A DNA stretch of 64,000 nt from Melampsora larici-populina 98AG31 (Eukaryota; Basidiomycota; Pucciniomycetes; Pucciniales; Melampsoraceae): positions 194,483 through 258,482 of the forward strand of contig NW_006768779.1 in the NCBI RefSeq assembly GCF_000204055.1. The letters are read 5' to 3'. Made by a program: the position numbers and the translations under genes. The notes beneath the pieces are model-generated. The model worked only from the letters and a program-made list of their open reading frames with translations, made no database searches and was not told the origin of the DNA. Positions 1 through 64,000 of the stretch are shown here, in pieces. The stretch's first letter is position 1; the number at the start of each line of letters is the position of its first letter.

Positions 1-1369
1 GTACCTAAACGTGTCTTTGGGTATATCCTTTTTAGACCTTATTGACAAGTGGATCTTCAAAAGATTGGGTGAAAATCTCGACCTACACCAAAAGATTGGA
101 ATTTTATACCTCAACATAAAAGTAATTCCTATGAAGAAGGAAATGGATAAAGTACACAACCAAATTCATCAGTCAAATCACTTTGTTTTCAATGTTTATT
201 TTGTTTTCTTGAAGAGTTTGAGTTTTTTTGCAATTTAAATTGGTTTTCACATTTTCATGATGATCATTTTGTTTGATCAAGAGTGTTATGAATTTCTTTC
301 AAGATTGGTATTCAAGTAAAGCGCGAAAGCAGGTTTCTTCTTTTGCACACCATTCTTTCATTCAACTTATTTTAATCTTACATCAACTCTGAATTTCTTC
401 AGATCATTATGAAGATTTTCAAAGTAAAGCCAGAAAAATGATGTGATTAATCCAAGGTTTTTATCCTGTGTTTTTCTTTGTTATTCCGGTGTGTTCTTTT
501 TGAACCAGAATCAATAAAACAGATAGGAATTGATATAATAACAATAAAAAGATAGACGAGAGAAAGAGAAAAGTTACAACCATAATATGTATGCATGAAG
601 AATCTGTCAGTAAATTAAAATCAAAGGATTTTGATTCAACAAATAAGAGTTCTTTGAAATGAATGAAGAAAGAACGAAGAAGACAAAAGAGAATTTCAAA
701 GATGTCTTCGATTATTACTACCCAAATTAAATTTCTTTGAATTGAGGATTCTTGACGAGTAGCATAAGCTTAATCCGAAATATCATCAGCTAATCGATGA
801 GACAAATGAATCCGATCCCAATCCCCTAAATGATGATCATCGTCTGATTTGTTTTGTTTGACAACATTGCATCTCATGTCTTCAACCCCAGAGAGGAAGT
901 CCCGCTTGATCTACATGGTCAAAAAAAGAAGACAAAATCAAAATCAAAGTCAAAGAAAAGAAAAAGAAAAAAGGTCAAAAATCAACATGAAATAGATGTG
1001 ATAGAAAGTTGATAGGATGACATACGTGTAATCGATGAAGCAATTAGTTTGAGGCGTCAGGGAAAATGTTGAGGAGGTGGGTGTTGAATGCCCATCGCAG
1101 ATGAGTAAACGTTTGGTGAGGGGTTGCCAATAGCAGTGCTCAGCAGGCCGCGTCAGCCAGCTGATCTGAATGCATCTGTCTGTCACAGTCCACTGCACCG
1201 GCTGCGGGGACTGCGGCGCTGAAAAATATTTTTTCTTTGGGCCAGGGGTGCCATTCATTTTAGAAAAGGTAATATACAATCGGAATTTGGAAATGTGTTC
1301 CACCCACAAGTTTCCTTTATTTTTACCAACTCCAAATCCCAGTTCCTCTCCAAATCCGATTCACCCAAA
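1..1369. other. Unassigned AT-rich DNA
   Basis: No gene, terminal repeat or recognisable domain was found on either strand. The stretch contains purine-rich tracts around 530-720 and 930-980. The short open frames here have no recognisable motif and are treated as chance. Confidence 0.5.
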
Positions 1370-1804
1370 ATGACCGACTACCAAACCAATAACCAAATTG
1401 CGATCAGCGGTTTATCACGGTGTTACGAACTTTCACATCCTATCAAGCCTATTCAGCAGCCTTACGACCACATCAAACATCCATTCTTAAAACATGCTAT
1501 TATGAACTATTACGCACAACACTGCGGTCCAAACGATCACCTCGATGAAGAGCAACTGTTGAGGTTCTGGTCGGGGTTTGACAGTGTTATAAAAGTAGGG
1601 TAGATCAGTGTCACTCCCTTCGAACAGCCTCATCATTTACTAACCAGAGTTTCATCACAGGTTATGCAGTCCCAAATCACTTACCAATTTCATAACACAC
1701 GTTGGATGATCTCAAAAAAGAATCGATTGCTTAAGGCTATGAAGGTGAAACACATTAGAAGTGGATCAGAAAAAGATGATACCTTGGTACGATGTAAACT
1801 CTAG
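1370..1804 (+). CDS. Small two-exon hypothetical protein
   Basis: The ATG at 1370 opens a 75-codon exon (1370-1594). It is followed by a 66-bp intron (1595-1660) with a GTAGGG donor, a canonical TACTAAC-type branch point near 1638 and a CACAG acceptor. The second exon (1661-1804) is in phase and ends in TAG, giving about 122 residues. The protein is polar, with His/Tyr-rich and basic segments; I recognise no domain. The C/T-rich leader just upstream resembles a fungal promoter/5'UTR. GTACGA near 1788 could be a further donor, so the true 3' end may lie downstream. The intron signals are the main reason to call it a gene. Confidence 0.45.
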
Positions 1805-2489
1805 ATATTAAGCCCAGTGAGTAGTTTCCGATCCCAGTTGATCCGTTGATTCGGCCGTTGGCTTACTTTCCTTGAATATTCGATACCGATTAATAGAAGT
1901 CAAAGATTGATCCGGTGCTTACTTGCTTTTAATATGGGTATTACAAGGTTACTTAACTTGTGTTAGAACAAATTTCTTTGGTTTTATTACATCACCTCCA
2001 CATTGGAATTAGATTAACCAACCCTTAGATTTAGTTGCGGTCTTTTTGTATTCTAATTTCGTTGTGCACCCTTTATGCCACCCTTCAGAGTAATGATCAG
2101 GTGTTTTATTTGATTACACGTGAGATACAAAAAGGCTATTGCAGTGAGTTACCCATTAAATTTATATCTGAATGAAAGAGACATGTGCATGAGGATATAT
2201 CTACATAATGAGACATTTCACATGATGCAAATTGACCAAATACCCGTAAAACTGATCTCAAATGATGGAAATTGACCAAAGACCCGTAAATGCTGATTGG
2301 AAGATATCAGTGATTGAAGTAATACGTGCATCTAACATACCGAAAGGTGAAAATAGACCAAAAACTCGTAAAAGCTGGTGGCAAGATATATATGTGAATG
2401 AAGATATATGTGCTGTGCATGTTTCATACTAGTTTATGGTAGAAATTGACCAAAAACCCCTAAAAGCTGGTTGCAAGATATACATATGT
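1805..2489. repeat. Degenerate short repeats upstream of the satellite
   Basis: Between about 2220 and 2480 the sequence repeats a block of the form 'gaaattgaccaaaaacccgt' followed by 'aaagctggttgcaagatata', in at least four diverged copies (near 2230, 2266, 2350 and 2445). No gene was seen in 1805-2220. Confidence 0.5.
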
Positions 2490-4093
2490 GATAGGTTTGG
2501 CAAAGTGAACAAGGCTGATTTCCAATATGCACTTAATTTTAGGTTAGTGCGCAAACTGCAAAAGTTGTGGTGTAATCATTCCTTTGAAAAGAGCTATGCG
2601 TGTTACTAGGTCAAGATATGATCATACTCAATTTAACAAAGATAACCTGTTCCGGAATATGTGAAAGGTTTGTCATAAGTTAAATGAACATGCCTGATTT
2701 CAAAAATACACTCACTTTTTGTGTAGTGCGCAAAGTGCAAAAGTTGTGGGGCACCTTGCTTTGGGAATCAGGTATGCGTGTTACTAGGTCGAAATATACA
2801 ATTTGCCAAACACAACTTGTTCCGGATTATGTAAAAGGTTCGTCATAAGTTAAATGAACATGCCTGATTCCAAAAATACACTCACTTTTTGTGTGGTGCG
2901 CAAAGTGCAAAAGATGTGGGGCAACCTTACTTTGGGAATCAGGTATGCATGTTACTAGGTTGAAATATGATGATACTCAATTTAACAAAGATAACCTGTT
3001 CCGGAATATGTGAAAGGTTTGTCATAGGGTAAATGAACATGCCTGATTCCAAAAATACACTCACTTTTTGTGTGGTGCATAAAGTGCAAAAGATGTGGGG
3101 CAACCTTACTTTGGGAATCAGGCATGCGTGTTACTAGGTCGAAATATGATGATACTCAATGTACCAAAGATAACCTGTTCCGGAATATGTGAAAGGTTTG
3201 TCATAAGTTAAATGAACATGCCTGATTCCAAAAATACACTCACATTTTGTGTGGTGCATAATGTGCAAAAGTTGTGGGGCAACCTTACTTTGGGAATCAG
3301 GTATGCATGTTACTAGGTTGAAATATGATGATACTCAATGTACCAAAGATAACCTGTTCCGGAATATGTGAAAGGTTTGTCATAAGTTAAATGAACATGC
3401 CTGATTCCAAAAATACACTCACATTTTGTGTGGTGCATAATGTGCAAAAGTTGTGGGGCAACCTTACTTTGGGAATCAGGCATGCGTGTTACTAGGTCAA
3501 GATATGATGATACTCAATGTACCAAAGATAACGTGATCCGGAATATGTGAAAGGTTTGTCATAGGGTAAATGAACATGCCTGATTCCACAAATACACTCA
3601 CTTTTTGTGTGGTGCGTAAAGTGCAAAAGTTGTGGTGTAAACAAGGATTGGATTTCAGGTATGTGTGTGTTACTAGGTCGAAATATACAATTTGCCAAAC
3701 ACAACTTGTTCCGGATTATGTAAAAGGTTTGTCATAGGGTAAATGAACATGCCTGATTCCAAAAATACACTCACTTTTTGTGTGGTGCGTAAAGTGCAAA
3801 AGTTGTGGTGTAAACAAGGATTTGATTTCAGGTATGTGTGTTACTAGGTCGAAATATACAATTTGCCAAACACAACTTGTTCCGGATTATGTAAAAGGTT
3901 TGTCATAGGGTAAATGAACATGCCTGATTCCAAAAATACACTCACTTTTTGTGTGGTGCGTAAAGTGCAAAAGTTGTGGTGTAAACAAGGATTTGATTTC
4001 AGGTATGTGTGTTACTAGGTCAAAATATACAATTTGCCAAACACAACTTGTTCCAGCTTATGTGAATGGTGTGTCATAGGGTAAATGATAATT
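2490..4093. repeat. Tandem satellite, 170-179 bp unit, about nine copies
   Basis: The landmark 'tgcctgatt' recurs at about 2691, 2861, 3040, 3219, 3398, 3577, 3750 and 3921, with a diverged first copy near 2512. Spacings are 170, 179, 179, 179, 179, 173 and 171 bp. Each unit holds the same ordered landmarks: AAATACACTCAC, GTGTGGTGC, GTTACTAGGTC and CTGTTCCGG. Two sub-variants alternate (one with a TTTGGGAATCAGG segment, one with a GTAAACAAGGATT segment), which accounts for the length classes. The open frames in it are not credible genes. Confidence 0.9.
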
Positions 4094-4239
4094 ACATATA
4101 TACACCTACATGTTGGCTGGTGTGAAAACAAACAGATCAAGCTTAATGGGAACTTGATATAGTTCCTCAAGCATCACAATGTGTGATACTTGAACGGAGC
4201 TTCTTGGTCCCTAGTGTGGAACTTTGAAACTTATTCCCT

Positions 4240-4945
4240 TATCAAATTCACTACAAGATCAAAGTAGTTAGTTGAGACCACTTTGACTACATATAAAAAG
4301 ATTTATATATTAATATTTTTGGCTCATTCAATATCAAATTCATATAAAAGTTTTTCATATTAATATTTTTAATATGAAAAACTTTTAAAATCACAAGATT
4401 TATATATTAATATTTTTGGCTCATTCAATATCAAATTCATATAAAAGTTTTTCATATTAATATTTTTAATATGAAAAACTTTTAAAATCACTACAAGATC
4501 AAAGTAGTTAGTTGAGAATATGAAGACTACATATAAAAACATTTATATATGTGTGTTTTAAACAGACAAATCACAATTGTGTAATGTTGAGTCACACAAT
4601 TGTGATTCACATGGACATTTGGGTGACTGAGCATCACACAATTGTGATTGTGAGGATCAAGTTGTGATTCTAAGTCACAAATGTGTGATTGATTGACACA
4701 TTTGTGTTTCTCGATCACACCTCGAAGGTTTCATATAGATGTGACTGGGGTGTGATTGTCAGTCACAAAGGTGTGACTGACAATCACAACTTAGTCACAT
4801 CTATATGAAGACTACATATACAAAAGAAAGATTTATATATTAAAATTTTTGGCTCATTCAATATTAAATTCACTACAAGATCAAAGTGGTTAGTTGATAA
4901 TATGAAGACTACATATAAAAAGATTTATATATTGATATATTTGGC
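4240..4945. repeat. AT-rich tandem repeats with hairpins and palindromes
   Basis: A block running from 'actacatataaaaag' through 'ggctcattcaatat' to 'aagtagttagttgag' recurs around 4260-4340, 4395-4520, 4808-4900 and 4905-4960. Two copies contain a near-perfect hairpin of AAAAGTTTTTCATATT and its complement. Between 4560 and 4800 lie several TCACA-TGTGA palindromes like those inside KDZ element A. The last repeat overlaps the 3' end of the companion gene that stops at 4946, so the array was probably amplified from the edge of that element. Confidence 0.65.
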
Positions 4946-7164
4946 TCATTCAATATCACCCAATCCAGTCCATTCCTCATCTTCATCCATTTCGTCATCA
5001 ATAGGTAAATCTTGCGTGTTAGTAACCTCTTCATCTATATTCATTCTGTTATCATCATCATCTTCCTCATCTGTGTCCATCTTTTCTAACTTGAAAAGAT
5101 TAGCCTTGACATCATCCAGCCACAAAGATCTGCGACTATTCATAGCATTGAATCCTAGCTTCAAAGTTTCATGTGGCAGTTTAGAAGCATGCATCTGGAT
5201 TATTTTGATGTTGTATTTGTCGAGTAAGATGGCTTCTGGATCAGGTCCTCGTGGAAAACCGACTTCGTATCCAAGTAAACCCTCTGATTATTTCAGAAAC
5301 AAATCAGCATAAGAAAATAGACGAGATAAGGGCTTGAACTTACTCATACATGTTCGCAACGCAAGAGCAAGGTCAGACTTCACTTTATCTCCAGGATCAG
5401 TCTTTTGCGCCTTCTCCGTTAAGATACCATTAGTACCAATGGTTTCAGCTACAATTTCCCCGACAGAAAGGCCTTGCGCCCTGGCGGCAAACATTGAAGA
5501 GAAATTACACTTCTTATTGACATACTTCTCCATTTCTTCTATCGATGTATACTCTCTACACCAGCCTCTTGAAGAAGAGCAAACCTCAGTCAAACTGTGT
5601 TTGCTACATGCCAGAAGGTAGTAGTCAAAGCCCATGTTGTTCTACTCATCCTCAATCTGTAAAACAGACAAGACGGAACAGCGAAACCCAGCCAGGGAAG
5701 TTCATTAAGTATCACCTAAATCGAATAGATTATGGAAATACGTACCTGGTTTTGAAGCCGTTCGATAGTTTTAAGTGACTGACGGTTGTAATCAGGCAAA
5801 GAGGGACCAGAGGCCACACGTTTAGAAGCCTTTGAATATTCCTTAGCAACCTTTTCCTTCCAAACTATCTGATCATATAAAGCCTGTAATGCTTCACGTT
5901 CCCCAGGCTCAAAGATGATTGGATCCTTTTTCGCATCTTCATCGGTATCGACTTTCTTACCATGTTGTGAATAATGCAGACCAGATAGGGCATGAAAAAC
6001 CGGAGGGGAAAATACCTCTTTATGTTCTATAGGAAGACGAGTCCATATATCGCCAAGTAACTTATTTCGAGACGCTAAGACACCTTTCTGGCCCCACTTA
6101 CGTGGCACTAGCAATGAATCGTCAATATCATTACACAGGTAATGTATAACTGTAAGAGTGAGAAAACTCACTTCGCTTTCGGTGTTTTTCAATCTCCTTC
6201 CCAAACTTCAACCAAATTTGATAACCGCTTGGTCGTCGGCGACCACCAAGTTCCCCCCTGTGAAATAAATAAATCAGTCAACTGACCTGAGCTAGAAATC
6301 AAATCATAAACGAAATAGCACTTACAATGCTTTGTTCAATGTAAAAGTACTGACATTACCCATGATTGCAAGCATCGACTTATGTTGCTTGTAAAGGTTT
6401 TGAATTGCGCGAGCTTCAGTTAAAATCTTAGGGGGTACCGCCGTACGCTTCTTCTTTTGCAATCGGTCTTGGACAGCTATCCGGGCTGGAGGCCAGTCAT
6501 CAACTAGCTGTTTATAGTTATCAATAGTAGGTAGGATTGTTTCAGCTTCTTCCTCCAATTGAACGTTTGAGGAACGCAGAGCTCGTCGGGTGTTGGTTCC
6601 AGTAGGTAGGTCCGTTTCAGCTTCATCCTGTGGTTGAACAATTAATGAATGCAGAGGGCGTCGGGTGTTTGTTCGAGTGGGTTCTGGGACTTCTTCAGGA
6701 TCTTCTTCCTCCAGGGAGGTTTGCCTCGCGAGTCGTGCCATTACTGTATCTCCAAGTGAAAGCATATTATTAATACAATATGATCACGTGCAGGATGTTT
6801 GAGGATATTCATTCAGCTCACGATCATCCTCGTCATCGTGGTCTTCGTCCTGGTCTTTGTTCTCGTCTGCGATGTAGAGGAGGTGCGATTGGGTTTGGGT
6901 TCGTAAGTTATTATGATCTCACCCATCTGCAAGAATCAATAGTAAGGAAGTTAGTGCTGAATGGTGCTTACCAGAATCGACGTCATCAAGCGCCATTTCT
7001 GCCGCGGTCAACTCATTTTGGCGTCGGGTTCGGGAGGTTTGAATCCGAGTGGTTTTGGGCCTTGAAGATATAGACTTCGACATGATTGATCTAGATCCCG
7101 TGTGGCTTTTGCGCTTGGAGCGCATGCTTCTTGATTTGGAAGCTGAAGATCGAGGGGTGTGCAT
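4946..7164 (-). CDS. KDZ-element companion protein A (multi-exon, unknown function)
   Basis: Start at 7164 (basic Ser/Arg-rich N-terminus), stop TGA at 4946-4948; at least five introns are needed to join the coding blocks. Blocks in order: basic N-terminus; an acidic Asp/Glu segment; a segment with a roughly 26-residue internal duplication beginning TNTRR; a block ending HKSMLAIMG; a block with GYQIWLKFG; a block around WTRLPIEHKEVFS; a block around GFDYYLLACS and GWCREYTS; and an acidic C-terminus. The paralogue at 56264-54532 matches block by block, including (D)YY(L/I)(L/I)ACS and GWCREYTS and the intron after the K-A-L residues. I know no domain for it. Divergence from the transposase suggests a role in transposition, by inference only. 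Confidence 0.6.
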
Positions 7165-7257
7165 CGTATAGAGTTTAGAGAATTAGTCGAGTTCCAGGAA
7201 AGGCTGACGTAAGGAAAGGGAGTGATATGGGGATTGAGTGATGATGTAACTGGTGAC

Positions 7258-7589
7258 TAGGGCTGTGACCCGGCCCTGAGAGTTCGTGGCCGGCCCCGGG
7301 GCCAAGCCCGACCCTGGGTAGACCCGAGGTCCCCTGGAAACTTCTCAGGGCCGACCAGGGCCTGCCCGAATCTCAGGCCTTGGGTGTCCAGGCAGGGCCG
7401 GGCCCAGATTTATGAGTAAAAAACCCTTGGAAAGGGGAAATTTTTATATTATTTTTGGCGAAAACAGGATCGGCAGGGCTTTGCACCCTCTTCTGATTAG
7501 GTTCAGAGCCCCGAGGCCGGGACCGCCAGCGTTGAAAATATCGCCGGGCACCTTCGGCCGGGCAGGGCCGGGACCGGGTCACAGCCCTA
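7258..7589. mobile_element. GC-rich hAT-type MITE
   Basis: A 332-bp GC-rich island in AT-rich DNA. Its ends are inverted repeats: TAGGGCTGTGACCCGG at the left and its complement CCGGGTCACAGCCCTA at the right. It is flanked by an exact 8-bp duplication CTGGTGAC (7250-7257 and 7590-7597). An 8-bp duplication with TAGGG-type termini is characteristic of hAT elements. It has no coding capacity of its own. It lies in the intergenic region between the two divergent genes of KDZ element A. Confidence 0.9.
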
Positions 7590-7660
7590 CTGGTGACAAG
7601 GTAGGGATTTGTTTACATACCAGAATCTTGCTTTGACGAAAACAAAAATGGGTGGCAGAC

Positions 7661-7751
7661 CCTATACAGTCTAGCACGTGATAAAATCACTGCGACATGT
7701 CACTTACTTTACACCTTGATTATCACGTGCAAGTGTCAAGGACTGTATAGG
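7661..7751. promoter_or_regulatory. Two-part inverted repeat in the divergent intergenic region
   Basis: CCTATACAGTC (7661-7671) is mirrored by GACTGTATAGG (7741-7751), and GCACGTGATAA (7674-7684) by TTATCACGTGC (7720-7730). The nested arms contain a CACGTG E-box in each half. The site lies about 420 bp before the transposase ATG. It could be a bidirectional regulatory site, a transposase-binding site or a tiny MITE; no target duplication was seen. Confidence 0.4.
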
Positions 7752-8170
7752 AGTGGATGAACGATTTGATTTATCCTTGTCTTGCTGAAATATTCTCAGC
7801 TGAGTTCACCTAGCAGTTGGAATTGAATCCTCTCGTTCCTTTTGGTATTTGGATGTTCATACAATATCAATTGGGAGGAATACACCTGTCACTATTCAAA
7901 TCGTTTTACCATTTTCATTTGGGATGGCTGGGAGTAGTTGAGAGTTGCCATTCTTGGAGGACAGGGGCCAGTGAGAGTATCTGTCCGTTCTGTCCGTTTC
8001 AGGCTGTTTGAAAAACGAGTCTGTGCCCCTTTTCAAAAAAGGTAAAATGTGGTAAGCGTCAGCAGCTGTCCCCGTCAAGCGATTACCCTTCAAACTTTGA
8101 AGAATATCTTTGCGACCACAAATCTCATCCTACTAATCATTATCATCCAAATCGATATACTCAACATCCA

Positions 8171-11100
8171 ATGGGCAAGAAGGGAAACTCAGTACCTTGT
8201 CCTTTAGGAGGAAGTCAGAAGAAGAAACGCAAACCACCAGCAGCTGAAGGCTCAGGAATTATAGTTGCAGCAGTTGAAAGGAGCGAAGCTCAATACGTGA
8301 ATGATCGCATACAAGCACTCGAACTAGCACTTGAGCAGGCGGCAAATGGAACAGCACCTGAAGTTCATGATGACGTCAACGCACCTGCCGACGAGGGACG
8401 AGATATCATGGAAGTGGAAGAGGAGAACAATATTATAATTACATACCAGCATCACGCTGATGATCAGGCAGGGGAGTTACCACCGGATGAGAACACCACA
8501 TTCTCAAACTATGTCCAAGGATCTTATTACAAAAGCAAAAGATTAGCTGAAAAGGAAAATTGGGCCAAAAATTTACCCGATATGTTCATATGCTATATGA
8601 CTTTTTCTCCAAAAACCTTAAATTGGGGTGATACGTCAAGGTGGGATCACGACTTTAACCATGGCTGCTGCTGTGGAGTTGGCAAACTTCGTACTCGCAA
8701 GGTTGATATGCTAGACATCCTTGGTGCGTAGCCAACTTGGTCTTATTAATTTTATCCAAAAAATTTGACATGTGGTGGTGCAATTTAATAAAGGCCGTAA
8801 GCAGGACGAAATTCAATTTTGTGATTGTACTTCAGATCAGGTTCGTTTAATGAGAATGGGGTACATAGGCGGTTCACCTGTACATCCACAGATAGCATAT
8901 TCCATCCGGCTGCTACGGCTTCATCATGCACTGTACGAACGCAAGGCTTTGCACTGGCATTAGATTCCTTTCTTGATCCGGCTTGTCCACTGATATTGGT
9001 CAAAAAATCCAAACAAGTGAGCACTATCTAACATCAAGATTTCAGGATGGAATATTTGGAAACCTGACATATATTTCGTCCAACTATCCAGCCTAGACGA
9101 TGGAGAAGGACACTGTCTTCGGTGATTGATGCATTTTGATATATGCTGCGAAAGGAGCAGCAACTTACTATCTGTGCTTTGTATCTCTCAGCATTGGATG
9201 TACTGGCAATGAACTGCCCGAGATGCTTTGGTCCACTTCAGCCGAATGATATACCAGATGAATGTGATTATCACGTGTGCACGGATGGCAACTTCCAACA
9301 CCGGAGACATCTTGCAGCAAGTCGGGAGTATGAGGAGGAACAAATGGAAACTCCACCTCTTTTCCTGGATCCTAAGAAAATTGACGAGTGGGAGAAACGT
9401 GTCAGCAACCAAGGTCGAGTTAGAGAAACGCAGGTATGTAGCTCCCCTTTCATTTTTCTGATCACAATCGTGTGATAAGGAATCACACAATTGTGATAGG
9501 GATTCACACAGTTGTGATGCGGAGTCACACAGCTGTGATACGTAGTCACACAGTTGTGATTTTGTCCATCACAATCGTGTGAATCATGTTCACACGATTG
9601 TGACTAGGATTCACACGATTGTGATTGAGCCTCACACAATTGTGACAAGGATTCACACCATTGTGATTGATCCTCACACAATTGTGATTCCTGATCACAA
9701 TTGTGTGATTCCCAATCACAATCGTGAGATTCCGAGTCACAATCATGTGAGGCTCAATCACAATCGTGTGAGGCTCAATCACAACTGTGTGACTCATTCA
9801 CACGAATGTGACTTGGATTCACACAAGTGTGATTGATCCTCACACAATTGTGATTCCTGATCACACTTGTGTGAGGATCAATCACAATCGTGTGAATCCA
9901 AGTCACAATCATGTGAGGCTCAATCACAACTGTGTGACCGGGTATCACAATCTTGTGAATCCATATCACAATCGTGTGAATCCTATTTGAACACGTCAGG
10001 TTGAGTTCTGATGACTGTCTTCATTAGGATCGATGTTCAGTCTCGCACACAGCCGCAGCAGATGTTTGAGGACGGTCAACCTGGAAGGGATGCGACGAAA
10101 CAGGGCTGATTGGACTTGCATGTCGACATGATCATGTGTTGAAATTTGTGAATGTAATCCAAAGTGGAGAGCGGTAAGTTGTTGAAACTGTGAAACTTCC
10201 ACATGCGTGTGGTTGGACTGATTGAGATCATTGAAAAACAGTCAGTATTATGTACTTGCACTTCTTGATCAGCTAATGAACAATACGGCTGAAAGTGGAA
10301 AGCCACCAAAAAGCTTTCAAATCTTATATGACATTGGTTGTACCTTGGAAAAAAGTGTTAAGAAGGTATTTGACTTTGTTTCCTGCGTTTTTTTTTAACG
10401 TACTCTGAAGATTGCTTCATTTGATAGCATAAATATTTTGAAGCAGAGGTGGCACGGGGAGATATCAGATTTGCAACTAGTGCCTTTCACGCTTATGCTC
10501 ACGAGTGGACTTGTCAACTTAAATATAATCCCAGGTTGAACAAGGGTTGGGGTTTGTCAGATGGCGAGGGTTTAGAGCGGGATTGGTCAGACCTTGATCC
10601 CCTTATAGCTCCTTGTCGATGCTCGACAAAACAACATCGAGTGGATATGATTGATTTGAAGTCGATTCATTGCAATGATATGCGATGCAGGAATGCCGGT
10701 ATGTTTACACAATCTTTATCTTTAATAAACATCCTTAGCTCAATTTCAATTTCAATTCATATCTCTAGTGCGGTCAATTGAGGTGAAGCTGAAGACAGCT
10801 GAACAGCGGTTGGATGTTGCATCTGAGACTCTCGAAAAGCTAGAGACTCAAGATGACTCGTATACATGGGTGTATTTCTCGGACATGTGGGATCGGCAAA
10901 GACAGTTGCAACTTGCTGCAATGGCGGATGGTAATGCTCAGCAGGAACTAGAGGATCGGTTGGTGGAGCTACTGGACCTCGAGGCGGAGGTGAAAGATGC
11001 CCAGTAAGTTATTGATTACTTTGTTAAATGTGGTCCTTCAAAGAATGTAGTCTGATCATAATGTTATTCCTACAATATAGTGACGAACTCCGACGACTGC

Positions 11101-11248
11101 GAAGGAAACGCCGAAGAAATTGGACGGATGATGAAGTTGAATCATCACTGACCTTACCAGCGTCCATTGTTGAACTGGAGAAGTCTATTGCTGATGTGAC
11201 AGAAGAGTTGGGAAGTCCGGAATTCCGCCGGCTTCGTGCATCAACTGG
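8171..11248 (+). pseudogene. KDZ transposase A, CxC1-like N-terminus, disrupted
   Basis: Start ATG at 8171. Exon 1 (to about 8718) is acidic and ends in the start of a CxC1-like cysteine cluster (CCCGVG); the next exon carries FCDCTSDQVRL and GYIGGSP, as in the paralogue at 57094. A frameshift near 8940 separates HHALYER from TQGFALALDSFLD. The KDZ core follows: CTDGNFQHRR (9280), GLIGLACRHDH (10105), ILYDIGCTLEK (10330) and SAFHAYAHEWTCQ with SDGEGLERDWS (10470-10590), which supply the expected Asp, Asp and Glu positions. An in-frame TGA lies near 10067 where the paralogue has CGA. The intron 9434-10027 holds a palindrome array. Coiled-coil exons (10770-11004, 11080-11248) follow, then the gap; the C-terminal exons seen in copy B are missing. 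Family known; loss of function inferred. Confidence 0.85.
9468..9990. repeat. Array of about 25 short palindromes, roughly 21-bp period
   Basis: Units of the form TCACA-CAATTG-TGA alternate with TCACAATCGTGTGA-type units, separated by about seven variable bases, so the centres repeat about every 21 bp. Nearly every unit is a palindrome or near-palindrome with TCACA/TGTGA arms; the core varies (AATTG, AGTTG, AGCTG, GATTG). The array lies wholly inside the inferred 594-bp transposase intron 9434-10027; the equivalent intron in copy B (58299-58399) is only 101 bp. Both strands read open because the unit is seven codons long without stops, so the repetitive frames here are not genes. Confidence 0.9.
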
Positions 11249-11289
11249 TGAGTACCATTTATTTCCTAATGCATTTTGGCTTGTGCTGA

Positions 11290-11389
11290 NNNNNNNNNNN
11301 NNNNNNNNNNNNNNNNNNNNNNNNNNNNNNNNNNNNNNNNNNNNNNNNNNNNNNNNNNNNNNNNNNNNNNNNNNNNNNNNNNNNNNNNN
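11290..11389. other. Assembly gap (100 N)
   Basis: Exactly 100 Ns, the usual placeholder for a gap of unknown length. It interrupts KDZ transposase A just after a coiled-coil exon and lies beside a palindrome array, which probably caused the break. Confidence 0.99.
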
Positions 11390-11439
11390 TCTTGTGACGT
11401 GCCATGAGGTGAATGCGCAAAAGTTTGTTACAAGCACTG

Positions 11440-12140
11440 AAAGGTCACGCATGTGTCACTAGAATTCACACACGTGTGACTCTGATTGACGGAAGTGTTA
11501 ACTGAAATTACACGTATATGTATGTGATTTACAGTCTATAGCCCAAGGGAAAATCACACATGTGTGATCATGGATCACACATGTGTGACCGGGATGTGAT
11601 TTACAGTCTATAGCCCAAGGGAAAATCACACATGTGTGATTGTTAGCTACGCATGTGTGATCATGGATCACACATGTGTGACCGGGATGTGATTTACAGT
11701 CTATAGCCCGAGGGAAAATCACACATGTGTGATTGTGAGCTACGCATGTGTGATCATGGATCACACATGTGTGACCGGGATGTGATTTACACGTATATGT
11801 ATGTGATTTACAGTCTATAGCCCAAGGGAAAATCACACATGTGTGATCATGGATCACACATGTGTGACCAGGATGTGATTTATGGTCACACATGTGTGAA
11901 AAGGGGTTGTCCAAGTGCAACCAAAACCCGTAATTTCACAAGTTCAACCCAAATTGGTCACACTGGTGTGACTCAAGATCACACATGTGTGACCACGAAT
12001 TACACATGTGTGACAAAGGGTTGTCCACGTGCCGCCAAAAACCGTGAATTCACAAATTCAACCCAAATTCACACAAGTGTGATCTTAAATCACACCGTGT
12101 GACTGGAAATCACACAAGTGTGACAGCTTCATATGTAACA
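11440..12140. repeat. Second palindrome array, TCACACATGTGTGA type
   Basis: Repeated TCACACATGTGTGA palindromes, in places grouped into a longer unit that includes 'gtgatttacagtctatagccc' variants (recurring at about 11525, 11587, 11689 and 11803). The last third adds two copies of a segment with GGTTGTCCA and a CAAAAACCGTGAATTCACA variant. The core (CATG) differs from that of the intron array, so the two arrays were amplified separately from the same type of motif. Confidence 0.85.
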
Positions 12141-12552
12141 ACATGTTGGAGCGTTGGATAGTGTTGTGTGCAGCTGTTCTATGTGTTGATAGTATGCTAA
12201 TACTATGTTTGAGTGGTAGTGAATGTTGGCGATGTTCAAATTTAGGTGTGAACTTGTGTTGTTGTCGTTGTGAAGCCGACGCGTCGGCGGCGTCGGCGTG
12301 TCGGAAGGGGAGGCTTCGGCTTGTCGCCGATAGGAATGACCCGTTTCCTATTGGCCAGTATCCGAAGGGGCGGGTAGCCACAGGTGGGGCAAGGCCCCCC
12401 CCTTATAAAAATGGGACTTAGAGAAATTTATATTCCACCATAGAAGCAACTATGTTTCTAAGACTTTCTATTAGGGTGTATTTCAATGACATTGGATGAT
12501 ACAGGTGACAGTATCGTCCAATAGAATTGGTGCTTTCAGGTGCACACAGGTG

Positions 12553-13171
12553 TCAAAAACCCACATGTAACAATACCTGAAATTTGGGTCATGATTATGA
12601 AGACAATATTTTGTGGTCTAAAAACTTCAATCACTTTTGCAATTCTGCTCCAAATAACTCGATTTTTGGTTCATTGAAGAGCTGAACCATTCTCCTTTAC
12701 ACTTCATAATGTCAGTAAGGTGCTATCTAGTCATTTGAACGCTCTACATATGTCCAAACAGTTCTGCATGAATAGCTCTGTGGGACCTTCTTCAGACGGG
12801 CTACAGATGTGATGTCTTAATGAAAAATGTAGAGGAAAGACTCACCTTTTCAATGAACCAAAAATCGAGTTATTTGATTCAGAACTGCAAAAGTTATTGA
12901 TGTTTGAAGATTTCAAAATCCTGTCTACAAGATCAAGGGCCAAATTTCAGGTATTGTTACAGGTGGGTTTTTGATGATTTTCAGCCTTTATTGTTAGTAC
13001 ATTAACCAATATCTGCGTGTAAAACACAAAAAAATACTCATCATCACGCCCCAACATCTAGGAACAAGGTACTTATTTTTTCAGATTTTTAGCTCTCTTC
13101 CTGTTGCCTCAGGACTTTTCTATGTCAGTAGTTTTCTTTACCACTCGGTAAAGATTACATTTGGTGTAGTG
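12553..13171. mobile_element. Truncated fold-back element of the CACTA MITE family
   Basis: Inverted arms of about 150 bp pair around a centre near 12770: TCAAAAACCCACATGTAACAA at 12553 is mirrored by the complement ending near 12978. The right arm runs on to a CACTA-type terminus: GTAGTG at 13166-13171, read outward as CACTACACCAAATGTAATC. The right arm also matches the right arm of the element at 41377-42257 (TTGTTACAGGT, then TTTATTGTTAGTACA). The left terminus is missing, so this copy is truncated. Confidence 0.7.
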
Positions 13172-15532
13172 TCAGAGACAAAACAAAAACAAACCTGTTA
13201 CCAGACCGTACACAAATCACTTGTCCAGATCTTCACACACACTACCACCTGCAAACCTAACGAATCAGTTATACATTATGATAAGGAGAGTTTCGAGGTG
13301 CAGATTTGATAGACAAACAAACTCGCCACCTCCGCCTGAATATCCACGCTTCGGATAGATACGCACCGTCATGAGTGTCTCTGCAGCCAAAGAGAACACA
13401 AAACCAGTGATCAGACATTATTGCGATCAAGGGGCATTGCCTGCGAATGAGACCCTGACTGGCCATTATGCCCTGAGTAAATTATCCGATACGAAGCATT
13501 AGATAAAGACAGCATCAAATCCATGGGCAGCCTGATCCCATTCCAGCATCCTTGTCAAGGATTACCATATGGTTGGAGTGAAATCACAATCAATCAATAT
13601 TCCATCATTCCCTGATACAAATAATCAAGGAACAGAAAAGTGGGCTTTGCAAACACACAGGCACAACTATCCAAGTGTGACCGTGTGATGAGTATCCAGT
13701 ATTTCAGAGCCGTCAACCCAATTAAATATCCCGGCTTATACTGGATGATAGATGATGGGTTCCCAATTGCACAGTGCGGGTAATCATCCAAGCAAGGTCT
13801 ATAAATACGCTGTGACCCAATGAACAATTGAGATGCCAGAACAGTCCTACAAAGAACTGAATGGTTCCAGACCGCATCTGCACACCTTATTGTTTTCAAT
13901 CCACGCACACCCGAGTTGGTTGAACGGCAGTCGCTTTCCTTTCCTAATGGTATCTCAAAAGCCTAAGCCTGCGAAGGGCCTCATACCAAAAAGAGTGATG
14001 TCGATGGCGGTATTGCATAGCTCAGAGAGCCATCACTTGGGTGGGTATGGAGTCGTGGAATGGACAACCCTCTCTTGGTTCAAGCATTGTATCGCCAAGT
14101 CGGTGCTGGCAAAGCTGGTCGCAGAATTCATGAAAGGTTAGCAAATTTCTATATGGGGATCGAAACAATACTGAAACACAACCCGCAGAGTCCAAAGGAC
14201 TCCCGCGTCCATGCCACCACTCTGGACGGATTCTTCGAGACGGTACGGTGCCCGCATACACCTATACTATCTTGATCCCGTACCATAACAAACCAGAGAT
14301 ACTGCTCTCGGAGGATTCTTAGGTAAGTTGTTCAGTACTTGATTCAACAAAATACATCACGGGATCGAATTGAATGACGTAGACGATGTACTTACAGTTC
14401 ACCGGTTTCACGACCCGTCACCCCGCTCAGACTACAAAACCAATGTGCACGTGGCCCCCAATACTTTCATATTTGTTTTGGTATCTTTAATCTCCTCCAT
14501 TCCAGTATGAAATACTATCAACCACACATTATGTAACACCTGAAGAGAATCAATACATACCGAGACGTGAGACTTGCTTAGCACGTCGTGCGACTGTGCC
14601 TTGATTTACCTGACAACTGAGAGCCCCATAGTATATTGAAGTCTATGGATAGGCGTAATCAATGCCTTGAAAGACCAGTAAAAGAACATAGTCATGATTG
14701 ACAATGGTTGCAGGCGTAGCACAAATTGTGTTATGTCCACGCCTCTTAAATAAGGCCATCGCGACACCCCTGATTGATTGTTAGGGCGCACGAATGTAGC
14801 CCGGGCACAGTACTGGTTTGATGAATTGACCATTGGGGTCTGGCGCACAACACCGTCGCGCGCAAACATGACCCCGTGTAAGCAGGCGTAGGGTATAGAT
14901 CTCATCTGACTGGAGGGGCGATAAAACCCAAAGACAATGCGCGCAGAGCAATCAGGTGCTTATTATTCAATGATGATCTAACCAAGAAACCGTTGCAATC
15001 AATAATTCACGGAGGCAAAAGCAGACTGGACCATGGATGCAGTACGTCATGGCCGATCATGTAAATACTAATTGCCTAATTGTAATCAATAACATGATCA
15101 ACATTGCCAAGACAGTTTGATGCAATGATATGAGTAACCAGGCCGGAAACACAACAATAACATGATTATGAATTGAAATAAAACACTAACACAATAACAC
15201 AGACAAAAGGAAGCACAATCTATAGTTCAACCTATGGGCACATAATCCATAGTTTGACCCATGAGCATGTAACATGGTAAAATTGTATAACAAACGTATT
15301 CAGCAAATCGTATACAATCACGTGTGGAAACAGGTACAAAGAGGGTCTGGTTGTGATCGAAGAACTCTGGGCTTGTAACAATCTTTTGTGCCAGGCATCA
15401 AGTAATAGCAAGGTATTGGGATAGAGCGAGTGGGTTTAGGACAGCTTGGGAGGCACAATGGTCAGGCAATCATCACTCGTGAGACAGATACATATTCAGA
15501 GACATTGCGTACGGTAATGCAACAATAGTCAC
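13172..15532. other. Unassigned region
   Basis: About 2.4 kb with no domain, terminal repeat or convincing exon structure on either strand. Several open frames of 70-100 codons exist (for example around 13833-14275 on both strands) but they overlap antisense to each other and contain no recognisable motif. Confidence 0.4.
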
Positions 15533-15567
15533 CTAGATCTCTTCCAATCCAGGCCCAGTAACTTTAG
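15533..15567 (-). pseudogene. Severed 3' tail of the host gene at 32602-31417
   Basis: Read on the minus strand, the DNA next to the left CACTA terminus continues the frame of the gene that stops at the right terminus: after removal of the element and one TAA duplication, eleven further codons run to a TAG at 15533-15535. The tail encodes TKVTGPGLEEI, directly after KATKV. This shows the element inserted into the last coding exon. Confidence 0.75.
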
Positions 15568-15636
15568 TAACACTACTAAAAAAATAATGTTTTCCGGGCG
15601 GAACACATAAATGACTTATGTCATTAAGTGGAACCC

Positions 15637-15720
15637 CAGAACACAAATAACAGACAGTACTTAAATCTGGGGCGCAGAAAACATTTCTTTCTGAAGATGA
15701 TCATTTTGTAATATACCCCT
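15637..15720. promoter_or_regulatory. Left subterminal motif block of CACTA A
   Basis: Contains CCCCAGAACAC and TTTCTGAAGATGATCATTT, followed by GTAATATACCCC. The same motifs recur inverted near the right end: the GATCATCTTCAGAAAG block at about 29285-29310 and GTGTTCTGGGG near 29415 and 31341. Subterminal motif repeats are the usual transposase-binding sites of CACTA elements; binding here is inferred. Confidence 0.5.
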
Positions 15721-16592
15721 ATTGAATTTACAATCCTTGAGCTTATGAACCCACCTCAAGACAGTTTTTATTGAGGTTTCTTGATGATCTTCCAAATTAC
15801 TAGAACTCAATCACTTGCGTCTGTTTGCACCCTGTTTGTCCTTTGTTGTTGTTAACCTTAGGATTTGTAGAGTTCTGATTTTATCCAATCATTTCTTTGT
15901 CAACTTTTGCGTTCAACAAAGCGCCCTTGTCATTAGTATTGCACGATCTCCGCTCAATATGATCGGTAGAAAAAGATGCAATAAAAGCATGTCCGTACTT
16001 CCTTTTTTTGCTTTCATTGCAACCTCGTATGACCTCCCACAAATTCATAAGCTGTATATATTCCCGTGAGCGGCGGATTACCATCACCAAGTTGAACTGC
16101 AACAACTCACCGGATGTCAAGCTGCACAAGCACGAGGCCGCAACAGACAAGTCATATCTATCATCAAAGGACCATCCAGCTTCGAAAGTAAGTATTCTCC
16201 TTCTCTCATAGAACAAGCCGTACATATATCAGGCATCACATTTATCTGATGTTCACAACCTTGTAGATTTTCTCTTCATTCCGCCACCATCAGCCTCTAA
16301 ACCTTCTGTGAGCTGTCGTCTTTGAACTGTTTGCTGGTTCTCCTAAGTATGTTATTGAATCTTTTCAAGCATGTGAATCTTTTTGCTTATAAGTTTCTCT
16401 TGCTTTGGTAAATCTTCGATCAGTCTACACCATCAAGTCCAACTTGCCAAGATACGCCGAGGCACCTTTTGGTACTATAAAGAACTTTGGATGTAAGTAT
16501 CTGTTTGTATGTGGGCCAAGTGATGAACTTTTCATACTGATGATTCTCATTTTGCTGATCTAAAGATTAAGTCTGATAGTTTGTATCTCAGG

Positions 16593-17444
16593 ATGACCAA
16601 CAAATCAAATAAGAAGAAGAATTCTCCGACATCTCGAATGTCTACTGGGACTTCTCCGAATGATTCGAAGACAGACAACAGTCAATCACAAGGTCCTAGT
16701 CTACCGCCGCAGCCATTGCACCAGCCTCCTCCACCTACCGGTCAACCGCCTTTCCAGCCCCCTCCTCAAAAACTTGGGGAGACGCTCAATGCTACCTACT
16801 TCAAGATTCAAACGTTACCGGACAACCTTCATTCATTCCTCGATCACGACTATGAAGCAAAGCAGAAAACTTACAAGAGTATTGATTATTACCGAATCTT
16901 GGCACACTTTGATCCGGCAACCTTGTCTCGTCCAAATCACAAAAAGGATAAGTTGATTGCAGCCTTTACCAAACATGTTCTACCTCTCATCAAGCCATAT
17001 CAACAACCTCCACCTCCGTTACCAATGCAGACCGATAAACCTACTAGAACAGACTTCAATCCCCTTTCTAAAAGGGCTAAACGAGATGATCTTATGGGAG
17101 TTATTTGGGACGCAGATTCCTCAGTTGTTATACCCAAGGCAGCAACATCGAACGGTCTACTTTATCTGTATCGAGAGCATGTCGACAAAGATCTCCAGAT
17201 CCCTGGCGATACCCCATTCATCAAGCCTCCAAACGTTGTTCGACGTGCGGAAGTCAAAAGCCTTCTCATGGAAGAGCTTCGATTAACCTTACAAGATCGG
17301 GCCCCGCATGTCTTCATTCATTCCACTCCCATGAGTCACCCTGTTCTTGTCAACCTCTACATCAAATTTGTTCTCGATGAAGAGGTTCAGCCTGGGCTCT
17401 TGGTCCGTGGATTTCATTACTCGCTTTTGCGCAAAGAAGCTTGA
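16593..17444 (+). CDS. CACTA-A hypothetical protein, Pro-rich N-terminus
   Basis: ATG at 16593; a single long frame of about 283 residues ending at 17444. Ser/Pro-rich N-terminus with a polyproline stretch (residues about 45-65), then a conserved core: IDYYRILAHFDPAT (about residue 95), LIAAFTKHVLPLI, LYLYREHVDKDLQIP (about 198) and a C-terminal VFIH...NLYIKFVLDEEVQPG...FHYSL. A diverged homologue sits at 51266-52106 beside CACTA B. The LLYLYREH segment resembles a SAP-type helix pair, so DNA binding is possible but unproven. It lies 0.7 kb upstream of the transposase on the same strand. An upstream noncoding exon is possible because CTCAG directly precedes the ATG. Confidence 0.7.
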   Translation: MTNKSNKKKNSPTSRMSTGTSPNDSKTDNSQSQGPSLPPQPLHQPPPPTGQPPFQPPPQKLGETLNATYFKIQTLPDNLHSFLDHDYEAKQKTYKSIDYYRILAHFDPATLSRPNHKKDKLIAAFTKHVLPLIKPYQQPPPPLPMQTDKPTRTDFNPLSKRAKRDDLMGVIWDADSSVVIPKAATSNGLLYLYREHVDKDLQIPGDTPFIKPPNVVRRAEVKSLLMEELRLTLQDRAPHVFIHSTPMSHPVLVNLYIKFVLDEEVQPGLLVRGFHYSLLRKEA

Positions 17445-18111
17445 TCTGATGTCCAAGTAAGTCCAACATCTACCTTCATTACTTCGCTTGTAGATGTTTC
17501 TGGCTAACCATTTTATTGGATGTAATTGAATCATACAAAACTTCTCCAATTAGCCAAACCCGTGTTCACGTTCATGCTTCCAGATCTTATCTAGCTCAGG
17601 TATGTCTGTCTCTTCGTGATTGGTTTTGGTTATGTTTCACGCTAACTCTCCTCTGTGCATGTATGACAATCTCACAGTTCAGGTAGCCTATTCATCTGAG
17701 ACTCCCCATTTGTATCAAATTCCTTGTCTTATCTTATCTCCATGTCCTTGTCGGATGCTCGATTGTTGTATAGCACTATTTTGGATGTATTTCTTACACA
17801 AATTCAAACACATTTGAAGCTTGGTTACATTGGATGGAAAATCTCGCATTCTCATACATCTTCCAATCATGTAACCTTTGTCTAATCACTCCTTAAATCC
17901 CTCAAATCAAAACCAGCCTTAGATTAGCTATCTTGAAACCAGATATCCATTTTGTCTGAATAATCAAAGAGCCTTTTGCCCCCTAATCGTCCACATAGCC
18001 ACATCTGTACACTCAGCAGACTTTTTCCCCTCAACCTATTATCTTGGAAAGTGAACATCAATTACTTCTCAGCTCCTACCTTCTGTGGATTCGAACTTTG
18101 ATACCTGCAAC

Positions 18112-21100
18112 ATGCCGCCAAGCACAAAGAAAAAAAATATCCCCCATCGAGTAGTATGTGTCTGTCGCGCATATGAGTGTTATATGGGACGATATCTCGA
18201 TGCCGACGGGATAACTCGACCAGGAGTGGAGGTCTTACCTCAAACGCTTGCTGCCCACGAACTGGCCGACAGAGCAGCCCAAGCCACTGCCAGCCTTTCT
18301 ATAACATCAAATCCTCGTGATCTGGGAAGCCATACGTCCGGCCAAGATGAGCTTATCAGCTCTATATCACGCTTGGGTCTGAATTCAATCGATCATGCTA
18401 TATCACCTCCCGATTCCAGTTCTCATTTGGTTTCAGACGGCGTAGAACATTCCCAGGTGACTTCCCAGTTTTACGTGTTTGCTTCGCGGCCTAAAGATCG
18501 AGGCTCACGGTGATTGCGTTCGGTTGTTCCAGGATCACCAGCCTAATGCGACTGCTTGCTCAGGATCACAAGCATCTAAGGGCGGACCTGAACAATCCTC
18601 AAACCTGCCAAAAACTTGCTTGGCTGCGACAGAAGCGAAGGCAGCAGGTATGGAAGTATATAAGTGTGGTGAGTTGATTCACTTTCACCAATCAACCCTT
18701 GTACTATCAGGTAACTTATCCCTCCTCTGTGTTTGCACAGACCGGTTTTACAAATTCTCATTGCAAGAAATGAATCCTATACTGCTTCACATCGTTCTGG
18801 TAGTCGCCATCCTGAGCATCTTTGGTAACTTGTCGATGAACACCGCCACATGGCTCTTTGATTGTCTCAAGATTATGATCGAGCTTTGTTTAACCGGGGC
18901 AATGAACATATATCAACCTCCAATGCTTTTCACCAGGCCTGATCAACTCATCTTAAGCCGTATCCCAAAAACCATTACCACAGCAATCCGGTGGCTAAAT
19001 ATTGAGCCCGTTCTCATCGAGATGAACTGCTGTCAATCGTGCTTTGCTCTGTACTCACTCGATCGTACTCCAGAAAGATGTACACATCGCTATGCTCAAA
19101 TCCCCGGTGGACCTCCCGAATCATTTGAGGCAAACACTGAGAAGCTTTCTTCGGAACCTACATATGAGCCCAATAACTTAGAGTTTTTAGAAACAACCTG
19201 TGGTCATCCCTTGTTGCATTTCAAGCGCGAAAAAAAAAAGAGCAATCAGGCGATACGCCTTCCAGAGACTTTCCGATTGGATCGCACGTTTACTCTCTCG
19301 TCAAAACATCAAAGAGAGACTCGATCAATCTCTTGAGGAATCTCGAAAGCCCTTCAATCCGAAAGGCAAGTGGAGCGACATACATGAATCAAAAGTATGG
19401 AAAGAGTTCCGTGGTCCGAATGGTGGTCAGTACACTGCGACATCTGGAAATTTGATGTTTGGGATGTTCGTCGACGCCATAAACCCTTATGGAAACAAGA
19501 CTAGTGGAAAACACGCATCGATTACCTTTGTTGTTTTGGTATGTCTGACTCTACCACTTGACATCCGGTATCACCCAGAGAATATCTTCTTGGTCGGTAT
19601 TGCTCCAGGTCCTTGTGAACCTGCGCTAGAGCAGATGAATTGGATATTACGCCCAATTGTCACCGAACTGAAAGCTCTATGGAACCCGGGATTGCTCTTA
19701 TCGCGCACCAATCAATACAAGAATGGCCGTCTAGTAAGGGCCGCATTGCTAGTATTCATTGCTGATATCCCAGCTCTTAGGAGATCATTGGGGTTTCCCA
19801 GCGCAACAGCAATCAATTTCTGCTCTATTTGTCATCTGACTAAAGATGACATTAATAACTTAGATCAAAGTACGTGGAAAAAACGCACAGCATCACAGCA
19901 CAAGATCTGGGCATGTCAAGCGCGTGACTCAAATGGTGTTGAAGAAAGAAAGAAGATATTTAAAACTCACGGCGTTTGATATTCAGTACTGGTTGAACTT
20001 GAATACTGGGACATTGTTGACTATCATGTAGTCGACTCCATGCATAATCTATTGCTTGGTCTTCTGTCGTGGCATCTACGCCGATTCTGGTCAATGGAAG
20101 ATGTAAAGAATGAAGAAGATGATTTACCTCCGATAACAAAATCAGAGCTTCAAGAACTTATCCTAGAACACTCAGAGCCTCTGCAATCAAATGCCAATGA
20201 AGAGCAACAGGCCGAAAATCAAAATGAGGAAACGGACAGGGTTGCTTTTCAAGATCTATCTTTTGATGAAGACACCAACACCAGTGATGAGAATTTTGAT
20301 CCCCTTGGTGACTCCGGATGGAACGGCAGATGGGATGCGCCACCTCTCGATGAGATCATATTTGATCAAAAGATGTTGCAATATATCAATTCTCAATTAC
20401 ATCTAATCAATATTCCAAGTTGGATCAAACGCGCCATCCCAGTACTTGGCAAAGCGTCATTTGGCAAGCTCAAAGCTGACGAGTGGAGAAACTTGTTCAC
20501 TCTTCAGTTACCCCTCATACTGATTCCCTTGTGGTTTGGTCGAGATCAAGTAAAGACTTGTCTCCTGAAAAACTTTCTTCATCTTGTCTCGCTTGTCAAC
20601 CTTGCCCTCAAGCGAGACATATCATTGGACCAAATTGAAAGATACGAATATCATATCCATGAATACCTAAGTAGCTCACTACAACTCTTTCAACACTGCC
20701 GTCTCGCACCCAATCATCATATGGCAATCCATTTATCCGATCTCCTGAGGCGTTTTGGTCCTGTGCGCGCTTGGTGGTCGTTTTTTTTTGAAAGATTGAT
20801 GGGTAGTATACTCAAGGGATGCCATAATAATCATATAGGTTCGTTTCTTTTCTCTGACCTGAAAGACTTTTCAAATATATGAAAAACTGAATCTTGTACG
20901 TCATGTTCCCTTTCAATATGAGCAGGCGAGCTCGAAATAACTTTCCTGAAAAGGTACTGCTCTGCAGGAAACTTGAGCGCGCTTTTGAGGGATCACAAAC
21001 TTCCGGAACGTCTTCAGGCATATGCTACAAGGCTTCAATCGCTGTATGAGGCAGAAGAGCGGAGGCCTAGAAGACAGTCGAATGGTGATATGTTGCCAAT

Positions 21101-21653
21101 TGATAACGATGTTTTGAAATTGCTGGTTGATCGCTTAAACGGGGAAGCAGGAGATTCGCACCAATGGATGACACCAGAGGATCTATGTTTGCTCAGTGAA
21201 GATGAAAGTTTTGGGATCTCACCAGTCCAGCCTCGGGCATTCTTCCACAAACGCATAACACACAACAGTGTTTCATTTTCCACTTTTTCGACTTCTCAGA
21301 AAGATAGTTTTGTGGCATTCAGAATTGGTCTTACAGATAAAGTGGCCTATGGAAGAATATTTTCAATCTTCACTCACTCAAGATCATCAAAAGTCACCAA
21401 GAACTGTCGTCAAACTTGGGTACAGGTTCAGTGTTTCCCTGAAATCCCATCAAGACTCAAAAGATTTGATCCATTTAGCTTAGTGAAAGCACCTGATGCA
21501 CAAATTCACCTGTGTGCTTGGAGTCCAACAACAGACAGAATCGTGAAGCTAGATGAGATAATTGCTCACTGTGCCTGGATGATGTACAGGCCTGGCCTGA
21601 TCCACAAGAATCTTGACATACCCACCGTGGCTTTAGTCTCAACAGATAGATAG
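18112..21653 (+). pseudogene. CACTA/Tnp2-like transposase A, disrupted
   Basis: ATG at 18112. Domains in order: N-terminal cysteine motif VCVCRAYECYMG; a putative zinc site MNCCQSCFALY (19020); catalytic-core segment MFVDAINPYGNK (19465) with FLVGIAPGP; FIADIPALRRSLGF (19755); and SMHNLLLGLLSWHLRRFW (20035), typical of fungal Tnp2-like transposases. Then come WIKRAIPVLGKASFGKLKADEW and a C-terminal domain ending LDIPTVALVS. Breaks: an A10 homopolymer at about 19230 shifts the frame before RRYAFQRLSDW, and an in-frame TGA near 19977 falls where copy B has an arginine codon (CGT). The homologue at 43108 fixes the expected frame. Introns lie near 18457 and 20838. Confidence 0.9.
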
Positions 21654-21964
21654 AATGTTTCTCCTATCAATCTTTATCACGCTGCGTTCAATGTAGAACA
21701 AACCCAGTTGTTGTACATCACCATGATCACTAAGCTCACTATGAGTACGGTACAAATATCTAATACATTGCATACCACCGAGTCATACATATGTTGTTTC
21801 TATTGAATTATGTAAAATCCTTTTCTCTTTCCAAGAATTCATTTACTACCAGTCCTTGTATCTGTGAAAGGATCTCATTAATACAATGCTTAGGAAAAAT
21901 AAGCATAGAAGTACTTACGTCAAAATGCTTATAGCTATGCCTAGATGGTCTACACACAAACCTA

Positions 21965-24878
21965 GAAGCCAAGCCCATCCAAGGCGGTGCGGATGGCAGG
22001 TAGTATAAGTTGTGAATCGATATTCATGGATACTTTCTCCTTGACAGTGAGGCTATCATGAAATTCGTTGGAATAGCAGTCCCGAGGCAGATTTTCGGGC
22101 ACCGGAATCTTACTTAAAGGTGCATTCTGCACTCGCATACGTGGACGCGAGGGGCGACCACGCGGTGAAGAGGTGTTGTTTCCAGGGAGACTCCTCCTGA
22201 ACCGTGCTTGAGATTCGTCAAGGCGTTTCCAGATATTGGATAGACTTTCACTACGCCAGTTGAGTCTTCTAACCTGTATAGGTGTCTTGTCTCCTGGTGT
22301 TGTGTCCGATGCGCCCTCGGGGTCCGTTTCATCATCACTGCACGTAGCTTCAATCAGGGGTAAGAGAGACCATAATGAACGGTGATTCATTACGGTATTT
22401 TTTCGTGCTTTTCTGAGCTGAATGTCCAAAACAAAATTATATTGTCAGTAGCTATTCCAGATGAGAAATGTTCTCAAAAGGACCCACACGACCAAGTCTT
22501 GTGGTGCGCCTGTTCGTAGCATCTGCTGCCTTCCGACGGTCCTCCTCCCACTGCTCTTTACGATACCTGTGGAAAGACAGTAGACATACAAAAATACATT
22601 TTGTCAGTTTACAATTTGGTCGTAAGCGGTTTCAAGCTATGATATAGTAAAGAAGAAAACTTCACATACCTTTTCTTCAACGTCTGAAAGTATGTAGCGA
22701 AGCAATTCTTGATGTACTGTCTATTCTTGTCGTCCAAAGACACCCCTGGATACTCTCCATAATCAACTAGTTTGACAAATATCTTTTCGGAAATACTCCA
22801 GAGCCACTTATTTTCCTGTGATTGTGCTGAATCAGAGAAATCGGGCCTAAAGGTTTCTAAGCCAACTGAGTCCATCAGCTTCAATATTACAGCGAGCTGC
22901 TGAGGCGTGGCATCTGGATGCCCCGGTCGATGGCTTGGTTCAGATGGGTTTTCATTTGTGGAAGGTTGTGGCGGTTCGGAAATTTCGGAGATGTCAATAT
23001 TGATAGCATCAATGTCTATGTCATACATCCACCTTCCCTTCTCTTCAGTGCTTGCCGGTGGTGGTGGTGGACTGTTTTCGGATTTTCTTCCCAGCATCAC
23101 ATCGATATGAAAACGAACATGGGCCTTCCCAACAACATGATGAGTTGAATGGATGGATCCTGACTCAAGCTTGATAGATGATGACTTACTGCTGTTCTAC
23201 CACCCCGCATCTTTTGTTTTACTACTTTCTCGCCATCCTCGGCTAAAGCATTTTCCATCACTCGTGTTAAATTTTTGACATCTTGCGCTAGTTTGTCAAC
23301 CCTTTGGCTGGTGGCCAGACAAAAATTCTTTAGTTCATTGTATTCATTGCTTTTTTCTAACATAACACCACACAAACCGTGAGCTGATCATCATCCTTTG
23401 GGAAATCCTGAATCTTACATCACAAATAAACTCACCTTTGCTTATACTTTCGACATCTGAGTGGCCTAGGTTGTCTTCTGTTGTGTGATTTTTCTTCTTT
23501 GCACTATCTCGTGGCTTGGTTTTTTTTGATTCAAAGATTTCTGTGCTGTTATCGGAATCGTGGTTGGGATCATGAATAGGTCCAGAATCCAGCTCTGGTT
23601 TGTCTTCATCTTCAGATTCTTCCCGAGCTCGTTCTTTACCTTTGGTTGACTTTTTGGCAGACACTGCTTTAGAAGTCGGGTTCTTGCGGTGTGATTGATT
23701 GTTTGGTGAGTTTTCTAGGTCATCTTCTGTCGTCTGATTTTTCCTCTTTGCACTATCTCGTGGCTTAGATTTTTTTGATTTAGAGATTTCTGTGCTGTTA
23801 TCGGGATCGTGGTTGGGATCATGAATAGTTCCGGAATCCAGCTCTGGTTCGTAATCATCTTCAGATTCTTCCCGAGCTCGTTCTTTAGCTTTGGTTTTCT
23901 TTTTGGCAGACGCTGCTTTAGAAGTTGGGATCTTGCGGCGTGATTGATGTTTTGGTGAGTTTTCATGCTGAAGACTGGGGAGAACAGATGTCGAAGTTTC
24001 AATTGGACTTGAATGAGGTTCTTCCGCTGTCGTTTTTCCAGGACCTGCTGTTAATCAAACCATAAAAGTATCAGTGCATGCTACATGGAAAGACTGATAA
24101 AGACAGACTCACCCTGACATATTACCTGAAATCTTTCACCAAAGGTCAAGTCCGCACCTTTACGTTTGGAAGCCATAGATTTTGAGCCATTCTTCTCCGC
24201 GCGATCAACACGCGGAGGCTTCGGTGTTATTACTACAAATACATCCAGGAAGAAGACAACAGTGTACTCGAGTCAAAACTTGCCTCATGACCACTAATCA
24301 GAAGCAAAATGTTGAAAACTTACTCAAATCTTTAAATTTTTCGCAGTTCCGGATCAAATCAGACTTGTCCATTCCCCGAGTGTCCACCCCAACTTCCGAA
24401 ACCATTTTGGCAAGCTCCTCCACTTCAAAAACCGAGTAGTCGACCTGGATTTCTTGTACATCTGGTTGATCTGGTGTTTCTGTCGGAATTGAGATGACAG
24501 GAATTGATAGGTTTTTGATGGTTGACTTGGCGCGAGCGTCACTTGATCGCCTCGGTTTCTTCTTTGTTTGTATATGCTTGTCAAGGAGGTCAAGTAGACG
24601 GTTTCGGGATGTACTGGCCGCTGGGACACTTGGTCCGGGTTCTAGAGTTCTCGAGTCAGCTGGTCACTTAACCTCCCCTTCTTTATGATGACTCCATAAG
24701 GCTAACCTTCCACTTGTGGTTCATCCTGTGTACCCGTTTTTTTCCTTTTTCTTGAACCTGCCGGTGGATCAACTGTTTCTTTTGCATCATCATCCACAAT
24801 TTTCTCTATTTCTGCTTCGATATCTTGGTTGAGATTCCTGTTGCGCTTTAGTATGCGAGAACTTGCCCGTCTGGACAT
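21965..24878 (-). CDS. CACTA-A accessory protein with SAP-like motif
   Basis: Minus-strand gene convergent with the transposase; ATG at 24878, stop near 21965, with several short introns. Blocks: basic N-terminus; RLLDLLDKHIQTKKK; a SAP-like helix pair ending VGVDTRGMDKSDLIRNCEKF (about 24330); a charged Lys/Glu/Asp-rich linker with an 83-residue tandem duplication; a coiled coil (about 23340-23190); a conserved block from WMYDIDIDAINIDIS to GEYPGVSLDDKNRQYIKNC; and CSDDETDPE with a C-terminal DCYSNEFHDSLT. All blocks recur in the gene at 49881-46694. The SAP-like motif suggests DNA binding; by analogy with accessory proteins of plant CACTA elements it may bind element ends (inference). Confidence 0.75.
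23470..23965 (-). repeat. 249-bp in-frame tandem duplication in the SAP-like gene
   Basis: Two adjacent copies of a 249-bp segment (landmark TCTTCTG at 23474 and 23723), each encoding 83 residues with the motif AKERAREESED / GKERAREESED followed by PELDSG.IHDPNHD. The length is a multiple of three and both copies stay open in the gene's frame, so the duplication lengthens the charged linker. Copy B of the gene lacks it. Confidence 0.85.
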
Positions 24879-25439
24879 GAAGACCAAATGATGAATTAGA
24901 TAAATAAAGAAAAACCTGAATGTAATATCAAATAAGGAAAGAACGTGAAAGAAACTTGTAAGTGAAAGAAGCTGGCTGAGATACGGAGTGTCAATGAAGG
25001 TAACAAAAAATCCTACATGACCATGTCAAATATAAGTGGAGATAGAAACAAACAAACAAAGGAGTTCATAACAAAGAACTTGATTTTGCGCGTTGTGAGG
25101 TCAAGTTCATCATATCCAGAGTGACTCATGTTCATGTAGTTAGTGTATTAGTCCCTCAAACAGCATACAGAAATTCAAAGGGGGTCATCTTAGCAGCGCG
25201 GATTCCATTGGGTCGACAGCTCTTCACACTTTCAAAGCTGATCAATAGTCAGCTTCGAACGCTACGTGGTAACTGTAGGTCTGAGGAAATGAAATTGGTG
25301 ACAAGGCAAAGATACAACCAATCGTATAATGATAAAATCACAAAGCACTTCATTACAATCCTGATCAAGTCAAACAGCCCAAGATACATTTCAAGGAGAG
25401 GATATCACAAGTATTGTAATGTCAATTGATACAGAAGTT

Positions 25440-26011
25440 TCACTCGTTGCTACGATCAGCCCTCTGACTGGCACTCTCATAGCTGTCGTATTCTGCCTGA
25501 AGATCAATACCCCCAAAAGTTGTGATGATCTGACGGAAAACCTTGTCGTGGCCGTCAGTTTTGGAAGCAGTGATGTACGCCTCGGTTTCCATATTAGCTA
25601 TCTTGGTCTCCAGATCTTTGACTTTCCGGTCGAGCTTGTGAGGTTTTCTGTCTGCGAGTCTCAGAGCAGTCGACAGTTCCTCAATTTGTCGTTCTATAAA
25701 ACACAACCAGTTAGCAATGCACTTATAATCAATCAGCCTAGATAGACAACACAAACCATTTTGTTGATGTTGTTCCACCTTTTGACACACGGCATTCATC
25801 TTTTGGTTGATAAAATCGAGTGCATTTTCAAGCCGGAGAAGCCCTTCTCTCAGCTGATTATCTAGAGATAGAACAAGTATCAAAGAGTTAGACCAAGGTA
25901 TGTATATGTACCTCCAATTGAAAAGCTCCCACCTTTGTTTTGGTCATCTTGTTGTGGCTGTATGCCATTTTCGAAAGCATGTTGTTCACTTGACACTCCG
26001 GATTCTGGCAT
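25440..26011 (-). CDS. CACTA-A coiled-coil protein 1
   Basis: Three short exons from ATG at 26011 (MPESGVSSEQ) to TGA at 25440, about 145 residues. The middle (LREGLLRLENALDFINQKM) and the last exon (RQIEELSTALRLADRK, KVKDLETKIANMETEA) have heptad-like hydrophobic spacing typical of coiled coils. No catalytic motif. It shares style and position with the gene at 28698-27021 and with 53494-52771 next to CACTA B. Exon limits are by eye from GT/AG signals. Confidence 0.6.
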
Positions 26012-27020
26012 AACAACACTGTTCGGGAAGATATTGTTGCGACTCTATGAAGATCAAGAGTATAGATTATTAGCCAAGACAAAATCCCAGATGTAGAATG
26101 AAATGGCAGAGATGTATGTCGAGACGAAAACAATCAGGGAGGCAACAAATCTATGGACGAGTGAGCAGTATACTTACTATATATTGACAAGATAGGCAAA
26201 TGAGAACTCGATTTTGAATTTGAGGATTCACCAATCAGGAAGGGTTGAATCTTTCTACTTGAGAATATAAGCTGGAATAAAGTCGAAGAACAAGGGTACA
26301 CATATGTGTACCAATTGAGTGGTCCATGCGGTTCATGGGGTTGTCTTCAATTACATTGGCAATTTCGGTGGTGGAGAAAGTATGGCAATAGAACCTCACA
26401 TGTATCTTACCAAACCTCGTACGTGGCTTAGGGGGATTCTAACTGTTGATCCTATTTGAAAGTTTCAGCATCACACCCATGTTGACGTAAAAATAATTTC
26501 ATGCTAAACTCTCGTGTAGAAGAGAGATTAATTGATGTTCATCCCATGCTTGAAATCGATCAAATTGTACAATTTTACACTTCTTATCTTGTTCTGACTT
26601 CTCATGAGCATCAGGCATTCCAAAAGATTCTTTTGTATCAACTTCTGAGAATACTGCTTCACTGGTGTATTGTCTTTTATTCTCTCAAAGTCCATTTTTG
26701 GCGATCAAGACTCTCAACAGAAATGTATCATTAGCAATTTATGCAGATATAAGGTAGTTTGTCTTGCTTTGGATCAGACGCTTCATTCACCTTCATTTTA
26801 TAACAATTTGGTATTCCTATCCCAACTGCCGCGTGTATTTCCATCAAAAGACTTCTACTACTAGTGATCACTACATTTATAAAAAGTTCTAGTACATATG
26901 GTCGCTAGAAAGACTACTCATGAGTACAACAGCTGTCATCGGTGGAGACACTTGGCGCTAAAAAATCTGTGAATAGCAATGAAAGGAGAAGGACATTTAA
27001 ATTTCATCATTCTTGTTGGT

Positions 27021-28698
27021 CTAATCGCTACTCTCATCTTCTTCGTCATCCGAAGCCATCAACTTCTCAAGGATGTGACCATGTGTCACAATCTCTTCGT
27101 GATCTGTGTCTACTTTGCGGCGCAAGGTGTCAACTCGAATTTCTAAATGAGTAACTTGTGGATGAAGTGTACTCGTAATGTTAGCTGTTTTCTTCAGGCA
27201 CTCTTGATCTGTTTTGAGTATTTGAATCTTGTGTTCTAAAAACAATCAATCATTAGTTTAATCAATGCAAAGATTGGCTGCCCTAAACCAACAGCACACG
27301 AACCCTGAACTTCCAGTTGCGTTTTGGCTTGTAAAACGTCAGCACTCAGTTGACCCACCTCTTCCAAGATTTGAGCAATTGATTTTTCGAGCTGACAAAC
27401 TGAATAGACACAGATCGAGCTTTGAGCAGGAGAAGATGAAAGATGATAGGAGACATGATACTCACTACGTGCTTCACGTCCCCTTTCTTCCTTAAACACA
27501 TCAACACCTGATCGCTTCTTTCCAATCACAGTGGTAGGAGAAATTGGCGGAATATCCTTGCCTAACACTGTGGAAAGAATCACAAGGTAAGCTTGGGACA
27601 GGGAAAGAAGAGAATGATCATATACCTTGGTTTCCAATATCCATACAATCAGTATCCGAAAAATCAATGAGATCTTTGATTTCAGTACTTTCGGAATATG
27701 CTGGCTGTTGAGGAACGATCCGAGGTTCAATGTGATCAAGAATAGGCGAGGGTTTCATTGCATTACGTTTGGGAACATGTAATTTGGTGATAGCACCCTG
27801 TGAAGGCAAGGCTGGCATGGCGAGAGAGTCGTGTAGGTCTTTGAGATCCTTCTCATCGTGCTCAAAAGTGAGAGACGTATTTGAATTGATGTGACCAGGT
27901 GAAGATGGCTGGATACTTGGATGAACGGAATCCCCAGTCGACTTGGTAGGTTTTGTGACAGTTTGGGACGAATGGGTGATCTGGATCAACAGGTATGTGT
28001 TAGTAATAAACCAATAAGATGGTTTTGAAGATATGTAACAAATGAGGCACTCACTTTTTTCTTCTTGGAAGTCTTTGAGCTTATACGACGTATGTCTGAA
28101 CCTTGAGAAATACAAGAGTATCCCATATGTATTAGAGACAAGTGATTTGAAACAGCACTGAGGCACGCATGTACGTACCCAATTCACTACTCTTTGGACT
28201 TTGTTTGACCTCGGAGGACGCAACTCGCTTGCCCTGTCGTCCAACTGTGTTTAATTTGAAAAATGGCGGAGTCGGCGGTTGGAAAGGCTTGGAATCTTGG
28301 AGTTCTTCGAGTGATTGAAGCTTGGGGTATCGTGATGTAGAGGTTGAACTGCGGATCTCCATGGTTGTGGTAGTGGGCTGATCGGTCAAGATAGATGCCT
28401 CAATGCTTGAAGCGCTGGCAGTCGTACAAGCAAGTTTGTCAGTGGCTGGATTAGGAAAGTCTTTGGTGGTGGATAAGATGCCGTAAGAAGGATCGATCAG
28501 TTTTCAGGAGCCTGGGTGGATAACACTTGCTTTAGAGTGGAAGTACGTACATTCGGGCTGGACTGATCGAACCAGCTCAGCCAAACCAACTGGGTCAATC
28601 CTCGGTCGTATTGGAATCTTTGGATGATTGATATGCATCCAGTCCAACATCATCTGCTTGGACACACCGGGTGAGCTAGGGTCAAATGGACAGGTCAT
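27021..28698 (-). CDS. CACTA-A coiled-coil protein 2
   Basis: ATG at 28698 (MTCPFDPSSPG), stop at 27021, about six introns. The N-terminal exon (MMLDWMHINHPKIPIRP...GLAELVRSVQ) resembles a small helical DNA-binding segment. A Ser/Thr/Pro-rich middle follows, then IEPRIVPQQPAYSESTEIKD, a coiled coil (QLEKSIAQILEEVGQLSADV; VTHLEIRVDTLRRKV) and an acidic tail DDEEDESSD. The last coiled coil with HGHILEKLM is comparable to HERVVQKLLG in the gene at 53494-52771, so the protein family is shared by both CACTA elements. No enzymatic role is visible. Confidence 0.6.
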
Positions 28699-29269
28699 TG
28701 CTCACAAGATCAGTGAAGCGAAAAGATTAGATATCAGTCAGAGATGAAAAAGTGAAGGAGAAGGTTGAAGCGAACACAACACGAGGGTCTGAACTTACTT
28801 TTATTATATCCGTGTGGGACGTAAAACACCATACATACACATGTAGATCAAAGAAGAAATGAGGTACGAGGATGATTTGATGACATGAAAGTCGTACTCA
28901 AGATGAGTTGTTGAAATTTCAATAGGCTTGGTCCGTTGTATGTATACATAGTGCCACATGATGGATACGCAAACTAACTTACGTGCTTCTTGATTGTGAA
29001 TGTTGAGGAACACAAATTGAAGATTGGTCCACATTCGATTAATCACAAGGCACAGTCACCAAGCTTGTATACGTTGTGCCGCCTTGATAGTGCGACAATT
29101 TGGTAAGTCATCCAAGATAGTACTGACTGTGACCGCCCACATCGATTTACCTGTTCAAATTGGGATGCATGACATTGAACTTATCTCTTAAATTCATCTC
29201 ATAAAGCTGCTCACTTGGTTACGTATGACTACTACACTCTATGAAATGTCAACTGATCATGCATTCAAT

Positions 29270-29460
29270 GCGGGTATATTACGAAATGATCATCTTCAGA
29301 AAGAAAAAGAATGAGGTGAATGTTCATATTCACATGTCCCTTGTGTTTTGGGCCTCAGATTTATATACCCCAGAACACGTAATTCATCTACAATTAAGTG
29401 GTAGATGAATTATGTGTTCTGGGGTATTGCTTAATGACATAAATTATATTCTTGTGGCAT
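29270..29460. repeat. Internal duplicate of the CACTA-A right subterminal block
   Basis: This stretch is an inverted, diverged copy of the left subterminal region at 15620-15720 (GATCATCTTCAGAAAG, then CCCCAGAACAC, GTGTTCTGGGG and TTAATGACATAA), but it lies 1.9 kb inside the right end and lacks the CACTAC terminus. A further block of the same kind sits at the real right end (31330-31416). Confidence 0.6.
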
Positions 29461-29931
29461 TGTAGTGGGTTATCAATCTTGATACGAGTTTGTTAAATTT
29501 GGAAGCTTCTGTAAGAGAGGTGTATACAATTGTTTCATTGCTTAATAGCTTTGAGAGTTTCTCGAAAAAAGAAAAGGTACAAATTTCTTGAGGCGAAAGA
29601 ATACATATATATGTATATGACCGATGTAGTTACTGATTGAGCAACTGATCATGAGTGAAGATAAAGTCCGGCACAAACATCATATCTAAGATAGCTTATA
29701 GCTTGAAAGTTTCTCGAACAAAGAAAAGGTATCAATCTCTTAAGATGAAAGACTACATAGCGAGATATGGTAAAGTTTGTAATTGTTCAGCTCAAATTAT
29801 TTAACAAAGTTATTATTTGACAAGTCTAGTGACTATGAAGACCGTATGGGATATAGGATAGAAGAATCCGCTGTGAGCTTTGGGTCTGATCAAAAGCGAA
29901 GATCATTTAACAAAATCTGACTTACGCATTT

Positions 29932-30750
29932 TGTGAAGTAGCTTCGTAAGTAGGAGGTGCAGGGTCTTGGTCACCCGCTTCGCCATCTTCTTCATCAGCC
30001 TCTTCGTCGGAATTGAGGGATTCAGAGGTGGTTGTTTCGTCGTCATGTGTTGCCAGTACTACAGTCGAGCGGAAGATAAAACGAGTGACATACCAAGTAG
30101 CTGAATGTGCTACTGGTGGAGTGTGCGCTCGCGGGAGATATAGCTCGTGGTGACAAGCCCGTTCACTGTGCGATTCAAGTAATTCTGTGTCAGTACAATC
30201 TCAAACTTTTCATTTGTAAAAGAAAGTATACTGACGCTTGCTCCCTGATTATTGCACTCAAATGACCAATGTTACGGCTGATTGAATCAAAGCTGACTTG
30301 ATCGACGGCTAGAACTACTTTTGCTTTCGCAGCCATTTGAGGAAAAACGAGTTGATCGCATGTATCAACATTGGGGCGAGATAGAGTGTGAGTAAAGAAG
30401 GCGATGTGGCATCGATCCTCGTGGAGGTGCGCAGCAATAGCTGAGGCTTCAGCCAGAAGTAAGTCTTTGTGGTGCTGAAGGTCGTAGAGTTCGCTTGTGT
30501 TTAGAGCAAAGTATTCGAGAGCATGTTGATTGACGCCGGCAAATGCACTTTTAACGTTTCCTCTATCAAGTGCCCATACAACATTCCTTCGAAAGGATCG
30601 AGCCCGTGCGGCGTTTGGATCCTCGGCGACGGTTGATGTTCCTTTGACATGAGGTGTTTGATCAGCGGCAAGGAAGTCGCTGGGATGAACTAGATAGATG
30701 AGGTCGAAATAGGTGGGGTTATCGCCTACGATCTCGCGGACATTCGACAT
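29932..30750 (-). CDS. CACTA-A protein with acidic C-terminus, unknown function
   Basis: ATG at 30750 (MSNVREIVGDNPTYFDLIYL), stop TAA at 29932-29934. The first exon (to about 30235) encodes a soluble alpha/beta-looking segment with DFLAADQ, RRNVVWALDRGNV and AAKAKVVLAVDQVSFDSI; one or two introns lead to the last exon, which is very acidic (DEEADEEDGEAGDQD) and contains a PPTY motif near its end. I recognise no family. It sits between two right subterminal blocks, so it may be a later acquisition by the element. Confidence 0.55.
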
Positions 30751-31416
30751 GGTTGAGACAGATATGTATATGCGAGACTTCAAGGTCCAAAGATTCGAGC
30801 GATCAGAGGTCAGACAAAACCTTGATTTATGGGACTGTGACGGTGATACGATCACGGGTACATACCTGATAAGGTTTATGGTATTGCTCTGAGCTGGATG
30901 AAGAAAATGGCTATGATTGAGAAGGATCGAAGGGATGTGAAAAAGGAAATGACGACTGAGGAGAGATTTTGAAGTCCGACACAGATAGAGTGAGTATGTC
31001 TGACTACAATGATATTTAGGTGTGAGGACAAAGTCCGCCTTCAGAATCATATTCTAAAGCTACAAAGATGACAAAGGGGGGCATAAGCAAGAAACGAGGG
31101 TTGTTGTAGACGCTGACCCCACCTCAAGAAAGGTTAAATTAATGACTTCATATGCGGTCCAATTGAGTGGTCCACATAAATATATACATAATAATAAATA
31201 CTGTACGCGAAGATGAAGATCAAAGTTGGTGTCCGAATACCAAGCACCATGCATGAGGGCACTACTTTCTCTTATATAGCAATAAAACAAGACCAAAACC
31301 ACGAGATCCAAAGGATCTATAGAGTGTGATAAATATTTCTGTGTTCTGGGGTGTTGACATATGACACAATATTTATATATGTGTTCCGCCCGGAAAACAT
31401 TATTTTTTTAGTAGTG

Positions 31417-32602
31417 TAACTTTGGTCGCCTTTCTTTTGGGCTGTGCCCTCGCCCTCTTTTTTGGTGGTTGGCGCACTGGCTGTTCGCCACTTGAAGCAA
31501 TAGAGGCAGGCGTCTGATTGGATGCAGTAAACGGGGTGCTGGAGCCGGAGCCCGAAGCCGTGACTGGGGATTTGAAGGGTGTGTTCACAGGGCGCGAGCT
31601 AAACATGAGCCCTCAGACGATCCGGTTAGCAGGGCCCGGCACAAATAATCAAGGAACCAAATACACAACCTACTTAGTGGACTTTGGACGATCATTAGGA
31701 ACTTGACTCCCAACCCTCACTGCTTTCTTGCAACCCGCTGATTCAAGGTGGCCAGAGGTAGGCGACACTTTGTTCACCTGTTAAAAGGCCGAGTCAGTTC
31801 CGAGAAGTAAGAAAAGACATTGGAACTCACGATTACAATGTAACGGTTTGTTTCTTCGTTGAAATCTTTGACATAGCCATGGAATTGACACTCACGGCCC
31901 TTTTTGACGACCTGGGGGGATCCCGCAAGGTGCTTGAGAGGAGGAACACAATACTCAACTGTCATAGATGTCGCTTCTTTCGTCTACCGTAACAATGTCA
32001 GCACATTGTTCTTGACCCAATTGGGAGACGAAACACACTGACCTCCGGGTGAAAATTGCAGTGCTGAACAATCGCATACAAAGTGACTTTGTCGGGCTCG
32101 CTAGCGTTGCACTTCAGGTATTGCATTTGTTCCTCAACGTAGAAGTCAACGTCAAGGACACGACCAATCCCAGTTACGCCTACTTTGTTAGCTAAACTAT
32201 CACAGAAAGACTCTGCAGTACCAAGCAATGCTCTGTCAAAGCCTTCGAAGAACAACTCTTTGTTGTACGTTTCTTGAGTATTGGTAGGGAAAAAGGTGCC
32301 CTGCAAGAAGTACAGGTTCCCAGGATGCAGCATAAAGTCCTTGTTGCTGTAACCAGTAGCTCGAATCTCGTAATCCACGGTTTCGTTGGGTTCTTCACCA
32401 CTGCAGACAATGTTGGTCGAAAAACTGTGGAACTCGACCTTGAAGCTTTGTTCCTCACTGAGCTACAATCAAGTAAGTTATGGGTCAGCGCGGCCACCCG
32501 TTGTGATTAGTGATTATGACGCCAGAGCCTTACCATTTCATCAATGCAAAAGATGCCAGAAAAGTAGACGCCATGACCGGTGCAAGGGTTCGGTTCTGAC
32601 AT
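31417..32602 (-). pseudogene. Five-exon host gene truncated by CACTA A
   Basis: ATG at 32602 (MSEPNPCTGHGVYFSG); exons at about 32602-32534, 32462-32043, 31983-31831, about 31790-31688 and 31598-31417, all with GT-AG introns that keep frame. Features: HPGNLYFLQGTFF, FYVEEQMQYLKC, VQHCNFHPE, HGYVKDFNEETNRYIVIV (beta-rich, OB-fold-like in feel) and a Ser/Pro/Lys-rich tail with PPKKRARAQPKRK, a likely nuclear localisation signal. At the CACTA terminus the frame runs into element DNA and ends as LLKK-stop; the original tail lies at 15567-15533. I do not recognise the family. It may be a member of an expanded rust family rather than a unique gene. Confidence 0.65.
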
Positions 32603-33296
32603 TCTCAATCTGTATATTGGTATAATGGTATACTAGCACAATTGGGCGGCGGGCGCCGCACAGGGCATTTTAACTTTGTCCAAGAACTTGTTACACTGGC
32701 TAAGACAACTTATTATTTGGGGCCCAATTCCACCGGTGTGTATCCCCAACAAAGAGTAATATTACCTGAAGCCAAGGGGATAACATTAGATTGAGCATAG
32801 TCACTCATAATTACAACTATTATGCTCAATTTTTTATTGTTAATCAGAACACCAATTTAGATCAAGAATTCCAGACCATCTTAGCATTTACATGACTTTT
32901 ATGGGCATAAACATATTGAAAAACTGACTAATCAGACTACAATACATAAATACATACCAATCAAATAAACACTATTCTACCAAGGCTTTTAATGTGACAT
33001 AATAGCTAGAGTACTAATCAAAATTGTTGATAAAGCATCACAGTAGTTTAACAGTGCCCAATGACAATCATTATTCATTCTCCAAGCATTTGGAAAAGGC
33101 GAGATAAGCATGAAAGAAATTCAAAACCAAGCCTATTACTTTCTTAAAATTGTTTTATTTTCGAATACTTTATAACTTGAAGCACAGACTTTAACATATA
33201 GCATTGTTAAATGTTAGTATCCAAATTAGAATGATACGAAGTCGTGTATTGTTAAAATTGCTTACGGTTACATTATATCAAAAAGGCTGATACACA
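32603..33296. other. Unassigned intergenic DNA
   Basis: AT-rich apart from a short GC-rich patch (32645-32665). No open frame of note, terminal repeat or RNA gene was seen between the host gene start and the 3' end of the F-box-like gene. Confidence 0.4.
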
Positions 33297-34994
33297 TCAG
33301 TGCTCCAAAGTTTTACTTTCGACAACTACCTCATCAAGTCGATCAATAAAGTTCTAAGACCAAATAACAAATGTCAACACTGACTTATAACAAGCTAAGA
33401 TGTAAGATCGAAATATACTCACCAGCACATCAATATGATTCATTTCAGTTCGGAAGTGGCACACAATTCCCCAAGCTTTGAATAGTTCGACTAAAATTGG
33501 GTTGCTCTTGATTTTTGAATTGTGAGTAATGAAAATGAAGTGTTTCAATTTAGGAGCTTTCTTGAGTTTGTTGATATCTTTCAGAGCTGACTCCCAGTAC
33601 CCTTTGGCATTTGGATAATTGGCAATGAATACTTCTACGGTGCGGAAAATGCCCCATTGGAACCAAATTGGTCGGCGAGGTTTGGCTGTGATATGGATAC
33701 TGCGAATAACCCTAAGTTTTGGCAGGACTTTACCAGCAAGTGCCGTCGGGATATGATCCGGAATCGTTTCAAGAAGCAAAGCATTAAGAGTATGTCTTAG
33801 AGGCATTACCATGGCGGTTAAATTGCGGGGTACCCACCCTGGAAGGCACTCCATGAATCTGATGTTACGATCCTTGCTTGAACAAAAATTATAGTAAGTT
33901 AACAGATTGTTTGAGTGCAATGAAATCCAAAGATGTACGAGGTTTGGTAAAGCGCGAGGGTTCAAATCCAAAGTTTCCAAAGTAGCTAGTTGTAATGATA
34001 ATGATTCCAATGAAGAAGCGTCATTCAAAACAGCAATTATCGACTTTGTATCATTTGGGATTTGTGCTACCTTAACGCCTTCAATAATTAAATTTTTCAA
34101 GCTTCTGATGGCCTTGATCGCAGTTAACATACTCGCCGAGAATTCAACTGTGTGACTAAATTTCAGTTTTAAGGTTTCTAATCCAGCACCACATAGACTG
34201 ATTATGTTTGCTGCGTCGCACATGAGAACAGAATTCGGTTCCCTATATTGATATTCGAGCTCCAGTTGGTCTCAACTTGCGTCTGATAAATCTTCGTAAC
34301 TGAGTTGACTGTGTATAGAGCTGATATACAGTACTTGATCTAGGTAGAGATGACGCAAGTTACAAAAATCTGCACGATCAAAGCCATCTACGCACATTCT
34401 GCTCATGTAACGATTAATCCAAGGTGTTCTCAAATATAGATCACGATAAATAAATGGAGGTACTGTTCACAGTGTCATTTTACTAGTCACTGGCAGGCCA
34501 GTGAGTTCCATTCACCTCAATCCAATGTCAATCCAATGTCAGTTCAATATCAGTTTGACCTCCAATTATGTTTGAGTGGGGGATATGCATGGGCTGCATA
34601 ATCACACAAACCTTCCAGACATTCTGACACCTTCATGTGTGGACATGCAACCAAACTTTATTCCAGTTCATTCTGGAAGGTTGTTTGTCTGCTACTCTGG
34701 GCCAAACATTGAGATTGGATTGATATTGAACTGACATGGATTTGAGATTGGATTGAGATTGGATTGAGCTGGACGTACTCACTGGCCTGCCAGTGAGTAG
34801 TAAAATGACAGTGTGGTTACAGCCCATAATTTGTTTAATAATCTCAAAATAAGAATTTTTTTGATAAAATTATGATGTAATAAAGGTTTGTCACTAATGT
34901 TAAGAACATCAACTGATTGTTTTGGGAGCTCGTCGTAAAAATAAGATACGATTTTTCCTATTATCTCTACTGGAAGTTCAGGCGCAGGAAGCAT
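33297..34994 (-). pseudogene. F-box/LRR-like gene, MITE-interrupted and with in-frame TGA
   Basis: ATG at 34994; the N-terminus (LPVEIIGKIVSYFYDELP, then LRLLNKLW) fits a fungal F-box. The body has leucine-rich segments (LETLKLKF, LKNLIIEGV, LESLSLQLATLETLDL, LVHLWISL) typical of the LRR-like partner region, so a substrate-adaptor role in an SCF ubiquitin ligase is the family expectation. A 69-bp intron (33422-33354) leads to a short last exon ending at 33297. Two breaks: the MITE at 34468-34815 sits inside the coding frame, and removing it plus one GTT restores the frame exactly; downstream, a TGA at 34272-34274 interrupts the otherwise continuous frame. Confidence 0.75.
34468..34815. mobile_element. 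348-bp MITE with 3-bp target duplication
   Basis: Ends CACAGTGTCATTTTACTA (left) and the complement of CACACTGTCATTTTACTA (right), with inverted similarity continuing through CACTGGCAGGCCAGTGAG, itself a palindrome. Flanked by GTT on both sides (34465-34467 and 34816-34818). Subterminal TTGGATTGA-type repeats occur on both sides. No coding capacity. The CAC start and 3-bp duplication fit a CACTA-related MITE, though a Harbinger-like origin is possible. It interrupts the F-box-like gene. Confidence 0.85.
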
Positions 34995-35223
34995 CTTTGT
35001 GCGTTATCGATTGATAGGATAATAATTTTGAAAGTGTACAAAGCCAATCCAAGGATGCCACAACAATAGCTTATTTATAATTTTATTATACAGTATTATG
35101 CTCTATCCTTTGCCGAGTACCGCAAGCATATGCATCCACCGCTTACAATCACGGTTATTATCAATATTCACCCAATTGCTGATCGGCTCTTTCACATCAT
35201 GATCATGTTAGAGTTACGGGTCA

Positions 35224-35227
35224 GAAA
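35224..35227 (-). terminator. T4 Pol III terminator after the LTR tRNA-like unit
   Basis: Read on the minus strand, TTTT follows the tRNA-like segment after seven bases. The same run is present in the other two LTRs. Confidence 0.5.
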
Positions 35228-35234
35228 AGAAAGT

Positions 35235-35319
35235 GACTAGACCAGGATTTGAACCTGGGACCTCAGTATTAGCTGAGACACATGCTAGAGTGTTGCCTTT
35301 ACCACTAGGCTATCCAGTC
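35235..35319 (-). tRNA. tRNA-like sequence inside LTR 1 (not a standard tRNA)
   Basis: 85 nt. A 7-bp acceptor stem (GACTGGA with TCTAGTC, one G-T pair), a D arm GCCT..AGGC, a 5-bp long variable arm (CTCAG with CTGAG, as in Leu/Ser tRNAs) and a perfect T arm (CCAGG TTCAAAT CCTGG). The anticodon arm is abnormal: only ACAC/GTGT pairs, leaving an 8-nt loop TCTAGCAT, so no anticodon can be assigned. A box TAGCCTAGTGG and B box GGTTCAAATCC fit the Pol III consensus. Confidence 0.75.
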
Positions 35320-35455
35320 TTGTACCAGATGTGATGGCCATGCAACTGTATGTATGTGTACAGAGAGTATGAACTGGGATAGGACCAGTTCAGTGTGATG
35401 TAGTCACATGTGTGTAGCTACATGGCATGGATCAGTAAATGATCATACATCAACA

Positions 35456-35462
35456 TCCCCCC
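35456..35462 (-). other. Polypurine tract of the TRIM
   Basis: GGGGGGA on the minus strand directly abuts the TG of the 3' LTR, the expected position for plus-strand priming. Confidence 0.8.
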
Positions 35463-35532
35463 ATGATCTGTGATATGTAGATACATGTGTTGGGTGGCTA
35501 ATCACAGACTTCCCTGACAGGATGCTTTTTAA

Positions 35533-35552
35533 CGCATACTGGGCTCATAACC
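35533..35552 (-). other. Primer-binding site, half-tRNA-iMet type
   Basis: Starts immediately after the CA of the 5' LTR. GGTTATGAGCCCAGT is complementary to the initiator tRNA-Met anticodon arm (CTGGGCTCATAACC), as in copia and Ty5, rather than to a tRNA 3' end. Confidence 0.8.
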
Positions 35553-35802
35553 TGTTAGAGTTACAGGTCAGAAAAGAAAGTGACTAGACCAGGATTTGAA
35601 CCTGGGACCTCAGTATTAGCTGAGACACATGCTAGAGTGTTGCCTTTACCACTAGGCTATCCAGTCTTGTACCAGATGTGATGGCCATGCAACTGTATGT
35701 ATGTGTACAGAGAGTATGAACTGGGATAGGACCAGTTCAGTGTGATGTAGTCACATGTGTGTAGCTACATGGCATGGATCAGTAAATGATCATACATCAA
35801 CA
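35553..35802 (-). repeat. 5' LTR of the TRIM
   Basis: The 250-bp copy preceding the primer-binding site in minus-strand sense, with a tRNA-like segment at 35666-35582. It differs from the 3' LTR by about one base (G/A near 35218 against 35565), indicating recent insertion. Confidence 0.92.
35582..35666 (-). tRNA. tRNA-like sequence inside LTR 2
   Basis: Identical by eye to the segment at 35235-35319: same acceptor, D, long variable and T arms, A and B boxes and irregular anticodon arm. Confidence 0.75.
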
Positions 35803-36333
35803 GATCACCGGCAACTTAACTACTCCAGTAATCAACACGTTGCTAGACGGAGACTCCTTGAGTTTCCCTACGATATGAAACCGCAGGAGAATGATTGCTA
35901 CTCTCGTTCAGCTTTGGTTTTTTAAGTATTTTCTTGAATGCGGCAACTATCCCCTGCGACCGAACTTACCATATCTGTAGCCGGATGATTAGTCAAGCAG
36001 GGTGGTATATGATTGCGTTTATGTACTAAGACATCTTAATTAATGTTATTTATGTGCATCTTTTTTGACGTCTTGACTTGTTTTTCGCAAAACTTTACGT
36101 GAAGCTGGATTTTTGTTGATGTATGATCATTTACTGATCCATGCCATGTAGCTACACACATGTGACTACATCACACTGAACTGGTCCTATCACAGTTCAT
36201 ACCCTCTGTACACATACATACAGTTGCATGGCCATCACATCTGGTACAAGACTGGATGCATATCGTAGGGAAACTCAAGGAGTCTCCGTCTAGCAACGTG
36301 TTGATTACTGGAGTAGTTAAGTTGCCGGTGATC
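35803..36333. repeat. Inverted duplication next to the TRIM
   Basis: The 75 bp at 35803-35877 (GATCACCGGCAAC to CGATATG) recur exactly inverted at 36259-36333. Each arm is continued outward by an LTR in opposite orientation (35553-35802 and 36334-36583), so the arms extend to about 325 bp around a 381-bp centre. The centre ends with a cut LTR (36114-36257). No gene was seen in it. Confidence 0.85.
36114..36257 (+). repeat. Truncated LTR, ends at the start of the tRNA-like segment
   Basis: First 144 bp of the LTR, in plus orientation, diverged at a few sites from the other copies (for example CACAGTTCATACCC against CCCAGTTCATACTC). It breaks off after the first eight bases of the tRNA-like part (GACTGGAT) and passes straight into the inverted 75-bp segment. 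Confidence 0.85.
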
Positions 36334-36583
36334 TGTTGATGTATGATCATTTACTGATCCATGCCATGTAGCTACACACATGTGACTACATCACACTGAA
36401 CTGGTCCTATCCCAGTTCATACTCTCTGTACACATACATACAGTTGCATGGCCATCACATCTGGTACAAGACTGGATAGCCTAGTGGTAAAGGCAACACT
36501 CTAGCATGTGTCTCAGCTATTACTGAGGTCCCAGGTTCAAATCCTGGTCTAGTCACTCTCTTTTCTGACCAGTAACTCTAACA
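36334..36583 (+). repeat. Third, full-length LTR (solo)
   Basis: A complete 250-bp LTR in plus orientation (TGTTGATG to CTAACA), not followed by the TRIM internal region and without matching 5-bp flanks (TGATC at the left, ATTTT at the right). It contains the tRNA-like unit at 36470-36554 with TTTT at 36561-36564. Confidence 0.9.
36470..36554 (+). tRNA. tRNA-like sequence inside LTR 3
   Basis: As in the other LTRs, with a single change in the variable-arm loop (CTATTA instead of CTAATA) that leaves the arm paired. All stems and both Pol III boxes are kept. Confidence 0.75.
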
Positions 36584-37320
36584 ATTTTAGCCTCAGGGAT
36601 TTATCATCAACATGTGTCTTGGAATTGAATTTCTGTATCAATACTATTAACCGTGTCTCTAAGTTTGTAATAAGTGGCACCATGGTCATTTTTCTAATGT
36701 GGTTACTTATTCTTTGACTTGACGTCTGATTTTTTGGCATTTGCCCTTCGTATGGGCTTTTGTTCAATTCTTCAGTTTCTTAGTTATTAGCATGTGACCA
36801 GAGTAATAAAATCAAAATGTATACTATTATAATGAAAGAGAATTCACAATTGCAGAACACATCAACTTTCAAATATTGATCAAAGTTATTTCTGCTCAAT
36901 ATATTTAAAAATCGAAACTTGAGGTTGTTGATTTCCGAGTTTCTTGTCATACTCTGGTCTCGCAACAAATGCTTCATTACATTACATTCACTCAGGAAAA
37001 AAAAATCACTGCCTGATCTCAAAACTGAAACCATGATAATGACTCCATGTTCCAAAGTACGCTATTTCAACATTTTCTAATCAAACAAATTAATGATGCA
37101 GTATTTTGCCTTTTGCAATAAATTTTGATGATTATGTGACATGATGGATCAAATTATTACTTAACATAACTTTGTTCTTTATTTCAGCATGAGCATTAAA
37201 TACTGAATAATCCTATTAAAGTAGATGAACAGATTAGTAATCTATATCAAAAGTTGAATAGTTTGGTGAAAATAATATGAGCTTACTATAATTTTAAAAC
37301 AGTTCGCCGAATTTACAATT
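36584..37320. other. AT-rich DNA downstream of the Helitron helicase
   Basis: No gene recognised. The 3' end of the Helitron (hairpin plus CTRR) should lie here on the minus strand, but I could not identify it with confidence. Confidence 0.35.
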
Positions 37321-39965
37321 TCAATCTCGTAATACGGGGTGGTATACAATGTTTGTTGTAGATATGCTATCTGAATTAGATGCAATACATACCTTCACGT
37401 TCGCGGCAGTTGTGCATCTAGACAGTGCCACATACAGTTGACCGTGGGAAAATACTGGTTCAGGTAAAAGGACAGTTACTCGTTCCAAACTCTGGCCTTG
37501 GCTTTTGTTTACTGTCATACAAAATGCTGGCATGATTGGGAATTGGTACCTGTAGAAAGGTATTGGGCAGTCCTCATTACCCTTGTGCTTGAGCTTAATC
37601 TTTGGTAAACTGATTGCTGTTCCTTTAAACTCCCCAGTTAACACTCGGAATTGTAATGCGTGTAAGTCATAGTCAGTGATTAGTAATCGAGTACCGTTGC
37701 AGAGACCGTCCGCCATATTCAAATTTCTCAATACCATGACTGAAGAACCAACTTTAAGTATTAACTTGTGTGGTGGAAAACCCGGAAAGTTGAAAGAATT
37801 CAATACGTCAGATGTTACAGGGTCTGCGTATTTCTCATCCATACGGTCAATTGATGTTGATATATGATAATGTCCTGGTAATGAATTCATTACTTCTTTG
37901 TTAACCTTGTGTACTGTCTTATTCAAAGGTGTAATGACGCATCTACTTGAGTAAAGTTCAGTTAAATGACCCCAATTCTTCTGCTGAATTAAGTTCTCGA
38001 CACCTCCGTACTCTGCTTCGAGAAGTTGCTGATCGTATATTGCTGGAGGACGTACGATTGAAACATTGCAATGAAATATTGGCGTGTTTGAACTGTAATC
38101 TTGTTGAAGATCTCCGGATCCCAACTCCAAAAGCCACTTCGCAAAGTTCGCGTTATTTGGATTTGGATTTGCTGCTAGACCTCCTAGTCAGATGTTCACC
38201 GTCAGAGCAAACCTGTGTACCGAATTCCAAAGATAAGACGCTTTTAAAGTTGATTGGGCTAATTCCATCAGGTTAGCTCTCTTGACAATTGGGAGAGTTT
38301 GACGAAAGTCTCCAGCGAAGAGGACAACCTTTCCTCCAAAAGGGATATCTACACCGGTCATCTCCCTAATAGTCCTGTCCACACATTCAATGGCATATTT
38401 GTGTTGCATAGCAACTTCATCCCAAACGATGAATCGTAAGGCATCTAACCCAGCTCCCGTTAAATCATGTGGAGAAAAGGAACAGATAGAGTCCCCGTAA
38501 ACTGGTATGGGGATTTTGAAAGCACTGTGTGCTGTCCTACCATTTAGAAGTAATAATGAGGCGATCCCAGCAGCTGACACAGCTTCAAATGCGACTCGAT
38601 TGGCATTACAATAATGCAAGATGCAGTTTAATACGTATGTCTTTCCAGTACCCCCTGGTCCATCTAAAAATGCTAAGTAATGTGTATTATTAGCAATAGC
38701 ATCGCGGATTGGATTAATGACTGCACGTTGCTCGTTAGTCATAGCTGCTAGCATTGATACATATTTTCGTTGACTTTCAGTTGGGTCCACCATTCTACCA
38801 CGGTGCCGAGTAGCTTCATTAGGTAAACCTAAATCTAATATCAGCTGATTGTCCACTTCTTGTAGTCCAATGTTTTCCAAACTCGTGTCCATCGATATGA
38901 CCACCTTCTCCAGCAGGAAAAGACCGTAATTATAGATTTGTTGCTGGCTTGGTTGACAAAGAGGGTTGAGTCGTGGAATTTGGTATTCACAGTCGTCAGT
39001 TAACTCTACAACATGGTCGTTCCACAAATCTCTTGGTGATGCTGGGGCACTGTGGATCAGTATTATGGCAAGCATGTGCCTTAGTTGGCGGCCTGTCTGC
39101 CATACTGCTGCTTTGTTGATTGAGTCGTGATAATGTTGGTCACTAAGTAGTAGTCCAAGCCGATTTGCCGCCTCGCGGAATGTACTTAGACGAACTCCAT
39201 CAACTGTGCGTAATGCTTCAAAGGATGTAGGTCCGCGGATGGTTGACAATAGCAGCCTCAGGTAATAAAGGTCTCCCCGTTTGACGTTTGCGAAGTAAAT
39301 TCTTCCAACTGAAATTGTTTTGTTTTGCCTCGGTTTGAATCTTTTCGTTTTCTCGTCCCAAGTGAAGAACTTTGGTATTTCTTGATACTTCAATGTTTGT
39401 ACTGATTGCTGCGACTTAGGTAAGAGTGTGTTATCTGCGCATAACCGGAAATACTCTGTGAGTGTTGTCCTTTTGGCACGCCCAGATTCGATTGCTCTGC
39501 GCAGACCATTTTGATCCAGAAAATAAATTGTCTGAGCTTTGTTCAGGTGTAAACTGAGTCTTTGGATTGCTGGCCATCTACCGGCCAATTCAAATTTCAG
39601 CAAACACCAAACGTCTAGAGATGATGTTAGCAAAAACAACCATTAACATAATAATAGTCTGTTGACAATATAAAGAACAAACCTTCTGTGGCCAATATAA
39701 ATCGTGCATTCACATATGCCAAGATTTCGTCATTGTTTCCCGGGTCATTTACACTTGCCATGGTCCTGTCGTGACCTTTAAGGATGTATTTAAACAAATA
39801 CTTGATAGCCCTTATACTTCCTGCTACTTCAACGTTAATATGACATCCATATTTTAAAGTTAAGAACCTATTGTAAGGCACGACATTCGCATTAGTGTAT
39901 TGCACTGGTCCTTTGTCGAAGTGGCGACCATTATTTGGCCTTTTGTAGGCTGGATTACAGAATGC
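37321..39965 (-). pseudogene. Helitron Rep/helicase, 5'-truncated, one in-frame TGA
   Basis: The surviving part starts within the region following the Rep domain: NPAYKRPNNGRHF and CHINVEVAGSIRAIKYLFKY (about 39950-39780), the typical lead-in to the helicase. A 69-bp intron (39683-39615) follows, then LAGRWPAIQRLSLHL. The PIF1-type SF1 helicase motifs are complete: Walker A GPGGTGKT (about 38650), IVWDEVAMQH (about 38420), LFAGDFRQTLPIV (about 38300), GTRLLI, TVNKSQGQSLERV and LYVALSRC. A TGA at 38188-38190 replaces the expected Arg after the V-N-I residues; the frame then continues unbroken to a TGA at 37321. Upstream, the coding sequence is cut at about 39960 by the alpha-kinase repeat, so the HUH nuclease part is absent. 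Confidence 0.9.
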
Positions 39966-41253
39966 GAGAGGTGTCAAGGTGACAATGCAATAATCAAAAA
40001 ACAAAAATCACAATTCCCGGGTGCAAAATTCAAAAATCAAAGACAAAACTACAGAAAATATTCAAATACAGGGCAAAAACCCCTGTACTGGAGTAAAAGT
40101 CATGGCAGAACCCCCTTTCAGACCAGGTTACGGCCCAAATTTCAGTAGATTGACAACTTGAAGCTCAACATTTGTCACCCCATTGTTGCATTGACACAAA
40201 AAGTACCAGGAAAGCCACAAAAGAGGAAAACAAAATTCAAAAATCAAAAAAATAAAAGTCGAAAATCAAAAAACAAATGTCAATAATCAAAAAACAACAA
40301 TTAACAAACCATAAACGAAGACCCCAAAGATGAAAACTTCACATTAGATGATGAAAATTGTACAAACCACCTCTCTACCTCTCAACCTCTCAACCAATCA
40401 CACAACCCATACACCACACACCATCACCGATCATCTTATATTGGCCAGTCATTCATCCACATTCATCCATCGTTTGTCATAGTCTCCACCCATCCACCTT
40501 GTTCAACAAAACCTACACTACACTGAACTTCTTTGATTGTCGTCACTCTTCTTCATCCTTCTTTGATCGTCTTCACCCTTCTTCAATCTTCTTGGATCGG
40601 CTTGAATCCTCTGTAATCTTCTTTTATCAGCTTCAATCTTCTTTATCTTCTTCAATCGGCTTCCATCTTCTTCCCCCTTCTTTGATTGGCTTCACCCTAC
40701 TTCAATCTTCTTGGATCGGCTTCAATCTTCTGTAATCTTCTTTAGTATTCTTCAATATTCTTCAATCAACTTCCATCTTCTTGAGTATTCGTCAATCGGC
40801 TTCAATCTTCTGTAATCTTCTTTGATACCTTCAATCTTCTTTAGTATTCTTCAATCGGCTGCATTCTCCTTGAGTATTCATCAATCGGCTTCATATTCTT
40901 CTTTAGTATTCTTCAATTGGATTAAATCTGCTTCTTTTGTATTCTTCAATCGGCTTGAATCATCTTCAATCATCTTTGATATCCCTCGATCTCCTTTGAT
41001 CTTCTTTAGTATTCTTCAATTGGCTTCAATCTTCTTTTCAACATTTGTGTGAGTCAAACGAATCAATACACTTTCTTCAAGCTTGCTCAATCCCGTGTTT
41101 TATTTTCCCGATGGTTCAAAACTTTCCGGTCTATGCAGGAAGCGGTGCTACCACTGAATGTGCTTATTTCTTTGAAGAAGTACTTGATGTTACACAATAC
41201 CGCAAGTATACCAGCAATCACAACTTTGAACTCCGGGGTTCTGAAAGTCCTTT
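39956..41253 (+). repeat. Alpha-kinase-associated repeat, copy 1
   Basis: Begins at GAATGCGAGAGGTGTCAAGG, exactly where the Helitron reading frame is lost, and matches 62286-63560 throughout: A-rich 'aatcaaaaaacaaaaatc' stretches, CCCCTGTACTGGAG, a pyrimidine-rich tandem region (about 40500-41040, units like CTTCAATCTTCTTGAGTATT), then coding similarity to an alpha-kinase N-terminal part (TECAYFFEEVLDVTQYRKY, about 41152-41215). Similarity stops at about 41253, where a CACTACGCC terminus begins. Confidence 0.85.
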
Positions 41254-41376
41254 TCACTACGCCAAATTACATTTTTTCCTTGGGGCATAGAAAAGTAGTT
41301 TGCACGTAGAAAACTATACTTTTCTACTCACATAATGCACTTTTCTATACCCAAGTATATTAATGACTATAGCAAA

Positions 41377-42257
41377 CACTACAAGAAAGATAATATTTTC
41401 TGGGCAGAAAATTAAATTATTGATACACAAAAATATTGAGAGGCCAGGAGAAGGGCAAAAAATAAATAAAAATATGCATCTTGTTCCCTGCGGTGAGAGC
41501 TTCACTCTCCATATTTTTCCATATTTTTACAGTCCGTATTGATAAGTGTACTAACAATAAACCTTCACAATCATCCAATTACAACCTGTAACAAGCACTG
41601 AAATTTGGCTCATTAGTGTTTAGAGAAACTTTTGATTTCTGAAAATACTCATAACTTTTTCAATTCCGGTCCAAAACGCTCGATTTTGGGTGCATTGGTA
41701 AGCTGGAATTGTCCTCCAAATAGTTCATAATAGGNNNNNNNNNNNNNNNNNNNNNNNNNNNNNNNNNNNNNNNNNNNNNNNNNNNNNNNNNNNNNNNNNN
41801 NNNNNNNNNNNNNNNNNNNNNNNNNNNNNNNNNNATCTTTTTTGTACATTTGTACATACAGATCCATAGAATGATTGTCATACTAGCTACATAGTTCTTG
41901 ACCTTATGAAAGTTTGAGAGGAAGAGTTCAGCTTTCTAATGCACTTAAAATCGAGTGTTTTGAGGCAGATTTGACAAAGTTATAGGTGTTTTCAGAAATC
42001 AAAAGTTTCTCTAAACACTAATGAGCCAAATTTCAGTGCTTGTTACAGGTTGTAATTGGATGATTATGAAGGTTTATTGTTAGTACACTTATCAATACGG
42101 ACTGTAAAAATATGGAAAAATATGGAGAGTGAAGCTCTCACCGCAGGGAACAAGATGCATATTTTTATTTATTTTTTGCCCTTCTCCTGGCCTCTCAATA
42201 TTTTTGTGTATCAATAATTTAATTTTCTGCCCAGAAAATATTATATTTTGTGTAGTG
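41377..42257. mobile_element. Fold-back CACTA MITE, 881 bp including a gap
   Basis: Left end CACTACAAGAAAGATAATATT, right end complementary to CACTACACAAAATATAATATT, flanked by AAA on both sides (41374-41376 and 42258-42260). The inverted arms extend about 350 bp inward on each side (AAACCTTCATAATCATCC, CTGTAACAAGCACTGAAATTTGG and onward), leaving a short loop that holds the assembly gap. It is nested close to the left terminus of CACTA B. Non-coding. Confidence 0.9.
41735..41834. other. Assembly gap (100 N)
   Basis: 100 Ns placed almost exactly at the symmetry centre of the fold-back MITE. Inverted arms commonly break assemblies here, so the join across it deserves caution. Confidence 0.99.
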
Positions 42258-42260
42258 AAA

Positions 42261-43107
42261 GTACATACATAAAAACCCTCCTTTTGTTTTTGTATGCAAA
42301 ATTGGGGCTGCCTGACTAAGTCGAGGCAACAAGCAGACAGATACAGTGCGGAGTATACTTACATGTGTGAGATATGGAGCGTGTTGGCCTGGATCAACCC
42401 GGCCTGATTACACTGGTGCACTCATATTCCGTCTCACCAAAGCAGCCCTTCCTTCTAAACACTCCTTATCGGCGCCATGACTATCGCATCGCATGAAGCA
42501 ATCAAATCGATCTCAACTTCATCTTCTTCAACTCTCGACAAAACATTCATCTCACAATTTTTTACGCTACCATCTCTAGAAGTTCAACCAGATGTGCAAG
42601 CAGGATTCTCACTTAGGATAATCTTTGGCCCAATGGCCTCGTGTACAATACAATTGTAAGTTGAAGTCCACCCGTTCCCGGAGCAAACACTATCATTCTT
42701 TTTCTTCCTGTGGAATTAGTCGCCATTGACCTTTCTTCTGAACCTAAAACTGATCGATGGTTCTTTTTGATCGAAAGTCCCACTATAGATCAAAACCAAG
42801 CTTATTCATACAAAATTTTAGTGGGACTGGGGTGATCTCAAGTTTGAAACCAGGTTCTTGAAACCGTAGCCATCAAACCTCCACCGGTGCAATCATCAAT
42901 ACCAGCTATCAAGAACTCCTACCGTGTCACTAGATAGTAGATAGAATTAAATCGGAAAGTGATTCGATAGAAGGGTTTCAGGTTTCAATGGTTGTCCTCA
43001 AACACAATCACATTCATCATTGCTCTATTCGTATCCTCCCTCACCTACCGAGCTTTGAATTTGTATCCTGTCAATCAAAAGACTCCATTTTCAATCTATT
43101 TCTCCAT
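42261..43107. other. CACTA-B 5' region upstream of the transposase
   Basis: No gene recognised. A short open frame at 42477-42659 has Ser/Thr-rich content but no motif. GATCGAAAGTCCCACTATAG (42768) is mirrored imperfectly by a TTTTAGTGGGACTGGGG segment (42817), a weak inverted repeat. Confidence 0.35.
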
Positions 43108-46100
43108 ATGCTGTCCCCCAAAAAGAAGACTCGTCAAACCCGAAGGCATATTTGTACTTGCGAGGCATACCAATGGTCTTCTGGCAACTACATAGACCCA
43201 ACTGGGATAGCCCGTTCAGGTGTTGAGCTGAGTCCGGAAGCGTTCGATGCCCACCAACGTGCAGAACTACGACTGCAGTTTCAAACAGATGGTACTCCAT
43301 CCTCGTGGCTACCTTCAAGTCCTCGCCCTCAGACTGGTGTCGCAAGCGAAGAAGATCTAACTTCACGGTTTGAAAGAGTCGCGCTGGGCTCAACCCTCCC
43401 TTTGAGAGCATCTGGGAGTGCGCAAAGGGCTCCGTTGAACACAGAAGTAACTACAAGACCACCAGATATGCGACTTCGCACCTCACCATCAGCCTTCATT
43501 CGTAGATCTACGCCTTCCCAGGAGTTGGCCAATGTCTCAAGCAATCTGGATATTGCTGACGAGCATGTGAATACATCGCAAAGCTCTTCAGAATCGGTGC
43601 AGTTATTTGGCAACCAAATTTATAGTTGTGGTACGTCAGCTCTAGTCATGACTGATTTGTAAATGCGTTTTATCAGTCAAAGTGCTAACCCAAATTGATG
43701 TTGGTATATAGTACGATTCTTTGAATTCAGCTTAGAACTCATCAACCCGTTACATTTGCATGCAGCACTAGCTGCGGCTCTGATGAATATCTTTAGCCAC
43801 ACGTCGTTGAAGGCAACTTCATGGCTTTTGGATGTGCAAAGAACAAACATTGAGCTGTCCTTGACACATGGCTTGAGGCCAAATCCCTCACCTGCCCAGC
43901 TTCTACCTTATGATGATCAAGTTTTTCGTCGGATTCCAAAGACAATTGCTACAGTCTTTGGTTGGCTTCAAATCGACCCTACTCTTGTATATATGAATTG
44001 CTGTCCATCTTGCTTTGCTTTGTACCCCCTCCAAAGCGCCCCACCCGTCTGCAATCATAGAATTGCTAGTATTCCAGGTGGTCCGCCAGAGTCCAAGGAT
44101 TCCAATACCGAGTTATCTGACACGTTATCCAAGAACTACACTCCTGATTTGACCGATCGTCTCTGCGGTGAACCCTTACTACGATTTTCTAGAGGAAGCT
44201 CAGTCCCTGTACGACGCTATGCATTCCAGAGCTTTTCCGATTGGATCGCACGATTGCTCTCAAGACCTTGTGTTGAGTCATGGCTCGATGAGTCCTTGGT
44301 AGAATCAACCAAGCCTCTTGATCCGGACAGTCCGGTACATGATATCCATCAAGCCAGGATCTGGAAGAAATTCAAAGGCCGAGATGGGAAACAATTTACA
44401 GCTCAGAGCGGAAATCTTACCTTTGCGATGTTTGTTGATGGTATAAATCCATTTGGGAACAAGCAAAGCGGCCACCACGTGTCTATAACATTCATTGTCT
44501 TAGTGTGTCTGACACTACCCTTTCGCATTCGTTATCGGCCAGAAAACGTGTTCTTAGTGGGGGTTGTTCCAGGACCGCGGGAACCTTCACTGGAGCAGAT
44601 GAATTGGGTCTTACGCCCAATTGTAACTCAACTTCAAGTCCTTTGGAATGAGGGCCTTCTCCTTTCACAAACACATTCCTACAAGAAAGGTCGCCTCATT
44701 AGAGCCGCCCTTCTGCTCTTTATCGCGGATTTACCTGCATTACAACGCTCTCTTGGTTTTCCAAGTGCAAATGCAAAGTACTTTTGCTCCATTTGTCTAT
44801 TGATGAAGGCACAGGCAAAGAATTTCGATTCCTCAACCTGGCCACCACGTACCACTTGCCAGCACAAAAAATGGGCATATTCAGCACGGGATGCTGAAAC
44901 CGTTAAGGAACGAGAGACAATCTTTAAAACCCATGGAGTCCGTTATTCAGTTTTAGTCGATCTTGAGTATTGGGATATCATTGAATGTCATGTCATTGAC
45001 TTGATGCACAACTTGTTACTGGGCCTTCTGGCTTGGCACTGCCGACGCTTTTGGTCAATGAAAGAAATACTCAACGAAGAAGACCAGTCAACTTCAATCA
45101 GTACAGCTGAACTATTGAATCTTCTTTCAGAGCACTCCAATCCACAATCACAAGCAAAGCCTGAGGGTTTCCCCGTACCAGAAGTTGACGATGAAGAAGA
45201 TGAGAATATCAATAACATCTTGTTTTCAGAGAATACCGACTCGAGTGATGAGGATTTTCTTCCTTTGGGCGAAGGATGGAACGGCACATGGGAGCCTCCT
45301 CCAGTTGACAAGATTATATTTGATGCAGCCATGCTGAAAGAAATTAATGCATTACTACCTCATATTCACATTCCCAGCTGGATCAAACGTGCACTACCCG
45401 TTTTGGGCAAGGCTTCTTTTGGTAAACTTAAAGCTGATGAATGGCGAAATTTGTTCACAATTCAACTACCTCTTATACTCATTCCAATGTGGTACGGCCA
45501 TGATCATGTCCAATCGTCACTCCTCAAAAACTTCTGTCATTTGGTATCGCTGGTAAACCTTGCACTCAAGCGGGTGATGACTTCTGAAATCATTTTGTCA
45601 TACCGCTATCATATCCGTGAATATCTAGAGAGTTCGTTTTTGCTCTTTGAGCACTGTAAACCAACCTGTAATCATCACATGGCTATACACTTAGCTGACT
45701 GTCTTGAGAAGGCTAGTCCAGTCCGCTCTTGGTGGTCATTCCCTTATGAAAGGCTCATGGGAGATATCCTCAAAGCCAGTCACAATAATCATATTGGTGA
45801 GCTTTTCTCTGACCTTGTCACCTTCAATTGATGACTAAACTTCACGTGTTTTCTCTCCAAAAGGCGAAATTGAAATCTCATTCATGAAGAGTTTTTGCCG
45901 CGCGGGCAACCTTGCTGGGATCCTAGAAGATGAAAAACTTCCTGAAGCTCTTCATCCTTACATATCCCGCTTGAAGGAGATATACGAGCCACTGCCAAAA
46001 CTTTGAAGACAAACTTCAAACTCAAAGATGGAACCCCTTGACCCCATCATCCTGAAATCTTTGACAAAGCGCTTGAATACTCAACGGATAGATGACTGTA

Positions 46101-46582
46101 CGTGGGTAACACCAGAAAAGTGGGCTTCAATGTCCAAAGAAGACTCTCTTGGTTTTGCACCAGTGACAGCTTGAGGGATATTTTACAATCAAGTTTCACA
46201 TTTAGATGTAAACTTTTCAACCTTTAGAGCAAGTCAAAAAGACAGTTTCATCGTTTTCAAGTCACTTCGAGGACACACCTGCTTTGGTAGAATTCATTCC
46301 ATCTTTACACACCGCCGAAGTCCGGAACAAAACAAGAATATAAAAGACACGTGGCTATGTGTACAATCATTCCGCCCACTTTCCCCAAGTCAATATAATC
46401 CATTTGTGAGAGTTGATGCACCAGACCTCCAGGTTGAGTTGCGATTGTGGGAAACCCCTGACAGTGTGTTGGTGAGATTGGATGAAGTAGTGGCGCACTG
46501 CGCCTGGATGAGGTATCGCCCCGGTTCGATTCACAAGAGTTTGGACGTGCCAACAGTCGCATTAGTATCCATGGCACGATGA
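43108..46582 (+). CDS. CACTA/Tnp2-like transposase B (core intact, last exon with two TGA)
   Basis: ATG at 43108; introns at 43631-43711 and 45797-45863. N-terminal cysteine motif ICTCEAYQWSSGNYIDPTGIARSG; zinc-type motif MNCCPSCFALY (43995) with a later Cys-Asn-His; catalytic-core segments MFVDGINPFGNK (44430), FLVGVVPGPREPS, FIADLPALQRSLGF (44720) and DLMHNLLLGLLAWHCRRFW (45000); WIKRALPVLGKASFGKLKADEW; and YERLMGDILKASHNNHIG at the last intron. The long second exon is unbroken. In exon 3, TGAs at 46004-46006 and 46172-46174 fall where copy A has arginine codons. A product ending at 46006 would keep the presumed core but lose about 190 residues. Best-preserved CACTA transposase here. Confidence 0.88.
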
Positions 46583-46693
46583 GTCTCCAAGTTATTTGAT
46601 GAGTGTCTAAAATTGAAGTTCATGTATATAGTTAGCAATTAAGTTTTTGAAAAATCTCAAATATATCAGATTGATGACTTACAATGGAAGATA

Positions 46694-49600
46694 TCATTGT
46701 AATGACTCTACAATAGGGATCAAGTTTGAAAGAAGAGGTTTACGATTAATATCAAGTGCGCTCCTTTCAAAAGGTGTTAGTGATTCAAGGTAATGTGGCG
46801 AGTAGCAGTCTACCAGGAGACCGGAGGGAACAGGATTGTCGGAAATTAGTGCGTTTGGACACTGGAGTCAAGGTCGTGGAGGGCGTCCATTAGTTGACCC
46901 ACTACTTTGATTTTCCTGTTTTCTGGGCTTGGGGATACTGAGGTCTAGCCGGGCTTTATACTTGTCCAAAATTATGATGATGTTTGTCAACTCAGAGCTG
47001 CGCCAAGTTAGCTTTCTGATGTGACACGCAGTTCGTGTGTGATCGTTGTCGCGGTGTAGACAATCCTCGTGATCTGTCTCGTCATCGCTGCAAGCTTCTT
47101 GGATGATGGCTGAAAGGGGCCACAACGGCCGTTGTGAGAGTACTATACGGTCGCGAAGCTTCTTGTTCTGTTGAGAGCTGCATCAGGCTGATGGAAACTA
47201 GGGAAAATGGACGAAAGAGGAGGGGACGCACATAACTCAGCCGTGCACGTCTTTGGACTGCACTAGAAGCGCGCTTCTTTCAAGTTTCATCCCAAGCTTC
47301 TTGCTGATACCTGAATATCCGTGTTACATGAATATGTGTATTAGAAGATACTTAAAGAAATTCAGGGTGTGAGAGTGATGGTACATACCGTTTCATGAGA
47401 GATCGTACACGGGTATCCAACAATTTCTTGAGGTGTTTTCGATTTTTGGTATCAAGGGATACACCAGGATATTCGCCGCACTCGACTATCTTGATGAAGA
47501 TTCTAAATGCTAAATCCCATAACCATTTGTTCTCGGGAGAAGATGGAGATTTGGAAAAGTCAGGACGAAAGTTTATCACCCCCACAGATCGCATCATAGT
47601 CCGCATGACAATGAGCTGTTGGGTTGTCGCCTTGGGATGTTGCAGCCCTTTGCCTTCCGGAAGAGGCGTTTCAGAAGTAGATTGGGTTGCTTCAGTGGCA
47701 TGGGCGAAAAGATCAATGTTATCAAGGTCAATATCGATTTTCCAAGCCTTTTGGTCTTCATCAGTTGCTGGAGGGGGTAGGCTGGCTGCAGAACTGATGA
47801 GGCCTAAAAGAGTGTCAATATGTACACGCATCCAGGACTGCATAATTAATCAGCTTGGAAGATCTTTCCCCAGGGTTTTTTTGTGAACTCACCGCGGATC
47901 TTCCACCCCGTGTTTTGGTCTCAGGTGAGGAGCTTGGTTTGACGTCTGAAATTTGGCTCACGACCTCCGATAAAACGTTCAAGTCGTGGGTAACGAGTTC
48001 AAGCTTACTATTAGTGTCTGCTAGGGAATGTTTAAGTTGGTCTAAAGGTATGTGAAGCTTCAGTAATCATGGTGTGATCGGTATGTGTATCACGACTTAC
48101 AATATTTTGTACGCCATTCAGGCTCATTTTTTTCTTCCTCGTAAGCACCCTGTTTGGGAGCATCAAATTGATCAACATGAGGAGATGGACTTGTCGGGGA
48201 TATTGGGGAGCGAGGGTGCATGGAAGACTGTCGAGATTTGTGTGAGACAGCCGGGCTTGTTCTAGTAGACTTCGGAGGGGGGCTGTGCTTATCAGATTTT
48301 GATTCTTCAGAACCATCACCGGCGTCACTTGAAGAATTGTTGTCGTCTGATGGTTGCCAATCGTCGTCGTCTGGTGGATGCCAATCGTCGTCAGAAGATT
48401 CTGTTGGCTTGGGATTGCTTGTGGAGATGAATTTGTGGGTCGGGTTAGGGCGTGGGTGCAGGAGGCGTCGGTGTTCTAGACTAGGAAGTTTGTCTTGTAT
48501 GATATCTGCAGTAGATTTTGAAAAGTGTGACAATCCGGCTAGTTGATGTAAAGTGTCAATCAAGAATACACTGATTCCACCTAACACGGTCTGAAACTAC
48601 TAACTAGGCTGTGCAGTTGAACTGCGTTCAGGAGAATTGCTAGGTGAGGACGACTTTGCTCTTCCTTTACCCTTGTTTCTTTTTTTGCTGATCGGTGAAT
48701 TGACTCCGCAAGCTGATGAGATGCTGGGTGGAAAACTTTGGCCAGTAGGAGTTGGGTATTGAATGGGGGATGATGGCCGAACATCTGCGTGTGCAAAGAG
48801 AAGTTAGGTCAGCTTACCCCATATCAACCCACAAATTATGATATTCAAAAAAAACTCTACCTGGATATTTGTCATGAGACACAGCAGGTCCAGCTGATCC
48901 GGAGCAGGTCATGCGTACACATTTGAGTTAATACATTCATTAGAAATCAGGATTGCTTGACAAACCTCCGGATCCAGTGCCAGGAGGAGATATTGTTCGA
49001 GGTGCTTGCAGTTCAAATCGGAACAAGTGTCGGGGTATGCGAGCTATTCAAAGGTTTTGAAGACATCAGCACGGTGAGCCTTCACTGATAAATTGGAATT
49101 TGACGTACTTTTATCGCGATGCTGATTGCAGATATCGACTAGTTTGGCTTTGGTGGACGTCCTGCCATCAAAGCCTATCCCTTCAACAATCTGGATCAAG
49201 TCTGAACACTCAAGATTGTTGAAGTCGTAATCTTCTGGCGGAGATGGGTCAGTCGACAGAGGTCCTTGAGGAGTGTCCTGTGTTCCGGCTGGAGAGGCCT
49301 CGACCGTATTGGACAAGCCTTCTACACGCTTTGACCTAACTTCGTGACTCGAACAAATCCTTGGGGCTTTGGTCTTACGGACTAGCCTGGGACGCTTGGT
49401 TTCTACATACTTATCGAGGAGGTCTAACAATTGGTTTTGGGTTGCCTTGGGTCCAACTGGAACACCTGAATTTTCAAGACGGCTGGGTAGATCCTCGTTC
49501 AGTTCAGGTGGTCCTATGATGCCAGAGAAGGATAGCCATAAGTCGCCGATTGACAATTGATGGATGAGTGCTAACGACATGAATCCAGCTTCTAAAAAAG

Positions 49601-49881
49601 ATGTCTGATTGTATCAGAAAAAACTTACCGCCCACCAAGCCGGTTGGTGGAGGCGTGCCCTTTTTGCGCTTCTGGGGCCGGGTTTTTGTACTCAAATTGC
49701 TGGAGGATGGCCCCGCCGCAGGTGGTTCACAGAAAGGCTGTGAAGTCGAAAGCTTGAGAACTGATGGAAGCACCGGCAATGCTGGCTGAAGAGATGCTGA
49801 TGCGGGGTCCTCTGCAAGTGGCGCCGTGGTTTTGTTTCGCAAGCTCCGACGAGGAAGGCCCTTTTCTTTTTTTGAAGACAT
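46694..49881 (-). pseudogene. CACTA-B accessory protein with SAP-like motif
   Basis: Homologue of the gene at 24878-21965, block for block: basic N-terminus from ATG at 49881 (MSSKKEKGLPRRSLRNK); NQLLDLLDKYVETKRP (about 49430); SAP-like DLIQIVEGIGFDGRTSTKAKLVDIC (about 49200-49130); a Ser/Asp-rich linker; the block WKIDIDLDNIDLF to GEYPGVSLDTKNRKHLKK (about 47740-47420); and CSDDETDHE (about 47080). An in-frame TGA at 46868-46870 corresponds to an Arg (CGT) codon in copy A; the homologous tail (DCYSPHYLESLT) continues to a TGA at 46694. Several short introns are needed. It lacks the 249-bp duplication of copy A. Confidence 0.75.
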
Positions 49882-51265
49882 CTTGGGTAAATGATCATAG
49901 CGATAAAGCTGGAGAACGTGATAAAACGGACAACAATATCTAGACTCGTCTCTAAACAAATTTGGTGACTCTGAGAATGCCGGATGATGCAAAAACTGTG
50001 GATGGATGATGGATATATACTTGATTAGATTTGCACCCAAAACATCGTGCTATCCTGGCAAGAGGGAGCTACTTGGTGGAATGATCAAGTACGACCATCC
50101 ATATCCTTTGTTTACTACAAGATTCGGTTTGTTTCTAAGTGATGTCCTTTAAATCCTTTATCTTTCATCTCACCACAAAATCTTTGAATCCTGTATCTTT
50201 CATCTCACCACAAAATTGAAATCAGTATCTTCGCTACAAAACCTTGGCTCACTATGCAAACTACACATGAAATGTCATATTCGAAGCCTGCTACCTCTCG
50301 TGACCTTCCATTAACCAAGTCATCAGGCAACACGAAAGAAGTGGGTACTGTTCCTTGTGAGCTACACATAGACATAAACTCCGTCATCAAAGGACACAGC
50401 GGAGATGGGTACCGTGTCTCTACTACCTTGACATATGTCAGCTCAAAGGGATCCAAACACCTGGGAACCTGATTCCACAAAGCCATCTAAGTCATGCAAA
50501 TACGAGTCACTGGGGTGATCAAGTCAACCCAGTTACCTTCAGCGCGGGTCGAAAGACTTGCATGTTTTACGCAACAGAGCCCCACAACAAGCTGTAACAA
50601 TCTTTGATCCAACTCACCATACACGTTTTTTGTTTGGACACATTTGCATTTGATCACCCTTATAACTAGCAGACTTTGTTCACCCAAAAGTTCTATCTTG
50701 TAGGACATGCACGCTCGTCCACTTCTTCAAGTATAACTCTCACCTTTACGGATTCAGGTCTCCTAGTCCCCTCGTACAACACTTTATTACATCTGTCATT
50801 GTGGTTGCTAGATCTTGAATTTATTACTGCTCTGTGTGTGTTTGTGTTTTCCTTCTTCACTCCGTTTTGTCTCAAAATCTTCACCTTCCCTGTGGATCAC
50901 ACCTATCACTGATAGACGTACAATCATTTCTTTATCTACAGCTCTGCAGTGCAGCTAGCATAATCCTCTCGAATTGGAAAATAAAGCCTTAAATAATCAT
51001 ATACTTGAGGCCTCCAGGGTAAATCATACATCTTTTACTTTCAGTCTCTTGAAACCCACTACACATCTTAGTTCAAGTATATTGATGTTCACCAATCTAC
51101 ATGTGTGCTCAACTTCCAGTTCCTTGTAGACCGCACTTCGATTGGCTTTAATCTACCAATACGATTTCCTACGTTCTTCAATTCCCTGAACAATCCCGGT
51201 GTGTTTTACCACGCTGTTTCTCCAAAAGCTTGTATTCAGGATCTGACTATCAATTGACTCTAGTG

Positions 51266-52106
51266 ATGCCCAAGAAGGCAAAATCATCAGGATCTAGCAC
51301 CAGTCCAGTCACGTCGCCAAGCACTGCAACCGAGCTCCTTTCGAATATGCAGAAGAAGGTGGCCGCTGCCCCTGCAACCTTTACTCTTGCAGGAGTCCCG
51401 CCATCAGCTAGTCGCCAAACTCCAAAGGCTCCAGACTCATCAATCGACAACAATGAGACCGACAACGAGTCTCATCCGTTATGGAATGCTGTGCAAACTT
51501 TACCCTCCGACCTTCGAAAGTTTCTTGAGTGAGATCAAGAAAAAGTCAATCAAGAAAATTGAATTCTATCGAATCCTTTTGCACTTCAACCCGGCGACCA
51601 AGGCTCGTGTGACTGGCCTCAAAGCGCTCTTAGTGGCAGAATTTGAAAAAGATTTGTTACCGCGCCTTCTGCCATTTATATCAGCCGCGCCGCCTACTCC
51701 TACGGACACCGAGGAAGACGACTTTGATCCTATGGCCTCCACTACAACTCGTTGCATGTTGAAAGAGGTTCTTCAGCGTCGAGCCCCCAGCGTGAACATT
51801 CCTTCAATCGCCAAGATAGATGGTTTACGCCGTCTTTACAAAGAACACATCAATCCAGATCTCAAATTACCCGAAGTTACGGAATTCACCAAAGCACCTC
51901 GTGCCCTCAAAGAGAAAGCTCTCAAGGGACACACAATCGAACACCTCCGTTTTGCTCTCCAATGCAAAAACCCTGAGGTATTCATTCACACTGCCGGCTT
52001 GGATCGTCCTGTTTGCCTTGCCTCATACATCAAGTTTATCTGTGAAGGGTCCGTTGAGCCTGGGGTTTTAGTCGAGAGATTTCACTACTCTATCATCACT
52101 TCCTGA
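51266..52106 (+). pseudogene. Homologue of the CACTA-A Pro-rich protein, frameshifted
   Basis: ATG at 51266 (MPKKAKSSGSSTSPVTSPST). The first frame ends at 51532 after LPSDLRKFLE; homology to the protein at 16593-17444 continues in another frame from EIKKKSIKKIEFYRILLHFNPAT to FHYSIITS at 52106. A single extra base near 51530 would explain it. Conserved parts: FYRILLHFNPAT, LRRLYKEHINPDLKLP, VFIHTAGL and YIKFICEGSVEPG. Here the gene lies downstream of the SAP-like gene, whereas in CACTA A it precedes the transposase. Confidence 0.75.
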
Positions 52107-52770
52107 ATCGTGCGAACATCAAACAACTGTAATTTTTGTCTACTTTGCTTTTTGTTTTTGAGAATGTCATGCCTTCCTCACGCACCTGGTTTGTATTGTA
52201 TGGTCTTCCGTCCCATGTCTTCTTGGGGTTCAACCAGCCGCTCTATTTCTAGATTTTGTTACTGAAACTACTTTGTATTGCTTGCACTGGACTGTACTGC
52301 CTGTCAATTTACCGTGTTCTATTGCTTATGACAATATGGTACATAAGGAGATGAATAAAGGCTACAATTCATCTCGTTACGAGATCATCGTCAGCCATTG
52401 TACATGTATAATCATGGATATACTACCAGAAATTGGACCACAAACATAAAATGCATAAAGGTTAAACAATCAAGCGCTCAAGCAAACCAAAAGATGAAAA
52501 TACAAGAAATCCTGGAAGAAACAATCCCACATTGAGAAGTTGTACAAACAAAACCATTGCAATCGTAATGGCAAAGATGAGACAATTTTTCTGCACAATT
52601 GGATCTTTGTGAAGCTCATGGCTCTCATGAATGAATTGAACGTGCTAAAAGAATCCTAGTATTATTCATTGATCTGGCTTAAGTAGAATGTAGATGCCTC
52701 AAACACCAAGAGGACTGGGACAATGCCATTACAATCAGAAACACAGGCCACGTAATAGGATTAGATCAAA
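52107..52770. other. 3' flank of the preceding gene; no gene seen
   Basis: AT-rich non-coding DNA between two CACTA-B genes; no repeat or terminal structure recognised. Confidence 0.4.
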
Positions 52771-53494
52771 TCAAGCACAGGAGTCTGTTTGTGGTTCAGC
52801 AATGTCATTGGATTTGACATTGTCTGAGTCATCATTGTATTGATCAACAAGCTTCTCGCTCGCAGGTCCAAGAAGCTTTTGGACTACCCTCTCGTGTATC
52901 TTGATCTTGTGATGGGCTGAAGACACCTCCTGCATCAAATCCAGAACCTCCACGTCCAACAGTTCAACCTTCGACTTTAGCACATGGATATCGCTGATGG
53001 CTTTTTCCATATGTAAAGCTAGATCTCTCTCAACTGAATCTGCCAAAAAAAGACTGAGCATCAATTTTTACGTACAGTATTGGTCAACATCATTATAACA
53101 AAACATCACACACCATTTACTTGCTTTTTTTGTACAGCGTGGGAATCAATATTGTCCCGCATCATTCTCCCAAGCAGAACCAGCATGTTATCCATATGAT
53201 CCAATTTCGCCTGTAATGGACCTGCTTTAATTTGAGGTACACTTCAGTCTGATTGGATTATGCATCCCAACAAATCGTGAGAAGCAGAAAAGACTTTTAT
53301 CCTTACCTTTTATTTCACCTTTTTGAGTACCTGAATCTGTGATATCATGGTGAATGACGACTGGTCAACACTAAGTTTAAGAATCCTTGAATCTTGAATT
53401 CTTTAAACAATATCTACAAACCTTGTGTTCCAGAATCTACAACTTGCACATCACTAGGTTCCACGACATCTGTTGCCTGGTGAACATCAACCAT
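52771..53494 (-). CDS. CACTA-B coiled-coil protein
   Basis: ATG near 53494 (MVDVHQATDVVEPSDVQVVDSG), at least three short introns, stop at 52771. The last exon (about 53040-52771) has long heptad-like stretches (HMEKAISDIHVLKSKVELLDVEVLDLMQ in outline) and HERVVQKLLG, comparable to HGHILEKLM in the gene at 28698-27021, with an acidic tail. The equivalent position in CACTA A supports its being an element gene. Exon borders are approximate. Confidence 0.55.
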
Positions 53495-53599
53495 TGAATG
53501 TTGATTTCCGGCGATCGTGGTGTCTGGAGTTTGGGACCCACCTGTAGCTTACAGATCCCACGCTGAAATACCGTGACATCTGCGTAAAAGCATACGGTG

Positions 53600-54531
53600 T
53601 CGTACCGAAAGCGTCTTATCAGAAGACCCAGATGTCTGGTATCGTCTTTTCACTCATTCCCACCAACAATTTACAAGCCAAAGATATCTCATTCACACAT
53701 CACCACCACCACCACCCAAAGTCCCTTTCAGCCACGTGTGAGTACCTTATTCACCCAATCACACACACATACCCACCTGAATTCCCCCATTCCCACATTC
53801 ACACGCCTTTCCCCCATTCCCACTTTCAGTTCCACTTCTCAGTCGTCTCAAAAATGACAAGTCATTCTGACACACCCACCGCTAACACCACCAATCCCTC
53901 ACTAATGACACCAAAATAAAAGCTTTTTGATTGCAAACAAACATGGCTTGTACATACTCCACGTAAAATGACTGTAAAATGACTAATTGATTTAAGAATT
54001 TTGATCATCATTGATTGCAACCAGATCATCTCAACACTTACAATTGAGTACTGTTTGATCACAAACAAACAGATTACGCACATCTCAGTGTAAAGTGGAC
54101 AATGTTATTCTTGTTTTCAGAATATTGATCATGATTGATCCCAACAAGTACATTTCAAAAGTTACACCACATGCACATCTACTCAAAGTGATCACATCCC
54201 AAACCTGCAGTTACCATTGCTCATTGGCCCATCAAAAACCTTAAGAATATCCTCACATGTGCAATACACACATCACTTCACAACACATTCAAACCAACAC
54301 AAAGAAAATCAAATGTAACTTCCATTACACCAAACAACTTCGGCAAAAAACTTTGGTGGCTTAGTCATTTCAACAATAACAAGTAATCTTTTGGAATAGG
54401 CAAGACTCCAGCCATTCAACTGATGACACGGATGTAAACCAAACTAACATAATTCAAGTAACTACATGTGGCCCCAGGGGATTGGACTCTTTAAGACGTT
54501 CAGCAACATTATCACTAACTTCCGCACGCAC
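53600..54531. other. Junction between CACTA B and KDZ B
   Basis: His/Pro-rich open frames on the plus strand (53597-53919) are low-complexity (CACCACCACC and CCCATTCCCAC repeats) and not credible. No element terminus of either flanking transposon was recognised here. Confidence 0.4.
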
Positions 54532-56264
54532 TTAAGTAGCATGATTTTCCAGTAACTTAACCTGAAACTTCCCACTGTTGATGTCATCTATCCACTGACG
54601 CCGAGCCTTTGCATTCATTCCTGTGAAACCTTTGAGAAAATCGACCTCCAGCATGCTTGAATCTGGGGCACGCTCGATGCCCACTGGGATTTTGCGCTCT
54701 TTTAAAGTGCCAATGGGATCAGCCACCTTAGGAAAACTCTTCTAAAGACCGACTTGAGCTATAAGTGAGGATATCACAAGTCAGCTGACTATACACATAC
54801 CAAATCAACCTTGGTTGGATACATACCCAATAATTGATTCAACATGTCACTCAACGTCTTCTTATCGGTGTCGGATTTGTTGTTTGATGCTTTGTGAGTC
54901 AAAGAAGCTTTGTTTGCTGCTGCAACCGACTTGACTTCATCAATTGTCGATCCATTTTGACAATACAGTGGGAAAACATGTTGAAGCTGTGCCTTTGTTT
55001 CGACCCAAGTAGATATCTCATCCCGAGATGTATACTCTCTACACCAACCTTCACCAGACAAACTGTTGCTACATGCAATTATATAATAATCCAGTCCGAC
55101 AAGGTGGTGGTACCGGGCCAGCTACAAAAATATATTGTCAATATAGTATAGAATGAAGAAAAAAAACGAAACAAACAGGCCAGTCCTTACTTCTTGGGCT
55201 ATCTTTTTCATACATTGAAGAGATCGCTTTTCTTGTTTTTGAGAAGACGCAGAGGGTGTATTCAACTTCCGATCCCTTTCTACTTTTTTCAAGTCTACCA
55301 GCTTCTCATAAATCGGCCGATATAGAAGCTCGTCTTCCTCCTTAAGCTTCGGAATCTCAGGTATCAGTATTGAACTGTCACCAAAGACATTGCTATCTTC
55401 AATTATGTTAATTGCAGAGTAGTCGGGATATCCTCCAAGAGCGTAGAACACATTAGATGTGAACACAGCATACTCGTCGTCGGTAAGAGCTTGATAAGCG
55501 ATTGAATTGGCTTGGTTTCGACGTGTGAGTATGTCGCTGGAATCTGGGTCTCGTCTTACAGGCACTGAAAAGAAGCCACAGTATCAGTGTACGGTGTTGA
55601 ACACAGTATATATGTAGAGGTTAACTAAAACTGACTTGCAAACTTATTTGCATCAAGTGCAAAGCTTAACCAACGGTGCCAGGGATTTTCCGCATGAGTA
55701 CCACCCATCAAGCCCCTTGAAATCAAAGCAACCATAATTAGAATACAAATAAATTGGTCTTGTTTATTTATTTAGCGCCCAGACATACAAGGCTCGCTTC
55801 AATTTCATAATGTCCACCCCAGAGACCATCACAATCATGTGAATAGTGTGGTCCAGGTCTTCAAGAACGGCTTGGCCTTTGGCAATGAAAGCGGCGCTTA
55901 GCTGATGATTCGACGAGCGCTGGCGTGCCAACTGTGCTTGAATCCGTCCAACAGGCCAAGATTTCTTCGCTGCCTGATAATTTTTTAAAGTGATATCACG
56001 TAGGTCGATATCTTCGGCTGTCACATCCCTTCCGGTAGTTTGCAGGCGTGGTTGCTGCGTAACAGCTGGCGTGGGCAGATAAGTTGGATCAGCGATAGGG
56101 CGATTCGTAGCATCTTCCTCATCCAGATCCAGCTCTTCCTGAGTAAGCTCCATCTCGCGGCGACGCCGTTTAGAAGGACGTTTAGGACCTTCCGAACTGG
56201 TCTGGTTGGTCGATTTGGTTTGAGTCGGACGAGTGTTTCGCTGTGATTTTGAGGTTGAGGGCAT
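54532..56264 (-). CDS. KDZ-element companion protein B
   Basis: ATG at 56264 (MPSTSKSQRNTRPTQTK), stop at 54532; four to five introns. Basic Arg/Lys N-terminus with KRPSKRRRRE, a likely nuclear localisation signal; a helical block (NYQAAKKSWPVGRIQAQLARQ to IMKLKRAL, intron in the same place as copy A); GGTHAENPWHRWLSF; the block TDDEYAVFTSNVFYALGG; DYYIIACS and GWCREYTSRDEISTW; and a C-terminus ending LLENHAT. It matches the companion of KDZ A throughout, is about 830 bp from and divergent to the transposase, and is intact as far as I can read it. Function unknown; conservation with the transposase suggests a second transposition protein. Confidence 0.7.
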
Positions 56265-57093
56265 CGCGACGAGTGGTAAGTAGGTGTGTGTTCTAATCAA
56301 TGTGGTAGAGCTATTGACCGAGGCCTGACGATGTGAAAGCTGTGGTAATGTATCACAGCTTACACACCATACAACATGTGAAATATGTTATACATAGGTA
56401 CATGTCACTACCAGGTGACATGTACTGCACCTCAAATTTGAATATTTTCCAAAGTGTGTTGTAATTTCAAACACTCACTCATACCATAGTCTAGCAATTA
56501 AATGGGTTGACAAATGTCAGCCAGTCACACAAACTAATAGACGCAATCACACCTAGATTATCATTAGTGTATTTGATGAGGAACTTTGTCGCAATGACTT
56601 TTCAGCTAGAGCTCTCTAGTGTGTTACCTAGATATCCCATTCCCGTGACACCAGCGGAAGACCACACCCGACCGACCATACCAGAGTTGAAGATGTCTTA
56701 ATCTTATAGGCACTAGGGACGGGTAGATTACATGGATCATTATCTTCATGTATAAGTTGATATATATTCATAAATGAGGATTCTCAATTGGGGTAACTGG
56801 CCAATCTCATAGTGGCAGATTTTGGCTGACGTCAAACAAACACTGACGGCAGCCAGTAGTCAAACCTCCCTGTAGCTCCCTATTGTCGAATTGTGTTCAA
56901 GGAACATTTGCAATTCACTTAGCTCCAGGGTGGACACAAACAGTATTTTTTGTAATACTAGATCTTCCACATATGCCCAATCGGGAAGAGCTAGCTTTGA
57001 TTCGTTCTGTACATCTTTTTTCCGAGTCCTCATCTTTTCACTTATCATCAATTTTCAATTTTCACATCTTGTGATTTTAAAGTCATTCTCTCA

Positions 57094-60000
57094 ATGGGAT
57101 TGAATGGTCGTGCTATTGCTTGCCCAGGCTCCTCTCGATTTTCTAAACGCAAGGCTCCAACCACCCCTGCCGCAATCCAGAAAGCTGAAAATGACCAAGC
57201 AAAGACCACCTGGGGAAAGAGACGGTGTGAAGAAATTGTCGAGGCACTCAATTTTCCCCCTGAACCAAACCCTCAACCTACAAATGCTGACAATCTCAAT
57301 GATAATCTTCAATTTAATGAGAACTTGGCAGAGCACATTGCCAACAATGCAAACAACGTCAACAACGATGATCCCCAACGGCCACCTTTAACATTCACTC
57401 AATTCATCTCGGGTGATCAATACAGGGATCACCGACTTCGACAGGATGCACAGTGGAAGGACATCATGCCATCAATTTTCATAGCTTTCATGCAAGGCGC
57501 GGAGCGCACATCAAACTGGGGTAATGATGCCCTATGGAAGCACGACTTCAATGAGAACATTATCTGCTCCTGTCGTGAAGGTGACAAACATCAACGGGCT
57601 GTTGATACTGTGGATTTGATTTGTGAGGTTTGGAATTATGATTGAAAATGTGATGTGGTTTACATGCTGAAGTTTGCTATGACCAGTTCGTCGCAAGCTT
57701 ATTGTTGAATTCTGCTTGTGCACCCCAGACCAAGTTAGGTTGATCAACCAAGGATATCTCGGAGGAACACCTAAGCAGCCTGAGACTGCATTCTCTCTCT
57801 GGCTCCTTCGCTTCTATCACCTGGCATGGGAATATTGCCACTCAAATATTCAACCTTTTGCTTTAATGATAGACAAATTCTTGGACGTGTTCAACCCACT
57901 AATCCTGGTTGCTAATACCCATGAGGTGATATCATCTTTTCAATTGATGAAATACATGCTCTGACATTTAACATTCACCCAGCCTCGATTGTGGCGAGTT
58001 CCAATGACAGGTGCGATCATTTGCTACCAACAAATACTCAAAGGGATAGAAGAGCTCAAGACTCGCAGCCTTGACCTTACTCCTTTGCAGAGACTTGCGG
58101 CTAATTTCCCAAGGTGTTTTGGTCCACCTGGTGCATCGGGAATCCAGAGCGGACCTCAATACATAGTTTGCGTGGATGGAAACTTCCAACAGCGACGTCA
58201 TGAATCCGCCAGTCGCATCTTTGACGAGATCCCAGTGGTCATGCCATCCTTATTTATGAAACCTGAGGCAGTATCAAAATGGGAGCCTCCCAATTCGGGT
58301 AGGCTCCCTAGGGCTGATGTTGACCTGGTATTACTTCCTTTTGAAAAAGTGCCAATGAAGGATCACACGGCTTACCTATCTATTGGTGCCTGTGATTAGG
58401 ACCCCTGCACACAACAGCACACGGCAGCAGCGGACAAACGAGATGCATCCAGCTGGCGAGGTTGTGAAGAGACGGGTTTGATAGGAATGGCATGCCGACA
58501 TGACCATATGCTGAAAATGGTCAAGGTCATCCGAAGTGGTGAAAAGTGAGCAATTAAAAGTAACGGAACATCATATTACTCTTAACTCACTGAACCGTAC
58601 TCTTGTACCCCTCCTGAACAGGGCTTATTTTGTACATGCTCTGCTGGGCGAACTATTCACCGCAATTCTTGAAGGCTATACTGATACCAATAATTCTGGT
58701 GTTGGGCTCCTATATGAAATTGGATGTACCCTAGAAAAAGGTGTGATTAAGGTAAGTTTGTCACGGAAAATATTTTCAAATCTATTTTATTAATGTAATC
58801 ATGAACATCCAGCACAATCTATTTGTTGATGAGCGAGCGCAAGAACGTTTGATCTTTGGTACAAGTGCATTTCATGCATATGTTCATCGGTGGTCCTGTC
58901 AACTGCAATACAATCCACGACTCAATGCGCGGTGGGGTTTCTCAGATGGGGAAGGACTGGAACGTGAATGGTTCAAGGTGTCACCTCTAATTGCTCCCCT
59001 GCGGTGGGCGAGTCCACAGTTTTGGGTTGACGCATTGCATCTGAAACTCCAGCATAACAATGCGTTATCTCGTGAGAAAGCAGGTATCCATCTATTTCTG
59101 CTTTTTTCTTATAATACCTTTGCAAGGTATATTGATTGAAAACCTAACATATGTTACAGCAAAGTCAACATTACTTAAGCTCGGGACGACACAAAAAAGA
59201 CTACATGACGCACATAGCAAGCTTGGGGAGTTGGAAAGAAGTGGTCTGACAACCGAATATATTGGCGCTCAATGGGAACAACAGAGAACTTGTCAAGCTG
59301 AAATCACGGGAGACGGGAGATTGATGACACTGAAGGTTCAACTGGGCCGACTCATTGAACTTGAGGAGGAATTTCAACTTGCTCAGTGAGTTTCTCTAAG
59401 ACCTCCCTATGATGAACACCTATATTAAAGACAGTTTTATAACTATCAGCAAAGAGCTGAAGACTCTTCGCCGCAAAAGGAGGGCAAATATGTCACAGGC
59501 TGACCATGACGCTTTGCGAGACCTCCCATCAACACTTGTTGAACTAGAAGAGGCAATCACCAAAATTGCGGATGATTTAGGAGGTGATGCATTTCGAGAT
59601 ATGCCTGAGGTGAAAGGTGAGTTTGTGATTGATTGTGACTGAGTTTGTTGAACTGAGTAATGGGTTAAATATTCCATATCCTAGACCCACGGGCACGCCT
59701 CACAATGCGAATTCGAATGACTAAGGAGTCGCTTTATGAAGCAATGGTTGGGAAAATTGAGTGGCAAAAGAAGTGGAATCAGCCGGGCCTAGGTCAGTCT
59801 AAAGTACAATGCCAGGTTTTAAAAGTAATCTATTGATCATTGCTTGGTTTGATAGGGACCTCCGACCAAGCAAGATATAAGAAAGTCATGGACACTTGTA
59901 ACAAAACTTTGACAACCAAATATGCAACATTCAAGTCAAATGTGGTGAAGTACCATAACAATTACCCAAATTCCCCAGTTATACGACTCCCAACATTGGA

Positions 60001-60770
60001 AGAAGTGAAAGCAATGGATATAACCGATGCTTTTTGGAATATAGGACATCTAACGCATCCCGACGAGCCCTGGGCTGTCGATGTTGCAACACAAATGGGA
60101 ATCCAGGCCTTTCGAACAGCGCGAAGTGCTGCTGAAGAGCTTGAAAGAATAGCCTGTGAAGTTCAGCACATGATCAGGTCAGCCCTAGAAATGGAACTTA
60201 AGCTCAACTCGCTGCTCACGCTCTGCCACTTGCGTGAGTCATTCTATATATTTAACTAAATAACAATAAATTACTGATCTTGGAATCACAGCATGGGTCA
60301 ATGGTGGTCCTGAAGAAAAGCAACCATTGCAGTTAGTGATGGCTGATGCACTCGTCTCAAGATCCAATTGGGAAGTATGTCAAAACATGTTGAAAGCGTT
60401 GCATAAAGAGCTTACCTTTTGGTTTTGTCGAACTTGGATGGTTTGGCACACTCACCTTCCCGGGCTAATTCAAAATACGGCAGCCTATTCTAATGAGACC
60501 ATGGCTAGTTTTTCATATTTGCAATTGCAATGGAAATCTTTGATAGAAAGGTGCAGTCGCACATGGGAATGTATTGTTTGGTGCCCATCGGTGCCTGCAC
60601 AACAACTTGATGAACTGGAATTGATTGATCAGGAAATACCGTTACATGATGAAGATGATATGAGAAATAACATTGATGACTTGGAGTATGACCTTACTCA
60701 CAACCTGGTATTAATGGAAGATGATGATGAAATGCTGGTTGATTTTGTTCTTACGGGTGATAATTTTTAA
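57094..60770 (+). CDS. KDZ transposase B with CxC1-like N-terminus
   Basis: ATG at 57094; about nine introns (for example 57623-57686 and 58299-58399). CxC1-like cluster: ICSCREG, FCLCTPDQVRL, GYLGGTPKQPETAFSLWLL and FLDVFNPLIL. KDZ core: VCVDGNFQQRR (58168), GMACRHDHML (58485), LLYEIGCTLEKG (58712), SAFHAYVHRWSCQLQYNPR (58865) and SDGEGLEREW (58945). Coiled-coil exons (59165-59620) and long C-terminal helical exons follow, ending with an acidic tail and DFVLTGDNF. No in-frame stop was found. One oddity: the family's YDI(A/G)C aspartate reads YEIGC here, while decayed copy A keeps Asp. Family assignment is firm; activity is uncertain because of that change. Confidence 0.88.
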
Positions 60771-62285
60771 AGTGCATCTTCTCATATTTGTACAAATGTT
60801 CATCCTTGAATCATTCTACACATTCAAATCCCAAATCAGTCTTTTTATTTATTATGTCTTCACAATTCAGAATATGCATGATAAATGATTTGCCGGCCAT
60901 AAAATGGATGGCTACCTAACAAAGCCCCGCTTTGACTGCATAATAAAGCAATTGAGCCTTTGAAGCAAAGGGTTTGCTTCAGGGATACAATTGTTAGTCC
61001 CACTTTGGAATGTCCCAAAGCGGTAAGACAATAATATTACAGAATGAGAAGGATTCCCTTGGTTAATCAGTCTCTTATACTCTATAAGAAGACTGAGTAA
61101 CCAACTTGGACTCAGGAGGTGGACCCAGGCGCCGGTGGTGGTAGTAATATTCCTCCACATATATACTATTCTATCATATTACTATTATAAGTTGTGAATA
61201 TATGTAGGTTCTGATTGACATCAAGGGGGATCCTACATATTATTCAAAAATTGTGTCTCACTGTAAGTCTTGAATCATCTCATTGAGTCTTATGGTTACA
61301 AATTTTTGCCTATTATGAAGGTGGAATATAGATAATATTACTAATATTATGAAGGACAAATATACTTCTAACAATTGATTATCAAGCCTGTTGTTACTTG
61401 AATATGTAGCAGAAATATCCCTTGCACATCTCATTTGTCCTGTGCAATACAAGTAAATATGAATACTAATGAAGGAGGAATATTATGACTAAGATAGTTA
61501 AGTTGTCAACAATAATAGAGTCATAATTTTAAGCTGATAATAATATCAAGTAAGACTGTTAAACTTACATATTGTGAACTGGTGAATCTATGTACGTACC
61601 TCCTGTAAGAGGCATAATATGATTCATATTATTCAGTTGTCCATAATAATAGAGTAATATGTTTAAGTTGATAAGAATATGAAGGAAGAAATGAAGACTT
61701 TTAAACTGACATATTGGTCACTGGTGACTCTATTCACATACCTCCCATATGAATAACTTTTCTCCTTGTCCTTCTTTCTCTGTGACTTTATGTAAGTCAT
61801 GTATCATATCAAGGATTAACTTTACAGCCCAGGTTCTCAAACATATGTAGGAGGAGTTGCTCTATGTTTCCCAGTATGTGAACTCCAGCAGAAGGTTGGG
61901 AAAGTATGAAGGAGGGATAATCCTCCTACAAATTATTCAAAAACTTATATGATTATCAGTTTGTGAAGGACATCACATGTATGATATGATATGAATGAGG
62001 AATATGGTTTTGAACTTTGGAATAATCAGTGGAAGGGATGATACATATGCGGACCCAATCTATTTTTCTTTTGATAAACACAGGGTGGCTTTGGTTTAAT
62101 ATGAAGGGGGAGTTTTTGACCATTATGCAGAAGGAGAATTCACGACTTGTGATGATTTCTCAACTCATGTTCAACAGATTTTGTAAGTGGGAAGATTGAA
62201 ATGTATATGTGATATTCTGACCAACAAAAGGAATATTCACCTCTTGTGATGTTTTCTCAATTTATATTCAAGTCATATTACTTCC
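60771..62285. other. AT-rich non-coding DNA with LTR-like segment and tandem duplication
   Basis: No coding sequence seen. A roughly 135-bp tandem duplication lies at about 61503-61770 (landmarks AATAATAGAGT, TAAACT.ACATATT, GGTGA.TCTAT and TACCTCC). Recurrent GAAGGAGGAATATTA motifs occur throughout. Confidence 0.5.
60992..61373. repeat. Possible LTR (382 bp)
   Basis: Starts TGTTAGTCCCAC and ends TCTAACA, so the termini are TGTTAG..CTAACA. The sequence just after it, ATTGATTATCAAGCC, loosely resembles a TGGTATCAGAGCC-type primer site. The flanking 5-mers (ACAAT and ATTGA) differ, so it is not a clean solo LTR, and no second copy is in the window. Confidence 0.3.
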
Positions 62286-63560
62286 TACGGAATGCGAGAT
62301 GTGTCAAGGTGACAATGCAAAAATCAAAAAACAAAAATCACAATTCCCGGGTGCGAAAATCAAAAATCAAAGACAAAACTACAGAAAATACTCAAACACA
62401 GGGCAAAAACCCCTGTACTGGAGTAAAAGTCATGGCAGAAACCCCTTTCAGACCAGGTTACGGCCCAAATTTCAGTAGATTTACAACTTGAAACTCAACA
62501 TTTGTCACCCCATTGTCGCATTGACACAAAAAGTACCAGGAAAGCCACAAAAGAGGAAATCAAAATTCAAAAAACAAAAAAACAAAAGTTGAAAATCAAG
62601 AAAAAAATGTCAATAATCAAAAAACGACAATTAACAAACCATAAACAAGGACCCCAAAGATGAAAACTTCACATTAGATGATGGAAAGTGTACAAACCAC
62701 CTCTCGACCTCTCTACCTCTCAACCAATCACACAACCCACACACCATCACCAATCATCTTAGTCATTCTTCCAACTTTTGTCATAGTCACCACCCATCCA
62801 CTTGTTCAACAAAACCTACACTACACTGAACTTCTTTGATCGTCTCCACTCTTCTTCATCCTTATTTGATTGTCTTCACTCTTCTTCATCCTTCTTTGAC
62901 CGTCTTCACCCTTCTTCAATCTTCTTGGATTGGCTTCAATCCTCTGTAATCTTCCTTAGTATTCTTCAATCGGCTTCAATCTTATGTAATCTTCTTTGAT
63001 TGTCTTCACTCTTCTTCATCCTTCTTTGATCGGCTTCAATCTTCTTGAGTATTCTTCGATCGGCTTCAATCTTCTTGAGTATTCTTCAATCGGCTTCAAT
63101 CTTCTTGAGTATTCTTCGATCAGCTTCAATCTTCTTCTTTAGTATTCTTCAATTGGCTTCAATTGGCTCCAATCTTCTTCAATCTTCTTTGATTGCCTTC
63201 CATCTTATTTGATCAGCTGCAATCTTCTTTGTTTTTTTTTCTCAGAGCTTTGTCTTTCAACATCATGAACCGTCCCAATTGTCCCTTGTGTCAAAATACT
63301 CTCCGTCAAGGCAGACAGCAAATATGTGAACCGTGCCTTGAAAACATCAATGCGGACCAAAACAAAATAGTTCCTCAATCTTCTCAACCCCGTCAGGCCC
63401 AACCCAATCTTCCCAACCCCGCCCTGCCAACCTCAAGGTCATCAATGCCAAAGCAGTGCTACAACAGAATGTGCTTATATCCTGGAAGAAGTACTTGACA
63501 TTACACAATACCGCAAGTATACCAGCAATCACAACTTTGAACTCTGTGATTCTGATATTC
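62286..63560 (+). repeat. Alpha-kinase-associated repeat, copy 2
   Basis: Second copy of the segment at 39956-41253, starting at GGAATGCGAGATGTGTCAAGG. Same order of A-rich blocks, pyrimidine-rich tandem region (about 62820-63230) and alpha-kinase 5' coding part. Similarity to copy 1 ends near 63560, where this copy continues further into kinase-like sequence. Confidence 0.85.
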
Positions 63561-63655
63561 CTTTGGTCAATGAGGTGATGCAAGGTCTCAGTCATTGGTC
63601 TCATAAACACTATGACGGAAGAATAAAGGTTGCGGATCTTCAGGGGGTGGGTTTG
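63265..63655 (+). pseudogene. Alpha-kinase-like gene fragment
   Basis: ATG at 63265 opens a C4 zinc-ribbon-like N-terminus (CPLCQNTLRQGRQQICEPC). After a frame change or intron near 63455 the sequence reads ECAYILEEVLDITQYRKYTSN and then LSHWSHKHYDGRIKVADLQGVG (in outline). The latter matches the conserved (S)HW/F...G....V.D.QGVG strand pair of alpha-kinases such as eEF2 kinase. After about 63655 the expected TDP motif and metal-binding region are not found, so only the 5' part of the kinase domain is present. It lies inside the duplicated repeat, so it is a mobile or duplicated fragment rather than an active host gene. Confidence 0.6.
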
Positions 63656-64000
63656 GTATTGACAGTCACAGTCCTCTGGCAAGCCAAACCGGCCTTTGAT
63701 TTTTGCTTTGATTCTTTGACTGACATGTTCTCTTCCAACATCCCGGACTGGATCCCGTTGGGCATTGTGTTGTTGAGCCTTCTTCCGCTTTTGGTACTTG
63801 ACCAACTTTTGCTTGCAGAGGTCTGATACTGGTTTTGGCATCTATGGAAAAAAACATTGTTTTGATTAGTGGTATGTTCAACACTTCAAGATTTTGGAAT
63901 TTGTGTGGGGATGCCGTGAAATAATGATCAAAGTGAATAAACATTGAGTGATTGAATATTTGATGGATTGAATGTTTGATTTGGGAAATGAATCAATGTG

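Follow-up and report, generated by a model that had tools for sequence, protein, structure and literature searches.

The element at positions 35206-35802 of the 64,000-nucleotide stretch of Melampsora larici-populina DNA analysed here (the window) raises the question of what a tRNA-like unit does in the long terminal repeats (LTRs) of a retrotransposon without genes. The element is a complete TRIM of 597 bp, whose sense strand is the minus strand. LTR comparison placed the two 250-bp LTRs at 35553-35802 (5' LTR) and 35206-35455 (3' LTR), with a sole mismatch at 35218 (G/A), on either side of a non-coding interior of 97 bp (35456-35552). The primer site GGTTATGAGCCC (35541-35552) lies directly 3' of the 5' LTR, and the polypurine tract GGGGGGA (35456-35462) abuts the 3' LTR on its upstream side; both are on the minus strand. 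By sequence comparison, a 5-bp target site duplication, GATCA, was identified at 35201-35205 and 35803-35807. ORFs on the sense strand of the TRIM were all shorter than 30 aa, and the largest ORFs wholly inside it on the opposite strand were two of 33 aa. The preliminary description of this locus, as a recent LTR insertion with LTRs one base apart, a duplication, a primer site and a polypurine tract but no coding sequence, was confirmed in these points. A tRNA-derived SINE, which has no LTRs and moves by target-primed reverse transcription, was ruled out as the identity of the element by the two LTRs, the primer site, the polypurine tract and the 5-bp duplication.

The tRNA-like unit of 85 nt occupies LTR positions 137-221, which correspond to 35582-35666 in the 5' LTR and 35235-35319 in the 3' LTR. 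As both the TRIM and the unit read on the minus strand, the unit is in sense orientation. The A box TAGCCTAGTGGT is located at 35301-35312 and the B box GGTTCAAATCC at 35245-35255 in the 3' LTR; their counterparts in the 5' LTR are at 35648-35659 and 35592-35602. A T4 run, the predicted Pol III terminator, begins six nt past the unit (minus strand; 35572-35575 in the 5' LTR and 35225-35228, AAAA on the plus strand, in the 3' LTR). A third full LTR is present on the plus strand at 36334-36583, with its unit at 36470-36555, together with a truncated plus-strand LTR (36114-36257; LTR positions 1-144) that breaks off one base into box A. The third LTR is part of an inverted duplicate of 325 bp (35553-35877 versus 36259-36583, 99.1% identical) which comprises LTR and flank and is adjoined by the truncated LTR. 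The three LTRs are therefore not three independent insertions, and their agreement tells little about selection.

ARAGORN recognised the unit in each of the three full LTRs and assigned an isotype to none. With the Rfam tRNA model the unit scored 48.3 bits (gathering score 29, E 3e-07), and nothing in the window other than the three LTR units matched at gathering scores. The predicted fold was a cloverleaf (-29.4 kcal/mol, z -2.72 over 200 shuffles) in which the variable arm is long and the anticodon loop has 8 nt. The sense-oriented 85-nt segment with A box, B box and T4 that had been noted in each LTR was thus borne out.

TRIMs with a tRNA-like sequence in their LTRs were named Helenus (TRIMp3) by Kojima in 2024, and the account in PMC10886601 lists 113 families in rust fungi (Pucciniales); Coprinopsis cinerea, a laboratory species, is also listed there with Helenus. 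The window TRIM agrees with that account in being a short element without coding sequence, with a tRNA-derived sequence containing A and B boxes in each LTR, a primer site and polypurine tract adjoining the LTRs, a copia-type primer site of the tRNA-iMet anticodon-loop type, a 5-bp duplication as given for fungi, and an occurrence in a rust fungus with several families per genome (PMC10886601). Every testable feature agreed and no defining difference was found. The window TRIM is, by its structure, a further member of Helenus. The expectation that a tRNA version in a fungus would be a distinct case did not hold, because Helenus has the same structure. The parallel drawn with the Cassandra TRIMs of plants was correct, and had already been drawn in print: both are gene-free TRIMs with a Pol III-type unit in each LTR. 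The Cassandra unit is derived from 5S rRNA, whereas that of the window is derived from a tRNA and has type-2 boxes; as the Rfam scan gave tRNA matches alone at gathering scores, Cassandra was discarded as the identity of the element.

A genome search with the whole element returned at least 29 matches, of which only the copy in the window matched over the full length. Four Helenus families were recognised in the genome, namely fam1 (the window element), fam2 (L022), fam3 (L036) and fam4 (L165). LTRs of fam2 were found at L021-L023, L027 and L028, that of L022 being followed by the primer site. Complete elements were found for fam3 (480 bp, duplication AACAA) and fam4 (562 bp, duplication CAATG). 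The tRNA-like region is common to fam1, fam2 and fam3, and BLAST aligned little beyond it. All four families show the same order of a tRNA-like unit, one T4 run, an LTR end ACA and then GGTTATGAGCCCAG. The T4 run starts 4-9 nt past the unit, and exactly one T4, with no longer T run, was present in the 29-40 nt checked past the unit in each family.

The 17-mer ACAGGTTATGAGCCCAG of the primer site occurs 25 times in the genome; nine of these places were examined, and four were Helenus and five were not. One of these five, at C7:1059402, belongs to a copia element, an RVT_2 domain lying 2.6 kb downstream of the 17-mer in the same orientation (150 of 522 candidates were scored), and the copia-type primer site of the window TRIM was recognised through the 17-mer shared with this element. 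The primer site GGTTATGAGCCC presumably pairs with the anticodon arm of tRNA-iMet. The same primer class, the tRNA-iMet anticodon loop, is described as predominant in Helenus (PMC10886601), and priming of the window TRIM in this manner seems to apply. No iMet gene was found among the 30 tRNA loci extracted, so that the assignment of the primer relies on PMC10886601 and on general knowledge.

The genome copies of fam1 were used to compare the decay of the tRNA part with that of the remaining LTR. In nine young copies or pieces, 20 of 688 sites differed in the tRNA part and 28 of 1411 in the rest (p 0.21), and in eight old copies 102 of 506 and 127 of 743 sites differed, respectively (p 0.18), the sites of the rest being an undercount where the alignment breaks off. 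The tRNA part has diverged as fast as the other LTR sites, and selection on it within fam1 was rejected. The preliminary description had read the intact stems as a hint of selection on structure, and had set against this a decay of stems and remaining LTR at the same rate, which is what the fam1 copies show. Equal decay is to be expected of dead copies.

Between families the result was different. In seven sequences from fam1, fam2 and fam3 (six of them distinct), 98.2% of 114 stem cells were paired. Eight of the 19 pairs, located in the acceptor and T stems, had changed on both sides and were still paired. The covariation score was 0.467, compared to 0.165 in shuffled alignments (none of 500 shuffles reached it) and to a maximum of 0.133 in slid controls, whereas 68 of the 500 shuffles had at least as many doubly changed pairs. 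RNAalifold predicted 26 pairs for the three families, 12 of them with kept double changes. As judged from these alignments, the compensatory changes support a cloverleaf kept between families, but fall short of proving selection inside the TRIM, because independent capture of different tRNAs would give the same pattern. The hint of selection on structure thus stands between the families and not within fam1. The main text of PMC10886601 contains neither the term 'compensat' nor 'DNA transposon', and both the compensatory stem changes and the repeated box-A insertions described below are additions to what is known of Helenus.

Equal decay of the tRNA part and the other LTR parts is also what would be seen if the unit were a passenger, that is, a tRNA-derived SINE or a tRNA which fell into the LTR and has since been copied along within a TRIM driven by Pol II. 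Copia elements are as a rule transcribed by Pol II, which was counted in favour of this explanation, and a SINE insertion has been suggested as the origin of the Helenus tRNA part (PMC10886601). A passenger would not account for the A box, B box and single T4 located at the same place before the primer site in four families, nor for the stems of three families being kept paired through double changes, and we consider this explanation unlikely. Under a second alternative, the unit is a functional tRNA gene, perhaps one with the suppressor anticodon CUA, which the element spreads. This possibility draws on the complete cloverleaf with its Rfam score, on a fam3 unit which was read as tRNA-Ser(CGA) in the joined site of L098, and on the many predicted tRNA-Sup-CTA genes of Cronartium and Uromyces that proved to be Helenus (PMC10886601). 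The 8-nt anticodon loop, the missing ARAGORN isotype and the free drift of the fam1 copies argue against it, and most Helenus units were judged improbable as functional tRNAs in the same source (PMC10886601); this possibility is very improbable. The reading that we prefer, and consider fairly probable, is that of a Helenus-type TRIM with a likely Pol III promoter, the tRNA-like unit, in each LTR; in sister copies, box A of this unit is interrupted by CACTA-type DNA transposons.

Box A was interrupted in 3 of the 14 fam1 LTR copies that span it, the three copies of the window being among the 14. In these three LTRs (C10, C55 and C2:626k) the cut lies between CCTA and GTGG, within box A, and the TIR elements inserted there are 2.0, 7.0 and 0.15 kb long, respectively. 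The insertions in C10 and C55 belong to one family (family G) and that in C2:626k is a MITE of another (family C). The insertion in C55 has three extra bases after the duplication. In fam2, box A contains a family C insertion in L028 and a single family G end in L093, both after TAGCCTA. The family C insertions in C2 and L028 have 2 and 17 extra bases, respectively, beside one copy of the CTA duplication. An LTR at L098/L099, 99.5% identical to fam3, has a 144-bp family G MITE in box A, and a fam4 LTR (L108, a single end) gives way after TAGCTCA to the terminus of a family G element. Box A was therefore interrupted in all four Helenus families seen, by transposons that also strike other units with a B box (see below), which a passenger tRNA copied along in the LTR would not explain. 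Two LTRs were broken elsewhere in the unit, both in the variable arm. One, of fam1, contains a 14-kb insertion there, the ends of which read CACCCCAAAGACA...TGTCTTTGTGGTG (C23:556774-571207, L032/L033); the other, of fam2 (L027), changes directly after GCACTGA to unrelated sequence that begins with CACTGCGGGAAAAACACTGACGCC.

Family G elements have the ends CACCCCGGGCAA...TTGCCCGGGGTG, of which 45 were found in the genome (34 in 17 pairs and 11 single) and none with the reversed control. Their terminus reads CACCCCGGG and shares just CAC with CACTA. Family C elements have the ends CACTACATGC...GCATGTAGTG, found end to end at 25 places; the copies are MITEs of about 145 bp without a gene, and all 24 copies tested begin with CACTAC (one or two bases in where the match included a flanking T or CT). 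Identical 3-bp target site duplications were present in 16 of 17 family G and 23 of 24 family C insertions (39 of 41 together). The ORF of a 7.0-kb family G element (L031) had no PF02992 match of its own, and 44 of its 57 relatives carry PF02992 (tnp2), including the best three (48-50% identical); named relatives of the L031 transposase are from Austropuccinia, Cronartium quercuum and Puccinia, the closest of them from Austropuccinia and Cronartium. Based on their sequences, the inserted elements are of the CACTA (En/Spm) type, which they resemble in the 3-bp duplications, the CACTA ends of family C (CAC in family G) and the tnp2-type relatives of family G. Three copies of the 144-bp family G MITE (C16:1025656-1025799, C39:687859-688002 and C52:28363-28506) are 99-100% identical, which points to activity in the recent past.

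Insertion into tRNA genes is known among DNA transposons from the Dada elements, several lineages of which use nt 8-13, inside the A box (PMC3706591, PMC8869645). The elements described here resemble Dada in being DNA transposons found in the A box of tRNA units. Dada elements, as characterised in these two sources, produce duplications of 6-7 bp and have a transposase distantly similar to those of MuDR, hAT, P and Kolobok, in contrast to the 3-bp duplications, CAC ends and PF02992 relatives found here (PMC3706591, PMC8869645). Dada was rejected as the identity of the inserted elements because of the length of the duplications.

Transposon-related sequences were also observed within the window itself. 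An ORF at 43756-45831 has a Transposase_21 (tnp2) domain and encodes a further CACTA-type transposase; as the exact TIR words of families G and C are absent from the window, it is likely to belong to neither family. A hairpin-like repeat at 41377-42257, with two 354-nt arms that are 92% complementary, begins with CACTAC and is possibly another CACTA-related MITE. PIF1-like helicase ORFs at 37321-39639 (minus strand) are perhaps the remnant of a Helitron. One window protein had a single match, a Melampsora protein named F-box (43% identical); like the transposase relatives, it points to a rust as the likely host.

The association of the two CACTA families with Pol III units was then scored over their joined insertion sites. 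An Rfam scan gave one sub-threshold tRNA match over 40 transposon-split flanks, which reflects the cutting of the unit in two, and for this reason joined empty sites were used with a rule requiring a B box of at least 8/10 at an offset of 30-70 nt from the insertion. The null frequency for this rule, 0.087, was derived from 20,000 random positions of the 64-kb window alone. For family G, 15 of 17 joined sites had such a B box, in an exploratory analysis in which the flanks had been read before scoring. Family C was tested blind, the rule having been written before the flanks were read; from 61 matches, 25 were end to end, and 24 were tested after exclusion of the Helenus-LTR seed (L137-L144 were unscored). 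A B box of at least 8/10 was found in 17 of these 24 sites (p 1.8e-13 against the same null), and one of at least 9/10 in 14 (null 0.004, p 5e-28). Together, 32 of 41 joined sites of the two families had a B box, compared to 8.7% by chance, and nine had none of 8/10. A T4 run was present behind the B box (at least 8/10) in 13 of 17 family G and 9 of 24 family C sites (null 0.017).

A third TIR family, from the copy at C23, was used for comparison; its ends, identified by an exact word, number 50 in the genome (4 with the reversed control), and the first 20 of the 50 were scored. On single ends, a B box of at least 9/10 was present in none of these 20 versus 24 of 89 for families G and C together (Fisher p 0.006), and one of at least 8/10 in 2 of 20 versus 33 of 89 (Fisher p 0.019), a modest contrast. 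The flank starts with TA in 14 of the 20. Some targets of families G and C are related to one another (L100/L124, L115/L128 and L114/L120), and there are thus fewer target families than sites. ARAGORN called a tRNA in 8 of the 41 joined sites; together with the single Rfam match in the flanks, this leaves two readings, degenerate Pol III units at many of the targets or a generous B-box rule.

These insertions could also be explained if the CACTA transposases recognise a DNA motif common to box A, and not the Pol III machinery, with Helenus merely carrying that motif. TRGYNNAGTGG or a similar sequence does surround the insertion at many sites, and targeting by a motif has been proposed for Dada (PMC3706591). 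When the sites were aligned on the duplication, however, no column exceeded 0.66 bit in family G or in family C, and a fixed target motif was not found. The duplicated triplet shifts over approximately tRNA nt 12-17, as read from sites with a clear A box, and one tRNA-like family was cut at two places (TCA in L100 and GTG in L124). Insertions were also present at sites whose A box is poor and which have a B box 55-67 nt on (L071, L075, L084 and L094). Motif recognition is the less favoured explanation, though not a remote one. From the sequences of the sites we infer that insertion would be guided by bound Pol III factors, a degenerate motif being a further possibility.

In the mechanism that we propose for the window TRIM, transcription by Pol III would begin in the 5' LTR, at its tRNA-like unit. 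Because a T4 run is also present in the 5' LTR, a full-length Pol III transcript requires read-through. A single T4 is short for a Pol III terminator, so it would let some transcripts through the 5' LTR; such read-through might occur often, the transcript crossing the interior to end at the T4 of the 3' LTR. With a start at the 5' unit and a stop at the 3' T4, the tRNA-like unit would be R, the terminal repeat of the RNA that is needed for strand transfer. The reverse transcriptase of a copia element would then copy the RNA in trans, starting from a half tRNA-iMet at GGTTATGAGCCC, the primer site shared with copia, and a copia integrase would insert the copy with a 5-bp duplication. The tRNA-like unit likely also draws CACTA transposases to box A (approximately tRNA nt 12-17) of type-2 units, probably through bound Pol III factors and not through a fixed DNA motif. 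The equal decay of tRNA part and LTR, the 8-nt anticodon loop and the missing isotype were counted against a promoter function, and according to PMC10886601 it cannot be concluded without experiment that Helenus LTRs are Pol III promoters.

Insertion at Pol III units is known from retrotransposons such as the yeast Ty and the Dictyostelium TRE elements. The settling of CACTA DNA transposons in box A of Pol III units is less expected than the TRIM itself. In the literature searched, targeting of Pol III promoters or genes was not reported for CACTA elements, and box-A targeting by CACTA is new as far as this search, which did not extend to Repbase, is concerned. We give about even chances to the idea that two CACTA families target the type-2 box A by way of bound factors, with Helenus units serving as expendable landing sites and the insertions as footprints of Pol III in vivo. 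If the Pol III machinery does direct the targeting, the insertions would be a separate line of evidence for the recognition of Helenus LTRs as Pol III promoters, and Pol III-competent loci would be mappable from genome sequence alone.
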